Shown: piece after piece, positions 1 to 64,000 of the stretch
How positions within the stretch are numbered: position 1 is the first letter of the stretch
Layout: every line of letters starts with the position of its first letter
Assembly (NCBI RefSeq): GCF_001693255.1
Contig: NZ_CP016474.1
Location: forward strand, 700,661 to 764,660
DNA from: Picosynechococcus sp. PCC 7003
GTDB taxonomy: Bacteria > Cyanobacteriota > Cyanobacteriia > Cyanobacteriales > MRBY01
DNA length: 64,000 nt
Direction: 5' to 3'
The notes under the pieces: generated by a model
Database searches by the model: none
What the model saw: the letters and a program-made list of their open reading frames with translations, nothing else
Told to the model about the DNA's origin: nothing
Translations under genes and position numbers: made by a program

Positions 1-271
1 CATAAGTTAAATCTTGCTGGGCTGTTTCCCAGGGCTGCCGCACCGTCACCACTTTGTAATGGTCGTGGTATGTCACCTGGAAGCCACTGGCAAATTCTGG
101 CGTTACCTTATTGGGAAAATAATCCACCGCCGGATCATAATTTTCGACACAAGCTGTCGTCGGTGCTGGGGTCTCCGTGAGCGGTTGGGTGGGGCCACAA
201 CCCCCTAGCCAGAGGGATAAACCCAGGCCCAGCAGAGGAAGCGAACGGTGTGGCAATAGGGGAAAACGCAT
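1..271 (-). CDS. btuF: Cobalamin ABC transporter substrate-binding lipoprotein, N-terminal part
   Basis: About 90 codons are visible; the gene starts with ATG at 271 and runs off the left edge. The product opens with a basic, hydrophobic leader ending in the lipobox LGGC (residues 22-25), so it should be a lipoprotein. The mature part begins with a Pro/Thr-rich linker, then CVENYDPAVDYFPNK, which resembles periplasmic metal-chelate binding proteins. It lies 11 bp after the phosphodiesterase gene and third in the riboswitch-led operon with btuB, so B12 binding is the natural role. The family call from 90 residues is limited; the B12 assignment comes mainly from context. Confidence 0.75.
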   Translation of the reverse strand, partial: MRFPLLPHRSLPLLGLGLSLWLGGCGPTQPLTETPAPTTACVENYDPAVDYFPNKVTPEFASGFQVTYHDHYKVVTVRQPWETAQQDLTY

Positions 272-282
272 CTTTTTTGCTC

Positions 283-1050
283 CTATGTAAACCACGGAAT
301 GCGTTGTACCGTTGTTGCAAAGTGACCATCGTCCTGGAGTTCAAACAGACGGAAACCCGGTTGTTCCCACAGTTGGCGATCGCCTGCGATGGGTTCCTGA
401 TCCGGCGGCGTCACTTGGGTGCAAGTTGATGGTGTACCAAAGCAGGGAATTTCCCCTTGGGTGACGCTGTATTCCAGATGCACATGGCCAAAGAAAACCG
501 TTTTCACCTGGGGATGGTTTTGGATAATTTCCCAAAACTCAGCGCGGTTGGTCACATCAATTTGATCAAGCCAATCAACCCCCGCTGGCACCACATGGTG
601 ATGGATGGCGATCGCCACTGGAGAATTTTGATATTGTTCCAGGTTTTCCGCGAGCCAAGCCAATTGATTCGCATCTAAAAACCCCTCGCCATATTCTGGA
701 TTTTTAAGAAACGAATCCAACAGCAGCAGTTGCCATGGCCCCAGGGAAACGCTCTTTTCGGGCGAAAGGTAATCTCCCTGTAAAATCTCTGCCATAACTT
801 TCGGATCATCATGATTCCCCGGCAGCCAATAGCTGGGAATCTGGGTCGCTTCGACTAAATCCCGTAACCGTTTATAGGCGATCGCCTCACCGTGGTGGGC
901 CAAATCCCCCGTTAGAATCACGCGATCTGGTTTAAACTGTTGCGCCGCCGCCAATACCGCCTGAAAAGACGCATCCGTTTTCACGCCCCGCATTTCGGCA
1001 TCGGGATGGTCGAGGAGGTGGGTATCAGTAATCTGGGCAATGAGAACCAT
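283..1050 (-). CDS. cpdA: CpdA-type metallophosphoesterase in the B12 operon
   Basis: Calcineurin-like phosphoesterase of 255 residues. All signature blocks are present in order: DTH near residues 9-11, GDLAHHGE, GNHDD, a histidine triplet in IAIHHHVVP, and GHVH. These ligate two metals in class III cyclic nucleotide phosphodiesterases. I chose the ATG at 1050 (MVLIAQITDTHL) because DxH then sits where the family has it; a codon six positions upstream is also possible. It lies between btuB and btuF. A cpdA gene in this operon has been described for Synechococcus PCC 7002; its role in B12 uptake is unclear. The substrate could be cAMP or another phosphodiester. Confidence 0.85.
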   Translation of the reverse strand: MVLIAQITDTHLLDHPDAEMRGVKTDASFQAVLAAAQQFKPDRVILTGDLAHHGEAIAYKRLRDLVEATQIPSYWLPGNHDDPKVMAEILQGDYLSPEKSVSLGPWQLLLLDSFLKNPEYGEGFLDANQLAWLAENLEQYQNSPVAIAIHHHVVPAGVDWLDQIDVTNRAEFWEIIQNHPQVKTVFFGHVHLEYSVTQGEIPCFGTPSTCTQVTPPDQEPIAGDRQLWEQPGFRLFELQDDGHFATTVQRIPWFT

Positions 1051-1089
1051 GGGAAATCGTGGGAGCAATAGGGGATGAAACGGAGCAAT

Positions 1090-3060
1090 TTAACGGAATT
1101 GGGCATTGACACCAATCTGAAGCCGACGCCCAACGCCCGGAAACGCTGGGAACGTTTCAAAATCTGCATCAAACAAATTTTCGACACTCGCCGTTAAATT
1201 CACGGTATCACTAATGGGATAACGCGCCCGCAAATCAAGGTTGGTGTAGCCTTCGAGGGATGCAGTATTGGCATTATTTGTGAGGCGATCGCCGACCCGT
1301 TTCAAGAAAATTCCGGCATAAATTCCCTGGGGATTTTCATAGGCGAGGCCAACATTAAAGGAATCCGTCCCGGCAAAGGCGACCTCGTTACCAACCACCG
1401 CCGGATCAGCATCGGCAAGAATTTTAGAGTTGTTCCAGGTGTAGTTAGCAAAGGCAGACAGAGAAGGTGCCAATTGAACCGTTAACTCTGCTTCTAAACC
1501 TTGATTGCGCGCTTTCCGGACATTTTGTGGCGTGAATGTCTCTAGATCAAAAACGATGGCATCATCAAGGGTGTTATTAAAGTAAGTCAGGCGCACCAAA
1601 GCACGGTCTGAAAAACGATGATCAATGCCAAGATCAAAGCTATTCCCAATCTCCGGCACTAAATCAGGATTGCTAAACCCAGGAAAATAAAGATCCACTG
1701 CCGTCGGCACACGGAAGTTACGGGCATAGTTCCCCCGAATTCGCGTCGCGTCTCCCATTTGCCAAGCGAACCCCGCACTAGGCGATGTCACCGAACCATC
1801 AGCCAAACTATTAAAGTCCTGGCGCACGCCCAGATTTAAAGCCAGTTCCGGGGTGATATCCAGGCCATAGCGAGCAAAAATTGCCCCTTGACTGAGATTT
1901 TCGTCGTAACTAAAGCCAAATACACCAGGATCTTCTGCTTTTGCAGTCAAATAGCGGTAATCAAAACCATAGGTGAGATTTTGGGTTTCATTTAGTTGCC
2001 AATTGTGCTGGATTTGCGCACCAAAGGAATTATTTTCATAACGGGCATCGGTCGTCCCAAATTGATTCTCATCAAAGAAGCGAAAATCATTTAAATCTGC
2101 AAATAATTTTGTTGTCAGCAGAGAATCATCGCTATTCCCCAGGCGAGACTCTAAATCCAGGGACAACAACCAATTATTGTCGTATTGGGTCGCATTTGGA
2201 CTTGGGGAAGAAACACCACCCGGAATTTCAAGATCCTTGCTGCCGTAAATTCCGTTAAAGCGTAACCGATGGCGATCGCCCAACTGATTTACTACTTGGA
2301 GATTTACATTTTGGATATTGGTCGCCGCATTATCCCGGATACCCGACAAACCCCGTGCCGCAATGTCGTAGTCAAAATCATTTTCTGCAGCAGTGCGGTC
2401 ATAGGCTAGGCGTACGGCTTGGGTTTCAGAGCCGAAACTCACCCCAACATTTTGGCGATTATAGCCAAAGCTCCCCAGATCGACCCCAGTTTCTACCGCA
2501 ACCGGTTGGTTAAAGCCAGGCTGGCGCGTCACGATATTAATCACACCACCGATGGCATTGGAACCAAACAGCACCGAACTGCCCCCAGGGATTAATTCAA
2601 TGCGTTCAACATTATCAGTGGTCAAATTAGACAGATCAAAGTTCCCTGAATCGAAACGATTAAGCGGTCTGCCATCGAGCAAGATCAGCGTTTGGGAAGA
2701 ACTATTAGCCCCCCGAAAAATTTGCGAACTTTGGGCACCGAGGCGAGATCCGGCAGTGCTATCAATAAAAATCCCAGGAAAATATTTCAACGCTTCATTC
2801 ACTGTGCGATAACCTTGGGCCTCAATTTGCTCCCGGTTAATCACATAGGCCGCACGGGTCGCATCTTGAACCGTTTCTTCTTGGCGAGAAGGGCCATAAA
2901 CGGGTTGATTTAATAGCTCATCAATCACCGTTAGTTCAAAATCAACGGTCTCTTGCTCATCCTCTAGGTTGTTGTCTTCTTGGGCGAAAATAGCGGTGCT
3001 ACCGCAGAGACAATAAGCAATCGTCAAGCAAATTGTTTTTTGGGTAAAAAATGACGTCAT
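1090..3060 (-). CDS. btuB: TonB-dependent outer-membrane receptor, probable cobalamin receptor BtuB
   Basis: A 656-residue outer-membrane transporter. Residues 1-26 form a signal peptide ending ...IFAQ. A TonB-box-like stretch precedes the plug (about residues 60-170; QTLILLDGRPLNR, VERIELIPGGSSVLFGSNA, GGVINIVTR), and the rest is a 22-stranded-type beta barrel rich in alternating aromatic residues. Plug motifs place it in the BtuB/FepA superfamily. The receptor should import its ligand across the outer membrane using TonB energy. The cobalamin riboswitch far upstream and the btuF gene downstream point to vitamin B12 rather than a siderophore. The ATG lies about 500 nt after the predicted transcript start, an unusually long leader. 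Confidence 0.88.
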   Translation of the reverse strand: MTSFFTQKTICLTIAYCLCGSTAIFAQEDNNLEDEQETVDFELTVIDELLNQPVYGPSRQEETVQDATRAAYVINREQIEAQGYRTVNEALKYFPGIFIDSTAGSRLGAQSSQIFRGANSSSQTLILLDGRPLNRFDSGNFDLSNLTTDNVERIELIPGGSSVLFGSNAIGGVINIVTRQPGFNQPVAVETGVDLGSFGYNRQNVGVSFGSETQAVRLAYDRTAAENDFDYDIAARGLSGIRDNAATNIQNVNLQVVNQLGDRHRLRFNGIYGSKDLEIPGGVSSPSPNATQYDNNWLLSLDLESRLGNSDDSLLTTKLFADLNDFRFFDENQFGTTDARYENNSFGAQIQHNWQLNETQNLTYGFDYRYLTAKAEDPGVFGFSYDENLSQGAIFARYGLDITPELALNLGVRQDFNSLADGSVTSPSAGFAWQMGDATRIRGNYARNFRVPTAVDLYFPGFSNPDLVPEIGNSFDLGIDHRFSDRALVRLTYFNNTLDDAIVFDLETFTPQNVRKARNQGLEAELTVQLAPSLSAFANYTWNNSKILADADPAVVGNEVAFAGTDSFNVGLAYENPQGIYAGIFLKRVGDRLTNNANTASLEGYTNLDLRARYPISDTVNLTASVENLFDADFETFPAFPGVGRRLQIGVNAQFR

Positions 3061-3117
3061 CTAAGAATATGTTTGGCTAATTTTTGATGTGGTGCAGAAA
3101 AAAAATGCAGCAATGAG

Positions 3118-3142
3118 AAGACTTTTACAAATCAAAAGTCTT
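3118..3142 (-). repeat. Perfect 9-bp inverted repeat in the btuB leader
   Basis: AAGACTTTT and AAAAGTCTT face each other across 7 nt, about 58 nt before the btuB start. In the minus-strand transcript this gives a clean stem-loop followed, about 11 nt later, by a run of U. It is not a canonical terminator because the U-run is displaced. It could be a processing site, attenuator or stability element. Confidence 0.5.
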
Positions 3143-3221
3143 GGCTGATAACTTTGAGAAAAGCAAGGAGATCGAGCGAACAAAAATACCGATAATTTTT
3201 TACTGATTCGCCTAAATTAAT

Positions 3222-3254
3222 GCATTCCTCAATATCCTCGAATGAGGCCAATGC
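3222..3254 (-). other. Possible switching hairpin in the btuB leader
   Basis: The outer arms GCATT and AATGC enclose three copies of a CCTC/GAGG-type arm, so the segment can fold in two mutually exclusive ways on the minus-strand transcript. It lies between the small ORF (3296-3394) and btuB. Such alternative pairing is typical of attenuators, but this is read by eye only. Confidence 0.3.
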
Positions 3255-3295
3255 TGCTGAAATAATGGGTTAGAGCAATATTCAAAACAAATTCT

Positions 3296-3394
3296 CTAAC
3301 GAGACTGGGCTTGCTGATTGCGGCGATATTGCAGTCTCAAAAGATAAAAATTATGGGCAGCAGAAAAAGGCTGGGTGCTAAAAGAAAACATCAT
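3296..3394 (-). CDS. Small ORF of 32 codons between the B12 riboswitch and btuB
   Basis: An ATGATG start lies just after the riboswitch. A purine-rich GAGGT lies 4 nt before the first ATG and 7 nt before the second, and the frame ends in TAG at 3296. The peptide ends in a strongly basic part (NFYLLRLQYRRNQ), with no signal peptide or membrane segment. I do not recognise a family. Its place after the B12 box and its ribosome binding site suggest that it is translated under riboswitch control, as a leader peptide or a small effector. It could also be chance, as 32 codons is short. No overlap with btuB. Confidence 0.45.
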   Translation of the reverse strand: MMFSFSTQPFSAAHNFYLLRLQYRRNQQAQSR

Positions 3395-3429
3395 CCGTAC
3401 CTCGCAGATGGGAAATTACTAAAACGTTT

Positions 3430-3558
3430 ACGCTTGGCTCGGCGGGCATTCTGACTTAGAAATTGCTGAAAATTTCCTTACAGCTGCGGGACAGCGACGG
3501 ATTTGCACCGTTCTTTCCCCATTGCTTTTATCGGCTGATCCCCGATAAAACCGAACAG
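3430..3558 (-). promoter_or_regulatory. Cobalamin riboswitch aptamer
   Basis: Read on the minus strand, positions 3510-3481 give the conserved core GGTGCAAATCCGTCGCTGTC followed by CCGCAGCTGTAA. The B12 box AAGTCAGAATGCCCGCC lies at 3457-3441. Both match the conserved blocks of the cobalamin riboswitch family, in the expected order and spacing. The 5' part (GTTCTGTTCGG onward) lies right after a promoter -10 element. The controlled genes are the small ORF, btuB, cpdA-like and btuF. High B12 should repress them. The outer limits of the aptamer are approximate. Confidence 0.93.
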
Positions 3559-3564
3559 AACTTC

Positions 3565-3570
3565 ATTATA
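3565..3570 (-). promoter_or_regulatory. Promoter -10 element of the B12 operon
   Basis: TATAAT on the minus strand (3570-3565). Starting about 7 nt downstream places the transcript start near 3558, exactly at the 5' end of the aptamer. A TTTACA-like -35 lies 20 nt further upstream, which is wider than usual, so the -35 is uncertain. Confidence 0.6.
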
Positions 3571-3635
3571 TAGCAGGCGATCGCCCCCCATGTAAATAGA
3601 TTTGTGAAGTCCCTAGTCTGGGGAGAGAGCTACGT

Positions 3636-4790
3636 TTAGGCAGCAAGCAGGGCTGTAATGTGGGGAATAATCTGGGCGTGGTTCGTGAATAAATAATCGA
3701 GGCGATCGCTAATCAGGGACAAAATTAAGTCCTCGTAGGTCATCCCCTGTTCTGATAGTCCCTGGGCAACGAGGCTGGTGACATTGGTGGCAGGTCGCTT
3801 CAGATCGGGCTTGGGATTGGCCTCTAAAATCTGGATATTTCCTGTCGCATCCATCCGGGCATCGATACGAATCAAAGCATTTAAACTAAATTCCCAGTAA
3901 ACTTGTTGGGCGAGTTTTGCGAGCTTTTCTTTGGCCGGATCACAATCATCTAAAAAACGAATTCTTTGGCCTGTAATTGCTTTTTTATCCATCGAGGTAA
4001 AAATCTTTTCATCAGCTTCTAAAAGGCGTTCTAAAATCGAAAAGGTAAAGGGAGAATCTAACTTTTCAAACTGTCCTTGACGATGGCGCACATAGCCACA
4101 CACGGAAACACAAAACTCCCGCCCAGTGAGGAAAGGTTCAATTAATGCAGTGTTGTGGGTTTGCCGATGCACGGCGGCGATCGCCCCATCGAGATCCTGG
4201 GGCTGATCCACAAAATGAATGTTCAAAGAGGCGCGGCCAGAAACGGGTTTAACGAGAAAAGCCCCCTGGTAATCACCAAAGGTTTGTTGAAAACGGGTGT
4301 TATTTTTGGCGGTGAATTTCCCCTGGGCCGGATGCCAAATCATAAACGGTGCAGTGGGAAAGCCAAGGCCCTGCAATTCCCGTTTAAAACTATGTTTATT
4401 GTCCAGAATCGAGCTATTTAGAGGGTTATGGCCGATATAGGGCACCCCTAACATTTCTAGGATTGCGGGAGTGTGGCAGACGGGATTGTAACCCTGAACC
4501 CCACCGGTGTTGAGCCAAGCGAGATGAATTTGATGTTCCCGGAGGCGATCGCCTAAGGTGGCATCATCGGGCAACACAAACACATGCTGAAAACCTAAAT
4601 CTTCGAGGGCCGCGGCAATATCACGGGCCACCACTTCGTAGGTTTTAGTGGAGCGGGGATTGTGGGTTTGGTAGATAACGGCCCCCGGCACTGCTTTGTC
4701 ACCCCCATGAATTACCGCAATTCTTAACTTTTTCCGAAGAATTTCAAGGTAGTTTGGCAGTTGACTGAAATCGTAAACAAATCCCATCAT
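3636..4790 (-). CDS. D-alanine-D-alanine ligase-like ATP-grasp protein
   Basis: About 384 residues from the ATG at 4790 (MMGFVYDFSQ); a GTG 18 nt upstream is a less likely start. N-terminal RIAVIHGG and IGHNPLNSSILDNKHSFKREL resemble the pre-ATP-grasp and ATP-binding lobes of Ddl enzymes, and FLVKPVSGRAS and LIEPFLTGREFCVSV are ATP-grasp blocks. The metal-binding segment reads RIDARMDATGNIQILEANP, but the Ddl motif NTxPG is replaced by NPKPDLKRP. It is therefore an ATP-dependent carboxylate-amine ligase with an unclear substrate, not obviously the cell-wall enzyme. Divergent from comEC. Confidence 0.7.
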   Translation of the reverse strand: MMGFVYDFSQLPNYLEILRKKLRIAVIHGGDKAVPGAVIYQTHNPRSTKTYEVVARDIAAALEDLGFQHVFVLPDDATLGDRLREHQIHLAWLNTGGVQGYNPVCHTPAILEMLGVPYIGHNPLNSSILDNKHSFKRELQGLGFPTAPFMIWHPAQGKFTAKNNTRFQQTFGDYQGAFLVKPVSGRASLNIHFVDQPQDLDGAIAAVHRQTHNTALIEPFLTGREFCVSVCGYVRHRQGQFEKLDSPFTFSILERLLEADEKIFTSMDKKAITGQRIRFLDDCDPAKEKLAKLAQQVYWEFSLNALIRIDARMDATGNIQILEANPKPDLKRPATNVTSLVAQGLSEQGMTYEDLILSLISDRLDYLFTNHAQIIPHITALLAA

Positions 4791-4890
4791 TAACGTGATT
4801 TTTCCCACAATTCTAAGCAGTTTTGCTATTTTAGCCTAAGCTTGTGGGCAAGTTTTTGTACCTTTGCTTACAGATTGATTTTCTTTGCCT

Positions 4891-7095
4891 ATGACTTTTC
4901 CGCGTGGTGTCGCCCTCTGTCTTGGATATCTCATTGGCCTGGGTTTGACTGGATTTTGGGGGCCACTGAACCCGCAACCCTCTTTTGTGCAGTGGGGGTT
5001 ATTGGTTGGGGCGATCGCCTTAGGGACAATTTTCGCCACAATTTTTCTCCCCCGTCATCTCTGGCAAGTACCACGACGCTTTTGGCCCATCCTAGGATTA
5101 GTGATGCTACTGGCCGCCGTCTATGGTCAAGTACGTTTACCCCGTCCGGCTGCCGCTGGCCTTTATGATCTCAGTCAAAACCAGCCCAGTTTATTGCAAA
5201 GTCCCGTAGAAATCCAAGGGCAAATTTATCGCCCCATCACCACAAAAGAACCAGACAAACAGCGGTTTTGGTTTCGGGTGCAAAATGTAAAACTAGGGCA
5301 AAATATTATTCCTAAAAAAGAAAATTTATATGTCACGTTAAGCGGAGATTTTTCTCAGTTTAAGCTTGGCGATCGCCTCCAGTTGACAGGACGTTTATAC
5401 AAACCCCAGCCACCCCAAAATAACTTTGCTTTTAGTTTTCCGGATTACCTACGCCAAAACAATACTTTCCTGGGTTTTAGTGCTTGGGAAGCGACATTAA
5501 CAAATCGAGAGCAGCCCCTCACCGAACAACTGCGCCAACGGATTCAACGGAGCCATCGAGAATTTTTACCAGAGCAATCAGCCAGCTTACTCAGTTCCAT
5601 GGTGCTGGGGCGTCAGGCCACCAATTTAGACCCCGAAATTTATGATCTGTGGGTCAGAGCAGGCTTGGCCTACACCGTCGCCGCGTCCGGGTTCCATGTG
5701 TCGCTGTTGCTGGGGGTTGTATTGCGGCTTCTACGAAATCAAGAAGAGAAAAGACAATTCTATGGCGCGGCGGGAATTTTACTCGGTTACGTGCTGCTGA
5801 CGGGTTTCCAGGCTTCGGTTCTCCGGGCGGCCTTGATGGGTATCGGTGGCTTGGTGGCCTTGGTGCTTGATCGCAAGGTCAAACCCATTGGTCTTTTGTT
5901 AGTAACCGCAACGGTGTTGCTCCTTATTAAACCACTATGGCTGTGGGATTTGGGCTTTCAGCTCAGTTTTCTGGCAACTTTTGGTTTGTTTACGACCCTA
6001 GAACCGATCCAAAACAAGCTGGATTTTCTCCCCCCAACGGTGACAACGGCGATCGCCATTCCTATTGCGGCAAGTATTTGGACATTACCTCTGCTGGCCT
6101 ACAAATTTAATGTGATTGCCACCTACTCCATTCCCACCAGCATCGTGCTATCGCCTGTCATTGGCTTGGTCAGTTTGGGCGGGATGGTTAGCGGTGCAAT
6201 GGGGTTACTCAGTCCAACATTAGGTGGGGCGATCGCCTATGGGGTGGGTTTTCCCCTGCAAGGAATGATTTGGCTCGTGGAACAGGTCGTGGCATTACCT
6301 GGGAGTCAGGCGAGTGTGGCCGCGTTACCTTTGGCGCACCTGCTTGTTTTCTATGGGGTAATGTTGCTGATTTGGCGTTCTCCCTGGGCACAAAAACAGG
6401 CCAAGCCTTTAATTAGTGGTTTGTTGATCTTTTTTATTGTGGTGTTGGTTTACCACCATTTCAATACCACCCAGGTGACGATTTTTGGCGATCGCCAAAC
6501 CCCTGTGATCGTTGCCCAGGCCGGTGGTAAAACCCTGGTAATTAATGTCGGTTCTCCTGGATTTTGGGAATATACCCTCGAACCCTTCCTGCGTCGCAGC
6601 GGCCTCAATCAAATTGATGGCTTGCTTTCCCTGACGCCCCCAGATCCTCCAGATCCTAAAGTCACAGCTACTGATTTTTCTGGTGCACTACCCGTTAAAC
6701 AACGTTTTGGTCTGGCCGAATCCCAACTCACAGACGTGATTTCGCTACATCCCCTTGAGCCTAAGCGTATCGGCCCAATTACCCTACAACTCCTCCAGGA
6801 AGATGTGCATATCCTAGAAATTCGTCTCCAGGGCCAAGCCTTTTATTTGCTCAGTAAACAAACCGCTGACGCCGACTTTATCACCCGGTGGAATCCAGCC
6901 ATCCTCATCGCCAAGGCCGCTGATTTAGATTTCAAAATCTGGCAGACCCTCAAACCCCAACAGGCGATCGCCATTGGTTCTCCCCAGGGCCATTTTTTAG
7001 CCCCCAACCGCATCGTTTACTGGAGCGAAACCGACGGCACCATTCAATGGACACCCCGCCAGGGTCTAAGCAGCCTTGCCCCCAATCTCCCCTAG
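4891..7095 (+). CDS. comEC: ComEC/Rec2-family DNA uptake channel with degenerate C-terminal domain
   Basis: A membrane protein of about 734 residues. N-terminal membrane segments are followed by a soluble DUF4131-like region (about residues 90-200), then the Competence domain with many helices; VAASGFHVSLLLGV and the following segment are the family hallmark. In ComEC the protein forms the inner-membrane channel for single-stranded DNA during transformation. The last 200 residues align in position with the metallo-beta-lactamase domain, but the metal motif is missing: where HxHxDH is expected there is SLTPPDPPDP. The ATG at 4891 follows a TTG six bases upstream; I prefer ATG. Type IV pilus genes at 44-48 kb fit a transformable strain. 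Confidence 0.88.
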   Translation: MTFPRGVALCLGYLIGLGLTGFWGPLNPQPSFVQWGLLVGAIALGTIFATIFLPRHLWQVPRRFWPILGLVMLLAAVYGQVRLPRPAAAGLYDLSQNQPSLLQSPVEIQGQIYRPITTKEPDKQRFWFRVQNVKLGQNIIPKKENLYVTLSGDFSQFKLGDRLQLTGRLYKPQPPQNNFAFSFPDYLRQNNTFLGFSAWEATLTNREQPLTEQLRQRIQRSHREFLPEQSASLLSSMVLGRQATNLDPEIYDLWVRAGLAYTVAASGFHVSLLLGVVLRLLRNQEEKRQFYGAAGILLGYVLLTGFQASVLRAALMGIGGLVALVLDRKVKPIGLLLVTATVLLLIKPLWLWDLGFQLSFLATFGLFTTLEPIQNKLDFLPPTVTTAIAIPIAASIWTLPLLAYKFNVIATYSIPTSIVLSPVIGLVSLGGMVSGAMGLLSPTLGGAIAYGVGFPLQGMIWLVEQVVALPGSQASVAALPLAHLLVFYGVMLLIWRSPWAQKQAKPLISGLLIFFIVVLVYHHFNTTQVTIFGDRQTPVIVAQAGGKTLVINVGSPGFWEYTLEPFLRRSGLNQIDGLLSLTPPDPPDPKVTATDFSGALPVKQRFGLAESQLTDVISLHPLEPKRIGPITLQLLQEDVHILEIRLQGQAFYLLSKQTADADFITRWNPAILIAKAADLDFKIWQTLKPQQAIAIGSPQGHFLAPNRIVYWSETDGTIQWTPRQGLSSLAPNLP

Positions 7096-7118
7096 GCCCA
7101 AAGCCTTTTCCTGAGCCA

Positions 7119-7146
7119 GTTTATGCCCCGAAGACTGTGGTAAAAT
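7119..7146 (+). promoter_or_regulatory. Possible gyrA promoter
   Basis: TAAAAT at 7141-7146 is a plausible -10 element about 110 nt before the gyrA start. The upstream -35 is poor. The spacer from comEC to gyrA is 159 nt and has no other clear signal. Confidence 0.3.
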
Positions 7147-7254
7147 AGGAGTCTATTTGACCAAAAAAATCCAGTTAAAAAACGCAAAATAATCTTCCTT
7201 AACGTCTTTTTCTCTGGTTTTTAACCTTTTTTGACCTAGCGGAGCCGAAATCCT

Positions 7255-9828
7255 ATGACCTCCCCCCAGGAGCGCATTATTCCCACCGATTTAAGCAATG
7301 AAATGTCACGCTCGTACCTAGAGTACGCCATGAGTGTGATTGTGGGGCGGGCGTTACCCGATGCACGGGATGGCTTAAAACCCGTACACCGCCGTATTTT
7401 ATATGCGATGTATGAATTGGGTTTGACCCCAGATCGCCCTTTCCGGAAATGTGCCCGGGTCGTGGGGGAAGTCCTCGGTAAATATCACCCCCACGGTGAT
7501 ACGGCGGTTTATGATGCCCTGGTGCGCATGGCCCAGGATTTCTCCATGCGGGACCCACTGATCAATGGTCATGGTAATTTTGGCTCCATTGATAACGACC
7601 CGGCGGCGGCGATGCGTTACACCGAATGTCGCCTCCAGTCCCTGGCGACCAATGCCCTGCTGCGGGATATCGAATCAGAAACCGTTGACTTCGCTGATAA
7701 CTTCGATGGCTCCCAACAGGAACCGGTGGTTCTGCCGTCACGGATTCCCCAACTTTTAGTGAATGGTTCCTCGGGGATTGCGGTGGGGATGGCAACCAAT
7801 ATTCCGCCCCACAACCTTGGGGAAATTATTGATGGGGTGACAGCGCTGATTCATAATCCTGAGATCACCATCAAAGAATTGATGCAATTTATTCCGGCCC
7901 CTGACTTTCCAACGGGGGCACAAATTCTCGGTCGTTCGGGCATTAAAGATGCCTACATGACAGGACGGGGCTCGATCACCATGCGGGGGGTCGCCGAAAT
8001 TGAAACGCTCCGCCAAAATGGCCGGGAAAAAGAAGCGATTATCGTTACTCAACTACCCTACCAGACCAATAAGGCGGCGCTGATTGAACGCATTGCCGAT
8101 ATGGTCAACGACAAGAAAATTGATGGCATTTCTGATATCCGCGATGAAAGCGATCGCCAAGGGATGCGGATCGTCATCGAACTCAAGCGCGATGCTTATC
8201 CCCGTGTTGTTTTAAATAATCTGTATAAACACACGCCCCTCCAGGCCAATTTTGGCGCGAATATGCTGGCCCTGGTAAACGGCGAACCCCAGTTGCTCAA
8301 CCTGAAGCAATTCCTCCAGGTATTCCTAGATTTCCGGGTGGAAGTGATTACCCGGCGCACCCGCTACGAACTACGCAAGGCCCAGGAACGGGATCACATT
8401 CTCCAAGGGTTACTGATTGCCCTCGATAATCTTGATGCGGTGATCCACTTGATTCGCCAGGCGGCGGATACGGCGATCGCCCGTCAGGGGTTAATGGACG
8501 GCTACAACCTCAGCCAAGCCCAAGCCGATGCCATTTTACAAATGCAATTGCGTCGTCTCACGGCCCTCGAAGCGGACAAAATCGAAGCAGAACACCAGGA
8601 TTTATTACTCAAAATCACTGATCTTGAAGATATCCTGGCGCGTCGGGAACGGGTCTACGCGATTATCGAAGCAGAACTCAGCGAAATTAAGACCATCCAC
8701 CAGAGCGATCGCCGTACAGAACTGGTGCTGGATGATGGCGATCTCCAGGATATTGACCTGATTGCCAACGAGCAGGCCGCTATTTTGCTCACCGAACAAG
8801 GCTATATCAAACGGATGCCCGTGGCCACCTTTGACGCCCAAAACCGTGCCACTCGCGGCAAAGCTGCCACCAAAATGAAGGAAGACGATGGCGTCGATCA
8901 CTTCCTCACCTGCTGCGACCACGACTATGTGCTGTTCTTTACGGAGCGTGGCGTCGTCTATTCCCTCAATGCTTACCAAATTCCCCAAAGTTCCCGCACC
9001 GCTAGGGGGTTACCGGCGATTCAACTACTCCCGATCCCGAAGGACGAAAAAATTACGGCGATGCTGGCAGTGAGTGAGTTCACGGAAGATGAATACCTCG
9101 TTATGCTCACCCAAAACGGCTACATCAAAAAAACCGCCCTGTCCGCCTTTGCGAAGATTCGCTCGAATGGTTTAATTGCCATTTCCCTCGAAGACGGAGA
9201 CGAGTTGCGTTGGGTACGCCTTGCGCGGCAGGAGGACAGCATTATTGTGGCCAGTAGCGAAGGGATGGCGATCCACTTTCAGGCCGACCATAATCAGTTG
9301 CGTCCCTTGGGCCGTTCTACCCGGGGGGTACGGGCGATGAAGCTCAAATCTGACGATGACAAATTGGTGAGCATGGACATTGTGTCGTCTCAAATTACGG
9401 CGGCGATCGCCGCTGCGGATACAGCAGAAGACGAAGACGATAACGAAGAAGTCACCGAAAATGTTGACCAGGGGCCTTGGGTCATTGCCGTAACCACAAA
9501 AGGCTTCGGCAAGCGGGTGCCCGTGGGACGTTTCCGCCTGCAAAATCGCGCTGGGGTCGGCCTCCGGGCGATTAAATTTAAGTCCAAGGCCGATCGTTTG
9601 GCTTCCCTGAGAATTGTCAATCCCGAAGATGAACTGATGCTCGTCACAGGACGCGGCATTATGATCCGCCAGGCAGTGGAATCCATTTCGCTCCAGTCCC
9701 GTAGTGCCACCGGAGTCAGGGTACAACGCCTCGATGGGGATGATGCAATTGTGGCAGTCGCCCTAGTGCCGCCCCCAGCAGAAGGAGAGAGTTTAGAAGC
9801 TACGGACATGACGGCTGAAGAAGAATAA
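7255..9828 (+). CDS. gyrA: DNA gyrase subunit A
   Basis: 857 residues, the usual length. The N-terminal breakage-reunion domain contains the catalytic tyrosine Tyr122 in [10 protein letters not shown] and the quinolone region [10 protein letters not shown] with threonine at position 83. The C-terminal half holds repeated beta-pinwheel blades (for example [24 protein letters not shown]). The GyrA box appears as [10 protein letters not shown], a looser form of the enterobacterial QRRGGKG. With GyrB it introduces negative supercoils. A topoisomerase IV ParC identity is unlikely given six-bladed C-terminal repeats and cyanobacterial context. The acidic tail ([13 protein letters not shown] and the last 10 residues) is typical of variable linkers. 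Confidence 0.97.
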
Positions 9829-9854
9829 ACCCCCCTTTAGTAATACCTCTCTAG

Positions 9855-9870
9855 CTCCCCTAGAGGGGAG
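9855..9870 (+). terminator. Hairpin after gyrA
   Basis: CTCCCC and GGGGAG pair across TAGA, followed by AATTTTG. It lies 26 bp after the gyrA stop and could end its transcript, although the T-run is weak. It is the first of several palindromes in this spacer. Confidence 0.4.
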
Positions 9871-9907
9871 AATTTTGTGGGGCTCGCCAACACACCGGCC
9901 AACTATT

Positions 9908-9923
9908 CCCCTCTTGAGAGGGG
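9908..9923. repeat. Palindrome CCCCTCT/AGAGGGG
   Basis: A perfect 7-bp stem with a 2-nt centre in the gyrA-permease spacer. Palindromes of this CCCCTCTTGAGAGGGG type are common dispersed repeats in cyanobacterial genomes, from general knowledge. There is no coding potential here. Confidence 0.5.
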
Positions 9924-9943
9924 TCAGGGGAGCGAGCGTTAAC

Positions 9944-10017
9944 TCAAGGGATAACACCCTCCGGCTTTCAGCCACCTCCCTCAAGGGATAACACCCTCCG
10001 GCTTTCAGCCACCTCCC
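9944..10017. repeat. Two tandem copies of a 37-bp repeat
   Basis: The unit begins TCAAGGGATAACACCCTCCG and ends GCTTTCAGCCACCTCCC. Copy one is 9944-9980 and copy two is 9981-10017, identical, with the start of a third at 10018. On the minus strand each unit contains the small hairpin GGCT-GAA-AGCC. A related single unit lies at 55230-55266 beside acsF. It looks like a small mobile or palindromic repeat family. Confidence 0.85.
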
Positions 10018-10036
10018 TCAAGGGAGGATTTTTTTG
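10012..10036 (+). terminator. Repeat-derived rho-independent terminator
   Basis: CCTCCCT CA AGGGAGG forms a strong stem made from the junction of repeat copy two and the partial third copy; the run ATTTTTTTG follows. It ends plus-strand transcription from gyrA just before the 3' end of the minus-strand permease gene. Confidence 0.7.
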
Positions 10037-10993
10037 TTACTTAATGCGGGGATCGAGGAGACGGTAACTCAGATCGGCGATCGCATTAAAGATCACCACC
10101 AAAGCTGCATAGACAATCGTGATGCCCATGATCACGGGGGTATCGTTGCGGTTAATGGATTCAATGAGCAGCGCACCAATCCCCGGCACCCGAAAAATTT
10201 GCTCCGTCACCAAGGCCCCCGTCACAATACTCGGCACATCAATGGCAATCAGAGTCACAACGGGAATCAAGGCATTGCGCAAAATATGTTTACGGAGCAC
10301 GGCAAATTCCCCCAAGCCCTTGGCATAGGCCGTCCGCACATAATCCTGGGGCAATTCTTCGAGGATTGCATTGCGCACAAACCGGGTCAAAATTGCCGTT
10401 TGGTACAACGCGAGGACGGTGATCGGCAGGATCGATTGCTGGATCTGCTGCCAAAAGCTCTGGAAATCATTCACCACAAGGGTGCTGTTGTACAGGGAGG
10501 GGAGCCACTGCAATTTCACGCTAAAGACAATAATCGCCAGCAATCCGGTGAAAAAAGTGGGCAGAGAGTAACCCAAAAAAGCGAAGGTGGTGGCCAGTTG
10601 ATCCAAGAGGGAGTTGCGGCGCAGGGCCGAGATAATCCCCAGGGGTAAGGCGATCGCCACACTCAAACCATAGGCAAGACCCACCACCCAGAGGGTTGTC
10701 GGCAGTCGTTGCCAAATCAGACCCAGCACAGGACTTTTACTCGTGAAAGAATAGCCCAAATTGCCCTGGCACAACGCCCAGAGCCATTTGACATAACGAA
10801 TATAAAAGGGCTGATCCAAACCGAGCGATCGCCGGATGTTTTCCCGCACCTCAGCGGTGATTGCTGGGTTATTGGCAAACTCACTGAGGGGGTCCCCCGG
10901 TGCTAGGGACAAAATTGTGAAGATCACAAAACTAATGGCGAGCAATGTCCCCAGGGCGATCGCCAAGCGTTTAAAAAGAGCACGCATCACCAT
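10037..10993 (-). CDS. Peptide/nickel-type ABC transporter permease (DppB family)
   Basis: About 318 residues with the six-helix layout of DppB/OppB permeases. It opens RLAIALGTLLAISFVIFTIL and APGDPLSEF, the typical N-terminal signature, and carries the EAA loop EELPQDYVRTAYAKGLGE before the last helices, ending RLLDPRIK. Start: ATG at 10993 has GGGAG 6 nt upstream; an ATG at 10987 is also possible. The partner permease, ATPases and binding protein are not adjacent, which is common in cyanobacteria. The neighbour upstream is an isoaspartyl peptidase, 16 bp away, so the two may be cotranscribed and linked to peptide use. Confidence 0.88.
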   Translation of the reverse strand: MVMRALFKRLAIALGTLLAISFVIFTILSLAPGDPLSEFANNPAITAEVRENIRRSLGLDQPFYIRYVKWLWALCQGNLGYSFTSKSPVLGLIWQRLPTTLWVVGLAYGLSVAIALPLGIISALRRNSLLDQLATTFAFLGYSLPTFFTGLLAIIVFSVKLQWLPSLYNSTLVVNDFQSFWQQIQQSILPITVLALYQTAILTRFVRNAILEELPQDYVRTAYAKGLGEFAVLRKHILRNALIPVVTLIAIDVPSIVTGALVTEQIFRVPGIGALLIESINRNDTPVIMGITIVYAALVVIFNAIADLSYRLLDPRIK

Positions 10994-11009
10994 CAACGGC
11001 TCCCCTTCC

Positions 11010-11942
11010 CTAGAGACAACCGACCCCTGGTTCTAGTTGCCATTCCAGGGTATCTGCCACAGCAGTACCGTCATGGTAGGCCGCCAAGAGCACTTCGCTG
11101 GTTTTTCCCCAGACAATATTGCCCTCAGCATCCAAGGCGATCGCCCCTAGATCTCGTTTATTTAGCGTTGCTTCCTGGATCGATTTTTCCATGGCAGCCG
11201 ACAAACTCAAACCGTCCGTAACCCGAATGACCACCTTTGCAGCGAGGCATTCATCAATAATGTCTTCCCCAATGCCAGTGCAACTGACCCCAGCCACCTG
11301 GGTCGCATAATTGCCCGCAGGCATCGCCGAATCACTCACCCGACCAATGCGTTCTAAACCTTTTCCTCCCGTAGATGTAGCCGCTGCAACCTGACCATTT
11401 TGATCCAGGGCCACCACACCAATGGTGCCGCGCCGCGCCATCTCATCCTCCGCGACCACCCCAGCCATACTGCTACGGAAATTGCCCTTACGTTCTTCGA
11501 GCCATTCTTCGAGGCGTAAATCGGTGAGGGGGTCATGGATCGGTAACTGCAATACTCTTACCATCTCCGCCGCACCGACATCGGACAGCACCCGGTCATC
11601 TTCCGTTTGCAACGCCTGGGCTACTTCGATGGGATTTTTAATGCGGCCCACATTGATCACGCCGCTAAACCGTTGAGCTGTACCGTCCATGAGGGAAGCA
11701 CTCATGCGAATTTGGCCATCGGACTGAAGCACCGACCCCGTACCCGCATTAAACCGTGGTTCATCTTCCAAGAGTTTTGCCCCCAGGATGACCGCATCTA
11801 CCGCACTACCGCCCTGCTTTAGAAAGTCATAAACCTCTCGCACAATCCGATGGAGCGACTCCCGTACGGCGATTAAGCCCCCTTTGCCCTTGAGGGAACT
11901 GCCGGCTCCACCGTGAATAATGAGTTTTGGTTGCACTGTCAT
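11010..11942 (-). CDS. Isoaspartyl peptidase/L-asparaginase (Ntn hydrolase)
   Basis: About 310 residues, the family length. It begins KLIIHGGAG and has FNAGTGSVL. The autocleavage and nucleophile site is RRGTIGVVALD: the enzyme should cut before Thr173, giving alpha and beta subunits. ATSTGG and GRVSDSAMPAGNYA are conserved active-site blocks. The family removes beta-aspartyl residues; in cyanobacteria it can split beta-Asp-Arg, the last step of cyanophycin breakdown. ATG at 11942 directly follows AGAGGG, so the spacing is poor, and a GTG two codons later would be better spaced. The next gene, a DppB-type permease, may share its transcript. Confidence 0.9.
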   Translation of the reverse strand: MTVQPKLIIHGGAGSSLKGKGGLIAVRESLHRIVREVYDFLKQGGSAVDAVILGAKLLEDEPRFNAGTGSVLQSDGQIRMSASLMDGTAQRFSGVINVGRIKNPIEVAQALQTEDDRVLSDVGAAEMVRVLQLPIHDPLTDLRLEEWLEERKGNFRSSMAGVVAEDEMARRGTIGVVALDQNGQVAAATSTGGKGLERIGRVSDSAMPAGNYATQVAGVSCTGIGEDIIDECLAAKVVIRVTDGLSLSAAMEKSIQEATLNKRDLGAIALDAEGNIVWGKTSEVLLAAYHDGTAVADTLEWQLEPGVGCL

Positions 11943-12037
11943 CCCTCTTGTTTCCCCAAAATTTTTAACTAAAAGCAAACGCTAGGAAATTCTATCGAGA
12001 AATGTCGGCCCTGCCTACGGTATCACCCCAATTCCCC

Positions 12038-12079
12038 AAAAAAAGCGCCCTAGGATTTGACTCTCCTAAAACGCTTTTT
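12038..12079. terminator. Bidirectional terminator after hemE
   Basis: AAAAAAAGCG and CGCTTTTT, with inner TAGGA/TCCTA, form a long stem with A and T runs on both sides. On the minus strand it ends hemE about 26 bp after its stop. Confidence 0.8.
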
Positions 12080-12104
12080 CTGAATGAAGTAATGGCTCTA
12101 AAAC

Positions 12105-13157
12105 CTAGAGGAAACTCTGGACGTTCTTACAGGTTTCAAAGAAGAAGCGGACATTATCTTCAGGGGTGCCAACGAGCACACCATGGCCGAGGTTAAGAAT
12201 ATGTCCCCAATTGCCGGCTTTACGCACGGTGTCAATGATTCGGGCTTTGATGAAATCCTGGGAACCAAACAGCACGCCAGGATCAATATTGCCTTGGACC
12301 TTCATGTCTTTACCAAGGCGCTGGCGGGCATCGGCCATATCCACCGTCCAATCGACGCTGACGATATCTACACCGGATTTACCCATGCGCTCCAGGACAC
12401 CGGCACTGCCACTGATGTAGAGAATCAGGGGGAAGTCTGGGTATTTGGCTTTGACTTTATCCACCACCCGCTTTTGGTAGGGCAGGGCAAACATATCGTA
12501 ATCTTGGGGACTGAGTTGACCCGCCCAAGAGTCGAACATCTGGATCACCTGGGCACCACATTCGATCTGGTAGCAAACGTAATCGGCGATCGCATCGGCA
12601 ATTTTCCCAAGGAAACTGTGCAACACAGCCGGCTCAGAGAAGGCCATATTTTTGATGATCGCGTAGTTCTTCGAGCTTTTACCCTCGATGGCATAGGCAG
12701 CCAAAGTCCAGGGAGCACCAACAAAACCTAGTACCGTCGAAGCATTGCCCACTTCTTGGCGGAGGGTGGCGAGGATTGTTTTGATAAAGGGCAAGGATTC
12801 TGCCGGATCAAAGGGGGTCATGGCATCGACCTGGGCCTGGGTGCGGATCGGATTTTCGATGATCGGCCCTTTGCTTTCGATGATGTCGAAGGGAATGCCC
12901 ATCCCCGGTAAGGGAGTGAGAATATCCGAAAACATAATTACACCGTCAGGCTGGAATGCATGCCAAGGTTGGAGCGAAATTTCGATGGCGAGATCGGGGT
13001 TTTCAGAACGTTCCCGGAAGCTCGGGTACTTCTCCCGCAGGTCGCGATAAATTTTCATGTAACGTCCGGCTTGACGCATCATCCAAACCGGTGTCCGCTC
13101 AACTTTCTCCCCCCGTGCAGCCCTCAATAAAAGAGGTGTATTATTGCTTTCCGACAT
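12105..13157 (-). CDS. hemE: Uroporphyrinogen III decarboxylase
   Basis: 350 residues, full length. [16 protein letters not shown] is the signature near the N-terminus, and [12 protein letters not shown] and [15 protein letters not shown] near the end are also diagnostic. The enzyme removes four acetate carboxyls from uroporphyrinogen III to give coproporphyrinogen III, a shared step for heme, chlorophyll and bilins. ATG at 13157 fits the family start ([17 protein letters not shown]). It is transcribed alone; the 103-bp spacer to the divergent membrane gene should hold both promoters. Confidence 0.97.
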
Positions 13158-13260
13158 GATTTATTAAAATAATTTTTGTGCATTTGTAAGCTTATCATCT
13201 CGGTTTGTGAAATAAACTTGAGGCACTATCGTAAGCAGTTAACAATTATTAAGAAATATT

Positions 13261-13692
13261 GTGAACGATCCTTTCTCTCGTAATATTCAATTCTCTTCTT
13301 CGGGCTTAGGTTGTTTTTTGACCTTCATTCTGATCGCGGCGTTGCTGACTTCAGTGGGCCTCGGCTGGGTTGTCAATGAGTTTATTATTCTCATTCTCTT
13401 GATCCCGGTGGCGATCGCCTTGGGGGTGGTGGGCTTCCAGTGGTGGCTCAAGCGCAATTTGGTAGAGGCAGATTGTCCGGTCTGTGGCTATGAATTTACA
13501 GGTTTAAACAATTCCATGGCCCGCTGCCCTAGTTGCGGTGAAGTGGTGCAAATTACAGAGAAGAAATTCCAGCGCCAGACCCCGGAGGGCACGGTGGAGG
13601 TGGCCGCCGTAGAAGTGGACGGGTCCCAAGGAACGGATAACACCGACGCCAAAACGGTGGATGTGCAAGTGCTAGAGCCCGGTGAAGATTAA
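13261..13692 (+). CDS. Membrane protein with C-terminal zinc ribbon
   Basis: 143 residues starting at GTG 13261. Two hydrophobic segments (about residues 17-38 and 42-60) are followed by a cytoplasmic-type zinc ribbon with CPVCGYEF and CPSCGE, 15 residues apart, then an acidic tail. I do not recognise a named family; similar small proteins occur widely in cyanobacteria to my knowledge. It lies 48 bp upstream of an ABC half-exporter and could be cotranscribed. No function can be given. Confidence 0.75.
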   Translation: MNDPFSRNIQFSSSGLGCFLTFILIAALLTSVGLGWVVNEFIILILLIPVAIALGVVGFQWWLKRNLVEADCPVCGYEFTGLNNSMARCPSCGEVVQITEKKFQRQTPEGTVEVAAVEVDGSQGTDNTDAKTVDVQVLEPGED

Positions 13693-13740
13693 GCAGGACA
13701 GGTTATGATCTGTTGGGTATTGGCTTGATTTTCTTTGAAT

Positions 13741-15522
13741 ATGTCCCACCCCCTAACCCGTTTATTCCGCTATGGTAGTCGCTACCGCAAACAGATCAAT
13801 TTGGCGATCGCCTGTTCGATTATCAATAAACTTTTTGACCTCGCCCCACCGGTCTTAATTGGGATCGCAGTGGATACAGTGGTTCAGCGGGATAATTCCT
13901 TTGTCGCCCGCTTTGGTGTCACCAGCATTGTGGGTCAGTTGGTGGTGATTGCGCTGCTCTCTTTTGTGATCTGGAGTGCTGAATCGATTTTTCAGTACCT
14001 CTATGAGCGACTCTGGCGGAACCTCGCCCAGAAGATGCAACACAATCTCCGCCTCGATGGCTATGGCCATCTACAAGAACTGGAGTTGGGTTACTTTGAA
14101 GAACGCAGTACAGGGGATCTCTTAGCTCTGCTCAACGATGATGTAAACCAATTAGAACGCTTCCTGGATGTGGGGGCCAATGAAATTCTCCAGGTGATCA
14201 CCACGGTGATTTTAATTGGGGGACTATTTTTTTACTCTACGCCCTCGGTGGCCTGGATGGCGATGGCCCCGATTCCAATTATCGTTTGGGGTTCTATCAG
14301 TTTCCAGAAGAAACTCGCACCTCGCTATGCGGATGTTCGGGAAAAGGTGGGAATGCTAGGGGCACGACTGTCTAATAATTTAAGCGGCATCACGACCATT
14401 AAAAGTTTCACGACGGAGCAGTACGAACTCGAACGACTCCGGTTCGATAGCCAGGCTTATCTCAATAGTAATGAACGGGCGATCGCCCTGAGTGCAGCCT
14501 TTATTCCTCTGATTCGGATCGCGATTCTGGCTGGGTTTACGGCGATTCTCTTTTTTGGTGGGTTGCAGGTCGAACAGGGCGCTTTAGCGGTGGGCACCTA
14601 CAGTGTTTTGGTATTTATGACCCAGCGGTTGTTGTGGCCCCTGACCCGCCTGGGCCAAACAATGGATCTCTATCAACGGGCGATGGCTTCGAGCAACCGG
14701 GTCTTTAATCTCCTCGATACAGAAGTGCAAATTCGTTCGGGGGATGTGGCTCTGCCCACCCACACGGTCAAAGGGGAGATCAAACTCGACAATATTTCCT
14801 TTGCCTACTTTGAGCGGGCGCCAGTTTTGCAGGATTTTTCGCTCCACATTCCTGCGGGTCAAACCATTGCCATTGTAGGGGCGACAGGTTCCGGGAAAAG
14901 TACCATCGTTAAGCTGCTGCTGCGCTTCTATGAAATTAACCAGGGCCAAATTACCGTCGACGGCCTCGATATCCGCGACATTTACCTCAAGGATCTGCGG
15001 CGAGCCATTGGCCTCGTGAGTCAGGATGTGTTCCTCTTCCATGGCACCGTGGCGGAAAATATTGCCTACGGGAACCCCGATGCAACTCTCCTGGAAATTA
15101 TCCAGGCGGCAAAACTTGCGGAAGCCCATGATTTCATCGAAACTTTGCCCCAACAGTACGACACCATTGTCGGGGAACGGGGGCAAAAACTCTCCGGTGG
15201 TCAACGGCAACGGTTGGCGATCGCCCGCGCCATTTTAAAAGATCCGCCCATTTTGATTTTGGATGAGGCCACCTCTGCTGTCGATAACGAAACCGAAGCG
15301 GCGATCGCCAAATCCCTCGAAAAAATCACCCAGCACCGCACCACCATTGCGATCGCCCATCGCCTCTCCACGATCCGCCACTCCGACTGCATTTATGTGA
15401 TGGATCAAGGCAAAATTGTTGAACAGGGAACCCATGAGCAACTCCTCGATCAGCAGGGTTTATACTACAGCCTCTGGCAAGTCCAAACCGGCTCAAAACT
15501 GACCGCATCCGAGACCCTATAG
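13741..15522 (+). CDS. ABC half-exporter, membrane and ATPase domains fused
   Basis: About 593 residues from ATG 13741. Residues 1-310 form the six-helix exporter domain and the rest is the nucleotide-binding domain: Walker A GATGSGKST, Q-loop VSQDVF, signature LSGGQRQRL, Walker B ILILDEATSAVD and the switch histidine in AIAHRLST. It should dimerise and export a lipid, peptide or drug. The substrate cannot be told. A second half-exporter at 61970-63769 has its own full motif set, so each could be a homodimer. Confidence 0.92.
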   Translation: MSHPLTRLFRYGSRYRKQINLAIACSIINKLFDLAPPVLIGIAVDTVVQRDNSFVARFGVTSIVGQLVVIALLSFVIWSAESIFQYLYERLWRNLAQKMQHNLRLDGYGHLQELELGYFEERSTGDLLALLNDDVNQLERFLDVGANEILQVITTVILIGGLFFYSTPSVAWMAMAPIPIIVWGSISFQKKLAPRYADVREKVGMLGARLSNNLSGITTIKSFTTEQYELERLRFDSQAYLNSNERAIALSAAFIPLIRIAILAGFTAILFFGGLQVEQGALAVGTYSVLVFMTQRLLWPLTRLGQTMDLYQRAMASSNRVFNLLDTEVQIRSGDVALPTHTVKGEIKLDNISFAYFERAPVLQDFSLHIPAGQTIAIVGATGSGKSTIVKLLLRFYEINQGQITVDGLDIRDIYLKDLRRAIGLVSQDVFLFHGTVAENIAYGNPDATLLEIIQAAKLAEAHDFIETLPQQYDTIVGERGQKLSGGQRQRLAIARAILKDPPILILDEATSAVDNETEAAIAKSLEKITQHRTTIAIAHRLSTIRHSDCIYVMDQGKIVEQGTHEQLLDQQGLYYSLWQVQTGSKLTASETL

Positions 15523-15563
15523 TCATCCTGTTTTTTGACTGTCATTTCTTCAGGTTAAATGCA

Positions 15564-15782
15564 ATGGAAACAATCACAATCCAAGTCGAATCAAGCCTTG
15601 CCCAGGCCTACCAACAAATTGAACCGCAACGGCAACAACAGATCCAAGCATTACTTAATATTGTTTTGGCCAAAGCTATTGCTCCCAAACCGCTGCTAGA
15701 CGTGATGAAAACCGCTAGTCAACAAGCCATATCCCAAGGCATGACTCCAGAAATTCTAGAGGCGATTCTAGCAGATGAATAA
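15564..15782 (+). CDS. Putative antitoxin of a PIN-domain module
   Basis: A 72-residue protein with an N-terminal strand METITIQVESSLAQAYQQ, followed by helices and an acidic end ILADE. The size, the gene order and an 8-bp overlap with the downstream PIN gene are typical of antitoxins that repress their own operon and block the nuclease. I do not assign it to a named DNA-binding fold. The spacer from the ABC gene is 41 bp, so it could be read from that promoter or its own. Confidence 0.7.
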   Translation: METITIQVESSLAQAYQQIEPQRQQQIQALLNIVLAKAIAPKPLLDVMKTASQQAISQGMTPEILEAILADE

Positions 15783-16188
15783 ATACCGCGTTGCTATTGA
15801 CACAAATGTGCTTATTAGTGCCTTGGTATTTTCGAGTTCCAACTGTATGGAGGTCGTAACTGTTACTCAACAGCAGGGTCTTATCCTGACCTCTCTAGAT
15901 GTTTTATCGGAATTAAGCAATGTCCTTAATCGGAAAAAATTCGACCGTTATCTGACCCGAGAAATCAGAGACGATTTTTTGACTAGCTTTATTTTGGAAG
16001 CTGAAATTGTTCCGATCATTGAAAAAGTTTCAGTCTGCCGTGATCCCAAAGATGACAAATTTCTTGAACTCATTGTCAATGGTAAGGCCGATTTTCTCAT
16101 CACAGGCGATCAAGATTTACTCGCTCTCCATCCTTTTCGAGACACTGCCATTCTCGCTGTCCAAGACTTTCTCCAAACTGTTAACTAA
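15775..16188 (+). CDS. PIN-domain toxin (COG1569-like)
   Basis: 137 residues. The acidic PIN active-site residues are visible: Asp9 in AIDTNVLIS, Glu in the middle helix LSELSNVL, Asp in CRDPKDDKFLE, and Asp in LITGDQDLL. The phrase CRDPKDDKFLELA-type plus ITGDxDLL is typical of the COG1569 putative toxin family. It should be a Mg-dependent RNase whose activity is held by the preceding gene. The start ATG lies inside the end of the antitoxin gene. Nothing is broken. It converges on dxr, with 16 bp between the stops. Confidence 0.85.
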   Translation: MNKYRVAIDTNVLISALVFSSSNCMEVVTVTQQQGLILTSLDVLSELSNVLNRKKFDRYLTREIRDDFLTSFILEAEIVPIIEKVSVCRDPKDDKFLELIVNGKADFLITGDQDLLALHPFRDTAILAVQDFLQTVN

Positions 16189-16204
16189 GGCGTTTTATTT
16201 GGCC

Positions 16205-17383
16205 CTAAGCTAATTGAGGTTGTAGATTTAAGACTTCTTGTCTGGCCCATTGATCCGCCTGCAAAATATCGTCTAGGGTCGGGCTTGTATTGTTGTCGTT
16301 TTGGTGGCGATCGCAAACCTTTTCGATCAAACGAGGAATGTCGAGGAATTCAATTTTTTCTTCTAGGAACAGGGCCACAGCTTGCTCATTAGCTGCATTC
16401 AAAACCGCTGGCATGGATCCCCCGGCCCGGCCCGCTGCATAGGCCAAATTCATGCAGGGATATTTATGGTGATCCGGCTCCCGGAAGGTGAGATCGCCTG
16501 CCTTCACAAGATCAAATTGCTCCCAATCGGTGTAGATGCGTTCGGGGTAGGAGAGGGCATAGAGCAGGGGCAAGCGCATATCAGGCCAACCCAATTGAGC
16601 CAAAACAGACGTATCTTGCAGCTCAATTAGGGAGTGGATGATGCTCTGGGGATGTACCACAATGTCGATATCGTCGTAATCTTGACCAAAGAGATAATGG
16701 GCTTCGATCACTTCTAGACCCTTATTCATCAGGGTGGCAGAATCGATGGTAATTTTTTGCCCCATGGACCAGTTGGGATGTTTCAAGGCATCTTTAACGG
16801 TAACGGTGGCTAATTTTTCCACGGGCAGATCCCGGAAAGCGCCCCCGGAGGCTGTGAGAATAATTCGCTTTAACCCTCCTTCAGGCACACCCTGGAGACA
16901 TTGAAAAATTGCAGAATGTTCGGAGTCAGCGGGCAGCAGTTTCACACCATATTTTTCGATCAAGGGTAGAACCACTGGCCCCCCGGCAATCAGGGTTTCT
17001 TTATTCGCCAGGGCAATATCTTTTCCGGCTTCGATCGCCGCAATGGTCGGTAACAGTCCGGCACAACCCACAATTCCTGTGACGACACTTTCGGCATCAC
17101 CGTAACGGGCCACCTCGGCGATCGCCTCTTTGCCAGCAATGATTTGGGGTTGGTGATTTAAATCTTTGAGAAGGGATTTTAATTCGGGTAAAAGGCTTTC
17201 TTTACTGGTGGCGACAATTTCTGGGTGGAACTCCCGCACCTGTTCGGCCAATAGTTGAATGTTGCGCCCAGCAGCCATCCCCACAACGCGGAATTTATCG
17301 GGGTGCGATCGCACAATGTCGAGGGTTTGCGTCCCAATTGATCCGGTGGAACCAAGGATAGAGATGGCTTTAGCGTTGGTCAT
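16205..17383 (-). CDS. dxr: 1-deoxy-D-xylulose 5-phosphate reductoisomerase
   Basis: 392 residues from ATG 17383; a TTG 36 nt upstream would give an unneeded extension. [14 protein letters not shown] is the NADPH site, [12 protein letters not shown] and [12 protein letters not shown] are catalytic and metal-binding blocks, and SGGAFRD and [23 protein letters not shown] complete the signature. This is the committed step of the MEP isoprenoid pathway, which supplies phytol, carotenoids and quinones. It appears monocistronic. Confidence 0.97.
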
Positions 17384-17478
17384 GATACTTGTTTGCGTGA
17401 ACCCGTTTGTTGCAGACAATCATCTCATAATCGGGGCGTTGTCTGGGGCGCAAAATAGGCGATCGCCTTTGGGATTGC

Positions 17479-18090
17479 CTAGCTTTTTTGGAAAATCGTC
17501 AACAAAATGCCGAACATCAAATAGTGGTGGGCGACAGTTTCGAGGCCGACCCGCTCCCCCATCGCTGTGCGTTCAGCTCGGGAATAAAATCGCAGCCCCC
17601 CCGGCGAAAAGGGAAAACCATCCCCTTGGCACAATTCTCCCTTGCCGTAATCTGCCAGATAAAATTTACCGCCCGGCTTGAGTACCCGTTGCACTTCCCC
17701 TAAAACCGTTTCGGGGTGGAGATAATGCAAAAAACTAATCGTATTAAACGCCGCATCAAAAGTATTTTCCGGAAAAGGTTGCGCCTCAGCATTCCCCTGG
17801 ACAAAAGAAAGGCGATCGCCATGGATATTCTTCCGTTGGGCCTGGGCTAACATTTCTGGAGAGAGATCCAACCCCACCCCCGTTAATTCTGGATACAGCT
17901 TGCCGAGCCGTTTAAATAATTTGCCCGTCCCACAACCCAGGTCGAGCACATGGCCATCCTCAAGAAAATCCGCATAGGTCAGAAGCTGCTTATGGACAGC
18001 CTGATAAAAGGGCGTTGTCAATAAAATGTCGTAATTCCTTGCCCAGCGGTCGAAAAATGTCTGCTTCCGTTGAAAAAATTGTTCGCTCAT
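17479..18090 (-). CDS. Class I SAM-dependent methyltransferase
   Basis: 203 residues. Motif I is VLDLGCGTGKLF, motif II VGLDLSPEMLAQA, then FPENTFDAAFNTISFLHYL and RVLKPGGKFYLADYG, all standard for the UbiE/small-molecule class. The N-terminus RKQTFFDRWARNYD resembles UbiE-like enzymes that act on quinones or lipids. ATG at 18090. Its stop lies about 95 bp before the dxr start on the same strand, so a transcript with dxr is possible. The substrate is unknown. Confidence 0.82.
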   Translation of the reverse strand: MSEQFFQRKQTFFDRWARNYDILLTTPFYQAVHKQLLTYADFLEDGHVLDLGCGTGKLFKRLGKLYPELTGVGLDLSPEMLAQAQRKNIHGDRLSFVQGNAEAQPFPENTFDAAFNTISFLHYLHPETVLGEVQRVLKPGGKFYLADYGKGELCQGDGFPFSPGGLRFYSRAERTAMGERVGLETVAHHYLMFGILLTIFQKS

Positions 18091-18200
18091 GGAGATTTAA
18101 CCCAAGAAAACCACAGAGATCCTTTTCGCAGTGTACCGAAGCCCACCAAAAACGGCAGTATAGTAGGACAAATGCGCCCTGACTGTGGACAAGGAGAAAA

Positions 18201-19667
18201 ATGGGGAAACAGCACACTCAACGGATCAGTCGAATCCTGACCTTCAGTAGTTTGTTGGCGGTAACAATAGTGCCCCCAGCCTTTGCCCAAAATACCTGTA
18301 ATCTATCCGGGGCGATCGCCAATATCCTGAGCCAACCAGAACAACAAGCTGCCCAATGGGGAATCGCAGTCCAAGACCCCAATACTGACCAAACGATTTA
18401 CGAACACAACAGCAAGCAATTTTTCGTTCCAGCTTCTTCTTTGAAACTGCTGACCACTGCCGCTGCCCTAGCCAACTTTGGCGCGGACTATCAATTTCAG
18501 ACCCCCATTTCTCTCGTCAGGCATATCCACGGAGAAGTTCGTTACCTAGTCATTGAAGGCCAAGGCGATCCGACCCTAACCACCGCAAAGCTCCGCACGG
18601 CCCTAGAAGCGCTCAAAAAACAAGGGATTACGGATGTGGGAGAAGTCGTGATTATTGATAGTCCGCCATCCCAAACGCCCCATCCCACCTGGGAATGGTC
18701 TGATTTGCCTTGGTATTACGCAACGGCTGTGAATCGTCTCATTCTCAACGAAAATGTGGTTACTGCCACTGTGACGCCCGGAGCCGTAGGCAGTCGTGCC
18801 CGTGTCACTTGGTCTAATGCGATCGCCGCCCGCCAATGGCAACTGGATCACCAACTTTTCACAGCCCCAGAAGGCGCAACTATTCCCCCAGAACCTCGCC
18901 AAACCTACGGGACGAATATCCTAACCATTAGGGGAGAATTGGCTCCCGATGCACCACCAAGGCAATGGTTTTTGTCCATTCCAAATCCTGGTCGCTATGC
19001 CCTCGAAACGGTACAAACCATCCTCCGCAGTCAAAACATTACTTTCAAAGGAGGCCGGGTTATCGACACCGACATCCAGTCTCTACTCCCGGATCCCCTC
19101 AACAAAGAAAGCCTCCTCTACAAAATTGAGCCACTCACGGCGATCGCCTCTGACCCCCTGGCCGAGATCATCAAAACCACCAACCAAGACAGTAATAATC
19201 TCTTTGCCGAAAGTCTCCTAAAAACCCTCACTGCCGCTGACCAAGACCCGGAAACAATCCTGGCATCCATCGGCGTAGACCCGGCAACCTACCGATTGCG
19301 GGATGGCTCTGGTCTTTCTCGCCATAACCTCGTTACCCCCATGGCCTTGATTCAAACCTTGGACGGTATGTTGACCCATCCCCAGAGCGAAATCTATCGA
19401 GAATCCTTGGCGATCGCCGGCCGCACAGGCACCCTGAGAAACCGTTTTCAAGATACCCCTGTGGAAAACCAATTCTTCGGGAAAACAGGCACCATGACCC
19501 ACGTTTCTGCCCTCTCTGGCTACCTCGATTTGCCCGATGACAGCACCTTATTGGTCAGTATTTTGGCGAACCAAACCGGCCAATCGGCCCGAATTACCCG
19601 TCAAGCCATTGATGATGTCGTTGTCGCCGTCCATGATTGGCACTCCTGTTCCACGGCCCAGCCATAA
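18201..19667 (+). CDS. dacB: D-alanyl-D-alanine carboxypeptidase/endopeptidase (PBP4, peptidase S13)
   Basis: 488 residues with a signal peptide ending ...PAFAQ at residue 30. The penicillin-binding triad is complete: SxxK at residues 79-82 (SSLK), SNN in QDSNNLFAESL, and KTG in FGKTGTM. The long insert between SxxK and SNN is typical of the S13 family. It trims or cuts D-Ala cross-links of peptidoglycan in the periplasm. SD-like AAGGAGAAAA lies just before ATG 18201. Divergent from the methyltransferase. Confidence 0.95.
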   Translation: MGKQHTQRISRILTFSSLLAVTIVPPAFAQNTCNLSGAIANILSQPEQQAAQWGIAVQDPNTDQTIYEHNSKQFFVPASSLKLLTTAAALANFGADYQFQTPISLVRHIHGEVRYLVIEGQGDPTLTTAKLRTALEALKKQGITDVGEVVIIDSPPSQTPHPTWEWSDLPWYYATAVNRLILNENVVTATVTPGAVGSRARVTWSNAIAARQWQLDHQLFTAPEGATIPPEPRQTYGTNILTIRGELAPDAPPRQWFLSIPNPGRYALETVQTILRSQNITFKGGRVIDTDIQSLLPDPLNKESLLYKIEPLTAIASDPLAEIIKTTNQDSNNLFAESLLKTLTAADQDPETILASIGVDPATYRLRDGSGLSRHNLVTPMALIQTLDGMLTHPQSEIYRESLAIAGRTGTLRNRFQDTPVENQFFGKTGTMTHVSALSGYLDLPDDSTLLVSILANQTGQSARITRQAIDDVVVAVHDWHSCSTAQP

Positions 19668-19726
19668 TTTTCGATGCCGATCGAGTACAAAACAAATATT
19701 CAATTTTTCCGATTCAAGTTGCAACA

Positions 19727-20299
19727 ATGACCCCAGATGCCATCTCCGCTACCCTCACCGAATTTTTTCCCGACGCCAAAATTGATCACACGGACAACAA
19801 AACTTGGAAAGTACACAAATCCCAAGCCCGGTTTCATCTGCTGGTGAGCCTGTCTAGTGATGGTCAAATGCTGCGGATCTTTGTGCCTGTCGCTTCCCAG
19901 GACGACGCAGAACCCTATTATGGCCAGTTGCTCGAAAGTAACTTTAATGAAAATAAACTTGTCCGCTATGCTCTCAACCAGGGTTTACTCTGGGGCGTAT
20001 TTAAATATCCCCTAGAACAACTTGACACTACCATTTTTCAGCAGGTATTAACGGAAATGGTGACTTTGCATCAACAAAATCTCAGTCCCTTTTTTAATCA
20101 ACTGGCCGAAGATAAAGTGCGAGAAATTATCCGCGCCGCCAAGTCCCAAGGGCAAAGTATCGAGAAGACGATGCAGACGATTACCCGGTTTTACCAAGAA
20201 GGGATTATGGGTGGCCTTGACCAAGAACCCAGGGAACAACAACGGGCTTTATTAGCTTGGCAGCACCAATTAGAACGGCTCTGGGACGAGGAGGAATAA
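19727..20299 (+). CDS. Conserved cyanobacterial protein, possible CesT/YbjN-like fold
   Basis: 190 residues from ATG 19727; the open frame extends 90 nt upstream into the dacB end but the ATG gives a sensible start, MTPDAISATLTEFFP. An alpha/beta first half (WKVHKSQARFHLLVSLSSDGQ, LRIFVPVA) and a helical second half with many Gln/Glu residues suggest a small cytoplasmic adaptor. The first half reminds me of secretion-chaperone-like or YbjN folds, which is weak evidence. It lies 59 bp after dacB. No function can be given. Confidence 0.65.
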   Translation: MTPDAISATLTEFFPDAKIDHTDNKTWKVHKSQARFHLLVSLSSDGQMLRIFVPVASQDDAEPYYGQLLESNFNENKLVRYALNQGLLWGVFKYPLEQLDTTIFQQVLTEMVTLHQQNLSPFFNQLAEDKVREIIRAAKSQGQSIEKTMQTITRFYQEGIMGGLDQEPREQQRALLAWQHQLERLWDEEE

Positions 20300-20303
20300 C
20301 CAC

Positions 20304-20334
20304 AAAAAACCCCGTTAAGGTTTAACGAGGTTTT
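20304..20334. terminator. Bidirectional terminator between 20299 and ndk
   Basis: CCCCGTTAA and TTAACGAGG pair across 3 nt, flanked by an A-run on the left and TTTT on the right. It can end the plus-strand gene at 20299 and, on the minus strand, ndk. Confidence 0.8.
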
Positions 20335-20381
20335 GGAGAAATTAGGTTTTTAAAATTTACTGAGAACTAAACAGACTGGGC

Positions 20382-20831
20382 TTATTCGTAGAGCCAAGCT
20401 TTGGTAGCGGGTTCCCAGTTAGCCAATTCAGATTCGGAGAACCAGAGGGCAATTTCACTGGCAGCGGTGTCGGAGCCATCGGAACCGTGGATCAAGTTAC
20501 GGCCAATGTCTACACCAAAATCACCCCGGATCGTGCCGGGTTCTGCTTCGAGGGGGTTGGTGGCACCAATGATTTTCCGGGCAGCGGCGATCGCCCCTTT
20601 CCCTTCCCAAACCATGGCAACGACGGGGGCAGAAATAATGAATTCCACGAGGCTACCGAAGAACGGTCTTTCTCTGTGAACGCCGTAGTGCTGCTCTGCT
20701 AATTCGCGGGAAACAGAAACCAATTTTAGACCGACAAGCTTAAAGCCTTTTGCTTCAAAACGACGGATAACATCGCCGACCAAACCGCGCTGAACACCGT
20801 CCGGTTTAACCATTACAAATGTGCGTTCCAC
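20382..20831 (-). CDS. ndk: Nucleoside diphosphate kinase
   Basis: 149 residues, full length. [19 protein letters not shown] at the start and the active-site histidine in NLIHGSDG are diagnostic. It transfers the gamma phosphate from ATP to other NDPs through a phosphohistidine. The start codon is GTG at 20831, supported by a strong SD 6 nt away; an ATG at the seventh codon would remove conserved residues. Alone on its transcript. Confidence 0.97.
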
Positions 20832-20837
20832 AGAATT

Positions 20838-20843
20838 CTCCTT
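20838..20843 (-). promoter_or_regulatory. ndk: Shine-Dalgarno that fixes the GTG start of ndk
   Basis: AAGGAG on the minus strand, separated by 6 nt from GTG. It decides in favour of GTG at 20831. Confidence 0.85.
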
Positions 20844-20930
20844 TGGACATATACAAAACCACAGGCCAGCGTAACATAAGTTTTACCCTTCGTTACGCCT
20901 AAAATCAGGGGGGCGATCGCCTTTATTTTT

Positions 20931-21539
20931 CTAAGAATTATTTGGGTTACGCCGCTGACTTTTTTCTAACTGACGGAATTGCGCTTCGAGGGGATCGAGG
21001 AGATCGGTTTCTGCTTCCACTTGCCACAGGGACAATTCTAAATCGGCGATCGCCGCATCCAAGCTTCCCCCCATTAATTCTTGCTGGAGGGTTTGTAGCT
21101 GTTGCTGGGCGATCGCCGTCCGTAACCGCGTCACATACCAATCTTTTTGCAGTTTAATGTGGTTGATTTTGTCTTCTAGGGCTTCAAGATCGTGGCGCAC
21201 CCCCAAAATAAATGCTTGTTGTTCTTCCCGTTGGGCATCTAATTTAGCCAGCATTGCCCCATAGGTTTGTCGCCGGGCGATCGCCGCTTTTGCTAAGGTT
21301 TCATCGCCACAGTCTAGGGCCAAGCGCGTCCATTGCTGCCATCGCTGTGCTGTTTCAGCCATGGTTTTTCGGTGCCGTTCTCCCCGTTTGCTGCTCGCCA
21401 CCGCCTGGGCTACGGCCCGCCGCATTTGAATCATCTTTTTTTCCATGTCCCAGAGGGTCTGCTCCAGGATCTGCTCTGGATCGGCGGCGGGTTGCCACCA
21501 TTGTCGAATTCCATCCAAGGTGCGCCGGAAAAAATTCAT
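20931..21539 (-). CDS. PspA/IM30-like coiled-coil protein
   Basis: 202 residues, almost wholly helical. Residues 1-15 give an amphipathic start (MNFFRRTLDGIRQWW), followed by DPEQILEQTLWDME, the spot where PspA/Vipp1 proteins have xxPxxxLEQAIxxM. Long Gln/Glu/Arg-rich helices follow. Vipp1 is needed for thylakoids and is longer; this one lacks the C-terminal tail of Vipp1, so it is a paralogue or PspA-like protein of the ESCRT-III superfamily. Predicted to bind membranes. The spacer to the SPOR-like gene downstream of it (21597) is only 57 bp. Confidence 0.72.
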   Translation of the reverse strand: MNFFRRTLDGIRQWWQPAADPEQILEQTLWDMEKKMIQMRRAVAQAVASSKRGERHRKTMAETAQRWQQWTRLALDCGDETLAKAAIARRQTYGAMLAKLDAQREEQQAFILGVRHDLEALEDKINHIKLQKDWYVTRLRTAIAQQQLQTLQQELMGGSLDAAIADLELSLWQVEAETDLLDPLEAQFRQLEKSQRRNPNNS

Positions 21540-21596
21540 CGTGCCCAGTGTCCCGCTTATTATCGCGTTCTAACCTTTAATCTAACCCAGGCTAGC

Positions 21597-22595
21597 CTAG
21601 GAGGCCGGTGACAGTTGATGGTAATAAACCTCCGCCGCAATTTTCTGGGCCTTAAACTGACGCATCAGATCATTAGCCTTGGCTTCCGAATCGACTTCTG
21701 CCATCTGAATGGCTTGACCCACAGGGAACTGCCGCACAAAAGCACCATCAACCACTGCTTTAGCACGCTCAAGGGCGGTGGGACTCGTATTTCGGAAAAT
21801 CACATAGTAGTACCCCAACTTCAAGCCGTCGGGGGTTGCCAAGGGAGTCCCCGGAAAACCTGGCACCGGCATCAGGGGGGTTGCTGTCGCTTGATCTGGA
21901 GTTGGGGGAGGCGTTGTGGCACTGGTAGAAGCCGTGGCATCCGCGTCGGTAGTTTCTGGGTCCGTGGGCACGCTGGGATCAATGATACTGAGATTGTCTA
22001 GGCGTAATTCAATAAATTCTTGGGAAGCTAGATTAACGGTGCTTGAGGTCGCCGGTGCAGTGGTCTCTGGATTTGTCGCCGTGGTTTGGGGAGCGGGAGA
22101 TTCTGCGGCTGTTTCCGGAGCTGGGGCAAATAAATCGGGGACGGCGATCGCCAAGGCCACCAGTCCTCCCCCTAAAATTGCCGCTCCCAAAAATGCCAGA
22201 CCCAGTTTCCAACGTGGGGTAGGTGGGGGAACAGGTTGAGAGTTGGCATCTAAATCTAAACTTTTGAGCAACTCCTCTGAGGATTGCAGGTAATCTTCCG
22301 GGGGGGGCGTGGGTTGTTCCCAGGGGGAAAGGGGGCCAGAAACAGAGGTGATGGTCTCGGTGGTGTCTGTTTCAGAAGCCTGGATGTGTTGTTGAGACAC
22401 TAATCCTTCTTCACCCTGGTCAAGCGCCGCAGAGCCCCCATCGAGGGGCGGTTCTGGACTCGGGGGCGGTGTGAATCGCTCGGACGGTGGCCGTTGTTGT
22501 CGGTAACGTTGCAGTTCTCGATCTAGATCCAAATCTAAGTTATCTAAAGCAGCCTGAAAGCTAGCATTTGTAGCGTTAGGGGGGGCTTGATTCAT
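21597..22595 (-). CDS. Single-span membrane protein with SPOR-like C-terminus
   Basis: 332 residues from ATG 22595; an upstream non-ATG start would add 12. A Pro/Glu-rich cytoplasmic part (about 1-145) is followed by one membrane helix (WKLGLAFLGAAILGGGLVAL), a Pro/Thr/Ala linker and a compact C-terminal domain GYYYVIFRNTSPTALERAKA...AEVYYHQL with the beta-alpha repeat look of SPOR domains. Such domains bind denuded peptidoglycan at division sites. The SPOR call is by pattern only. The gene is on the same strand as the PspA-like gene downstream. Confidence 0.62.
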   Translation of the reverse strand: MNQAPPNATNASFQAALDNLDLDLDRELQRYRQQRPPSERFTPPPSPEPPLDGGSAALDQGEEGLVSQQHIQASETDTTETITSVSGPLSPWEQPTPPPEDYLQSSEELLKSLDLDANSQPVPPPTPRWKLGLAFLGAAILGGGLVALAIAVPDLFAPAPETAAESPAPQTTATNPETTAPATSSTVNLASQEFIELRLDNLSIIDPSVPTDPETTDADATASTSATTPPPTPDQATATPLMPVPGFPGTPLATPDGLKLGYYYVIFRNTSPTALERAKAVVDGAFVRQFPVGQAIQMAEVDSEAKANDLMRQFKAQKIAAEVYYHQLSPAS

Positions 22596-22985
22596 CCGAA
22601 AACTCCTGCACTCTAAACGGAGAACAATCAATGGGACGGGGAAAGGCGATCGCTTCTACAGTCACCCCACCGTCAAACTAAGGGGTTGGGAGACTAAACT
22701 TTCTCTAAAATACTGCATTTTTTTCGGCCGCCGTCAATTGTTCTAAATGGACCTTTTGGGGCCGGATCTTTTTGCCGTTTATCTTAAGGAAATCGCCCTG
22801 GCGATCGCCCCAGAATCGATCCTTACCTCACCAAGCTTTGGCGAAAAAGCAAGCTACTGCGGCCCTAGGGCGAGAGAAACAAACGTTAACTTCTGTAATA
22901 TTTTTTAATCTTTCCGAGGGATAGCCCCTGACTCCCTTATGCTAATCAGTAAGAAATTTTATTTTTTAAAGTCTTCTGATATAAC
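22596..22985. other. Spacer upstream of cpcG
   Basis: About 390 bp with no ORF of note. It must hold the cpcG promoter and that of the minus-strand SPOR-like gene. HIP1 sites occur in its first half. AT-rich sequence at 22895-22980 with TATGCT near 22938 is a possible -10 for cpcG. I see no clear RpaB-type (HLR1) direct repeat. Confidence 0.4.
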
Positions 22986-22990
22986 GGAGG
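22986..22990 (+). promoter_or_regulatory. cpcG: Ribosome binding site that sets the TTG start of cpcG
   Basis: GGAGG, 6 nt before TTG 22997. It supports a rare TTG start for a highly expressed gene. Confidence 0.85.
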
Positions 22991-22996
22991 TCTGAT

Positions 22997-23743
22997 TTGA
23001 CAATTCCTTTATTACAATACGCCCCCTCGAGCCAAAACACTCGGGTAGAAGGGTATACCGTCGGTGGCGACGAGCAGCCTTTTGTTTTTACAACCGATAA
23101 CGTCATTAGCGATTCTGACTTTGACGTTCTCATCAACGCTGCTTATCGTCAAATTTTCTTCCACGCTTTTAAGTGCGATCGCCAGCAGCTACTCGAATCC
23201 CAGTTGCGCAACGGTCAAATTACTGTCCGTGACTTCATTCGGGGTCTGTTGCTATCTGAGACCTTTATCGATAGCTTCTATAACAAAAACAGTAATTATC
23301 GCTTTGTTGAGCAGTGTATCCAGCGGGTACTCGGTCGCGATCCCTTCAGCGAACAGGAAAAAATTGCCTGGTCAATCGTGATTTGTACCAAGGGTCTAGC
23401 GGCCTTTGTTGACCAACTCCTCAACACTGATGAGTATATGGAAAACTTCGGCTATGACACGGTGCCCTACCAGCGCCGTCGTAGCCTCGCTAGCCGTGAG
23501 CAAGGTGAGACTCCCTTTAACATCAAGTCTCCCCGTTACGATGCTTACTACCGCTCCCAAATCGGTTTCCCCCAAGTGGTTTGGCAAAATGCTGTGCGCC
23601 GTTTCCGGACTCCCGATCGGGTGCCCCAAGCTGGCGATCCGGCCCTCTTCCTCAACATGGCACGTTCTGCCCAAATTCCCAAGGTCAACGTTCGGGTTTC
23701 TACCGCAGACATCAGCCTTGCCGCAGTGCCTTACCGTAACTAA
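22997..23743 (+). CDS. cpcG: Phycobilisome rod-core linker polypeptide
   Basis: 248 residues beginning at TTG: (M)[19 protein letters not shown], the typical CpcG N-terminus. The linker domain spans about residues 20-180 ([61 protein letters not shown]). The C-terminus ([20 protein letters not shown]) is hydrophilic, as in CpcG1 that joins rods to the allophycocyanin core; the membrane-type CpcG2/CpcL would end in a hydrophobic helix. Codon use and strong RBS fit high expression. A terminator follows. It stands alone, away from the cpc operon. Confidence 0.97.
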
Positions 23744-23758
23744 GACGGACAGCTTTTA

Positions 23759-23783
23759 GCACCCCATGGGGTGTTATTGTTTT
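23759..23783 (+). terminator. cpcG terminator
   Basis: ACCCCATGGGGT, a perfect 12-bp palindrome, extended by GC and GT, followed by TATTGTTTTG, 16 bp after the cpcG stop. Confidence 0.75.
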
Positions 23784-23797
23784 GTTCTAAAAAATTG

Positions 23798-23866
23798 AAT
23801 TACCGTCTTTAAATCTTAGTTTGAGCAATTTCATGTTGTTTGGATTGATATTAAGGGACGGTAATT
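23798..23866. repeat. Perfect 10-bp inverted repeat with a 49-nt centre
   Basis: AATTACCGTC at 23798-23807 pairs with GACGGTAATT at 23857-23866; weaker pairing of TTTAA/TTAA extends it. It lies between the cpcG terminator and the HAD gene. A structured leader, a regulator site or an old element relic are all possible. Confidence 0.55.
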
Positions 23867-23972
23867 TTGTTATGGGGTTAGGAAAACATCTGGCTGTGTT
23901 TTCGGCCCAAGACTTGGGAAAATAGCAAACAAGAGAAGTATGGTGATAGGTTCTGAAACAGAGGTGGTGACC

Positions 23973-24716
23973 ATGGTGAAGGGGATTGCGATTTTTGATA
24001 TTGACGGGGTGATTCGGGATGTGAGTCAGTCCTATCGGCGGGCGATCGCCGATACCGTCGAACATTACACCCAGGGGGAATATCGCCCCACCAATGGTGA
24101 AATCGATAGCCTCAAGGCCGAAGCCATTTGGAATAACGATTGGAAAGCCTCCCAGGAACTGGTTCGCCGTTGGGATGAGACAATCCCCGTTGATTTTAAA
24201 GAGTTAGTGGCTTTTTTTCAGCGCAAATACCGGGGTCGTAATTTTGATGGCTATATCAACGATGAACCGCTGCTCGTCACCAAAGCCTATTTTGAGGCCC
24301 TCACTGCCGCTGATATTGCCTGGGGCTTTTTTAGTGGCGCAATGCGGGGTTCTGCTGAACACGTGCTCAAAGGGCGTTTGGGCTTAGAAAATCCTGTTCT
24401 TATTGCCATGGAAGATGCCCCTGAAAAACCAGATCCCAAGGGTTTACTTGCGGCGATCGCCCAACTCGAAGCAACATCTGCCCATACCCCCGTCGCCTAT
24501 GTGGGAGACACTGCTGCCGATATGCGCACCATCACCAATGCCATCAGCCAGCAGCCCCAACGACAATGGCGCGCCATTGGGGTAATCCCGCCCCATGCCC
24601 AAACTGGTGACGATAAGGAGTATATGTACGCCTCTAACCTGCAGGATGTCGGGGCCAATATTGTGCTCCCAGGGATACAAGAGCTATTACCGGAAGTCTT
24701 ATTGCAACTATTTTGA
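23973..24716 (+). CDS. HAD-superfamily phosphatase (subfamily IA)
   Basis: 247 residues from ATG 23973, preceded by GAGGTGG 5 nt upstream; an ATG at 23940 would add 11 residues. Motif I is FDIDGVIRD, motif II region GFFSGAMRGS, the lysine is in EKPDPKG, and motif IV is YVGDTAADM. It matches a cyanobacteria-specific HAD family of unknown substrate (TIGR01548-like, from memory). Expected to be a soluble Mg-dependent phosphatase. No operon partner. Confidence 0.8.
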   Translation: MVKGIAIFDIDGVIRDVSQSYRRAIADTVEHYTQGEYRPTNGEIDSLKAEAIWNNDWKASQELVRRWDETIPVDFKELVAFFQRKYRGRNFDGYINDEPLLVTKAYFEALTAADIAWGFFSGAMRGSAEHVLKGRLGLENPVLIAMEDAPEKPDPKGLLAAIAQLEATSAHTPVAYVGDTAADMRTITNAISQQPQRQWRAIGVIPPHAQTGDDKEYMYASNLQDVGANIVLPGIQELLPEVLLQLF

Positions 24717-24750
24717 CGCTCTTTAAACTCAAGATTTTTAAGCAATCCCC

Positions 24751-24775
24751 CAAAAAAAACAGCCCGGAGGCTGCT
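24751..24775 (-). terminator. Minus-strand terminator
   Basis: CAGCC tccg GGCTG followed by eight T on the minus strand. It lies 160 bp past the psbN stop and is the nearest candidate end for the psbN transcript; the plus-strand HAD gene ends just before it. Confidence 0.7.
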
Positions 24776-24932
24776 TGATTCAGTAATTTTAAGAAAGATA
24801 ATTGCAGTCCGTTGAGTTGTGACTGTACTAAAAAGACATCTCAAAAGGATTTTATGATGACATCGAAACTGGGGAAACAAACAACCCAGAAATAGGAGCC
24901 ATGGAGCTAGACATTAAAAAATGGCCCCAGGT

Positions 24933-25064
24933 TTAATCTTCATGATCTTCAAAGGGATCCTCAAGTTCTACCGAAGGAGGCCCAAAGGCTGTGTAAATCG
25001 AAAACCCTGTTACGGCGATCACAACCACCGCAATGCCGATGCTAAGAACTGTTGCAGAATCCAT
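24933..25064 (-). CDS. psbN: Photosystem II assembly factor PsbN
   Basis: 43 codons from ATG 25064 to TAA. The peptide MDSATVLSIGIAVVVIAVTG is the single membrane helix, followed by FSIYTAFGPPSVELEDPFEDHED, which is the conserved PsbN tail. PsbN is now regarded as an assembly and repair factor of PSII rather than a stable subunit. It lies head-to-head with psbH on the opposite strand with an 80-bp shared promoter region, the arrangement seen in cyanobacteria. TATAAT at 25097-25102 can serve psbH. Confidence 0.97.
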   Translation of the reverse strand: MDSATVLSIGIAVVVIAVTGFSIYTAFGPPSVELEDPFEDHED

Positions 25065-25096
25065 AGGTGTATCTCAGTTTATGATGACTCTTCCTC

Positions 25097-25102
25097 TATA
25101 AT
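25097..25102 (+). promoter_or_regulatory. psbH: Possible -10 of psbH
   Basis: A perfect TATAAT, 43 nt before the psbH ATG, inside the psbN-psbH divergent spacer. No good -35 is visible, as is often the case for light-regulated promoters. Confidence 0.5.
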
Positions 25103-25144
25103 ATTACGGAACATTACAAAAATCCTTTACGATACACGAATCCT

Positions 25145-25348
25145 ATGGCACAGCGTACTCGGTTGGGAGATATTCTCAAGCCTTTGAATTCTGAATACGG
25201 TAAAGTCGCTCCCGGTTGGGGCACCACACCGCTCATGGGCGTCTTCATGGCGTTGTTTTTAGTATTCCTGCTTATTATTCTCCAGATTTACAACTCTTCT
25301 CTGATTCTCGAAGGTTTTGAAGTGGATTGGACTGCCCTTGGTTTCTAA
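25145..25348 (+). CDS. psbH: Photosystem II reaction centre protein H
   Basis: 67 residues: [20 protein letters not shown], then [20 protein letters not shown] and a single helix ending IILQIYNSS, all characteristic of PsbH. It is a small thylakoid subunit near the QB site, needed for stable PSII and repair. Cyanobacterial forms lack the phosphorylated N-terminal extension of plants, as here. Followed by a strong terminator. Confidence 0.98.
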
Positions 25349-25391
25349 GGATTTGCCAATCATTATTTCTGAAGCCATTTTTCTGCTTAAG

Positions 25392-25414
25392 TCCGGGTCT
25401 ACCCGGATTTTTTG
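25392..25414 (+). terminator. psbH terminator
   Basis: TCCGGGT and ACCCGGA pair across CT and are followed by a T6 run; 43 bp after the psbH stop and just before the end of the converging kinase gene. Confidence 0.88.
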
Positions 25415-25424
25415 TGGGTAGCAA

Positions 25425-27662
25425 TTACAACCAGGGCACAATTTCCCGCAGGGTATCCCGGAGGAATTCTGTCAGGCTATCGGCCCTTTCTTTGACATTG
25501 TCCTGGGCCTGTTCCCACTGGAGACGCTCTTGGGCATCTTGGCGATCGCCTAAAATATCTGGGTCATTGGGTTTATACTGGAGTGCTTCGTCATAGGCGT
25601 TAATGGCAGCTTGGTATTGGCCTGTGGCTTTGTAGGCATTCCCCAAACGTGCCCAAATATCTCCATCGGCATCGTCTAGGCGGAGGGTATTTTCGTAGGC
25701 GGCGATCGCCTCATCATAATTTTCAGAATCGTAGAGTAAATTTCCTAGACTGCGCCAACTGGGACGGTCATCGCTGTTTAGGGCAACGGTGCGTTGGTAG
25801 GCGTCGATGGCGGTGGGGCGATCGCCATTTTGTTCTGCGTTCCAGGCGAGGTGGTACCAGGCACGGTCATTGTTTGGTTCGAAGCGAGTGACGTTGGCAA
25901 AGGCATCCTGGGCTTCGAGGTAATTGCGGAGATTTTCCTGGGCCATGCCAAGGCTATACCAGGCGGGGGCGCGGTCTGGCTCTAGTTCTACCACCCGGAC
26001 ATAGGCATTTTTCGCCTCCCGGTACCGTTGCAGTTTGCTATAGCTGTTGCCCTGTTGGTACCAAATATCGGCGTTCTGGTCGTCAAGCTTGAGGGCCTGT
26101 TGGTAGGCGGCGATCGCCTCGTTATATTCGGCGCGATTGTGGTGAATCCAGCCCTTCTCAAACCAGGCCCAAACCTGCTGGGAATCCAATCTGAGAAACG
26201 CATCAAGACTATTGAGGGCGGCGTCGGTTTCTTCGCGACGGAGATGAATTCGGGCCTTTGTCTCCCAAACCACCGCTTGCCGGGAATCTTCCTGGATGGC
26301 GCGGTCGAGAAAGGTTAGGGCTTGGTCATCCTGTTGGCGATCGCTGGCGATTTTGCCTTTGCCCCACCAGGCTTCCCAACGTTGGGGGTTAACCTCCAGT
26401 AGCTGATCATAGGTTTCTACAGCCCCATCAAATTGTTCAAGGGCTTGGAGGACTTGGGCCTTTCCCAAGAGTGCCCCTTCATGGTCTGGGACGATCTGTA
26501 AAATTTCTTGGTATTGGGCGAGGGCCTGCTCCAGTTGATTTTGGGATTGGGCCAGTTGGGCCTGTTCATATTGGGCCATCAGGGCTTGGCGCTCTGACCA
26601 CCACCGCCACCCCGCGTGAACGCCGAGGCCCGTCCCCACCAAGGCCGCGAGTCCCACGCCCAGAAGGGCGGCCTTGATCGCCTGGTGATTGACGCTCAAA
26701 CGCTGGTATTGCTGGGAAACGACCGTTGAGAGGTAGTTGAGGGGGGCGATCGCCGTTTGTTTGATCTGCTGAATACTGCTTGCTACTGGCAAAACACGGG
26801 TACTCGTTTTCGGTTGCTGTTTTTCCTGTGCTGCCAATGGGTTTAAGGCCTGTTGGGCTTCTGTGGCCGTCCCAAAGCGATCGCGCCAATTATGGTGCAC
26901 CATCTTGGCGAGAAAGTGCCTAACTGCTTCTGGGATTTCTACTTGATCCTGCCACTGCACTTCCCCGGTTTGGGCATCGAGGGGAATTTTGTCGGGGGTG
27001 GTGCCAGTCAGGGCCGTAATCGCAATCATCCCCACCGCGTAGAGGTCGCTACTGTAACGGGGATAGCCCTGAATTTGCTCCAGGGGCATATAGCCTTGGG
27101 TGCCGATGGCAATGGTGGGCCGACCGGAGGTACTGGCAAATTGGTGGGTGACCTGTTTAACCGCACCAAAATCAATGAGGCAAAGTTTTTGATCCGATTG
27201 GCGGCGAATCAGATTACTGGGGTTGAGATCCCGGTGAATTACCTGGTGGCCGTGGACAAAAACCAACAATTCCAGGATTTCTTGCACAAGGGCGATCGCC
27301 GCTTCTGGGGGACAGGGAGAAAGCTGCTGTAATTCTTCCCAGAGACTTTGCCCTTCGATATATTCTTCAACCAGATAAAACTCTTGGCCTTCCTCAAAAT
27401 AAGCCAATAGCTGGGGGATTTGCGGGTGTTGACCCAATTCATCGAGGATTTTTGCTTCGGTCTCAAATAAACGCCGGGCCGTTGCTAAGGTTTCTGGGTC
27501 AGCGGTTTGGGGCTTGAGGAGCTTCACCACACAGATGGGTCGTTTCGGGCGGTCATGGTCTTCTGCCAAAAAAGTCGCCCCGAATCCCCCCTGGGCCAGA
27601 GACCGAAGAATATGATAACGTCCGCGCAGGGTTTGTCCGGGGGCCAATAGGGAAGCAGTCAT
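25425..27662 (-). CDS. Serine/threonine protein kinase with TPR repeats
   Basis: 745 residues. Kinase domain at about 12-275: Gly-rich loop AQGGFGAT, Lys47 in VVKLLK, catalytic HRDLNPSN (Asp145, Asn150), and DFGAVK (Asp164), the bacterial form. A membrane helix follows (about 331-352), then about ten TPR units to residue 720 (for example NADIWYQQGNSYSKLQRYREA and related). So the kinase faces the cytosol and the TPRs lie on the other side of the membrane or vice versa. It would phosphorylate Ser/Thr of partners gathered by the repeats. Cyanobacteria have several Spk kinases; I cannot say which. Confidence 0.9.
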   Translation of the reverse strand: MTASLLAPGQTLRGRYHILRSLAQGGFGATFLAEDHDRPKRPICVVKLLKPQTADPETLATARRLFETEAKILDELGQHPQIPQLLAYFEEGQEFYLVEEYIEGQSLWEELQQLSPCPPEAAIALVQEILELLVFVHGHQVIHRDLNPSNLIRRQSDQKLCLIDFGAVKQVTHQFASTSGRPTIAIGTQGYMPLEQIQGYPRYSSDLYAVGMIAITALTGTTPDKIPLDAQTGEVQWQDQVEIPEAVRHFLAKMVHHNWRDRFGTATEAQQALNPLAAQEKQQPKTSTRVLPVASSIQQIKQTAIAPLNYLSTVVSQQYQRLSVNHQAIKAALLGVGLAALVGTGLGVHAGWRWWSERQALMAQYEQAQLAQSQNQLEQALAQYQEILQIVPDHEGALLGKAQVLQALEQFDGAVETYDQLLEVNPQRWEAWWGKGKIASDRQQDDQALTFLDRAIQEDSRQAVVWETKARIHLRREETDAALNSLDAFLRLDSQQVWAWFEKGWIHHNRAEYNEAIAAYQQALKLDDQNADIWYQQGNSYSKLQRYREAKNAYVRVVELEPDRAPAWYSLGMAQENLRNYLEAQDAFANVTRFEPNNDRAWYHLAWNAEQNGDRPTAIDAYQRTVALNSDDRPSWRSLGNLLYDSENYDEAIAAYENTLRLDDADGDIWARLGNAYKATGQYQAAINAYDEALQYKPNDPDILGDRQDAQERLQWEQAQDNVKERADSLTEFLRDTLREIVPWL

Positions 27663-27785
27663 CGGCAGCGGGGAAATAAAAGCAACAGATTAAAATCGCA
27701 GGGGCAATGGTTAGCAGGGGCCAAAATTTTCAAAAAGATCACCTTGTTCCATGGTAGTCGGGACTTCCACAAATCGGGGGCCGTC

Positions 27786-29462
27786 TCAATTTTGTAAACG
27801 ATTGGGGGAGAGGTTAAAGAATAGGGTCGATCGCCGAATATCCTGGGTACTGCCGGCACTGGTGAGGGTAAAGGCGCGGAGATGGTTAAAGAAGGGTTTG
27901 GCCACATAATCGACCACCCGCAGGATCGGTACTTGGGTTTTGAACAGTTGGGAACCCTGACGCCAATCGGCAAACAGATAGCCGCTGTTTTCGGGGGGCA
28001 GTTGGGCAATGCTGGTCTGGAAATCTTTGTTTTTTAGGAGCGATCGCCCGGTATTGGCTTGGATCGCCCGGCTGAGGGTTTTTACGGAAGTGGCAAAAAG
28101 TTCGTAATCTTCAACGCTGAGGTGCGCTCCCCGGACATCGGCATTAAGTTGTACCAGTTCATCTTGGTCTTGGGTATCAATGGCTGTCCAGGCAGTAACA
28201 TGGCGATCGCCTAAGGGTAAACGCCCGACGCTTAAGCCTTTTTCCTGGGCCAAACTATCAAAATGTTCAATGACGGGATCAAGGTTAACCTCCGGTTTTC
28301 GCTCCGCCACAAAGAGCCATTCCACATCATTGCGTTCGGCATCGGGGACGAGGGCCAGGGCATATTCCCCAGAAATCCACGCAAAAATATCTTCAGGGAG
28401 GTCAATGCCGAGGGGATCTTGGATCGCGGCTACTGCCTGCTGCAAAATCTGGGACAAGGGGCTTTTCGGATTTAACCCTGTAGTCGCTTCCCCCCAGAGA
28501 GCGTTTAAATCCCGTCCGGCGACGGCAAACATCGCCTCCTGGGGAATGTAGTTGAGGACATGGGTCGGTGCCGTGGTGGCCCCTGGCATGAGGGTCGGTT
28601 CCGTGTCTCCAATCAAAGCCGTTTCTGCCACCAATCCCTCTGGATGTAAACCGACGGCGATCGCCAAGCGTTGTTCGAGGGTCGGTTCTTCTGGGGTCGG
28701 ATCATTGGCAATCCAAGCACTGAGAGCCGGTAAATTCGCCACCATCACGCCAATATGTTTCCGGTCAATGGTTTCTAGGGCTGCTGTATATTGGGGGTCG
28801 TGGCTCAAATTCAAATCCGGCACTTGCACCGTATTAATCGCACTGCGCAACACCTTCGCCTCGTTGGCAAACAGCACATAATTACCGACAATCGCACTGG
28901 CAAATCGGTGACTACCCGCCTGGGGAATGACTAGATTTACCCCTTTGTATTGATCAAACGTTAAACCCGCTTCCGGGGCGATCGCCTGATCCGTGTAGGA
29001 AAGCTGTAAAAATTCCTTCGCCAAAGCCTCATCCCGTGCTTCTACGACCAATAAATAGCCCGGCTGCACCCCATTACTCGGATCACGATCTACATCCAAG
29101 GTAGTCACCGCCAAACTCAGCTCGTCCCCCAGCCACGGTTCAATCTGCTTACCGTAATCTAGTCCTGTCGCACTGAGCAAACTTGTTTTCACCTGTTGCA
29201 ATTCCGTGAGTGTTGCCCGCCGTTTACCCCAAGGGGTTTGCACCAGACCTAGGGCCGCTAATTTCTCAGGATTCACCACCAGGGAGAGCATCAATGGCGC
29301 TTGCCGGGGGACGAATAACGCCGCTGCCGGATTCCGCGCCACGCCACCCTGTAACCAAGGCAAGGGGCTTTGTTTAAAAATAGCGAACCAACTGCCTAGC
29401 CCCACCGAGAGCAGGAGCACCACCAGAAGACCGAGATACACAAAAAAGGAACGAGATTTCAT
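27786..29462 (-). CDS. DUF3352-family exported protein
   Basis: 558 residues from ATG 29462. An N-terminal membrane anchor (FFVYLGLLVVLLLSVGLGSWF) is followed by a long mostly beta/alpha region: PLMLSLVVNPEKL, WLGDELSLAV, YLLVVEARDEALA, FASAIVGNYVLFA. This pattern matches the cyanobacterial DUF3352 family as I remember it. No enzyme motif is seen. The gene lies 123 bp upstream of the kinase start on the same strand, so the two could share a transcript. Confidence 0.7.
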   Translation of the reverse strand: MKSRSFFVYLGLLVVLLLSVGLGSWFAIFKQSPLPWLQGGVARNPAAALFVPRQAPLMLSLVVNPEKLAALGLVQTPWGKRRATLTELQQVKTSLLSATGLDYGKQIEPWLGDELSLAVTTLDVDRDPSNGVQPGYLLVVEARDEALAKEFLQLSYTDQAIAPEAGLTFDQYKGVNLVIPQAGSHRFASAIVGNYVLFANEAKVLRSAINTVQVPDLNLSHDPQYTAALETIDRKHIGVMVANLPALSAWIANDPTPEEPTLEQRLAIAVGLHPEGLVAETALIGDTEPTLMPGATTAPTHVLNYIPQEAMFAVAGRDLNALWGEATTGLNPKSPLSQILQQAVAAIQDPLGIDLPEDIFAWISGEYALALVPDAERNDVEWLFVAERKPEVNLDPVIEHFDSLAQEKGLSVGRLPLGDRHVTAWTAIDTQDQDELVQLNADVRGAHLSVEDYELFATSVKTLSRAIQANTGRSLLKNKDFQTSIAQLPPENSGYLFADWRQGSQLFKTQVPILRVVDYVAKPFFNHLRAFTLTSAGSTQDIRRSTLFFNLSPNRLQN

Positions 29463-29537
29463 GGGCTGCCTAGAAACGCACGGCATTCATTATCCCATTG
29501 TGCTGGGAGGATCGAAAATTCCCGACCGCGAAAAGGT

Positions 29538-29738
29538 CTATTTCCGTTTTTTCGCTTTCCAAGTGCCACCGTAGCAATAGTAAGGATTATTCTCTGCTAA
29601 CTTGCGTCGACAATCCGGACAAACTAATCTCCACTGTTCACTCGCATCATATCGAATCCGGTAACGAACCGCCGCAATAGCTTGGCAATGGTCACAGTTT
29701 CTCTCTCGAATACGCACAAAAATAACTTCCAATGACAA
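29538..29738 (-). CDS. Small two-CxxC zinc-ribbon protein
   Basis: About 66 residues. CDHC and CPDC, 22 residues apart, make a zinc ribbon; the C-terminus NNPYYCYGGTWKAKKRK is basic. There is no ATG in the first part: the start may be TTG 29738, TTG 29732 or GTG 29717; the sequence VIFVRIRERNCDHC suggests the first two. I recall similar small proteins in many cyanobacteria but no function. It could bind nucleic acid. It is divergent from the esterase-like gene. Confidence 0.65.
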   Translation of the reverse strand: MSLEVIFVRIRERNCDHCQAIAAVRYRIRYDASEQWRLVCPDCRRKLAENNPYYCYGGTWKAKKRK

Positions 29739-29815
29739 CTTGGCAACAATGCAAATAGGATATCTTCAGAAGCAAAAGGCGATCGCCCCGATGTGTGACG
29801 TTAAACAAAATACCT

Positions 29816-30700
29816 ATGGCAGAAGAATTTTACAAAGGCGGACAACGGGCTTGGTTCCATGACCAGGGCCATTGGGGCGGTTTTTTCCATACCTACGATC
29901 AGTTGCACCTCAAGGGTTTTGGGGCGTATTTTGATCAACCCCGCAAAATCCATGTCTTTTTACCACGAGATTACGAAGTAACAGGCTATCGCCTGCCCGT
30001 GGTGTACTGCAACGATGGCGATAAGATCTTTTTTGCCGATGGTGATTTGGGTCAATGTTGGCAGGTGGCAGAACGCTTGAGTCGCATGTATCTACGGGAA
30101 CAATTGCAAAAGCTGATTGTCGTGGCCGTTTGCCCTGGCGATCGCCACTATGAATATTCCCATGTCCCGGATCAAGGGGGTGGCCTAGGGGATTACAGCC
30201 GTTACCTTGCCAAAGGACTGAAACCCTTTATCGATGCGCAGTACCGCACCCAAGCTGATCAAACCCTCATTGTCGGTGCTGGCCACGGTGGCTTAGCGGC
30301 TTTTTATACTGCGACCCAACATCCCTGTCAATTTCCCCAGGTGGCCGCCCTGTCTCCCTCTTTTTGGCTGGGGCTGGAGGCAAACCCAATATTAACCAAT
30401 GGTTTAGAGGGGGCCTTTAAACTATCCCTCGAAAATTCAGCGCTGGTTTTTGCCGCAACTGCGGCGTTGAGTAACCCCGAACTGCGCCCCAAAATTTACC
30501 TAGACTGGGGCTTGATGGCCGATGCCAACCACAGGGAGGTGCGGGCGAGACTACGGGGGCAGGAAATGCGAGAACTTTTAATCAGAGCGTTCCAGTACCA
30601 AGAAAATGTCAATCTTTTTACCCTTGAAGATCCCCTTGGCCGCCACGATGAACTCTCTTGGGGCGATCGCCTGGAGACAATTTTGCAGCTTTTTTTCTAG
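29816..30700 (+). CDS. Esterase-D-like alpha/beta protein lacking the nucleophile serine
   Basis: 294 residues from ATG 29816; a GTG 21 nt upstream is less likely. The chain has the putative-esterase (PF00756-like) outline: RKIHVFLPRDYEVTGYRLPVVYCNDGDKIF, then the nucleophile elbow, and finally the catalytic histidine region GRHDELSWGDRL. The elbow is VGAGHGGL where the family has GxSxGG, so glycine occupies the serine position. It may be a non-catalytic binding protein. Its neighbours, zinc-ribbon protein and RimK, give no clear hint. Confidence 0.75.
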   Translation: MAEEFYKGGQRAWFHDQGHWGGFFHTYDQLHLKGFGAYFDQPRKIHVFLPRDYEVTGYRLPVVYCNDGDKIFFADGDLGQCWQVAERLSRMYLREQLQKLIVVAVCPGDRHYEYSHVPDQGGGLGDYSRYLAKGLKPFIDAQYRTQADQTLIVGAGHGGLAAFYTATQHPCQFPQVAALSPSFWLGLEANPILTNGLEGAFKLSLENSALVFAATAALSNPELRPKIYLDWGLMADANHREVRARLRGQEMRELLIRAFQYQENVNLFTLEDPLGRHDELSWGDRLETILQLFF

Positions 30701-30723
30701 ACTTGTGGGCCATAACCTGATCT

Positions 30724-31629
30724 CTAATACTGAATGCGATCCGTCGTTTTCCCAGGAGCAGCATTCTTTTCGAGATATTCAATAATTTTTCCGGCCACAT
30801 CGACCCCGGTGGTTTTTTCGATGCCCTCTAATCCAGGCGAAGAATTAATTTCCATCACCAGAGGCCCATGGTTTGAACGCAACAAATCCACCCCGGCGAC
30901 CCGCAATCCCATGGCTTTCGCGGCCCGGACAGCGGTACTGCGTTCTTCGGGGGTCAGTCGTACTTTGTCCGCTTTCCCACCCCGGTGCAAATTAGACCGA
31001 AATTCCCCTTCAGCTCCTTGCCGTTTGATCGCCGCCACGACTTTCTCGCCCACCACAAAACAGCGGATATCTGTGCCCTTGGCTTCGGCGATGTATTCTT
31101 GCACCAAAATATTCGCGTCTAAACCCCGAAAGGCTTCAATCACAGATTTTGCAGCTTGATGGGTTTCCGCGAGCACCACACCGATACCCTGGGTGCCTTC
31201 TAGGAGCTTAATCACCACAGGGGCACCGCCTACGGTTTCGATCAGTCCATCGATGTCCTGGGTCGCATGGGCAAAGCCTGTGACTGGTAGACCAATGCCT
31301 TTGCGGGCTAAAATTTGCAGCGATCGCAGTTTATCGCGGGACCGCGAAATCGCCTGGGATGTATTGGCACTAAACCCGCCCATCACCTCAAACTGGCGCA
31401 CCACCGCCGTACCGTAAAAGGTGGCCGAGGCCCCAATGCGGGGAATAATGGCATCAAAATTTTCTAACCGCTGCCCCTGGTAAATAACAAAGGGTTTATG
31501 GGAGGTGATATTCATGTAACAGCGCATGAAATTAATCACCTGGACATCGTGGTGGCGATTTTCGGCGGCTTCCCGGAGACGACGGGTGGAATAGAGTTTG
31601 GGATCTTGGGAGAGAATGGCAATTTTCAT
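30724..31629 (-). CDS. rimK: RimK-type alpha-L-glutamate ligase
   Basis: 301 residues, the RimK length. [18 protein letters not shown], then ATP-grasp blocks [38 protein letters not shown], and the metal site [17 protein letters not shown]. In E. coli RimK adds glutamates to ribosomal protein S6 and can make poly-alpha-glutamate. The gene starts 2 bp after the end of the RimB-like gene, so they are translated together. In cyanobacteria the target is not firmly known. Confidence 0.93.
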
Positions 31630-31631
31630 GG

Positions 31632-32084
31632 TTAGTGGGGATGATCCGGTTGGCTTTGGAGAAAAGATTTGCTCACATCAACGAGGAATCGTTTGCGCAG
31701 GGCCTGGCGCCCGAGGAGCATCCGATAACCCATCAAGGAGCGATTGGTGAGGTTGAGTTCAATGAGCCAACGGTGTTCGCCTAGTTGAACATGGGTTTCG
31801 ATAACAGGCCGCAGTTGCTTTTGGCCATTGGAGCTTTTGATGCTGCGGTGTTCGACCAATGGGGCTTCTATGGTGACAGTGTCATGGATATTGTGCTGGT
31901 GGGGGTGGATTTGGAAACGAACCATCTCGCGATCGCCTTGGTGAAAATAGTGAATGCGGGTGGCATGGATCGAGGAGGAGCCAGCACCGGTATCAATTTT
32001 GGCGCGGATCACAGGGATGTCAAAATCTGGTAACGCCACGCATTCTCGCCAACCAATGGTAGATAGGATGGGTTTTTTTTTCAT
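31632..32084 (-). CDS. RimB-like retropepsin-type protease
   Basis: 150 residues. The aspartic site [11 protein letters not shown] (Asp31) and the later hydrophobic [11 protein letters not shown] match the family once called ATP-dependent zinc protease (COG4067) and more recently shown to be a retropepsin-like enzyme, RimB, paired with RimK. Monomers of this size form dimers, each giving one Asp. Pairing with rimK, with 2 bp between the genes, suggests that one makes and the other trims glutamate chains. Length and motif are complete. Confidence 0.85.
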
Positions 32085-32128
32085 ACAACGGCAGTTTAGG
32101 ACACAAAGTTTAAATTCTTGCTAAGGCT

Positions 32129-32911
32129 TTAGCTGGAAGCACTGGTATAAAACCGTAGAGCAAATCGCCACACCACATTAGACAATAACAGCAGCAGCAG
32201 ACCTAAACCACCGGCACCGGCAATCCAGCCCAAAGGCGATCGCCCCAACATGGTTTCGGCAGGAATTGTCGTTAAAAAAACAATGGGGACAATGAAGGTG
32301 AAGAAAAAACGAAAGACCCCCGGATAGGCCACAATCGGGTAACGCCCCGCCTCAAGAAAGCCCCTGAGCACCTCGGTGACATTATAAATTTTCACAAACC
32401 AGATGCTCGTTGCCCCCAACATAAACCAGAGGCTATAAAGGATCAACATCCCAAACCCAATGGGCACCAGGCTCAACAGATAATTCAGCGGCGACAAACC
32501 CAACCGCAGCCCGATGTAGATCAAGATTCCGAGTCCTAAAACCAAGTCGGGCAAGCCCCAGGGGGAAATCATCCGCGCCGAAAGCCAAAATTGACTACTG
32601 ATGGGCTTGAGCAGCACAAAATCGAGGGTGCCTTCCTGTACCTGTTGGACGATCCGGTTGAGATTCGGCGAAAAAAAAGTATTAGCCACTCCCTGTAGGA
32701 GAGTAAACATACCTACCACCAACATTGCTTCCTGCCAAGTCCAACCGGAAAATTGATACCCCGTTCGGTAAAACAAAAAGAGGCTAAACAGACTGCCCGC
32801 CAAATTGCCCACACTACTGAGGGCCGCAATTAAAAAATTTAAACGGTACTCCAATTCAGCGGCGATCGCCGTACTCCAAAACAGCCCTAAAATGCGCCAA
32901 TACTTGCCCAT
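32129..32911 (-). CDS. ABC-2 type permease (ABC2_membrane_6-like)
   Basis: 260 residues from ATG 32911 (MGKYWRILGLFWSTAIAAELEYRLNFL). Six membrane helices with the opening helix, amphipathic EYRLN segment and VQEGTLDFVLLKPISSQF, which is the hallmark of the COG4587/COG3694 permeases. These form two-component exporters with a DrrA-type ATPase. The ATPase is not adjacent; the gene at 53134-54156 is one candidate partner. It lies 10 bp after the DUF4330 gene and 44 bp before the RimB-like gene. Confidence 0.82.
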   Translation of the reverse strand: MGKYWRILGLFWSTAIAAELEYRLNFLIAALSSVGNLAGSLFSLFLFYRTGYQFSGWTWQEAMLVVGMFTLLQGVANTFFSPNLNRIVQQVQEGTLDFVLLKPISSQFWLSARMISPWGLPDLVLGLGILIYIGLRLGLSPLNYLLSLVPIGFGMLILYSLWFMLGATSIWFVKIYNVTEVLRGFLEAGRYPIVAYPGVFRFFFTFIVPIVFLTTIPAETMLGRSPLGWIAGAGGLGLLLLLLSNVVWRFALRFYTSASS

Positions 32912-32921
32912 GAAGTCGAGC

Positions 32922-33455
32922 CTATTTTTCCACTGCCCGGATATCAATTACGCTGCCATTGAAATCGTAATTAAACCCCTCAAGGCGTAGGGTATGGCCG
33001 ATTTTGACCTTATTATTGCCAAAAACATAGCCATTATCTGTTTTCTGGGCGTCACTCGTTAACACAACCCGAAAATCCCCAATATTCTGCACCTCAGGGC
33101 GGGGATCATTTAAAGGCAACACGGAGCCGTCCGGCTGGGGCACAGGGGTTGTCCGGGGCAAAAGCTCAATGGACTTGATCCCGACATTCGCAAAGGGCTG
33201 ATTGCGGATAACAATAGATGTGGTTTCAGAAGCTTGAAATTCTGTCACAAAGGCCTCTGGAGACTTCACACTCAGACCCCGTACCAGGAGCTCCACTTCG
33301 ACTTTTTCGGTGGCGGTGCCAATCTGGGCCACTGAACCTGATTTTCCGGGGAGGAAAAAGATCCCAAAAATCAAACCAAGAATAATCAGGAGCGCCCCCA
33401 GATCAAGAATGCTTACTTTGCCAAAGAGTCGCCCTTTCGAATCCAACAGAGCCAT
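32922..33455 (-). CDS. DUF4330-family membrane-anchored protein
   Basis: 177 residues. MALLDSKGRLFGKVSILDLGAL followed by a single membrane helix (LLIILGLIFGIFFLPG) and an extracytoplasmic beta-rich domain ending VIDIRAVEK. This is the DUF4330 layout known from cyanobacteria and Gram-positive bacteria. It is 10 bp from the permease gene and probably cotranscribed; a role in the same export or envelope process is inference. Confidence 0.78.
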   Translation of the reverse strand: MALLDSKGRLFGKVSILDLGALLIILGLIFGIFFLPGKSGSVAQIGTATEKVEVELLVRGLSVKSPEAFVTEFQASETTSIVIRNQPFANVGIKSIELLPRTTPVPQPDGSVLPLNDPRPEVQNIGDFRVVLTSDAQKTDNGYVFGNNKVKIGHTLRLEGFNYDFNGSVIDIRAVEK

Positions 33456-33535
33456 ATGTTTGTGGAACTACACTAAAAGTTTTCAACCCTCCACATTATA
33501 GGGGAGGGGGCCGCCGTCCCCCGAAAAATTCGCCT

Positions 33536-34063
33536 TTAACTGTCTTGGGGTGGGGACATCGGCAGCGGCGATCGCCCAACTTCCTGGGCTGGTTGGCGGG
33601 GTATCTGAGGCCGTCGCCGGGACTGTTGATAAAGCCGATAGAGGCCATAGGTGAACAAGGAAGGCCCCACCAGAGAACCAAGCACAATCACACCATAAAT
33701 CCAGAGGGGTAACGTGGATGGTTCTCCCCTAGGGGCATTCGTCTGGGCATTAGTATTAGTCTCGGCAGGGGGTGGCGTTGTTGTTGCCGAGGGGGCGCCC
33801 GCACCACTCACCGTTTGGGATGCCGAGGATTCAGTCTCCTGCAAAACCCGTGCGGCTGTCTGGGCTGGCAATTGCCCCAAGAGACCATCTACCACCGGAA
33901 TCGGTACCCGCGGATTAACCAGGGTCGCGAGGCCCACAGTACTGAGGGTTAACATCGCCAAGCAACTACCACCCAAAAAATAAGCTCTGCCATGGTGGGT
34001 TTTAATGAGCTGTTTAAAGGTGATCAGGCGAGGCGGTTGGTTTTTCGGAGAAGTAGAAGCCAT
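33536..34063 (-). CDS. Bitopic protein of unknown function
   Basis: 175 residues with two membrane helices (YFLGGSCLAMLTLSTVGLATL and LPLWIYGVIVLGSLVGPSLF) separated by a Ser/Thr/Pro/Ala-rich low-complexity loop of about 60 residues, and a basic C-terminal tail. I do not recognise it. It ends 80 bp before the DUF4330 gene on the same strand. A perfect palindrome GCCTCTAGAGGC lies at 34092-34103, 28 bp upstream of the start. Confidence 0.6.
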   Translation of the reverse strand: MASTSPKNQPPRLITFKQLIKTHHGRAYFLGGSCLAMLTLSTVGLATLVNPRVPIPVVDGLLGQLPAQTAARVLQETESSASQTVSGAGAPSATTTPPPAETNTNAQTNAPRGEPSTLPLWIYGVIVLGSLVGPSLFTYGLYRLYQQSRRRPQIPRQPAQEVGRSPLPMSPPQDS

Positions 34064-34134
34064 CGGCGGGAAAAAAATTTAAAAATTAGTAGCCTCTAGA
34101 GGCCATGTATAAAGTAAATGAATTTCTTGATTTG

Positions 34135-34220
34135 CCCCCTAAATCTCCTGAAATGGGGGACTTTGATCCCATTGATTGACCGAAAAATCCCCCCAGGCTG
34201 GGGGCCGGGGAGCTTTCTAA
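34135..34220. repeat. Intergenic GC-rich repeat, palindromic
   Basis: CCCCCTAAATC..., AAATGGGGGACTTTG and CCCCCCAGGCTGGGGG follow each other between the hybrid kinase end and the 175-residue gene. The phrase AATGGGGGACTTTG is part of a dispersed repeat family seen in many cyanobacterial spacers. No ORF. The span is 224 bp, and the rest (34221-34287) shows nothing clear. Confidence 0.5.
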
Positions 34221-34287
34221 ATCAGCTCTTAGGCCAAGGGGATGGGAACACGTTAATCGTTGATAACTTCAGCATAGCGAACCAAAT

Positions 34288-36498
34288 TTAGGATGGGGGA
34301 GTTGGTGATTTTGGGTGGGCGTCAACGGGATGCAAGATTTCTCTATATTGCTCTAAATGATAGGCAAGTTTACCCAGAAGTTCCTCCAAAGAGACTGGGT
34401 GGTAAATAATGTCATCACAAGCTAACCGCGAATGTTCATTTTGTTGATTTTGAAAGATATCGGCGGTAATCACAATGAGTTTCGGGTCTTTGCTGAGAGG
34501 GACTGTTTGGAGGTGTCGTTGGATATCGCTCAAGATCTCAGCACCATCGATGGAGGCCAATTTCAGGTCAACCAAAATTAGGTCTGGTGTCCATTGTTGC
34601 CATTGGTGATTTGAGATTGCGTCCATGGCGATCGCCTGGGTTGCGATGCCGGCCCTGGCGAGTCGCTGACAGAGTAACTCCCGCTGCTCAACTTGATCTT
34701 TAAGGAGCAAAATTTTCGGGGGTCGTCCCGTGTGCTCCACGAAAGACTGAATTGAAATCGCCGCTTGATCTTTTGCTGGCGAGGCGAGGGGCAGATCAAA
34801 CCAAAAGCAACTGCCCTGGTTTTCTGCTGTTGTAACCTGGATCTCGCCCCCCATGAGCTGGACTAACTGCTGACTAATGGCGAGGCCCAGGCCCGTACCT
34901 TGGCGCGAACGTATGCCTGTGTTGGTTTGCTGGAACACTTGAAATAATTTGTCCTGCTCATGTTCTGGGATGCCAGGCCCCGTATCAATCACCGCAAAGC
35001 GTAGACTCTGTTGGTTCGCATCATGGGTAATTTTGAGGGTCACGCGACCCACCTCAGTAAATTTAATCGCATTGCTCAGGAGATTAATTAAGACTTGTTT
35101 GAGCTTTTTCTCATCGAGATAAATCACCTCTGGTACATTGGCATCGCACTCAAAGATCAACTCTAATTGTTCTTGTTTCGCTGCCAGGACAACAAGATCG
35201 TAGATAAAATTGAGGGCTTCAACGAGATTAAAGGCTTCTCGAACGACGCTGGTTTCCCCGGCTTCCATTTTTGAGAGGGAGAGAATATCGTTGATGAGGT
35301 TCAGCAGGTGCTGGGCGCTCTGGGTGATGATATCGAGGGATTCGAGCTGATCACAAGTAAGGTTGGTATCCCCCGTGAGGAGCTCCGTAAACCCCAAAAT
35401 GGCACTGAGGGGCGTGCGGAGTTCATGGCTCATATTGGCCAAAAATTGGCTTTTTGTTTGGTTCGCCGTTTCTGCCTCTTCTTTGGCCACCTGTAAAGTT
35501 TCGAGGAGTTGGGCCTGTTGGAGGGCAATGCCCAGTTGGGTGGCGATCTGCCGCAGCATTTCGATCTCTTCAGTGAGCCAAGTGCGGGGGGCGTTGTTTT
35601 GGTAAATGCCGAGGAGCCCCCAGAGGCGATCGCCTAAAAAAATCGGGAGGGTGACATAGGCTTTGGCTTGGAAATTTTCGAGGAGCTCGATGTAACAGGG
35701 GGGAAATCCGGCTTTGTAAATATCATGAACTGCCCGATAGGTTTTGCCTTGGCGATAAATCCCCCCCTGGGTTTCCTGGAGATAGGTATCTTCTACCCAG
35801 CCTGGTAGATCACTCTCAAAAACTTTAACGATACAGCGATCATCACGCACGGCGGAATATTTCAGCAGTTCACGCTGCTGTGTACTGGCATCATTCATCA
35901 GCGATCGCCATTGGGGAGACATCGCCTCAGCCACAAAGCGACCACTCCAGTCGGGGTTAAACCGATAGATCACCACCCGGTCACAGTTCAGGGCATCGTG
36001 AATTTCTTGGGTGGTGCTCTGAAAAATTTCGTTGAGGTTGAGGGTCCGGCGAATTCGATTGATGATAACGCTGAGAATCCTTTGGCGGTTAATCGTCCGT
36101 TGCAGTTGCTCGGTCTGGTTTAACCACAGGGCTTGGAGGTGTTTGTGGTTAAGTTGCTGTTGAACCCGTTTTTGTAATTCGGTGTTGGTACAGGGCAAAA
36201 GCAACACATCATCGGCCCCAAAGGAGAAGGCTTCGGCGCGGGTTTGGGCGTGGATATCAGTGGTGGCAATAATCAGGGGGATATCACAGCTCCGCAGATC
36301 ACTTTTGAGCTGGGCAAATAGTTTACGCTCCGGACGGGACACAAAATCGAGGTTCACAATGATTAGTTCTGGATGGTTGGCGATCGCCAATGCCGACAGA
36401 TGGGCAGCGCTGGGGGCAACCTGAACTGCGGCAATCTCCCGGAGGGTCTCCAGGAAAAATTCAAGGAAATGGGCTTGGTGTTCACCAACTAGAATCAT
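34288..36498 (-). CDS. Hybrid sensor histidine kinase with cyanobacteriochrome-like GAF domain
   Basis: 736 residues. Order: an altered receiver domain (1-120; Asn49 where the phospho-Asp should be), a coiled linker, a GAF domain (about 150-320), HisKA with the phospho-acceptor His358 in [10 protein letters not shown], an HATPase (N box [12 protein letters not shown] boxes DTGPGIPE and GTGLGLAI), and a C-terminal receiver (Asp644 in LVDLKL, with His replacing the usual Lys). The GAF has [30 protein letters not shown] with Cys268 at the canonical bilin-attachment position, and [16 protein letters not shown]: the pattern of cyanobacteriochromes. So it is likely a light sensor; partner not visible. 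Confidence 0.9.
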
Positions 36499-36649
36499 GA
36501 CAAAATCGCCAACCTCAGGGCAGGAGATAATTGGACTAAAAAATCAGACTGCGCTTCTCCAAAGAGCAGATATCGATCAATCTTTTGGGCCATACACTGG
36601 CACCAGTGAACAAAACGTCCCCCGGTTGCCCAGGCAGAAAAAATCTAGA

Positions 36650-38038
36650 TTAAGAGCTGGGGTTGTCTCTTCCGGTGGGTTGGGACGGGGGGATTTGGGC
36701 GGCAATAATGCCCACCATCAACCACCAGAGGGTATTGACCTGGGGGCGATACCAAACGGTATCAAATAGACCTTGGATCAATAGCCCAGTCATAGCGGCG
36801 ATCGCCCCAACTAACCAGAGTCCTTCTATTTTATGCCGGGACTGAAAGTCTTTAAGGCTTTGTAAAGCTTGGCTAAAGATATTAATCAGCAACCACACAA
36901 ACGTGGTCAAACCTAGTAAGCCTGTTTCCACAGCAGTTTCCAAAAAAATAGAATAGGCACTCAGGGCAGAAAAACGACTTTCCATATACTGGGGATACAC
37001 CGCATTAAAGGCGTCATGGCCTGGCCCAATCCCCAACAGGGGGCGATCGCCAATCATCCGCAGTACCGCCCACCACACATTAATCCGAAAATTATTACTA
37101 CTATCGCCCCGCCAGGAAAAAATACTCAACAACCGCAGACGAATGGCATCAACACCCAATACCGCAATCAGGATTAGCCCCGCCCCAAAACCAAAACACA
37201 GGGGCAGCAACCATTTGCGCCAAAAAGGACTGAGGCGATCGCCATACCAACTGTAGAGCAATAACCCTCCCACAACGGCGGCCCCCACCATGGCTAACCA
37301 ACCACCCCGACTATCGGTAAAAAATAGGCAGGCTGCATTGGTCGCAAACATGGCCCCTGCTAGGGTTTTCTGGATCTTGGTGCGCCAAATTAGCATCGCT
37401 ACCCCACTAAAGGCGATCGCCCCCAGCAGATAACCGGCCAGGAGATTTGGATTCCCCAGATAGCTGTAGACCCTAGTGTCATTGGCAAATTCCGACAAGG
37501 GGTCATTCCAGGTGGCCAACTGTTCTACCCCAAAAAATTCCTGGCGAATCCCATAGCCACTCACCACCAGGGACACCATTAAATACACCCAAATGACCCC
37601 TGCGAGAATTTTGGGCGATCGCAATATCCGCGCACAAAATGCAAAGAAAATTAGATATAGCAACAGTTGCACCAATCCCGATAAGGCCGCTCCCTTAACC
37701 GGTGACAAGACCGTGGCGATCGCCGCAATGCCCCCATACAGAGCCACCAAAAGATGAATCCCTGTCACTTGTCCTAGGGGGAGATCCGACAGGCTCAGTA
37801 AAACCCAATAGCCCGCACAGGCCAACAGCAAAAACCCGATTAAGGTTGTCGAAACAAAGGGCGCTGCCACCAGTAACACGCAGAGAACCATTGCCCCTAG
37901 GGGCTCTGCCCATTGCAATAACCAACTACCGCCCCGCCAAGCCTGTAAAAGTCCGAACACCCGATAACTTACACTGGCCCGTAACCAAGGCTCAAAGGGA
38001 AAGCGCAAAAAGAGAATTTGCTGCCACACTGCCGCCAT
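36650..38038 (-). CDS. ictB: IctB-family membrane protein (O-antigen ligase superfamily)
   Basis: 462 residues with about ten membrane helices. GNPNLLAGYLLGAIAFSG, FTDSRGGWLAM and the Wzy_C-type DRPLLGIGPGHDAFNAVYPQYM are conserved in IctB. The protein was named for inorganic carbon accumulation in Synechococcus, but its superfamily are O-antigen ligases and its real action is debated. ATG at 38038. It lies 46 bp after rsgA on the same strand and 151 bp before the kinase, so it could be part of either unit. Confidence 0.85.
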   Translation of the reverse strand: MAAVWQQILFLRFPFEPWLRASVSYRVFGLLQAWRGGSWLLQWAEPLGAMVLCVLLVAAPFVSTTLIGFLLLACAGYWVLLSLSDLPLGQVTGIHLLVALYGGIAAIATVLSPVKGAALSGLVQLLLYLIFFAFCARILRSPKILAGVIWVYLMVSLVVSGYGIRQEFFGVEQLATWNDPLSEFANDTRVYSYLGNPNLLAGYLLGAIAFSGVAMLIWRTKIQKTLAGAMFATNAACLFFTDSRGGWLAMVGAAVVGGLLLYSWYGDRLSPFWRKWLLPLCFGFGAGLILIAVLGVDAIRLRLLSIFSWRGDSSNNFRINVWWAVLRMIGDRPLLGIGPGHDAFNAVYPQYMESRFSALSAYSIFLETAVETGLLGLTTFVWLLINIFSQALQSLKDFQSRHKIEGLWLVGAIAAMTGLLIQGLFDTVWYRPQVNTLWWLMVGIIAAQIPPSQPTGRDNPSS

Positions 38039-38084
38039 GAACCATCAACCTCAGTATTGTGTAACTGTTCATTGTAGGGGAGAT

Positions 38085-39161
38085 TTAGCCGTCGTCATCA
38101 CCATACAACTCATCGAGGGACTGCTTCTCGTATAAATCTTTTAAATTCTGGTGCCGCTCCCGCCGGGAAGTACGCCGATATTTTTTGGTCGCCAATTTCG
38201 GTTCCTGGATTTGTTTCCCTGCAGCTGTAATTTTTACTTTAAGATTGTCTTCTTCATCCCGTTGCTGTTGCTGGGCTTCACGGTAGGCGATCGCCTCTTC
38301 AAGAAATTTCTCATAGATTTCATAGCGTTCCCAATCCCGTCCCACCGCGCAGTTGGGTTCCTGCAGGTGGAGACAATCCTTGAACTGGCAGTTTTCTTCC
38401 TTGAGTTGGGCACGAATCTCTGGAAAATAGCCCCCCAAATCCTGGGGGAGTACCGACCAATCCGGCTGATTAAACCCAGGGCTATCGGCCAAGAGACCCC
38501 CCTGGGGCAGCGAAAATAATTCCACATGGCGGGTGGTGTGTCGTCCCCGTTGCAATTTGCCCGAGACTTCGCCTACCCGTAGCGCCACCTGAGGGATTAA
38601 ACGATTGATGAGACTTGATTTACCCACCCCCGAAGGCCCAGCCACTACGGTGATTTTATCCTTGAGTCTTGCTTCTAGGTCGGCCATGCCAGCATCCTGG
38701 ATCACACTAAAAAAGACAGCTCGATAACCCCATTGTTGTAAGCGTTCGGCCCAGCTCTGCTGTTCTGTTGTCGAGAGCAAATCCTGTTTATTAAGACCGA
38801 GTAATAATGGCAATCCCGTTGACTCTGCTTTGATCAAGAAGCGACTCAGTTGCCAGGGATCAAGAGATGGCTCCGCCAGGGCAAACACCAGTAACAGTTG
38901 GTCAGCATTGGCCACAGGGGGCCGATCTAAAACGGTGCGGCGGGATAAAACCTGCGCGATCGCCCCCCGTCTGTCTTGAAAATCTGCTTCCTCAACGATG
39001 ACCTGGTCTCCCACCATGACCCGTTGACCAATTTTTTTTAAGCGAGCCCGTCGTGTACAGAGCAAATGCCCTGCCCCGGCTTGGAGTTGCACATGGTAGA
39101 AGTTTGCCTGAACCGCCGTTACGGTTCCCTGGAGGTTCCCTGGAGTTGCTCCGCCACTCAT
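38085..39161 (-). CDS. rsgA: Ribosome biogenesis GTPase RsgA
   Basis: 358 residues from ATG 39161, which overlaps the tusA-like stop as ATGA; an ATG 21 nt upstream is possible. An N-terminal OB fold (GTVTAVQANFYHVQL) precedes a circularly permuted GTPase: G4 LNKQDLL comes before G1 GPSGVGKSSLIN and G3 ADSPGF. The C-terminal zinc knuckle is CQFKDCLHLQEPNCAV. It acts in late 30S assembly. An extra basic C-terminal tail ends DELYGDDDG. Translationally coupled to the preceding gene. Confidence 0.96.
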   Translation of the reverse strand: MSGGATPGNLQGTVTAVQANFYHVQLQAGAGHLLCTRRARLKKIGQRVMVGDQVIVEEADFQDRRGAIAQVLSRRTVLDRPPVANADQLLLVFALAEPSLDPWQLSRFLIKAESTGLPLLLGLNKQDLLSTTEQQSWAERLQQWGYRAVFFSVIQDAGMADLEARLKDKITVVAGPSGVGKSSLINRLIPQVALRVGEVSGKLQRGRHTTRHVELFSLPQGGLLADSPGFNQPDWSVLPQDLGGYFPEIRAQLKEENCQFKDCLHLQEPNCAVGRDWERYEIYEKFLEEAIAYREAQQQQRDEEDNLKVKITAAGKQIQEPKLATKKYRRTSRRERHQNLKDLYEKQSLDELYGDDDG

Positions 39162-39412
39162 GTCGCCGGACAACGGACCCATAATGCGTAATGGCCCTCC
39201 GGTTGGGCGATCGCCTTTTCTACCAAATACCCTTCCATCGTCAAACTATCCGGCACCTGCTCCATGGGTTCCCCCGCATCAAGCCACACTTCTAGCAGGG
39301 CATTGGGGGCCATTTTCTTCAGTTGTAATTTCGTACGCACAAAATTAATCGGGCAGGGTGTCCCCCGCAAATCTAACCGTGCGTCTGCCTCTAATGGTTG
39401 CGGATTGCTCAT
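39158..39412 (-). CDS. TusA/SirA-family sulfur carrier
   Basis: 84 residues. [21 protein letters not shown] holds the CPxP site (Cys20), the sulfur-carrying cysteine of TusA-type proteins, near the N-terminus. The rest forms the usual beta-alpha-beta. Possible tasks are sulfur transfer to tRNA or cofactors. It is locked between dnaJ and rsgA by two ATGA overlaps, so translation of all three is coupled. This placement suggests a link to folding or ribosome assembly, but that is inference. Confidence 0.88.
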
Positions 39413-40545
39413 TTGTTATGGAATAGGTTCCCCAATAACCCTTCAAAGCCACCTTTGCTATGTTCAGTGCCCTTTAATTTCGCCAGTTGGTGCAGTAGTT
39501 CTTTTTCTTCCCGACTTACCTTTGTCGGAATCACGACTTTGACCGTAATCAAATGATCGCCACGGCTCACTGGATTACCCAGTTTAGGCACCCCTTTTCC
39601 TTCCAAGGTGAGGACTTTGTTGGGCTGTAAACCTGCTGGAATAGTTAAATCTTCTGTGCCGTCAACAGTTTTCACCTTCACGGTGTCCCCCAGGATTGCC
39701 TGGAGATAACTAATTTCAATTTCCGAGAGGATATTCGTGCCGTCGCGGCGGAACTCTTTATCAGCATTGACAGCTAAATAAACGTAGAGATCCCCAGGCG
39801 GGCCACCTTTTACACCAGCATCACCTTCCCGCGATACCCGCAACCGAGTGCCACTATCAACCCCAGCTGGAATCGTGATTTTGAGCTTTTTCGTCTCTTG
39901 CTTGCGGCCAGCACCACCGCAGGATTCACATTTGTCGGCGATTACTTGCCCTTCTCCGTTACAGGTTGGACAAACAGAAACCTGGGCAAAACTACCAAAG
40001 GGGGTGCGGGTCGCCCGTCGGACTTGACCGGTACCGTTACAGGTGCCGCAGGTGTTTGCCGAAGTGCCAGCCTTTGCCCCGGAGCCACTACAGATTTTAC
40101 AGGTCTCTAGGTGGGGAATACGGATTTCCTTTTCTCCCCCAAAAATTGCTTCTTTAAAGTCGAGCTTTAGGTCTAGGCGGAGGTCATCACCCCGCATTGG
40201 CCCACTGCGTCGGCGACCGCCCCCGGTGGCACCAGTCCCCATACCGCCAAAACCGCTGAAAATTGTCTCAAAAATATCAGCAAAGCCGCCCATGTCGCCG
40301 TAATCAGCGCCAGCAGCCCCGGCCCCAGAGACCCCAGCTTCACCAAAGCGATCATAACGGGCTCGGGTTTCCGGTTCCGAGAGAACCTCGTAGGCACGGT
40401 TAATTTCTTTAAATTTTTCTTCGGCCCCAGGGTCTTTATTCACATCTGGGTGATATTGACGCGCTAGACGACGATAAGCCCGCTTGAGTTCATCTTTCCC
40501 ACAATCACGGGAGACACCGAGAATTTCGTAAAAGTCGCCTGCCAT
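39409..40545 (-). CDS. dnaJ: Chaperone DnaJ (Hsp40, type I)
   Basis: 378 residues. J domain with HPD at 32-34 ([11 protein letters not shown]), a Gly-rich part, then four CxxCxGxG zinc repeats ([32 protein letters not shown]) and the C-terminal substrate-binding region. It recruits unfolded proteins to DnaK and stimulates its ATPase. ATG at 40545. The stop TGA overlaps the next ATG. Confidence 0.97.
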
Positions 40546-40666
40546 AAACCTTTTCTAATAACGAGCACAATCTAGCCTTTACCAATCTTAACTTGAACTG
40601 GGAAAACCTGAAAAGTGTTGTGGGGAATAGTTGTTTTGTCTGGGTCAAGGTTTAGCCACAACCCAA

Positions 40667-42622
40667 TCAGTCAATTGCTTCGTAATCCCCAGTGATATTT
40701 CCTTCGCCATTTTCGACGACCACGCCGGCCTCGGTGGGAAATTCGATCAAATCATTGCCAGCAGTATCTGGCATGGAAACCACTGAGATGGGCTGATAAG
40801 TCGGTGTATCGCCCTCACGGTCATAGAGTTTTGAGCCAATGGCCAGGAGTGCCGTCTTAAAGTCTTCGAGTAGGCGGCGAATTTCGGCACTGGAGAAGGA
40901 ACGGTCGGTAAAGGATTGTTCTAAAACAGCACGTTTTTGAATGAGTTGGGTTTTTACTTCTTCGGTGAGCAATTCACTATTTTCCCGCAGGGTGGCATCT
41001 AGGCTATAGAAGAGGCTATCGGCTTGGTTTTGAAGGTCAACTACCTGGAGACGCTGGCGGTCTTGTTCTGCGTATTTTGCGGCTTCGGCGCGCATGGCTT
41101 CAATTTCAGCGGGGTCAAGGCCACCGGTATTGGTGATTTTAATGCCCTGTTCTTTGCCGGTGCCGCGATCCTGGGCGGACACTTGCAAAATACCGTTGAC
41201 GTCAATTTCGAAGCTTACTTCAATTTGGGGTAAGCCCCGGGGAGCAGGGGGAATCCCTGTAAGCAAAAACTTCCCTAGACTTTTATTGTCTTTCGCAAGG
41301 GCCCGCTCACCTTGTAAGACATGAATTTCTACGGAAGTTTGGCCATCGGTGGCGGTGGAAAAAACTTGGGAGTTGTTGGTGGGAAGGGTGGTGTTACGGT
41401 CGATGATTTTGGTAAAGACTTCGCCGAGGGTTTCGATGCCGAGGGAAATGGGGGTGACATCAAGGAGAAGCACATCTTTTACTTCGCCATTCAGGACACC
41501 GGCTTGGATCGCCGCACCAATGGCGATCGCCTCGTCAGGATTCACTGAGCGGTCAATTTGTTTGCCATGGAAAAAACCTTGAATAGCCTGCTGGACTGCG
41601 GGAATGCGCGTAGAGCCGCCCACCAAAATAATTCGATCAATATTATCAACCGTTAATTCCGCATCTTTGAGAGCTTGGTCTACAGGGTGGAGGGTCGCCT
41701 CAATATAATCTTTGACCAGCTCCTCAAACTTCGAGCGACTCAAATCAATTTCAAAATGCTTGGGGCCAGTGTCATCGGCGGTAATAAACGGCAAATTAAT
41801 TGACGTTGTAATGGTGCTAGACAATTCGATCTTGGCTTTTTCTGCCGCTTCCCGGAGCCGTTGGAGGGCCATCTTATCGCTGCTTAGATCAATGCCTTCG
41901 AGTTGCTGAAACTTTTCGACCATCCATTCCACAATGGCATTGTCGAAATCATCGCCACCGAGTTGATTGTTCCCAGACGTGGCCTTGACCTCAAACACCC
42001 CATCCCCCAATTGCAAGATTGAGACATCGAAGGTTCCACCTCCAAGGTCAAATACCAGGATGAACTGTTCTTGATCCTGTTTGTCTAAACCATAGGCAAG
42101 GGCTGCCGCCGTAGGCTCATTAATGATTCGGAGTACCTCAAGACCGGCGATCGTCCCAGCATCTTTAGTGGCTTGCCGTTGGGCATCAGTAAAGTAGGCT
42201 GGCACAGTGATGACCGCTTGAAAAACCTCCTCGCCTAAAAATGCCTCTGCATCGGCCTTGAGCTTTTGGAGAACCATTGCTGAAATTTCCTGGGGCGTAA
42301 AAACCTGTTTCCGCACCGCCACATCAACGGTATCGTCCTTTCCCTTAACGCATTTGTAAGGAACCCGACGCCGCTCTTGTTCTGTGTCATCCCAGCGACG
42401 GCCAATGAACCGCTTGATACTATAGACTGTGTTCTCGGCATTGGTTACGCTTTGGCGTTTTGCCAATTGACCCACGAGGCGAATCTCACTTTTACCAAAA
42501 CCGACAATGCTTGGCGTGGTGCGTGCCCCTTCTGCATTGGTGATCACAATGGGATTACCGCCCTCAAGGACAGAAACACAGCTATTGGTAGTGCCAAGAT
42601 CGATGCCAATTACTTTGCCCAT
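40667..42622 (-). CDS. dnaK: Chaperone DnaK (Hsp70)
   Basis: 651 residues from ATG 42622 ([22 protein letters not shown]); the open frame runs 24 codons further upstream but this is the family start. [16 protein letters not shown] and [13 protein letters not shown] are Hsp70 signatures; the substrate domain begins [11 protein letters not shown]. The tail ([12 protein letters not shown]) lacks the bacterial EEVKD ending. Cyanobacteria have two or three DnaK genes; linkage to grpE and the tail recall DnaK1 of Synechocystis, which is from memory. Gaps are 117 bp to grpE and 121 bp to dnaJ. Confidence 0.96.
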
Positions 42623-42739
42623 GGTTCGCAGCCGGAAGACGATAAGGATTTTTTCAATACTACTGAAGATTTTGTCTGGGGCCAGGAACTGCAACAGTTT
42701 ATGCTTATAGGCCCCATCGCAAAAATGTGGGTTTAACCC

Positions 42740-43489
42740 TTAACTTTCACTGGTGCTGGTTTCGTCGTTAGGCGTTTCTTCAGGAGCAGCGGCAACCTTA
42801 ACCATGGCATGGCGTAGCACCATATCTCCTAAAAGATAGCCACGCACGACCTGTTCAATCACAGTGCCTTCTGGGTGCTCACTGGTGGGTTCTTGGAAGA
42901 TCGCCTCGTGGAAATTGGGATCAAATTCTTCGCCCTCGGGACGCATCGCAGAGACGCCAATTTTTTTCAGGCCATCGACAAGTTGTTTGTAAACTCCTTG
43001 ATAGCTTTTGTGAATTGTCATTTCACCATCGGTGGAAGGCTTGATCTGCAGTCTAGCCCGCTCAAAGTTGTCAACGGCCCCCAGGATTTCATTGACGGTA
43101 TTGCACTTGATGCGCAATTCCATTTCTTCTTTTTCTTTACTGGTGCGTTTGCGAAAATTTTCAAAGTCGGCGGCGATCCGCATATATTGGCTTTTGAAAT
43201 TTTCGGTTTGTTGACTTTGGGTACTGAGCTGTTGACGCAGGGTACTGACCTCCTGCTGGAGGGCGGCAATGACAGCTTCTAGTTCGGCACCATCGAGGGG
43301 CGTGTCATCGGCCTCCTGGTCAGGGGCTTGGTCTGCTGTATCGGTGTTTGTTTCGACTTGAGCTTCGATCGTCGCGGCATCCTCCCCAAGGTTAGACTCG
43401 ATGGTTGTCTCGGGGGCCTCGTCGGAAACAGACTCGGGCGTGCTTCCTGGATCAATTGGGCTATCAAGATTTTTCGCGTCTTCTACCAT
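42740..43489 (-). CDS. grpE: GrpE, nucleotide exchange factor for DnaK
   Basis: 249 residues. An acidic, disordered first third (about 1-75) is followed by a long coiled helix ([25 protein letters not shown] region) and the head with [17 protein letters not shown] and the C-terminal signature [24 protein letters not shown]. It opens DnaK to release ADP. First gene of the minus-strand run, divergent from pilB. No CIRCE palindrome is seen in its upstream spacer. Confidence 0.96.
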
Positions 43490-43896
43490 GGTTGCTTGAA
43501 CTAGTTATTTTTAGGATTGGCTATGGGTTTATATCGATGTTTTTAGTCGTTTCTATCCTAGTAGTGTTGGTGGGCGATCGCCTAACCTAGAGTAAAAACA
43601 TCAAATATAGGTCTTTTAACATTACCAAATGTAACATTGTCCCCCATGGTTCCCATCTTTCCCCGGTAAAAAGAACAAAACTTCAAGCAACCGCTATATT
43701 GGAAAGAAATAGTATTGGTACCGTAACCTACACAAACAGTCGCCATTACTCTGCTCTAGTCCTCTTGATCCCAAAAAGCAGATTCTTTCTGCTACATTCA
43801 GCATTGAACATACGAATAATCACATTTTCAACCACTATCCCGCTTTTCTTTTTTGCCTAGTCTGCCGTCATTTGCCAATGCTGTCTGGTTTTTCCT
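43490..43896. other. Divergent spacer between grpE and pilB
   Basis: 407 bp without a gene. It must contain promoters for the chaperone and pilus operons. TATATT at 43696-43701 is a possible pilB -10; ACATTACCAAATGTAACATTG near 43619-43639 is a loose repeat. I see no CIRCE element, RNA gene or terminator. Confidence 0.45.
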
Positions 43897-45915
43897 ATGA
43901 CCCAATCTTCCCTTCCAAAACGGACAAGAGCCCTTGCCCTCCGCAATGATTTCTCTCCTTTCGGCAACAAGCTCATTCAACAGGGAGTTGTAGACCATCA
44001 ACAGATGGAAAAAGCCCTCGTTGAAACCCGGCGTAGTGGACGCCCCCTCACAGCCATTGTCGAAGAATTAACCGGGAAAGCCCTATCCCCTGAGCTAGTT
44101 CGACAATACAAAAAGCATCATCTTTTTGAACTGAAGATTCTCTATGGTCTCAATTCCATTGATCCAGAAGTTCAAAAGATTGACATCGATCAGATGGGAG
44201 AATTGATCAACTCCCTAGTGCCGGTAGAATTATGCCGCCGCCATCGTCTCCTACCGATTCGTCAGATTCAAGATGAAGTCATTGTGGCGATGGTAGAACC
44301 CGACAACCTAGCCGCCCAAGATGATTTAAATCGCCTCTTTCGTCTGCAAAATCTGACGCTACGACGCATTGTGATCACAGAAGACGATTATCGCCAGGTT
44401 CTAGATGGCTATTTAGAGCAACAAGTCCAGATTCAAATTCAACAGCAGGAACAGGCAACTAAGGCGGCCGAAGCAGCAGAACTTAAAAAAGCAGTTGATA
44501 TTGAAGATCTCGACCTGGGGGTGACTGGGGAATTAGATGAGCAGGAGGATGAAAGTGCCGACCTGATGAATGAAAATCAGGCCAGCTCTGCTCCGGTCAT
44601 CAAACTCGTCAATAAAGTTCTCCTTAAAGCCCTCCAGGAAGGGGCATCGGATATTCACATCGAACCCCAGGAAAATGATTTACGAATTCGCTTCCGCAAA
44701 GATGGGGTGTTGCAATATGCATTTGATCCGCTGCCAAAACGTATCGTCCCCGCGGTGACCGCCCGGTTCAAAATTATGGCCGATCTAGACATTGCAGAAC
44801 GTCGTGTACCTCAGGATGGTCGGATTCGGCGGATGTTTAAGGGGCGTAAGGTGGACTTTCGGGTCAATAGTTTACCCAGTCGCTATGGTGAAAAAATTGT
44901 TTTACGGATTCTCGACAATTCTTCAACTCAGTTAGGTCTAGATTTGTTGATCACCAACCAGGACATCCTTGGGCAGGTACGGGAAATGGCCCAGCGGCCG
45001 TTTGGTCTGATTTTGGTGACGGGGCCCACGGGGTCAGGAAAATCAACGACGTTGTATTCGATCCTGGCGGAACGCAATGAGCCGGGCATCAACATCAGTA
45101 CGGCAGAAGACCCCATTGAATATACGTTGCCGGGTATTACGCAGGTGCAGGTCATCCGGGAAAAGGGGATGGATTTTGCGTCAATTTTGCGGGCATTTTT
45201 GCGGCAGGATCCGGATGTCATTCTTGTGGGGGAAACCCGGGATAAGGAAACGGCAAAAACAGCCATTGAAGCGGCTTTAACGGGGCACTTGGTTTTAACC
45301 ACTCTCCACACTAACGATGCACCAGGGGCGATCGCCCGCCTAGATGAGATGGGAGTTGAACCCTTTATGATTTCCGGGTCACTGTTGGGGATCCTAGCCC
45401 AGCGGTTAATGCGACGGGTTTGTAGCGAATGCCGTATCCCCTATCAGCCCACAGTGGAAGAGTTGGCACGCTACGGCATTTCCAGTAATGATCGCCGTCC
45501 TTTAACGGTGTACCGGGCCAATACCTTGACACCAGATCAGATTCAAGTAGCCAAAGAAGCAGGCAGTCTCTGTCCCAAATGTGGTGGCGGCGGCTATAAA
45601 GGCCGGGTCGGGGTCTATGAGTTCATGCAAAATAGCGAGGAAATTGAACGACTGATCAACAGCGGCGCGACCACAGACATGATTAAAGAAGTGGCGGTGC
45701 AAGAGGGCATGTTGAGTATCTTGGCCTACAGTTTGGAATTGGTCAAAGAAGGCCATACTACTTTTGAAGAGGTAGATCGCGTCACCTTTACTGATTCTGG
45801 TCTTGAGGCAGAACTCAAAGCGAAACGAAAAACGGGCCTTGTTTGTACCACTTGTAATGCTGAATTGCAGCCGGATTGGCTAGATTGCCCCTACTGTATG
45901 ACGCCCCGCCTTTAA
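43897..45915 (+). CDS. pilB: Type IV pilus extension ATPase PilB
   Basis: 672 residues. N-terminal MshEN-like domain (about 20-180), a charged linker, then the GspE/PilB motor with Walker A GPTGSGKS at 376-383, Asp box GINISTAEDPIEY, Walker B DPDVILVGETRD, and His box TGHLVLTTLHTNDAP. The two zinc pairs CSEC and CPKC lie near 530 and 560. It adds a second zinc ribbon at the very C-terminus (CTTC... CPYC). It powers pilus growth for twitching and DNA uptake. First of pilB-pilT-pilC. Confidence 0.96.
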   Translation: MTQSSLPKRTRALALRNDFSPFGNKLIQQGVVDHQQMEKALVETRRSGRPLTAIVEELTGKALSPELVRQYKKHHLFELKILYGLNSIDPEVQKIDIDQMGELINSLVPVELCRRHRLLPIRQIQDEVIVAMVEPDNLAAQDDLNRLFRLQNLTLRRIVITEDDYRQVLDGYLEQQVQIQIQQQEQATKAAEAAELKKAVDIEDLDLGVTGELDEQEDESADLMNENQASSAPVIKLVNKVLLKALQEGASDIHIEPQENDLRIRFRKDGVLQYAFDPLPKRIVPAVTARFKIMADLDIAERRVPQDGRIRRMFKGRKVDFRVNSLPSRYGEKIVLRILDNSSTQLGLDLLITNQDILGQVREMAQRPFGLILVTGPTGSGKSTTLYSILAERNEPGINISTAEDPIEYTLPGITQVQVIREKGMDFASILRAFLRQDPDVILVGETRDKETAKTAIEAALTGHLVLTTLHTNDAPGAIARLDEMGVEPFMISGSLLGILAQRLMRRVCSECRIPYQPTVEELARYGISSNDRRPLTVYRANTLTPDQIQVAKEAGSLCPKCGGGGYKGRVGVYEFMQNSEEIERLINSGATTDMIKEVAVQEGMLSILAYSLELVKEGHTTFEEVDRVTFTDSGLEAELKAKRKTGLVCTTCNAELQPDWLDCPYCMTPRL

Positions 45916-46039
45916 TTAAGACTCATCAATCTTTGTTCCCGGGCGATCGCCTTTTGGGCAAAATAATGGCAACGACAATCTTTCACTCCACCTTTTTTCT
46001 TTTCCTATCTCAGGCGATCGCCCAAGGAGTAACAAGCCA

Positions 46040-47146
46040 ATGGATTACATGATCGAAGACCTCATGGAGCAACTCGTAGAAATGGGCGGCTCCGATATGC
46101 ACATCCAGGCCGGTGCCCCCGTTTATTTCCGAGTCAGTGGGAAACTTGGCCCCATTAACGAAGAGCCCCTTTCTGCCCAAGAGGCCCAGAAGCTCATTTT
46201 CAGTATGCTCAACAACACCCAACGCAAGGATCTTGAGCAAAACTGGGAATTAGACTGCTCCTATGGCGTCAAAGGACTCGCCCGCTTCCGGGTCAATGTC
46301 TACAAGGAACGGGGCTGTTATGCCGCCTGCCTGCGAGCTTTATCCTCTAAAATTCCCAACTTTGATCAGTTGGGTTTACCCGATATTGTGCGGGAAATGG
46401 CCGAACGTCCCCGGGGCTTGGTACTGGTGACGGGTCAAACGGGTTCGGGAAAAACCACCACCATGGCGGCGATGCTGGACTTGATTAACCGCACCCGGGC
46501 CGAACATATCCTCACCGTCGAAGACCCCATCGAATACGTTTTTCCGAATCACAAAAGCCTCTTTCACCAACGGCAAAAAGGAGAAGATACCAAAAGTTTT
46601 GCCAATGCTCTCCGGGCCGCTCTCCGGGAAGATCCAGACATTATCCTTGTGGGGGAAATGCGAGACCTCGAAACCATCTCCTTGGCCATCTCCGCCGCGG
46701 AAACCGGCCACCTTGTCTTCGGTACTTTGCACACCAACTCCGCCGCCAGCACCATCGACCGGATGTTAGACGTATTCCCGCCGATCCAGCAACCCCAAAT
46801 TCGGGCGATGCTCTCCAACTCCCTCCTCGCTGTTTTTAGTCAATGTCTCGTGAAAAAAGCAAATCCGAAGCCTGGTGAATTTGGTCGGGCCATGGCTCAA
46901 GAAATTATGGTCGTCACCCCGGCGATCGCCAACCTCATCCGTGAAGGAAAAAGCGCCCAAGTTTACTCAGCGATCCAAACGGGGATGAAACTCGGCATGC
47001 AAACCATGGAGCAAGCCCTGGCGGGTTTAGTGGCCACAGGAAGTGTTACCTTCGAAGAAGCCTTGTCGAAGAGCGGTAAACCCGATGAACTCCAACGACT
47101 CGTGGGGGGGGCATTGGGGGGCAGTCCAACCGCAAAACGTCGCTAA
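46040..47146 (+). CDS. pilT: Type IV pilus retraction ATPase PilT
   Basis: 368 residues. GGSDMHIQAG start, Walker A GQTGSGKT at 132-139, Asp box ILTVEDPIEYVFPN, Walker B EDPDIILVGEMRD, His box AAETGHLVFGTLHT and the AIRNLI-like C-terminal element in VTPAIANLIREGK. It depolymerises the pilus and generates force. ATG 46040 follows AAGGAGT by 9 nt. The gene is 124 bp after pilB. Confidence 0.96.
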   Translation: MDYMIEDLMEQLVEMGGSDMHIQAGAPVYFRVSGKLGPINEEPLSAQEAQKLIFSMLNNTQRKDLEQNWELDCSYGVKGLARFRVNVYKERGCYAACLRALSSKIPNFDQLGLPDIVREMAERPRGLVLVTGQTGSGKTTTMAAMLDLINRTRAEHILTVEDPIEYVFPNHKSLFHQRQKGEDTKSFANALRAALREDPDIILVGEMRDLETISLAISAAETGHLVFGTLHTNSAASTIDRMLDVFPPIQQPQIRAMLSNSLLAVFSQCLVKKANPKPGEFGRAMAQEIMVVTPAIANLIREGKSAQVYSAIQTGMKLGMQTMEQALAGLVATGSVTFEEALSKSGKPDELQRLVGGALGGSPTAKRR

Positions 47147-47212
47147 ACAAATATTGTCGGTTAAGCTGGCAAAAGACACCTTTTATCCCATTTTTCCCAG
47201 TGAACGAAAGCC

Positions 47213-48451
47213 ATGGCACAGTATGTCGCACAAGTCGTTGATCGCAACGGTCAAAAACTAAAAGAAAAAATCGAAGCCAATTCACCCGAACAAGCCCGCA
47301 CCATGCTAGCGACACGCTACCCAGAAGTGGGCAAAATCATGAAGCCGGGGGAAATTGATCTCTCGTTTTTGGAAGAAGCCCTCGCTAAGGTTTCCATTAA
47401 AGATAAAGCCGTATTTTCGCGACAATTTGCGGTGATGATTAATGCTGGGGTGGCGATCGTTCGCTGTTTGAGCATCTTGGGAGAAAACCACTCCAATATC
47501 AAGATGCGTAAAGCCCTCACCGCCATCAAAACCGAGGTGCAGCAGGGGGTTAACCTTTCCGATGCGATGCGGCCCCACGAAGAATGCTTCGATACCCTAT
47601 ATGTCAGCATGGTAGAAGCCGGGGAAATTGGTGGGGTACTCGATGAAGTCCTGAACCGTTTGGCGAAGGTGCTCGAAGACATGGCCAAACTGGAAAACCA
47701 AATCAAATCGGCCATGACTTACCCGATGGCGGTGGCGTTTTTGGCGGTGGCAGTATTCTTTGGGATGACTGTCTTTTTGATTCCAGTTTTTGCCGATATT
47801 TTTGAAAGTATTGGCACGGAACTTCCGGCTTTAACGATCATCATGATGGGGATCAGTAACTTTCTGCGGACTAACGAAGGGTTATTACCGATGCCTTTTG
47901 GGAATGTGCTCCTGATGATCATTGGTGCCAATATTCTCTTTTTTGCGATCCGCCGTTACTACAACACCGAAATGGGGCGGTGGCAAATTGACTCTCTGTT
48001 ACTCAAGTTGCCTTTATTTGGGGACTTGCTCCGGAAAAATGCGGTGGCCCGTTTTTGTCGGATTTTTGGGACGCTAACCCGGTCTGGGGTGCCGATTCTA
48101 AATTCCTTTGACATCGTCGGTGCCACGGCGGGAAATGTGGTCATTGCCAAGGCAATTAATGATGCCAAGTCTGAAATTCAAGAAGGAGGGATGTTAAGTG
48201 TGGCCCTCGATCGTGACCGAGTTTTTCCGATTCTGGCGATTCAGATGATGACCATTGGTGAGGAAACAGGGGAATTAGATAGCATGATGATGAAGGTGGC
48301 AGATTTCTATGAGGATGAAGTAGAGCAGACCGTGAAGGCGTTAACCAGTATTTTGGAACCTGCGATGATGGTCATTATTGCAACAATGGTTGGCGTGATT
48401 TTGCTATCGATGTATCTACCAATGTTTAAGGTATTTGAAGATTTGGGTTAG
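47213..48451 (+). CDS. pilC: Type IV pilus inner-membrane platform protein PilC
   Basis: 412 residues. It begins AQYVAQVVDRNGQKLKEKIEAN and contains two T2SF domains (about 75-195 and 275-400) with the standard VARFCRIFGTLTRSGVPIL and MMTIGEETGELDSMMMKVADFYEDEVEQTVKAL, plus three membrane helices. It links the ATPases to pilin in the inner membrane. Located 66 bp after pilT. Confidence 0.96.
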   Translation: MAQYVAQVVDRNGQKLKEKIEANSPEQARTMLATRYPEVGKIMKPGEIDLSFLEEALAKVSIKDKAVFSRQFAVMINAGVAIVRCLSILGENHSNIKMRKALTAIKTEVQQGVNLSDAMRPHEECFDTLYVSMVEAGEIGGVLDEVLNRLAKVLEDMAKLENQIKSAMTYPMAVAFLAVAVFFGMTVFLIPVFADIFESIGTELPALTIIMMGISNFLRTNEGLLPMPFGNVLLMIIGANILFFAIRRYYNTEMGRWQIDSLLLKLPLFGDLLRKNAVARFCRIFGTLTRSGVPILNSFDIVGATAGNVVIAKAINDAKSEIQEGGMLSVALDRDRVFPILAIQMMTIGEETGELDSMMMKVADFYEDEVEQTVKALTSILEPAMMVIIATMVGVILLSMYLPMFKVFEDLG

Positions 48452-48459
48452 GACAAACA

Positions 48460-49017
48460 ATGACCGGACAGCAAAGTCAGTATGAAATGCTTTTAGCGAC
48501 CTACAGTGATCGACGGACGGCGATCGCCTTACTAAAGCAACATCGCCCTTACCTTTCCCTCGTGCCTAGTGTCCGGCGTCCTGAGGGGAGTTTAATTGTG
48601 ATTCCGCTGCCAGTGATGCGCCTCCTCAGTAAAACTGAACAGCAGTCCACCCCAAAAACCTTTATTTTGCCCTGTGATCTGGCGATTTTAACCTGTGATC
48701 CGGAGTGGCAAATTAAGCTCGATGCGGAAATTATGGTGTTTATCCATCGGCCTGGGGAAACCTTTTCGGAGCTACTGTTGCGCTGGCGTCATACCCAGGT
48801 TTCCCTCGATCAAGAATACGAGTGGTTAATGCCAGAGTCGGAGGCCCACATGGTCAGTAATCTTCCGGCCCAGATTCATCCTCTGTTTGTGGTGTTTCCG
48901 ACGACACCTGACTACATTATTAAAGGACTCACGGGGGCACACTTACCCTTTGTTCTCCAGGAATCACCGCTGCCTGAACCGGAGTCTGTCCCTGAGGTTT
49001 TCGTCACCGGAAATTAA
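48460..49017 (+). CDS. Unknown protein at the end of the pilus operon
   Basis: 185 residues, soluble by composition, starting 8 bp after pilC. There is a beta/alpha first part (SLIVIPLPVMRLL, TFILPCDLAILTCDPEWQIKLDAEIMVFIHRPGE) and a Pro-rich end. I do not recognise it. Its tight spacing suggests that it is translated with pilC and acts with the pilus. Its stop overlaps the convergent glycosyltransferase-like gene by 4 bp. Confidence 0.65.
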   Translation: MTGQQSQYEMLLATYSDRRTAIALLKQHRPYLSLVPSVRRPEGSLIVIPLPVMRLLSKTEQQSTPKTFILPCDLAILTCDPEWQIKLDAEIMVFIHRPGETFSELLLRWRHTQVSLDQEYEWLMPESEAHMVSNLPAQIHPLFVVFPTTPDYIIKGLTGAHLPFVLQESPLPEPESVPEVFVTGN

Positions 49018-50090
49018 CGGCTAAGAAATTCAGCAATGGCTTGGGCGATCGCCTTTGTGCCCGTTTTATCGACGGGTTGATTTCCTTGGGGTGGTTGGGA
49101 CGTTTCCCGGAGAAAATCCCACTGGCCTTGGGCAAATTGCACCGGATCTAAAATTTGGTGGTGGCCGTATTGTTGGAGATTTTTAATTAAAATTGGCCCT
49201 TCAGCAAAATCGTCCCTGGGCAGCGTCACAACGGGAAGATCAAGGCGCAGGGCTTCGGCATAGGTGCTAAAGCCCGGTTTTGAGATGACCCGATCACACA
49301 AAGGCATAAAATCAACGGGGCGGTATTGGGTCTCTGTAATTTTGCGGAGATTTTCTAAATTGGGGGCGTTACGGTCAAAGCTAATGAATTGATAATCAGG
49401 AAATTGCGCCAGCGCTTCATAGGGCATGCCGGCAAAACCGAGACCACCAAAACTGAGAAGAATAGTTTTTTCCTTGGGATGAAGGAGCTGGAATTTTTGT
49501 CGCAGGGCTGCTAGATCATATTGCGGATCACCCCCCGTCAGTCCCACATCGGTAACGTTTGCAAAATTCCCCATGGGTTCGTGCAGGGGTAAACGAAACA
49601 GGCGATCGCCTTGGCGATAAAGCGCTGTGATCCAGTCCGCTTCTGGCAGAAATTCTCCTCCCCAACTCCGGTAGATAAAGTCCCAGCCAAAATTCCCCAT
49701 ACACCAACAGGGAATGTCGGCACCATGGGCAATGGAGATCGCCAGGGGGGGTAAATCAGCTAAGACCAATTGGGCGCGATTTAACCGTAAAAAATCCACT
49801 TCTCCCGCAATGATCCGGGGCGATCGCCTGCGGATTTCCCGTAATTTCTCTAGGGTTGCGCCGTAGTCCATGGAGAAACTGTCCGCCTGAATCACTCCCA
49901 CATCCAAGCGTTTCGGCCGTTGAATAAAATCCCCTTTCACATAACTTTTAATTAGCCAGTGGGGCGCCGTCGTCACAAAAATCAAGAGGACATCGGGCAA
50001 CAATTGCTGCACTTGGGCCGCCACTGAAGCCACCCGCACCACATGGCCAAACCCATGACTTGTTATCGCCAAATACAAAACAGGACGCAT
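49014..50090 (-). CDS. Glycosyltransferase-like protein (GT-B, MurG-related)
   Basis: 358 residues. It begins RPVLYLAITSHGFGHVVRVASVA: a hydrophobic strand then SHGFGH, as in nucleotide-sugar transferases and the N-terminal part of sugar-kinase fusion proteins. LLSFGGLGFAG and KPGFSTYAEAL are the C-terminal donor-binding elements. Rossmann-like domains 1-180 and 200-345. The sugar and acceptor are unknown. ATG 50090. Convergent with the pilus operon; upstream is the MidA-like gene, 28 bp away. Confidence 0.75.
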   Translation of the reverse strand: MRPVLYLAITSHGFGHVVRVASVAAQVQQLLPDVLLIFVTTAPHWLIKSYVKGDFIQRPKRLDVGVIQADSFSMDYGATLEKLREIRRRSPRIIAGEVDFLRLNRAQLVLADLPPLAISIAHGADIPCWCMGNFGWDFIYRSWGGEFLPEADWITALYRQGDRLFRLPLHEPMGNFANVTDVGLTGGDPQYDLAALRQKFQLLHPKEKTILLSFGGLGFAGMPYEALAQFPDYQFISFDRNAPNLENLRKITETQYRPVDFMPLCDRVISKPGFSTYAEALRLDLPVVTLPRDDFAEGPILIKNLQQYGHHQILDPVQFAQGQWDFLRETSQPPQGNQPVDKTGTKAIAQAIAEFLSR

Positions 50091-50118
50091 AGAACTTTCC
50101 GCAATCGTTGCAATTAAT

Positions 50119-51282
50119 TTAGACCATGGGAGGTTGGATTAAACCCTTGAGGGGGATCTGAAGCTGATCAGCCGTGAGATTTTTCCCCTGAACCAAGACA
50201 TAAAAGCCCCCCAAACCCATGGGATCGATCAACTGATGCAGGGCATCCCGGCGACGAAAGAGAGTCATTACATCGGTGGGATTTTGGGATAAAGCATTGA
50301 GGCGATCGCCTAACCCCAAGGCCATCAAAAAGAGTCCCTGTTGCGTTAAACCTAAGGTTTTCAATCCCAGGGATTCCCCATGATTTTGCAGACTTGTAAA
50401 ATCCACATGGGCCGTCAGATCCTGCTCGCCTAAATTGGCATAGGGATTATCATGGCGACGGTGCTGAAAATAGCATTGCAAAGTGCCCTGAGACCGTTGG
50501 GGATGATAATATTTTGCCGCCGGATAACCATAGTCAATGGTCAGAATATAGCCGGTTTTTAGCTTGGTCTGTAGCTGCTCTAACCAACCCAACATCCTCA
50601 GATTAACTTCTGTGCGATACCCTTCTGGGTAACTAGACCAGTCAAGATCGAGTCGCTCAAAATAAGCTTGAATTTGCGGCGTGGATAAGACATCAGTTAC
50701 TTCTTGAAATGCATCCTTGGCAGGATCATATTGAATATAAATCTCCTTGAGTTCGCCGGCTTGAACTGTGACTAAATGCACCGGAAAAGCATCAAGCAAT
50801 TCATTAGAAATAAAACAGCCTTGAATACTATTTTCTGGAAAGTCTGACCAATCACACCATTGAATTTTTACAGAGGAAAAGACTGTTAATTTTTCCTGTT
50901 GTTGCTGGCGGAGGGCCGGGGATTTTTCGATGATGTAATACTCAATCTCTTCAAGTTCGTCTGGATGATTTTTTTCGAGGTAGGTCAAAATATCCCGCAC
51001 TAAATCCCCATTACCCGCTCCCATTTCAACGATCTGAAACGGCGATCGCCCCAAAATCTGCTTCATTTGGAGTAACTGTTCTGCCAATAATTCTCCAAAG
51101 TCTGGGCCGAGGGATGTGGCGGTAAAGAAATCCCCCTGGGCACCGATCGCCACCTTCCCGCTACTGTAGTAACCTGCCGTGGGGTGATAAAGCACCAATT
51201 CCATAAACTCAGCAAAAGTGAGTCGCTGGTGAGGAGTAGCTTGGAGTTTTTCCTGGAGAATCGCCAAAAGGGGAGAAGCCAT
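50119..51282 (-). CDS. MidA/NDUFAF7-type SAM methyltransferase (COG1565)
   Basis: 387 residues from ATG 51282. LTFAEFMELVLYHPTAGYYSSG, GDFFTATSLGPDFGELLAEQL, IVEMGAGNGDLVRDIL (SAM motif I), YYIIEKSPALRQQQ and GCFISNELLDAFPVHLV are the family blocks. In mitochondria the homologue methylates an arginine of a complex I subunit; the cyanobacterial target could be NDH-1, but I cannot show that. The gene is divergent from the phytyltransferase, with a short spacer. Confidence 0.9.
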   Translation of the reverse strand: MASPLLAILQEKLQATPHQRLTFAEFMELVLYHPTAGYYSSGKVAIGAQGDFFTATSLGPDFGELLAEQLLQMKQILGRSPFQIVEMGAGNGDLVRDILTYLEKNHPDELEEIEYYIIEKSPALRQQQQEKLTVFSSVKIQWCDWSDFPENSIQGCFISNELLDAFPVHLVTVQAGELKEIYIQYDPAKDAFQEVTDVLSTPQIQAYFERLDLDWSSYPEGYRTEVNLRMLGWLEQLQTKLKTGYILTIDYGYPAAKYYHPQRSQGTLQCYFQHRRHDNPYANLGEQDLTAHVDFTSLQNHGESLGLKTLGLTQQGLFLMALGLGDRLNALSQNPTDVMTLFRRRDALHQLIDPMGLGGFYVLVQGKNLTADQLQIPLKGLIQPPMV

Positions 51283-51351
51283 GGACAAGTCCGTTAAAAT
51301 GATGTGCGATTAGTGTATGCTGCCGCCTTTTTGAGGTGCAACCTTTTATCT

Positions 51352-52278
51352 GTGAAGTCTTCTATTTCTCCCACTGTTCCGCGACCGTCATTTCTTGCCT
51401 CTCTGTGGCAATTCTCTCGACCCCATACGATTATCGGTACGAGTCTGAGTGTTTGGGCCTTGGCGCTGTTGGCAGTGACCCCTGAAACAGTTTCCTGGGT
51501 CTATGGTCAGTCTGTGCTTGGGGCTTGGCTCGCTTGTCTGGCAGGCAATGTTTTTATTGTCGGCCTCAACCAACTGACGGACATTGACATCGACAAAATC
51601 AATAAACCCCATTTACCGGTGGCGGCGGGACATTTTTCCCGGAAAATGGGTTGGTGCATTGTCTGGTTTTGTGGTGCTTTGGCGCTGATTGTGAGTGCTT
51701 TCAGTGGCCTGTGGCTTGGGGTGACGGTGTGGGGAAGCTTGGCGATTGGGACGATGTATTCTCTGCCGCCGGTGCGCCTCAAGCGATTTCCCCTACTCGC
51801 GGCGATGTGTATTTTTACGGTGCGGGGTGTGGTGGTTAACCTCGGCCTCTTTGCCCATTTCCAGGCGATGTTACAGAACCCAGTGGTGATTACGCCGACG
51901 GTGTGGCTGTTGACGGGTTTTATTATTGTGTTTACGGTGGCGATCGCCATTTTCAAGGATGTGCCGGATCTAGAGGGCGATCGCCAATATCAAATCACAA
52001 CGTTTACAATTCTGTTGGGCAAAAAACGAATTTTTCAGCTTTCATCGGGGATTATTTTTGCCTGTTACGCTGGTATGATTTTCGGTGAAATAACGATGAC
52101 TACCAGTTTGAATCAACTGCTATTTATTGGGTGTCACATTATTTTAGGCAGTCTTCTATGGTGGCGTAGTCGTCAGATTGATCTTGAGTCGAAAAAATCC
52201 ATTGCCAGCTTTTACCAGTTTATCTGGAAGCTCTTTTTCCTAGAATATCTCCTCTTTCCCATCGCCCATTGGGTTTAA
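51352..52278 (+). CDS. hpt: Homogentisate phytyltransferase-like UbiA prenyltransferase
   Basis: About 308 residues from GTG 51352. The Asp-rich sites are NQLTDIDIDKINKP in the first half and KDVPDLEGDRQYQ in the second, with eight or nine membrane helices. FSRPHTIIGTSLSVWAL is the N-terminal signature of homogentisate prenyltransferases such as Slr1736, which makes the tocopherol precursor in thylakoid membranes. Another GTG at 51304 is in frame and would add 16 residues; I prefer 51352 as it leaves room for a promoter. Converges on a hydrolase gene. Confidence 0.86.
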   Translation: MKSSISPTVPRPSFLASLWQFSRPHTIIGTSLSVWALALLAVTPETVSWVYGQSVLGAWLACLAGNVFIVGLNQLTDIDIDKINKPHLPVAAGHFSRKMGWCIVWFCGALALIVSAFSGLWLGVTVWGSLAIGTMYSLPPVRLKRFPLLAAMCIFTVRGVVVNLGLFAHFQAMLQNPVVITPTVWLLTGFIIVFTVAIAIFKDVPDLEGDRQYQITTFTILLGKKRIFQLSSGIIFACYAGMIFGEITMTTSLNQLLFIGCHIILGSLLWWRSRQIDLESKKSIASFYQFIWKLFFLEYLLFPIAHWV

Positions 52279-52280
52279 AG

Positions 52281-53051
52281 TTATTGTTGTTTCAGCCAGT
52301 CCTGAATTAAGGCGATCGTCTCTATTTTGTCTTGAACTTTAACCATTTGTGATTGGGAAATTTTCTGGGCAAATAATAGCGCTTGGTGGGAACCTTGATC
52401 CGGTGAAATAATTAATGTAGGTGCGCTTAACTGAGATAGTTCGGGATTTAGATATTCTGCTTGGATTTCGCTAGGATGCCGCTGAAATAGGAGTCGCTGA
52501 CTGGCCTGAGATTGGAGTAATTGTTGTCGATAGTTGAGCAGTTTTTGAATCTTTTGACCGAGGCCGATTAGTTTACCTAGGGGATAGAGTAGTTTTAAAC
52601 CCCAAGGCAAAATAGGGATGGGTAATAGCAAGCATTTTTCAAGGAAATAACCAGCATTATTTGGCGCTTCAAAACCGATGGGGGAAAGCAAAACTAAACC
52701 TTGAATTTGTTCGGGATTATTCAGAGCGTAGCGGGCAGCTACCCAAGCCCCAAGGGAATCTCCCACGAAATAAATTTTCTTAAGATTTAACTGACTAAAA
52801 AACTCCGCTAAGATTTCACTCTGCCATTGAATTGATTGAGACAAAACTACCGGATCAGAATCCCCAAACCCCAGCAAATCTGGTGCAAAGCAATGGTAAT
52901 CGTGCCCTAGATTTTCAAAAAATTCTAACCACTGGCTGCTGTCGCTATATTCCCGGTGAATAAAGGCGATCGCCTTTCCTTCTCCTGTTTCTCGCCAAAA
53001 AATCTGACCTTGATTTAAACGTAGGCGTCCATTCCGAACAACACATCCCAT
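52281..53051 (-). CDS. Alpha/beta-hydrolase fold protein
   Basis: 256 residues. IAFIHREYSDSSQW holds the oxyanion side, DLLGFGDSD, then GDSLGAW with the nucleophile serine, and Asp in LIISPDQGS. Near the C-terminus, where the catalytic His should be, the sequence is VQDKIETIALIQDWL with no His. It may be inactive, or use another His. The two genes hpt and this one end 2 bp apart on opposite strands. Substrate unknown. Confidence 0.75.
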   Translation of the reverse strand: MGCVVRNGRLRLNQGQIFWRETGEGKAIAFIHREYSDSSQWLEFFENLGHDYHCFAPDLLGFGDSDPVVLSQSIQWQSEILAEFFSQLNLKKIYFVGDSLGAWVAARYALNNPEQIQGLVLLSPIGFEAPNNAGYFLEKCLLLPIPILPWGLKLLYPLGKLIGLGQKIQKLLNYRQQLLQSQASQRLLFQRHPSEIQAEYLNPELSQLSAPTLIISPDQGSHQALLFAQKISQSQMVKVQDKIETIALIQDWLKQQ

Positions 53052-53133
53052 AAATATTTTTTGATGATCTTCAGCGAGGATTTTAATAAATAAACTGTTT
53101 AACGGAAAAATTCTTCAGAAACGATTCGCTTAT

Positions 53134-54156
53134 TTAACCTTTCATCTGTTGCTTTTTCTCTTTTTTGAGATCCCGTTTACTGGCCGCTTCAATCTCCGCA
53201 TCCATCAGGGTTTTACCCGTGGCCGCGAGATAAACGTCATCTAAACTCGGGCGGGACTGACTCAAGCTAAAAATAGGTAGTCCAGCAGCCTGAATGCTTT
53301 GCTCAATGGTGCTCAGGTGATTGCCCTGGCGACTCACCACCAGATTTAAAGAATTTCCTTGGGAGCCATTGATAATCACGCTCTCGACAAAATCTAAGGC
53401 TGAAACGACCTGTTGGGCTTTTGCTGCAGCCTGAGCCGTGGCAAATTCTTCGATACGTAACGTAATGCGATCGCCTCCCACTTTATCCTTGAGTTCATTG
53501 GGGGTACCGTTGGCGATGACCTTGCCTTGATCAATAATGGCGACTCCATCGGCGAGGGCATCAATTTCTTCGAGGTAATGGCTGGTGATAATCACTGTCG
53601 TCCCGGCTTCCCGCAGTTGCCGCAGAAAATCCCAAACTGCAACGCGACTTTCAATATCTAAGCCCACCGTCGGTTCATCCAAGACCAGTACATCCGGTTG
53701 ATGGAGGAGACCTGCGGCCAAATCTAAGCGTTTCCGCAGACCACCGGAATAGGTGCCCGTTTTTTGGTCGGCATAGTCCATTAAACCCAGAGCATTGAGG
53801 AGTTGTTCAACCCGCTGGGGAATAAAGCTTTTCGGGAGATGATAGAGGGCTGCTTGTAAATTCAGCAGTTCTCGCCCGGTGAGAATTTTGTCGATCGCCA
53901 CTTCCTGGGCCACATAGCCGAGCCGTTGCCGCACTGCTTTCGGTTGGGTCAAAGCAGAAATGCCGCAGACTTCGATCTGGCCCCCGTCCGGTTGGGCGAG
54001 GGTACAAAGACAGCGAATCGTCGTGGTTTTACCCGCCCCGTTCGGCCCTAATAGCCCAAATATTTTTCCCTGTTCCACCGTGAAGGAGACATCCTTTAAC
54101 GCTTGGGTGGTGCCGTAGCTTTTCTGGAGGTGGTCAATGGCAACCGCAACAGTCAT
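53134..54156 (-). CDS. DrrA-type ABC transporter ATPase
   Basis: 340 residues. Walker A GPNGAGKTT, signature YSGGLRKRLDLAAGLL, Walker B VLVLDEPTVGLD and the switch His in TSHYLEE. The last 90 residues (DRITLRIEEFATAQ... SLDDVYLAATG) are the extra C-terminal domain of DrrA-type exporters. No permease lies next to it on the same strand. A plausible far partner is the permease at 32129-32911 or one outside the window. Substrate unknown. Confidence 0.92.
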   Translation of the reverse strand: MTVAVAIDHLQKSYGTTQALKDVSFTVEQGKIFGLLGPNGAGKTTTIRCLCTLAQPDGGQIEVCGISALTQPKAVRQRLGYVAQEVAIDKILTGRELLNLQAALYHLPKSFIPQRVEQLLNALGLMDYADQKTGTYSGGLRKRLDLAAGLLHQPDVLVLDEPTVGLDIESRVAVWDFLRQLREAGTTVIITSHYLEEIDALADGVAIIDQGKVIANGTPNELKDKVGGDRITLRIEEFATAQAAAKAQQVVSALDFVESVIINGSQGNSLNLVVSRQGNHLSTIEQSIQAAGLPIFSLSQSRPSLDDVYLAATGKTLMDAEIEAASKRDLKKEKKQQMKG

Positions 54157-54218
54157 GGTCGGGGGAGTCCTCGCAATGGTTTGTCAAAATACTCAGTTGT
54201 GTATTGTATCGAAGTTCT

Positions 54219-55061
54219 TTACAATCCGTATTTTTCGCAGACTTGATCACCGATAAATTGCACCCAGGGTTTAAAAACGGGAATCAGTTCGGCCCGACTC
54301 GCCGTTAAACAAGGAAACGGGCGATCGCCATAATCTTGACCAATTTTGAGCGGAAACATCGGATTGGGTTCGAGGGATTCAATAGCTCCCCCAGCCGCCT
54401 GGATAATCGCCCACACCGCCGCAATATCCCAAATTTTTGAGGTAGCTTCTACCCCGCCCAGGGCGGCCCCTGCTGCCACAATCAGCACGTTATAACTGGC
54501 GACCCCCATTAAGCGGATCTTACAGGGGAAATTCGGTTGGGCGGCCACCGCTGTACTGCGGGCGCAGAGGTTAAAAATATGGTTTAAGCTTGGTTCATCG
54601 TCGCTGGTCTGGAGCGGTTCGCCATTACAAAAGGCCCCCGTCGGCCCCGTTAAACCGGAGTCCCCATACCAGTAGCCATGGAACGATTGGCGCAACCAAG
54701 GAAAATGCACATAGCCAAATACAGGAGTGCCTTTGTAGAGCAGGCCCAGGGAAATGCCCCAGATCGGAATGCCCCGGGTAAAGTTTGTTGTGCCGTCAAT
54801 GGGATCAATCACCCAACACCAATCATTCCCAGGTAAAACATGGGTTTTTTCTTCGCTGAGAATGCCGTGGTCAGGAAAGGCTTTGGCGATCGCCTGACAA
54901 ATTTCTCGATCAGACCACTGATCTGCTTCTGTCACGAGGCTACCATCGGCCTTGCGTACCGCCGTGAGCTTCCCGAATTTTTCCGTTAATTCTGCGCCAA
55001 TCCGGTGGCTTGTGTCCGCCGCAAAGGTCAAAATATCCGTCCAAAATAATGCATCAACCAT
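54219..55061 (-). CDS. Inositol monophosphatase-family phosphatase
   Basis: 280 residues from ATG 55061 (MVDALFWTDILTF); a TTG at 55121 is in frame and would add 20. GILSEEKTH, WVIDPIDGTTNFTRGIP and SKIWDIAAVWAI are the metal-binding motifs of the family. Members remove phosphate from inositol-1-P, histidinol-P, or 3'-phosphoadenosine 5'-phosphate; I cannot choose between them. It follows the acsF transcript end and is upstream of the ABC ATPase gene on the same strand, 62 bp away. Confidence 0.85.
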   Translation of the reverse strand: MVDALFWTDILTFAADTSHRIGAELTEKFGKLTAVRKADGSLVTEADQWSDREICQAIAKAFPDHGILSEEKTHVLPGNDWCWVIDPIDGTTNFTRGIPIWGISLGLLYKGTPVFGYVHFPWLRQSFHGYWYGDSGLTGPTGAFCNGEPLQTSDDEPSLNHIFNLCARSTAVAAQPNFPCKIRLMGVASYNVLIVAAGAALGGVEATSKIWDIAAVWAIIQAAGGAIESLEPNPMFPLKIGQDYGDRPFPCLTASRAELIPVFKPWVQFIGDQVCEKYGL

Positions 55062-55183
55062 CGGTGCGCTAGATCCAGAAACGTTATCCCAGTCCAAAAA
55101 AGGCGATCGCCACTGAGTCAATCAATACCTCCTCTGGCTAAACAACCATAGCCCAAAACCCTTCAATCTCGCTATCTCTACAC

Positions 55184-55214
55184 AAAAAAATCCTCCCTCT
55201 AAAAAAGAAGGAGG
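55184..55214 (-). terminator. acsF terminator
   Basis: On the minus strand CCTCC and GGAGG arms pair across a T-rich loop and are followed by seven T. It lies 71 bp after the acsF stop. The dispersed repeat 55230-55266 lies between. Confidence 0.7.
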
Positions 55215-55229
55215 CAAATCATCCTCTCC

Positions 55230-55266
55230 TTGAGGGAGGTGCCGAAGGCGGAGGGTGTTTCCCTTG
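55230..55266. repeat. Single copy of the dispersed 37-bp repeat
   Basis: TTGAGGGAGGTG at one end and GGAGGGTGTTTCCCTTG at the other match the complement of the 37-bp units at 9944-10017. The centre differs: GCC-GAA-GGC here, GGCT-GAA-AGCC there. The GAA loop is kept and both arms change together. It sits between acsF and its terminator. Confidence 0.75.
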
Positions 55267-55284
55267 GGGGGGGGCGAGAAGGTG

Positions 55285-56364
55285 TTAGCGGACTGTGCCA
55301 GCCAGTTGATCAACGCGGATCGGCTTCATCAAATAGAGGCTGATGAATTGAGTTGCATTAGAAAGATAAGCCGGCAGCTTCTTCAACAACTTCACAGGCG
55401 CAGGCGCTTCGCTAGCATCGATTTCCCGCAACTTTTCGCTGTTCTTTACACAGGTTTCGAGACGTTCGTAAAACTCAGGCTTTTCAACATCGAGGATAAT
55501 CGGGAAGACCCGGCCAGCAGTGTTGTTGGTTTCCCAAATGACTTCCTTGTCAAATTCCCGCGCATTCAAACCGATGGATTCGTAGAAACCATGGCGCTGG
55601 GTATCATTGAGATACATCGTTGCAAAAACGGACAGCAGGAAGAAACGGCACCACAACCGCGCTTTCCAATCGTTGAGGATGTTGGGCTGGGTTTTCATCA
55701 GCGCATCGAAGAAATCCCCGTGGCGGTTTTCGTCTTGGCACCAATTCTCAAAGAATTTAAAAATTGGGTAGATGCGATCTTCGGGATTTTTTTCGAGGTG
55801 GCGATAAATCTTGATATAACGCCAGTAACCAATTTTTTCGGAAAGGTAAGTGGCGTAGAAAATAAACTTCGGCTTAAAGAAAGTATAGCTGCGGCTCTTG
55901 GTGAGGAACCCAAGATCCAGAGACAGATTAAAGTCTGTCATCGCCTTGTTGAGGAAACCAGCGTGGCGCGCTTCATCCCGAGACATCAGGTTAAACCCTT
56001 CAGCCAACAGGGGATTTTTGTCCTTGAGGCGACGGCCCAATTCTTTGTAGAGCAAGAAGCCGGAAAATTCAGCGGTACAAGAACGCTCCAGGAACTCGAT
56101 GAATAGTTGCCGGGTTTCTCCTTGGATATGGTCGAAGGAGATATCAAAAGACTCATCCCGGACAAAATGGTGACGGTTGTAGTCCACGCGGAATTCTTCG
56201 ATGATCGCTTCCATCTCTTCTTCGTTGACGGAAAGATCCATCTTCGCCATTTCATCGAAGTCGGTGGTGTAAAAGCGGGGAGTCAGGATTGTTTCCTTCG
56301 CCGGAACCTTCACGCCGGGGCGCAATTCCTCTACGCCAGCAGATTTGTTAACAGTGCTTACCAT
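55285..56364 (-). CDS. acsF: Mg-protoporphyrin IX monomethyl ester aerobic oxidative cyclase
   Basis: 359 residues, full length. Ferritin-like diiron ligands are visible in [24 protein letters not shown] (130-134) and [14 protein letters not shown]. It forms the isocyclic ring of chlorophyll using O2, giving divinyl protochlorophyllide. Cyanobacteria often have two copies (ChlA-I and A-II) used under different oxygen levels; I cannot tell which this is. ATG 56364. Monocistronic, with its own promoter in the 56365-56712 spacer. Confidence 0.96.
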
Positions 56365-56677
56365 ATCTGTAATGTTTATTGCTTCCGTTTTTTATGGGGA
56401 TCAGTCTCTTTTTTGCCAAATATAACCGCGTGAGACTTGGGGTTTTGGTTAGGTTACAGTCTAACAAGCTCTACACCAGGGTTTAAACCCTTTTTTGTGA
56501 ATAGTTGATACACATTGTTACAAAATATTGCAAGATAAATCACGAAATAAAGGCGATCGCCCCTTTACTGGGCGCAAAATTTGCGGCATTGTTCTTAGCT
56601 TACTCTCAAGGCCCAAGCGTCATCTGACAAAGCAGATCATTTATGCTTCACCTTCTGGGATCGATGACCCAATGAGT
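56365..56677. other. Spacer between acsF and the ArsR gene
   Basis: About 313 bp with no ORF. It should hold the divergent promoters. It has a perfect palindrome GGGTTTAAACCC at 56479-56490, followed on the plus strand by TTTTTTG. GTTACAAAAT near 56518 resembles half of an RpaB site. One HIP1 site lies inside. Confidence 0.4.
56479..56496 (+). terminator. Palindrome plus T6 in the acsF leader
   Basis: GGGTTTAAACCC followed by six T. As a plus-strand terminator it has no known gene upstream except antisense of acsF. It may act as an attenuator of an antisense RNA, or as a protein-binding palindrome. Confidence 0.3.
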
Positions 56678-56690
56678 ACAATTAAATTGT
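56678..56690 (+). promoter_or_regulatory. Candidate operator of the ArsR gene
   Basis: ACAATT and AATTGT face each other with one base between, 22 bp before the GTG start of the regulator. A perfect AT-rich palindrome is a plausible SmtB/ArsR binding site, unproven. Confidence 0.4.
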
Positions 56691-56712
56691 AGAATTTGCG
56701 CCCTTAAAAGTT

Positions 56713-57078
56713 GTGATCAAGCCAAAATCACAGGATATCTGCCAAGTCCGCTGTGTTAATACGGATTTGGTGGCCCAAGCCAGTGAACAATTACCAGAGG
56801 GTGATTTACTCGAAGAAGCTCAGATTCTCTTTAACGCTTTAGCCGACAAATCCCGTCTCAAGATCCTGGCCGCTCTCAGTACAAGTGAAGAACTCTGCGT
56901 GTGTGACATTGCGGCTTTACTCAACATCAAAATTGCCACGACTTCCCACCACTTACGAAAATTACGCGATCTCAAAATCCTGAAATATCGGAATGAGGGG
57001 AAACTAGCCTATTACTCTCTCAGAGATCAACGGGTTGCTGAAATCCTGAGCCACACCCTTAACAAACTTGCACAATAA
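56713..57078 (+). CDS. ArsR/SmtB-family metal-sensing repressor
   Basis: 121 residues starting GTG 56713. The winged helix holds ELCVCDIAALL and ATTSHHLRKL. Cys62 and Cys64 in CVC, together with Cys10 and Cys14 at the N-terminus, form the alpha-3N site known from CadC, BxmR and AztR, which senses Cd, Pb, Zn or Cu. The alpha-5 site of SmtB is broken: Asp105 is kept but Arg107 replaces the first His. Metal should release it from DNA. Followed by a CDF-type transporter gene. Confidence 0.88.
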   Translation: MIKPKSQDICQVRCVNTDLVAQASEQLPEGDLLEEAQILFNALADKSRLKILAALSTSEELCVCDIAALLNIKIATTSHHLRKLRDLKILKYRNEGKLAYYSLRDQRVAEILSHTLNKLAQ

Positions 57079-57120
57079 AACAAATCAACTTCAACTTGAT
57101 CTGCGCTTATCGACAAAAAA

Positions 57121-57150
57121 CATTCTAATATTAATTTGAATATCGAAATG
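57121..57150 (+). promoter_or_regulatory. Candidate operator before the CDF gene
   Basis: An imperfect inverted repeat: CATTCTAATATT and AATATCGAAATG match at 9 of 12 positions around a 6-nt centre. It ends 12 bp before the transporter start. AT-rich 12-n-12 repeats are typical for SmtB-type repressors. Confidence 0.5.
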
Positions 57151-57162
57151 TAAAACTAAGTC

Positions 57163-57780
57163 ATGGGCGATAATTGCTGTCAAGCAAAAGCTTGTGCGTT
57201 GTCGAAACTAAAGCAACAACAAGCAAAAGTACTTTGGGCCGTGTTGTTTATCAACGCAGTAATGTTTCTGGTCGAATTTGGTGCTGGGATTCGAGCGGGT
57301 TCTCTCTCTTTAACTGGAGATTCTTTGGATATGTTGGGAGATGCCTTGGTCTATGCCAGCAGCTTGTATGTCATTAACAAGAGTGTGCAGGCCCAGGCTG
57401 GAGCCGCGTTCCTTAAGGGAGTCATTATGTTTTTGTTTGCGGTTGCAGTGTTTGCAAGGGCAAGCTACCAATTGTTCGCAGGCGTTAGCCCGGAAGCTTC
57501 CATTATGGGGACGATTGGTATTGTCGCGTTATTTGCGAATTTACTCTGCCTACTGCTTTTGACGCGTCATCGCAACGATAATCTCAATATGTCTTCTGTT
57601 TGGTTGTGTTCCCGCAATGACATCATTGCCAATACATCCGTGTTAATTGCTGCCGGATTGGTCTTTCTCACGAATTCCAAGCTGCCAGATTTGCTGGTGG
57701 GTTTTCTCCTGACCTTTGTCTTTGCCAAATCAGCCAGTAAAGTTTTGTCGCAATCGTGGCGAGAAATGCAACAACAATAA
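57163..57780 (+). CDS. Short cation diffusion facilitator-like efflux protein
   Basis: 205 residues with six predicted membrane helices and no C-terminal cytoplasmic domain. The metal site in helix 2 reads DSLDMLGDAL and in helix 5 RNDIIANTSVL. The N-terminus MGDNCCQAKACALSK is Cys-rich and may bind metal. Regulated by the ArsR gene 84 bp upstream. It should export a divalent cation; Cys ligands suggest Zn, Cd or Co. Shorter than classical CDF proteins (about 300), so dimer formation must occur by the membrane part. Confidence 0.8.
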   Translation: MGDNCCQAKACALSKLKQQQAKVLWAVLFINAVMFLVEFGAGIRAGSLSLTGDSLDMLGDALVYASSLYVINKSVQAQAGAAFLKGVIMFLFAVAVFARASYQLFAGVSPEASIMGTIGIVALFANLLCLLLLTRHRNDNLNMSSVWLCSRNDIIANTSVLIAAGLVFLTNSKLPDLLVGFLLTFVFAKSASKVLSQSWREMQQQ

Positions 57781-57787
57781 CTAGAAA

Positions 57788-57832
57788 TAAAAAAAGCTGA
57801 TCCCACATCATGGCAGGATCAGCCTTTCTTAA
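57788..57832. terminator. Bidirectional terminator between CDF and typA
   Basis: GCTGATCC (57796-57803) pairs with GGATCAGC (57816-57823), flanked by an A-run and CTTTCTT. It ends the CDF transcript and, on the minus strand, typA. Confidence 0.85.
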
Positions 57833-57850
57833 ATCACTAACATTCACCCT

Positions 57851-57874
57851 TTAGGTGTTGGGTTAGGTGTTGGG
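57851..57874. repeat. Two tandem 12-bp repeats
   Basis: TTAGGTGTTGGG occurs twice in direct tandem, 14 bp from the typA stop. It is a short replication-slippage type repeat. Confidence 0.7.
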
Positions 57875-57887
57875 TCATGCCAGAACA

Positions 57888-59681
57888 TTAGCGCTTGGCC
57901 ATTTTCTTCGTTTCCACTTTGCGAAGACGGATGGATTCAGGCGTGACTTCTACGAGTTCTCCGGGGCCAATGTATTCGAGGGCACGTTCGAGGTTCATTT
58001 CCATGGGTGCTTGCAACTGAACCAGTTCATCACCGCTGGCAGCCCGATGGTTCGTGAGCTGTTTCGCCTTACAAACATTTAGCTCTAGATCTTGGGGACG
58101 GTTGTGCTCCCCAACAATCATGCCCTTGTAAACTTTAGTGCCTGGGGTGATGAAAAATTGGCCGCGATCCTCAGCGTTCTTGAGGGCATAGAAAGTTGCT
58201 GTTCCTTCTTCAAAGGCAGTGATGACGCCGTTATAGCGGGTATCAAAGTCACCACAGAGGGGCCGATATTCCAAGAAACTGTGGTTCATGATGCCAGCAC
58301 CACGGGTGATCCGAATAAATTCACCCCGGAAACCAATCAAACCACGGGCGGGCACAACAAATTCGAGTTGGGTACGGCCGCCTGCGCCAGCCTGCATATC
58401 CTGCATTTCTCCTTTGCGCTGACCGAGCCGTTCGATACAGCTACCCACTGCTTCTTCCGGGACATCAAGCACAAGGTATTCAAAAGGTTCACAGGGTTTA
58501 CCGTTGACTTCGCGGTAAATCACCTTGGGCTGGGCAACTTGGAATTCGTAGCCTTCGCGGCGCATGGTTTCGATTAAAATACCCAAGTGCAGTTCGCCTC
58601 GACCGGACACGGCAAAGCTATCGGCGGACTCACCATCTTCTACCCGTAGGGCGACGTTGGTTTCGAGTTCTCTTTCGAGGCGATCGCGGATTTGGCGAGA
58701 AGTGACAAACGTACCTTCCTGGCCCGCAAAGGGAGAATTATTTACAGAGAAGGTCATCTGTAATGTGGGTTCATCGACCTTAATCAGCGGCAAAGCTTGG
58801 GGGTCTTCAGGGGACGTCACCGTTTCCCCGATATTGGCATCGGCAAACCCAGCGACGGCCACGATCATCCCGGCAGTTGCTTCTTCGAGTTCAACGCGAT
58901 TCAACCCTTCAAAGCCCATTAACTTCGCTACTTTTGCCTTGGTAATGGAGCCATCTTCTTTAATGAGAGCCGCCTGTTGTCCCGCTTTAATCGTGCCGTT
59001 GTGGAGACGACCAATGACGATCCGCCCAAGGTAATCGGAGTAATCGAGAGTTGTAACCTGTAACTGGAGAGGCTTATTGATATCTCCGGCTGGCGGGGGA
59101 ACATGCTGCAGAATCGCTTGGAAGAGAGGTTCCATGTCCTCATTGGTATCGTCGAGGGATTCCCGGGCGAAGCCAGCTAAACCAGAAGCATAGAGGGTGG
59201 TGAAGTCACATTGGTCGTCATCAGCACCCAGTTCAACGAAAAGATCAAAAACCTTATCAACAGCGGTTTCAGGATTAACGTTGGGGCGGTCGATTTTATT
59301 GACGACAACAATTGGGCGTAGACCTTTTTCGAGGGCCTTTTTCAGAACAAAACGGGTCTGGGGCATCGGGCCTTCGTTGGCATCGACGATCAAGATACAA
59401 CCGTCTACCATGCCGAGGACGCGCTCTACCTCACCACCGAAATCGGCGTGGCCAGGGGTGTCAACAATATTAATGAGAATGTCGTTATAACGGACGGCGG
59501 TGTTCTTGGAAAGAATCGTAATACCCCGTTCCCGTTCCAGGTCGTTGGAGTCCATCACGCAATCGGGGATGTCTTCGCCTTCTCGGAAAATGCCAGATTG
59601 ATGTAAGAGAGCATCAACAAGGGTTGTTTTACCGTGGTCAACGTGGGCAATAATCGCGACGTTACGAATGGGAAGAGACAT
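57888..59681 (-). CDS. typA: Translational GTPase TypA/BipA
   Basis: 597 residues. GTPase motifs [44 protein letters not shown]; then the EF-G-like domains and the BipA C-terminal domain with [10 protein letters not shown] and [10 protein letters not shown]. It binds the ribosome and helps stress adaptation. ATG 59681. Monocistronic with a terminator at 57788-57832. Confidence 0.97.
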
Positions 59682-59959
59682 AAATTTTACGGATGGTTCC
59701 TAAGACCTGTAAATTTTTTTGACAATTTCTGCCCAATTGTAGCCTAATTATCATCTTTCTTAATATTTAAGTTATGAAGTTTCGACTACTGGGCAGGCGA
59801 GAAATCCAGGGTAGCACCGTCACGGCCAAGATTTACCAGATAAATATACGGAAACGTTGAAGGGCGACAGATAATACTGGCTGGTAGAGATAAAACTTTA
59901 CCGTTGCCGTGGTTTTTGGAGAACTTTGCTACCGTGAAATCAGCTTCTCGCAACGGTTA
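59682..59959. other. Spacer upstream of typA and of the membrane gene
   Basis: 278 bp with no ORF and no clear RNA gene. TAATTATC and TTAATATTTAAG (59741-59775) are AT-rich and may hold the typA promoter. Confidence 0.35.
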
Positions 59960-60029
59960 TGGAACATAGTCTTTTTTTAGAGCCCCCTGGAGTCAGACCC
60001 TGATCACGATTACCGCGATTGTTTGTCTA

Positions 60030-60452
60030 GTGCTGTTTGGCATGGTGCTGCTGTTCTTGATTGTGGGGTTCCAGCAACAGGAGTCTTATTTTTGGCTGTG
60101 GATCATTTTGCCCATTAGCATTTTAGGCATCACGGCATTATTTATGGTGCGGGGCTATCATCTGGACGGCGATCGCCTTTATATTGAGCGCCTCGGCTGG
60201 CAAACAGAAATCGCTTTAGACAATTTAGAAAGTGCCACCTACGATTCGACTGCTATGGATGGTTCATTACGACTGTTTGGTAATGGCGGTCTATTTGCTT
60301 TTACCGGCAAATTTTGGAATAAAAAGTTGGGGCGTTACGATGCCTATGCCACGGCGGTTCGGTTAGCGGTCGTTTTGAAATGGGCTGACCAGACCATTGT
60401 CGTCACCCCAGAAAAGCCGGAGCAGTTTGTCACCGCGATTCTCGGCCGTTAG
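60030..60452 (+). CDS. Membrane protein with probable frameshifted or disputed N-terminus
   Basis: 140 residues from GTG 60030. A hydrophobic start (LFGMVLLFLIVG, WLWIILPISILGITALFMV) gives two helices, then a cytoplasmic beta domain (YHLDGDRLYIERLGWQTEIALDNLESATYD). The frame is open 60 nt further upstream (TLITITAIVCLVL), completing the first helix, but has no usual start codon there. An ATG at 59960 (MEHSLFLEPPG) in another frame runs into a stop at 60002. One extra base in the T7 (59972-59978) or C5 (59983-59987) run would join them. Function unknown. Confidence 0.55.
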   Translation: MLFGMVLLFLIVGFQQQESYFWLWIILPISILGITALFMVRGYHLDGDRLYIERLGWQTEIALDNLESATYDSTAMDGSLRLFGNGGLFAFTGKFWNKKLGRYDAYATAVRLAVVLKWADQTIVVTPEKPEQFVTAILGR

Positions 60453-61729
60453 ATGCCGCCCACAAAACGCTGGGGACTCAAGATATTTTGGGGATCGAAT
60501 TGCTGTTTAATACGGCGCATCAACGGTAGGGCGTCGCCTGGATAGCCCCAGGGTTCAAATTGCTGTTTGAGGCGATAGGGAGCATCTAAAATCGTGAAAA
60601 AACCGTGATGAACCTGACAAAATTCCCGGATGCTGCGGAATTGTCGGAGAAATTGGTCATGGGGAAACGCAACAAAACCCAGACCACTCTTGCAATGAAC
60701 CCGGGCGATCGCCTGGCCATTGGTTAGGGTCTCAATGTGTTGCAACAGAGCCATACTTTGATCGGACAAAATGCCAACTTTGGTGCTGACCATTTCCCCA
60801 GATAAAGCTTCCCGTAGCTGTTCCCAGAGATTAAAGTTCTCCGGCCGGCTGACTAAACCCAAACGTTGCCCGATAGCGTCTAATTCCTGTAGTTGAGCCG
60901 TAATGCTCTCGCGGATCGCCTCAAAACGCAGCAACAAGCCCCAGTCTTCTCCAGTTCCCCTTTGTAACCGTTGCAATAGTCGGGGCGAGAGGAGATCTGC
61001 TGCCGCTGGCGTGAGTACAGAATTTAAAATTTGGCCCTGGGCTTGGCGTATCTGTGCGGGCGACCCAAGCATTAATATCGTCTGGGACTGCTCTTGGATC
61101 GGATACAGGCGAAACGTTAATTCGGTAATCGTCGCCAAGCTGCCATGGGAACCTGTGAGGAGCTTCATCAAATCATAGCCTGCCACATTTTTGACCACTT
61201 TTCCTCCGGCTTTTGCCAAGGTGCCATCGGCCCGGAGCATGGTGATTCCCAGGAGCAGATCCCGTACACCACCGTAACGTTGGCGCAAACTGCCGGTATC
61301 CGCTGTGGCCACAATTCCCCCTAGGGTCGCTTGGTCAGGAAAGCTGGGATCGAGGGGGAGATACTGTTTATGGGGCCTGAGATGGTTTTGCAGATCGGCA
61401 AAGGTGATGCCCGCTTCCACCGTAATGGTCAGATCATTAACGGCATGATCCACGATGCGGTTTAACTGTCGGGTGCTCACCAACCAGTCTACTTTCGGCG
61501 TGAGTCCGCCCCAAGTTAGCTTAGTGCCATTACCGCAGGGGATAATCGTGATTTGTTCCCGGTGGGCAGTGCGAAAGATTTCCGCGAGGGCAGCGTGGGA
61601 GTGGGGCACGAGCAGGGCTTCTGGGCTTTGACGGCTGATCTTTTCCATCTGCCGATGCCAATGGGGGTGACAATATTGCCACGCTTTTAGATCGATATTT
61701 TGGGTATCGGGGTCAACCACCAAAGCCAT
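60449..61729 (-). CDS. FAD-binding GlcE-like glycolate oxidase subunit
   Basis: 426 residues. PCGNGTKLTWGG, VEAGITFADLQNHL, LGGIVATADTGSLRQRYGG and VVKNVAGYDLMKLL are the FAD-binding blocks of the GlcE branch, and the C-terminal part contains IKQQFDPQNILSPQRFV. GlcE is one subunit of the membrane glycolate dehydrogenase used in photorespiration. GlcD and GlcF are not in the window. Its stop overlaps the membrane gene stop by 4 bp. It lies 4 bp after a 57-residue gene. Confidence 0.82.
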   Translation of the reverse strand: MALVVDPDTQNIDLKAWQYCHPHWHRQMEKISRQSPEALLVPHSHAALAEIFRTAHREQITIIPCGNGTKLTWGGLTPKVDWLVSTRQLNRIVDHAVNDLTITVEAGITFADLQNHLRPHKQYLPLDPSFPDQATLGGIVATADTGSLRQRYGGVRDLLLGITMLRADGTLAKAGGKVVKNVAGYDLMKLLTGSHGSLATITELTFRLYPIQEQSQTILMLGSPAQIRQAQGQILNSVLTPAAADLLSPRLLQRLQRGTGEDWGLLLRFEAIRESITAQLQELDAIGQRLGLVSRPENFNLWEQLREALSGEMVSTKVGILSDQSMALLQHIETLTNGQAIARVHCKSGLGFVAFPHDQFLRQFRSIREFCQVHHGFFTILDAPYRLKQQFEPWGYPGDALPLMRRIKQQFDPQNILSPQRFVGGI

Positions 61730-61733
61730 GATT

Positions 61734-61907
61734 TTATTCTTCTGGGGTTAAGGCGATCGCCTCAACTTTTGCCGTATTTTCTTCAACTTCAGTAATCGCC
61801 CACCGGAGCACATCACCCCGCTTTTCGAGTTCTGCTTCAATTTCCTTGGGCAAATCTGCCGGATTTTCCTGGAGATCAATTTCTGCGGTAATGAAGTGGG
61901 TTGTCAT
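61734..61907 (-). CDS. Small acidic protein, 57 residues
   Basis: Starts ATG 61907 with GGAACGG just upstream. The peptide begins MTTHFITAEIDLQENPADLP and is rich in Glu; it ends IALTPEE. Beta-alpha-beta by pattern. I do not know the family; I recall similar cyanobacterial proteins. It is 4 bp from the GlcE-like gene, so cotranscribed and perhaps translationally coupled. Confidence 0.65.
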   Translation of the reverse strand: MTTHFITAEIDLQENPADLPKEIEAELEKRGDVLRWAITEVEENTAKVEAIALTPEE

Positions 61908-61969
61908 CGGCCCGTTCCTTAGTGAAAATTCTGTGTTCATTATCATACCAAGCAAAGGAAACGCCCCGT

Positions 61970-63769
61970 CTAGTCTCCCAACATATGCAGACGATAGAGG
62001 CTGGCGTATAGCCCATTTTGGGCGAGCAGTTGATCGTGGTTCCCCGTTTCAAGAATTTCCCCTTGCTTCAGGACAATGATCTTATCCACATCCCGGATGG
62101 TCGAGAGACGGTGGGCAATAATAATCGCTGTGCGGTCTTCGAGGAGTTGTTCTAGGGCTGACTGGATTAAAGCCTCTGTGCCCACATCCAGACTTGCCGT
62201 CGCTTCATCAAGTACCAGAATTTTCGGATCGCGGATGGCCACCCGGGCAAAGGCCAGTAGTTGTTTTTGGCCCCCAGAAAGATTTGTCCCCCGTTCCCGG
62301 AGGGCTGTGCGATACCCTTGGGGCAGTTCTTCGATGAGTTGATCGACGTTGGTTAGCACTGCGGCTTGCTTTACCGCCTCAAAGGGATACTCTTCTCCCA
62401 GGGTAATATTGCGTTGGACATCCCCAGCAAAAAGAAAACTTTCTTGGAGGATCACGCCAATGTGCCGCCGCAGATCTTCTTGGGGGAGGTCACGAATATC
62501 AATGCCATCGACGAGAATGCGTCCTTCACTAGGGTCGTACAGGCGACAGAGTAACCGGATGATTGAACTTTTGCCGGCACCCGTTGGCCCCACAAGGGCG
62601 ATTTTTTCACCGGGTTTAATCTTGAAATTTAGGTTTTTTAGGACATATTCCCCAGGTTTATAGCCAAAGGAAACGTTATCAAAAATAATTTCACCGGAGG
62701 CAGAATCCGAGAGATTTAAAGAAGTCGTTAAATGTTGTTGTTTATCTTGGATTTCGATGGGCTCCGACATTAACTCTGTCACCCGTTCGATGGCCGTCAA
62801 CCCCGACTGGAACATGGTGAACTTGTCGGCAAATTGACGCAGGGGATTAAATAACCGCTGGGAGTAGAGGATAAAGGCGGACAGCACCCCAAAGCTCAGG
62901 GCATCCTGGAAAATCAGCCAGCCTCCCAACCAAAGCACTCCGGCGATCGCCACCAGGGAAATCCACTCCAGGGTGGCAGAAACCGCTGAGTCATGGAAGA
63001 TGGTTTTATTAACGGCCAAACGATAGCGATCATTAACGGTGCGGAATAACTCTGCATTTAGCGCTTCCCGACGGAATAATTGCACGATATTAATCCCCGC
63101 GACATTTTCCTGGAGCATCGCGTTCAGTTGGGAGAGTTCTTCCCGGGCTTGGTAGTTGGCTTTGCGGTATTGTCCCTGGAAATACACGATCAAAAAGGTG
63201 ACAGGCAACAACATCAACATGAGGAGCGTCGCTAGCTGCCATTGCAACAGGAAAATCGACACAATAATCACGGCCAGGGAAATGACATCATTCACAATGC
63301 CGATCGCCCCACTGGCAAAAACATCGCCCAGGGCTTCCACGTCATTGGTTAAACGGGTGACGAGCTTGCCGACGGGCATCCGGTCAAAGAAGCGCGAAGA
63401 AAGGGACGTGACGTGATCAAATAAATCCTGGCGTACTCCTGCGGTAATTTCTTGGCCCACTTTTTGGACAAGGTAGCCTTGGATCGAGGTAAAGGCCAGG
63501 CGAATCACAATGGTAGCTAAGAGAATCCAGATTAAACGGTTAATCCCTTCTGAAATGCTGAGATCAGCGAGGATGCCCCACACTGTTTCGCCCCGCAACA
63601 GGGAAACGGCCTGACCGACAACGAGGGGTTGCACAGCACCGGCGATCGCCAAGGGGATCAGCAAAATAATCGACACAGCGAGGGTAATTAGATTTTTCTT
63701 GGCATAGGGAAGGAGCTTCCCGGCCAGTTGCCAATCATTTTTCGGAGCAGAAGAGGATGCGATCGCCAT
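61970..63769 (-). CDS. Second ABC half-exporter
   Basis: 599 residues. The exporter membrane domain (about 25-320) is followed by the ATPase: Walker A GPTGAGKSS, Q-loop ILQESFLF, signature LSGGQKQLL, Walker B ILVLDEATASLD and IIAHRLST. It resembles MsbA/HlyB-type lipid or drug exporters. ATG 63769. Its substrate is unknown; it differs from the exporter at 13741-15522 in signature details. It ends 62 bp before the 57-residue gene start, on the same strand. Confidence 0.92.
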   Translation of the reverse strand: MAIASSSAPKNDWQLAGKLLPYAKKNLITLAVSIILLIPLAIAGAVQPLVVGQAVSLLRGETVWGILADLSISEGINRLIWILLATIVIRLAFTSIQGYLVQKVGQEITAGVRQDLFDHVTSLSSRFFDRMPVGKLVTRLTNDVEALGDVFASGAIGIVNDVISLAVIIVSIFLLQWQLATLLMLMLLPVTFLIVYFQGQYRKANYQAREELSQLNAMLQENVAGINIVQLFRREALNAELFRTVNDRYRLAVNKTIFHDSAVSATLEWISLVAIAGVLWLGGWLIFQDALSFGVLSAFILYSQRLFNPLRQFADKFTMFQSGLTAIERVTELMSEPIEIQDKQQHLTTSLNLSDSASGEIIFDNVSFGYKPGEYVLKNLNFKIKPGEKIALVGPTGAGKSSIIRLLCRLYDPSEGRILVDGIDIRDLPQEDLRRHIGVILQESFLFAGDVQRNITLGEEYPFEAVKQAAVLTNVDQLIEELPQGYRTALRERGTNLSGGQKQLLAFARVAIRDPKILVLDEATASLDVGTEALIQSALEQLLEDRTAIIIAHRLSTIRDVDKIIVLKQGEILETGNHDQLLAQNGLYASLYRLHMLGD

Positions 63770-63795
63770 GGAGATTTTTCAAGAAATGCAGACAT

Positions 63796-64000
63796 CTAGT
63801 ATATCGATTGATCACCGTAGAGGTGGGCGATTTGGGCGTCACTGACCGTTGTGGTGGGCTGATCGAACAGAATTTGGCCGGCTTTGAGACCAATTAGGCG
63901 ATCGCAATGGCTCCGGGCAAACTCCAAGGAGTGGAGGCTAACAACGAGGGTTTTTCCCTGGGTTTCACAAAGCTGCACCAGTAAATCCATCATTTCCCGA
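63796..64000 (-). CDS. C-terminal end of an ABC transporter ATPase
   Basis: The last 68 codons; the gene runs off the right edge. GKTLVVSLHSLEFARSHCDRLIGLKAGQILFD is the region of the switch histidine and D-loop helix of an ABC ATPase, and the form SLHSLEFAR...RLIGLKAG resembles phosphonate/phosphite PhnC-type ATPases. The Walker A and B motifs lie outside the window, so the ligand is uncertain. It is 26 bp upstream of the half-exporter gene. Confidence 0.7.
   Translation of the reverse strand, partial: REMMDLLVQLCETQGKTLVVSLHSLEFARSHCDRLIGLKAGQILFDQPTTTVSDAQIAHLYGDQSIY

Follow-up and report, generated by a model that had tools for sequence, protein, structure and literature searches.

Palindromic repeats beside free-standing DUF559 genes: a 37-nt unit of Picosynechococcus and its candidate nuclease partner

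Free-standing genes encoding DUF559 proteins lie beside palindromic repeats far more often than control genes do, both in cyanobacteria and in a cross-phylum sample, and the class of palindrome follows the branch of the protein overall. One such gene in Picosynechococcus sp. PCC 7003 is flanked by copies of a dispersed 37-nt repeat, and on the analogy with REPs and RAYTs this unit may be one of a set of 'three-armed' palindromic repeats that are the partner DNA of free-standing DUF559 genes, a reading evenly balanced between right and wrong. From the same analogy and from the inverted arrangement of many units, we infer that the DUF559 nuclease could move or maintain the repeats. If this is right, common but orphan bacterial palindromic repeats would gain a partner enzyme and a widespread DUF a function, and REP-like systems would have two origins, the second in a nuclease fold unrelated to the first. 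The match between branch and palindrome would then offer ready specificity pairs for in vitro cleavage tests, making the origin and movement of the repeats directly testable.

The window, i.e., the whole 64,000-nt stretch of DNA analysed (C1:700661-764660 of the 3.35-Mb genome, G000), holds on direct reading one copy of the unit at 55230-55266, immediately past the 3' end of a gene that we take to be acsF (55285..56364), and two units that abut without a spacer on the minus strand at 9944-10017, between convergent genes that are presumably gyrA and an ABC permease (Table 1). HIP1 words, the acsF-like gene and nearest matches that include cyanobacteria agree with a cyanobacterial origin of the DNA. 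The unit consists of CCTCCC-TTGA-GGGAGG followed by TG, a small hairpin and then GGAGGGTG. The preliminary description presented the 55230 copy as a second version of the repeat with kept flanks and an altered centre, and this is borne out: the flanks are identical, and the central hairpin reads GCC-GAA-GGC at 55241-55249 versus GGCT-GAA-AGCC in the tandem. A pattern combining flank and hairpin matches the window twice, both times inside 9964-10024, against 0.01 matches expected from shuffles. The tandem folds better than its shuffles (z -3.3 and -3.7), whereas the copy at 55230, with its imperfect outer palindrome, shows no such advantage when folded alone (z -0.05 and -0.64). Two extra palindromic modules accompany the tandem at 9846-9941, a BIME-like mosaic that recurs at several chromosome sites.

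Table 1. Positions of the repeat units and adjoining features in the window.
Feature	Position	Strand	Basis
Outer palindrome P1 of the 55230 copy, imperfect, CCTCTCC-TTGA-GGGAGG	55223..55239	+	Sequence
Central hairpin GCC-GAA-GGC	55241..55249	+	Sequence
Third, G-rich arm GGAGGG	55250..55255	+	Sequence; fixed part of the counted core pattern
Terminator-like stem and T-run adjoining the 55230 copy, past the acsF-like gene	55191..55214	-	2 overlapping sites versus 0.4 expected
acsF-like gene, 3' end beside the 55230 copy	55285..56364	-	ORF; best matches 87-99% identity in five same-genus genomes
37-nt unit, GGCT-GAA-AGCC hairpin at 9963-9973	9944..9980	-	Sequence, pattern match
Second 37-nt unit, direct tandem, hairpin at 10000-10010	9981..10017	-	Sequence, pattern match
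Palindrome CCTCCCTCAAGGGAGG then T-run, terminator-like on the + strand	10012..10027	+	Terminator scan
Second palindromic mosaic module: hairpin TTCCCCTCTTGAGAGGGG and third arm GGGGAG	9906..9932	+	Sequence
Third palindromic mosaic module, CTCCCCTAGAGGGGAG with an extra arm	9846..9870	-	Sequence

Beyond the window, the core pattern GGGAGGTG-N7..13-GGAGGG has 28 matches in the genome, against one for the reversed pattern. Five genomes of the same genus hold 3, 21, 16, 12 and 3 matches and one further genome, G012, holds 31, so that the six relatives together carry 86 copies and the seven bearing genomes 114; twelve more genomes share 23 matches, judged by eye to be due to chance except for one in G041, and the remaining 41 of the 60 genomes have none. 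With a looser pattern applied to the fetched stretches of the genome, 27 of 30 copies fall outside ORFs of at least 100 aa, 16 of these 27 facing the 3' end of a gene and 11 not. The core pattern leaves the arms of the central hairpin unconstrained, and with G-T pairs allowed these arms are fully paired in 106 of the 114 copies (27 of 28 in the Picosynechococcus sp. PCC 7003 genome); copies with mismatched arms are thus not as common as matched ones. Among the 81 copies with 9-nt cores, 75 are paired, compared with a mean of 49.8 and a maximum of 63 in shuffles. When each distinct core is counted once, neither the 9-nt nor the 12-nt class exceeds its shuffles, and the 11-nt class comprises seven distinct cores only, which argues for few independent arm switches. 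The covariation is carried by few arm types, i.e., GCC/GGC, GGC/GCC, GGTC/GACC, GCCC/GGGC and GGCT/AGCC. Collectively, the copy numbers and pairing counts support a dispersed, mostly intergenic, hairpin-conserving REP-like repeat; the compensating changes first read from the two window loci stand as far as the matching of arms goes, but they rest on few, block-like arm types, and a swap of the whole central block looks likelier. Thirteen of the 28 copies cluster in one short stretch (C1:2968260-2992362) around a DUF559 gene.

Aligned sites in sister genomes vary in the same block-wise manner. At the permease-gyrA site, G002 carries a single unit with GTC-GTA-GGC where the Picosynechococcus sp. 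PCC 7003 genome has two with GGCT-GAA-AGCC; the unit is absent from G001, G003 and G004 in the stretch read, and G005, whose contig ends there, falls outside the comparison. The acsF site carries the same hairpin in G002 and only a stem and T-run in G001, and G003-G005 are without the unit. In the mosaics, the 37-nt units sit with two other palindromic modules, the second of which recurs beside other 37-mers and varies between sister genomes: in one alignment G002 has, directly after a 37-mer, a 61-nt module that G000 lacks, no target duplication being seen. As read from these alignments, the block-wise hairpin differences are better explained by one unit being copied onto or converting another than by stepwise compensation.

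The neighbour of interest is the DUF559 (PF04480) gene at C1:2973851, which encodes 152 aa and has 37-mers on both sides: units lie upstream, one spans the end of the ORF, so that the reading frame ends inside it, and one lies further downstream. A second free-standing DUF559 gene of this genome (C3:99571) is accompanied by a different palindrome type, CCCCCAAATTGGGGG-like. DUF559 is present in 39 of the 60 genomes, this one included, and 41 free-standing genes, out of 78 matches in the cyanobacterial set, were scored. With a palindrome defined by six G-C pairs or more at a distance of up to 200 nt, one is found on at least one side of 34 of these 41 genes versus 38 of 266 control genes in the same stretches, and on both sides of 18 versus 2 of 266; a repeat common to both flanks occurs at 28 of 41 versus 17 of 266, and palindromes occupy 52 of 82 flank windows versus 11 of 134 other intergenic windows. 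When positions shifted within these repeat-rich stretches serve as the comparison, the shared repeat passes the 95% level at 31 of the 41 loci and the 99% level at 8. The cross-phylum set comprises 80 loci from genome_contigs, the best of 583, from at least 10 phyla going by record titles (66 of the loci offer a small ORF with flanking DNA on either side), and overlaps the cyanobacterial set by at least one gene (L202 = L108). Here palindromes lie beside 44 of 66 DUF559 genes versus 56 of 408 control genes (36 of 54 versus 50 of 336 once cyanobacteria are removed) and in 57 of 132 flank windows versus 13 of 134 other intergenic windows, an excess that is nearly gone under a stricter threshold of at least seven G-C pairs (8 of 66 versus 19 of 408). 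Both usable cases, out of eight, of DUF559 domains within large proteins are without palindromes, one of them being under the Pfam cut-off. At least eight genomes contain the palindromic repeats and have no DUF559 match: C6TT is found 184 times in G006, 83 in G041, 40 in G032 (75% complete), 24 in G058 and 23 in G056, and C4TCC 60 times in G007, 28 in G014 and 10 in G021. Such repeats would be compatible both with a lost DUF559 gene and with repeats that do not depend on one. No link between DUF559 and palindromic repeats was found in the accessible portions of the open-access full texts searched, preprints and subscription papers being outside that scope, and in Legionella segments with transposase and DUF559 genes have been reported as recombination hotspots (PMC12308824, available part).

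Palindrome class is related to the branch of the DUF559 protein. Between genomes, protein identity correlates with the sharing of flank 8-mers (rho 0.33; none of 2000 permutations as high), a test that uses neither palindrome classes nor branch motifs. Both of the latter are our own rules, drawn up after the first 41 flanks had been seen, with branches assigned to 52 of the 78 matches only. On a DUF559 tree of 123 rows, 102 of them class-labelled, class changes 22 times, compared with a minimum of 42 in 1000 shuffles; the 47 non-cyanobacterial rows need 11 changes versus a shuffled minimum of 18, and the 55 cyanobacterial rows 11 versus 19. A tree thinned to 79 rows gives 19 changes versus 33, or 42 versus 62 when unlabelled rows and the class 'other' are treated as states. 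The branch of the 152-aa protein (44 rows) comprises 24 C4TCC, 7 C5TT, 4 CCTCCC and 9 other or none, and its C4TCC palindromes (CCCCTCC..GGAGGGG) come from cyanobacteria, Bacteroidota, Spirochaetota, Bacillota and a Desulfamplus record; the closest relatives of the gene beside the 37-mers, L100 and L107, belong to C4TCC and not to the CCTCCC class of the 37-mer. The LPYN branch has C5TT in 24 of 27 rows, and the IRG branch has C5AA in six and CYTCTCC in three of 11. These pairings can coexist in one genome: in G044, C5AA accompanies one IRG gene and C5TT three LPYN genes, and the five DUF559 genes of G047 fall into three palindrome classes. Likewise, genome-wide palindrome counts, for which reversed-pattern controls give 0 or 1 per strand, relate to branch for IRG-C6AA (p 3e-4), LPYN-C6TT (p 0.015) and, in the IIPYN branch, C4TCC (p 6e-5) and the 37-mer (p 1e-6), the presence of the 37-mer being confounded with membership of a single genus and with G012, the latter having a DUF559 of another branch. 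CCTCCC, the class of the 37-mer's outer palindrome, is the least branch-bound of the larger classes (11 changes over 15 rows, shuffled mean 14.3); clustering is weak for CYTCTCC (as few changes in 13 of 500 shuffles) and absent for 'other'. Thus, by these counts, palindrome class follows DUF559 branch overall, and least so for the class of the 37-mer itself.

The DUF559 protein is likely a nuclease of the PD-(D/E)XK type with a Vsr/EDxHD homing fold, as judged from fold matches and invariant acidic and histidine residues. The two proteins of this genome match PF04480 with 98.9 and 131.6 bits (cut-off 20.6), and the AlphaFold model of the protein beside the 37-mers has a mean pLDDT of 84.1. Its best structural match is 3hrl (Z 15.0, rmsd 1.3, 94 aligned), followed by I-Bth0305I (Z 11.5) and Vsr (Z 9.6), with some mitoribosomal proteins also at 9.2-9.4 and with Hjc (Z 7.1) and TnsA (Z 6.6) in a range where Z may mean little. 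In line with the predicted fold, sequence profiles match 3hrl (9e-31) and 3r3p (1.4e-5), and 16 columns are invariant in 19 sequences, including E34, D63, E74, D76 and H80. PADLOC returned weak matches only between DUF559 proteins and nuclease models.

Where it could be called, the arrangement of units around these genes is mostly inverted. Orientation could be called on both sides in 48 of 112 loci (at the other 64, at least one side gave no clear call), and 35 of the 48 are inward-inverted, 5 outward and 8 direct (p 4e-12 for 35 of 48 against an expectation of one in four). Away from DUF559, in 40 cyanobacterial stretches, 46 of 64 pairs of neighbouring units no more than 150 nt apart, with both orientations called, are inverted. 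The 37-mer locus is an exception in that the units near its DUF559 gene are direct. The stop codon of the gene lies inside the downstream unit in 28 of the 81 loci that have one, and no target-site duplication was found. In a three-armed unit, a hairpin of one C-arm and one G-arm would be joined to a further G-rich arm through a short linker, which is TTA/CTA in many types and, in the 37-mer type, TG with a small hairpin. The clearest loci would resemble a miniature IS with palindromic ends: two units in inverted orientation, their hairpins pointing away from the gene and their third arms towards it, enclose the gene, whose stop codon often falls in the downstream one. Solo and paired ends are scattered between other genes. 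The nuclease could nick or cut at the palindrome type that belongs to its branch, recognising it in duplex, cruciform or single-strand hairpin form, and repair or recombination with other copies might then duplicate, replace or spread units; compensating arm changes would be expected if recognition depends on the folded or symmetric form. We further suggest, tentatively and with less than even confidence, that a small PD-(D/E)XK (DUF559) gene between inverted three-armed palindromes, its own recognition ends, could constitute a minimal mobile element that spans phyla and was unrecognised before. If so, a large part of the C/G-rich repeats in cyanobacteria and other bacteria would be solo and paired ends of this kind, and nuclease branch and palindrome sequence would co-evolve like lock and key.

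Very small dispersed repeats of mobile appearance have reportedly been described in cyanobacteria by Elhai et al. in 2008 (cited in PMC4390886); the present units resemble that general description, and we know of no DUF559 link for cyanobacterial small dispersed repeats. The units resemble the REP/REPIN/BIME elements of RAYT (TnpA-REP) systems as 20-40 nt extragenic palindromes that occur up to hundreds of times per genome, in mosaics and inverted pairs, and in both systems a small gene for a nuclease has a repeat type of its own on its flanks (for the REP side, PMC3733652, in part). They differ in that the partner here is a DUF559 PD-(D/E)XK protein instead of an HUH tyrosine transposase, and in having three-armed units without a constant GTAG/CGTC tag. 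MITEs and miniature IS would share the inverted ends around one small gene, as in most of the loci with both orientations called, and the gene-less ends, but here the ends are themselves palindromes, with no target duplication seen and no known transposase. EDxHD homing endonucleases such as I-Bth0305I, and Vsr, are alike in predicted fold and profile match, whereas the DUF559 gene here is free-standing between palindromes whose class tends to follow the protein branch, and neither an intron, an intein nor a mismatch-repair context was seen at the 37-mer locus. The Caulobacter VsrA protein, also a Vsr-like DUF559 protein, is needed for a DNA-damage response when a cytosine methyltransferase is missing; it differs in being linked to methylation and mismatch repair, palindromic repeats not being mentioned in the portion of the source available (PMC12907096).

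The main rival to a nuclease that moves or maintains the repeats is that DUF559 proteins are homing-type endonucleases for which abundant palindromes are safe targets, the gene being copied in by recombination between repeats that it neither makes nor spreads. This is unlikely in our estimation, though well short of negligible. Besides 3hrl, the closest characterised relative by fold and sequence is a homing endonuclease, I-Bth0305I, a DUF559-containing gene is placed in the EDxHD homing family (PMC9403480, accessible part), and there are more repeats than DUF559 genes, some of them in genomes where no DUF559 was matched. By itself, however, homing leaves unexplained why repeat class tracks DUF559 branch, also outside cyanobacteria, and why most flanking pairs are inverted, their arms pointing towards the gene; moreover, splitting a single target would give two halves, yet at several loci each side carries a whole unit. 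It is improbable that the palindromes are simply intrinsic terminators or mRNA-end structures, selected and gene-converted, and that DUF559 genes merely land in such spacers. Terminator-like stems with T-runs do occur at both window loci, the acsF site of G001 retains nothing but such a stem and T-run, and the copies that face a gene 3' end form the larger share of those outside ORFs. This explanation alone is nevertheless weakened by the copies that do not face one, by the units upstream of the DUF559 gene, by the relation of palindrome class to branch, and by the far lower frequency of palindromes at other small genes, in other intergenic windows and at Y1 genes.

Movement of the repeats as REPs by a RAYT or another Y1 transposase, as the preliminary description suggested, is very improbable. 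The size, palindromy and intergenic dispersal of the units are REP-like, and genomes with higher Y1_Tnp counts tend to have more C4TCC palindromes (rho 0.34). A PF01797 search of the genome finds two genes, a typical IS200 TnpA on C3 and, at C1:588.9 kb, its sole RAYT-like gene (L040; 203 aa), which scores 59.6 bits against the REP_Tyr_transpos model NF047646 (cut-off 80). The palindromes flanking the latter are of GTAG type (GTAGGGATTTGG / CCAAATCCCTAC, at L040:1380-1460 and 2030-2100) and not 37-mers. GTAG repeats in cyanobacteria, with RAYT genes flanked by them, are described in the available part of PMC3733652, and that description fits this RAYT-like gene, not the 37-mer. In the 30 copies of the genome read by eye, a constant GTAG or CGTC tag is absent beside the 37-mer palindromes, such words being confined to variable hairpin loops in some copies. 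Two bearing genomes, G005 (3 copies) and G012 (31 copies), have no Y1_Tnp match at E 0.001, the remaining five of the seven having one to three each; over the 60 genomes, Y1_Tnp counts do not rise with 37-mer counts (rho -0.29), and a positive correlation is likewise absent for C6TT and C6AA. Palindromes of at least six G-C pairs lie within 200 nt of none of 29 usable Y1_Tnp genes (of 30 loci, the best matches per genome, mostly IS200-type). The consistent neighbour of the palindromes is the DUF559 nuclease gene instead of the REP-associated transposase gene looked for nearby. Hardly any probability attaches to the unit being a CRISPR repeat or the LTRR of Anabaena/Nostoc PCC 7120, a 37-bp tandem repeat, despite the shared length and tandem copies. 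A CRISPR repeat is rejected because the abutting units at 9944-10017 have no spacers between them, and the sole Rfam family at the gathering score in the five loci scanned is a group I intron by the RAYT-like gene. The LTRR is rejected because a different sequence is printed for csR5, the so-called LTRR core of Nostoc (PMC2408588, Table 3, in part). As the end of csR5 resembles that of a CRISPR repeat (GATTGAAAC), the LTRR may itself be one.

The GTAG palindromes and the RAYT-like gene form a second REP-like system in this genome. The group I intron (RF00028, 64.3 bits) occupies L040:1006-1339 (C1 near 588.5 kb) and directly adjoins the RAYT-like gene; ARAGORN found no tRNA at this locus. On contig C3 (L039), the IS200-type TnpA gene is accompanied by a divergent gene, presumably TnpB-like, and the two form an IS605-like pair.
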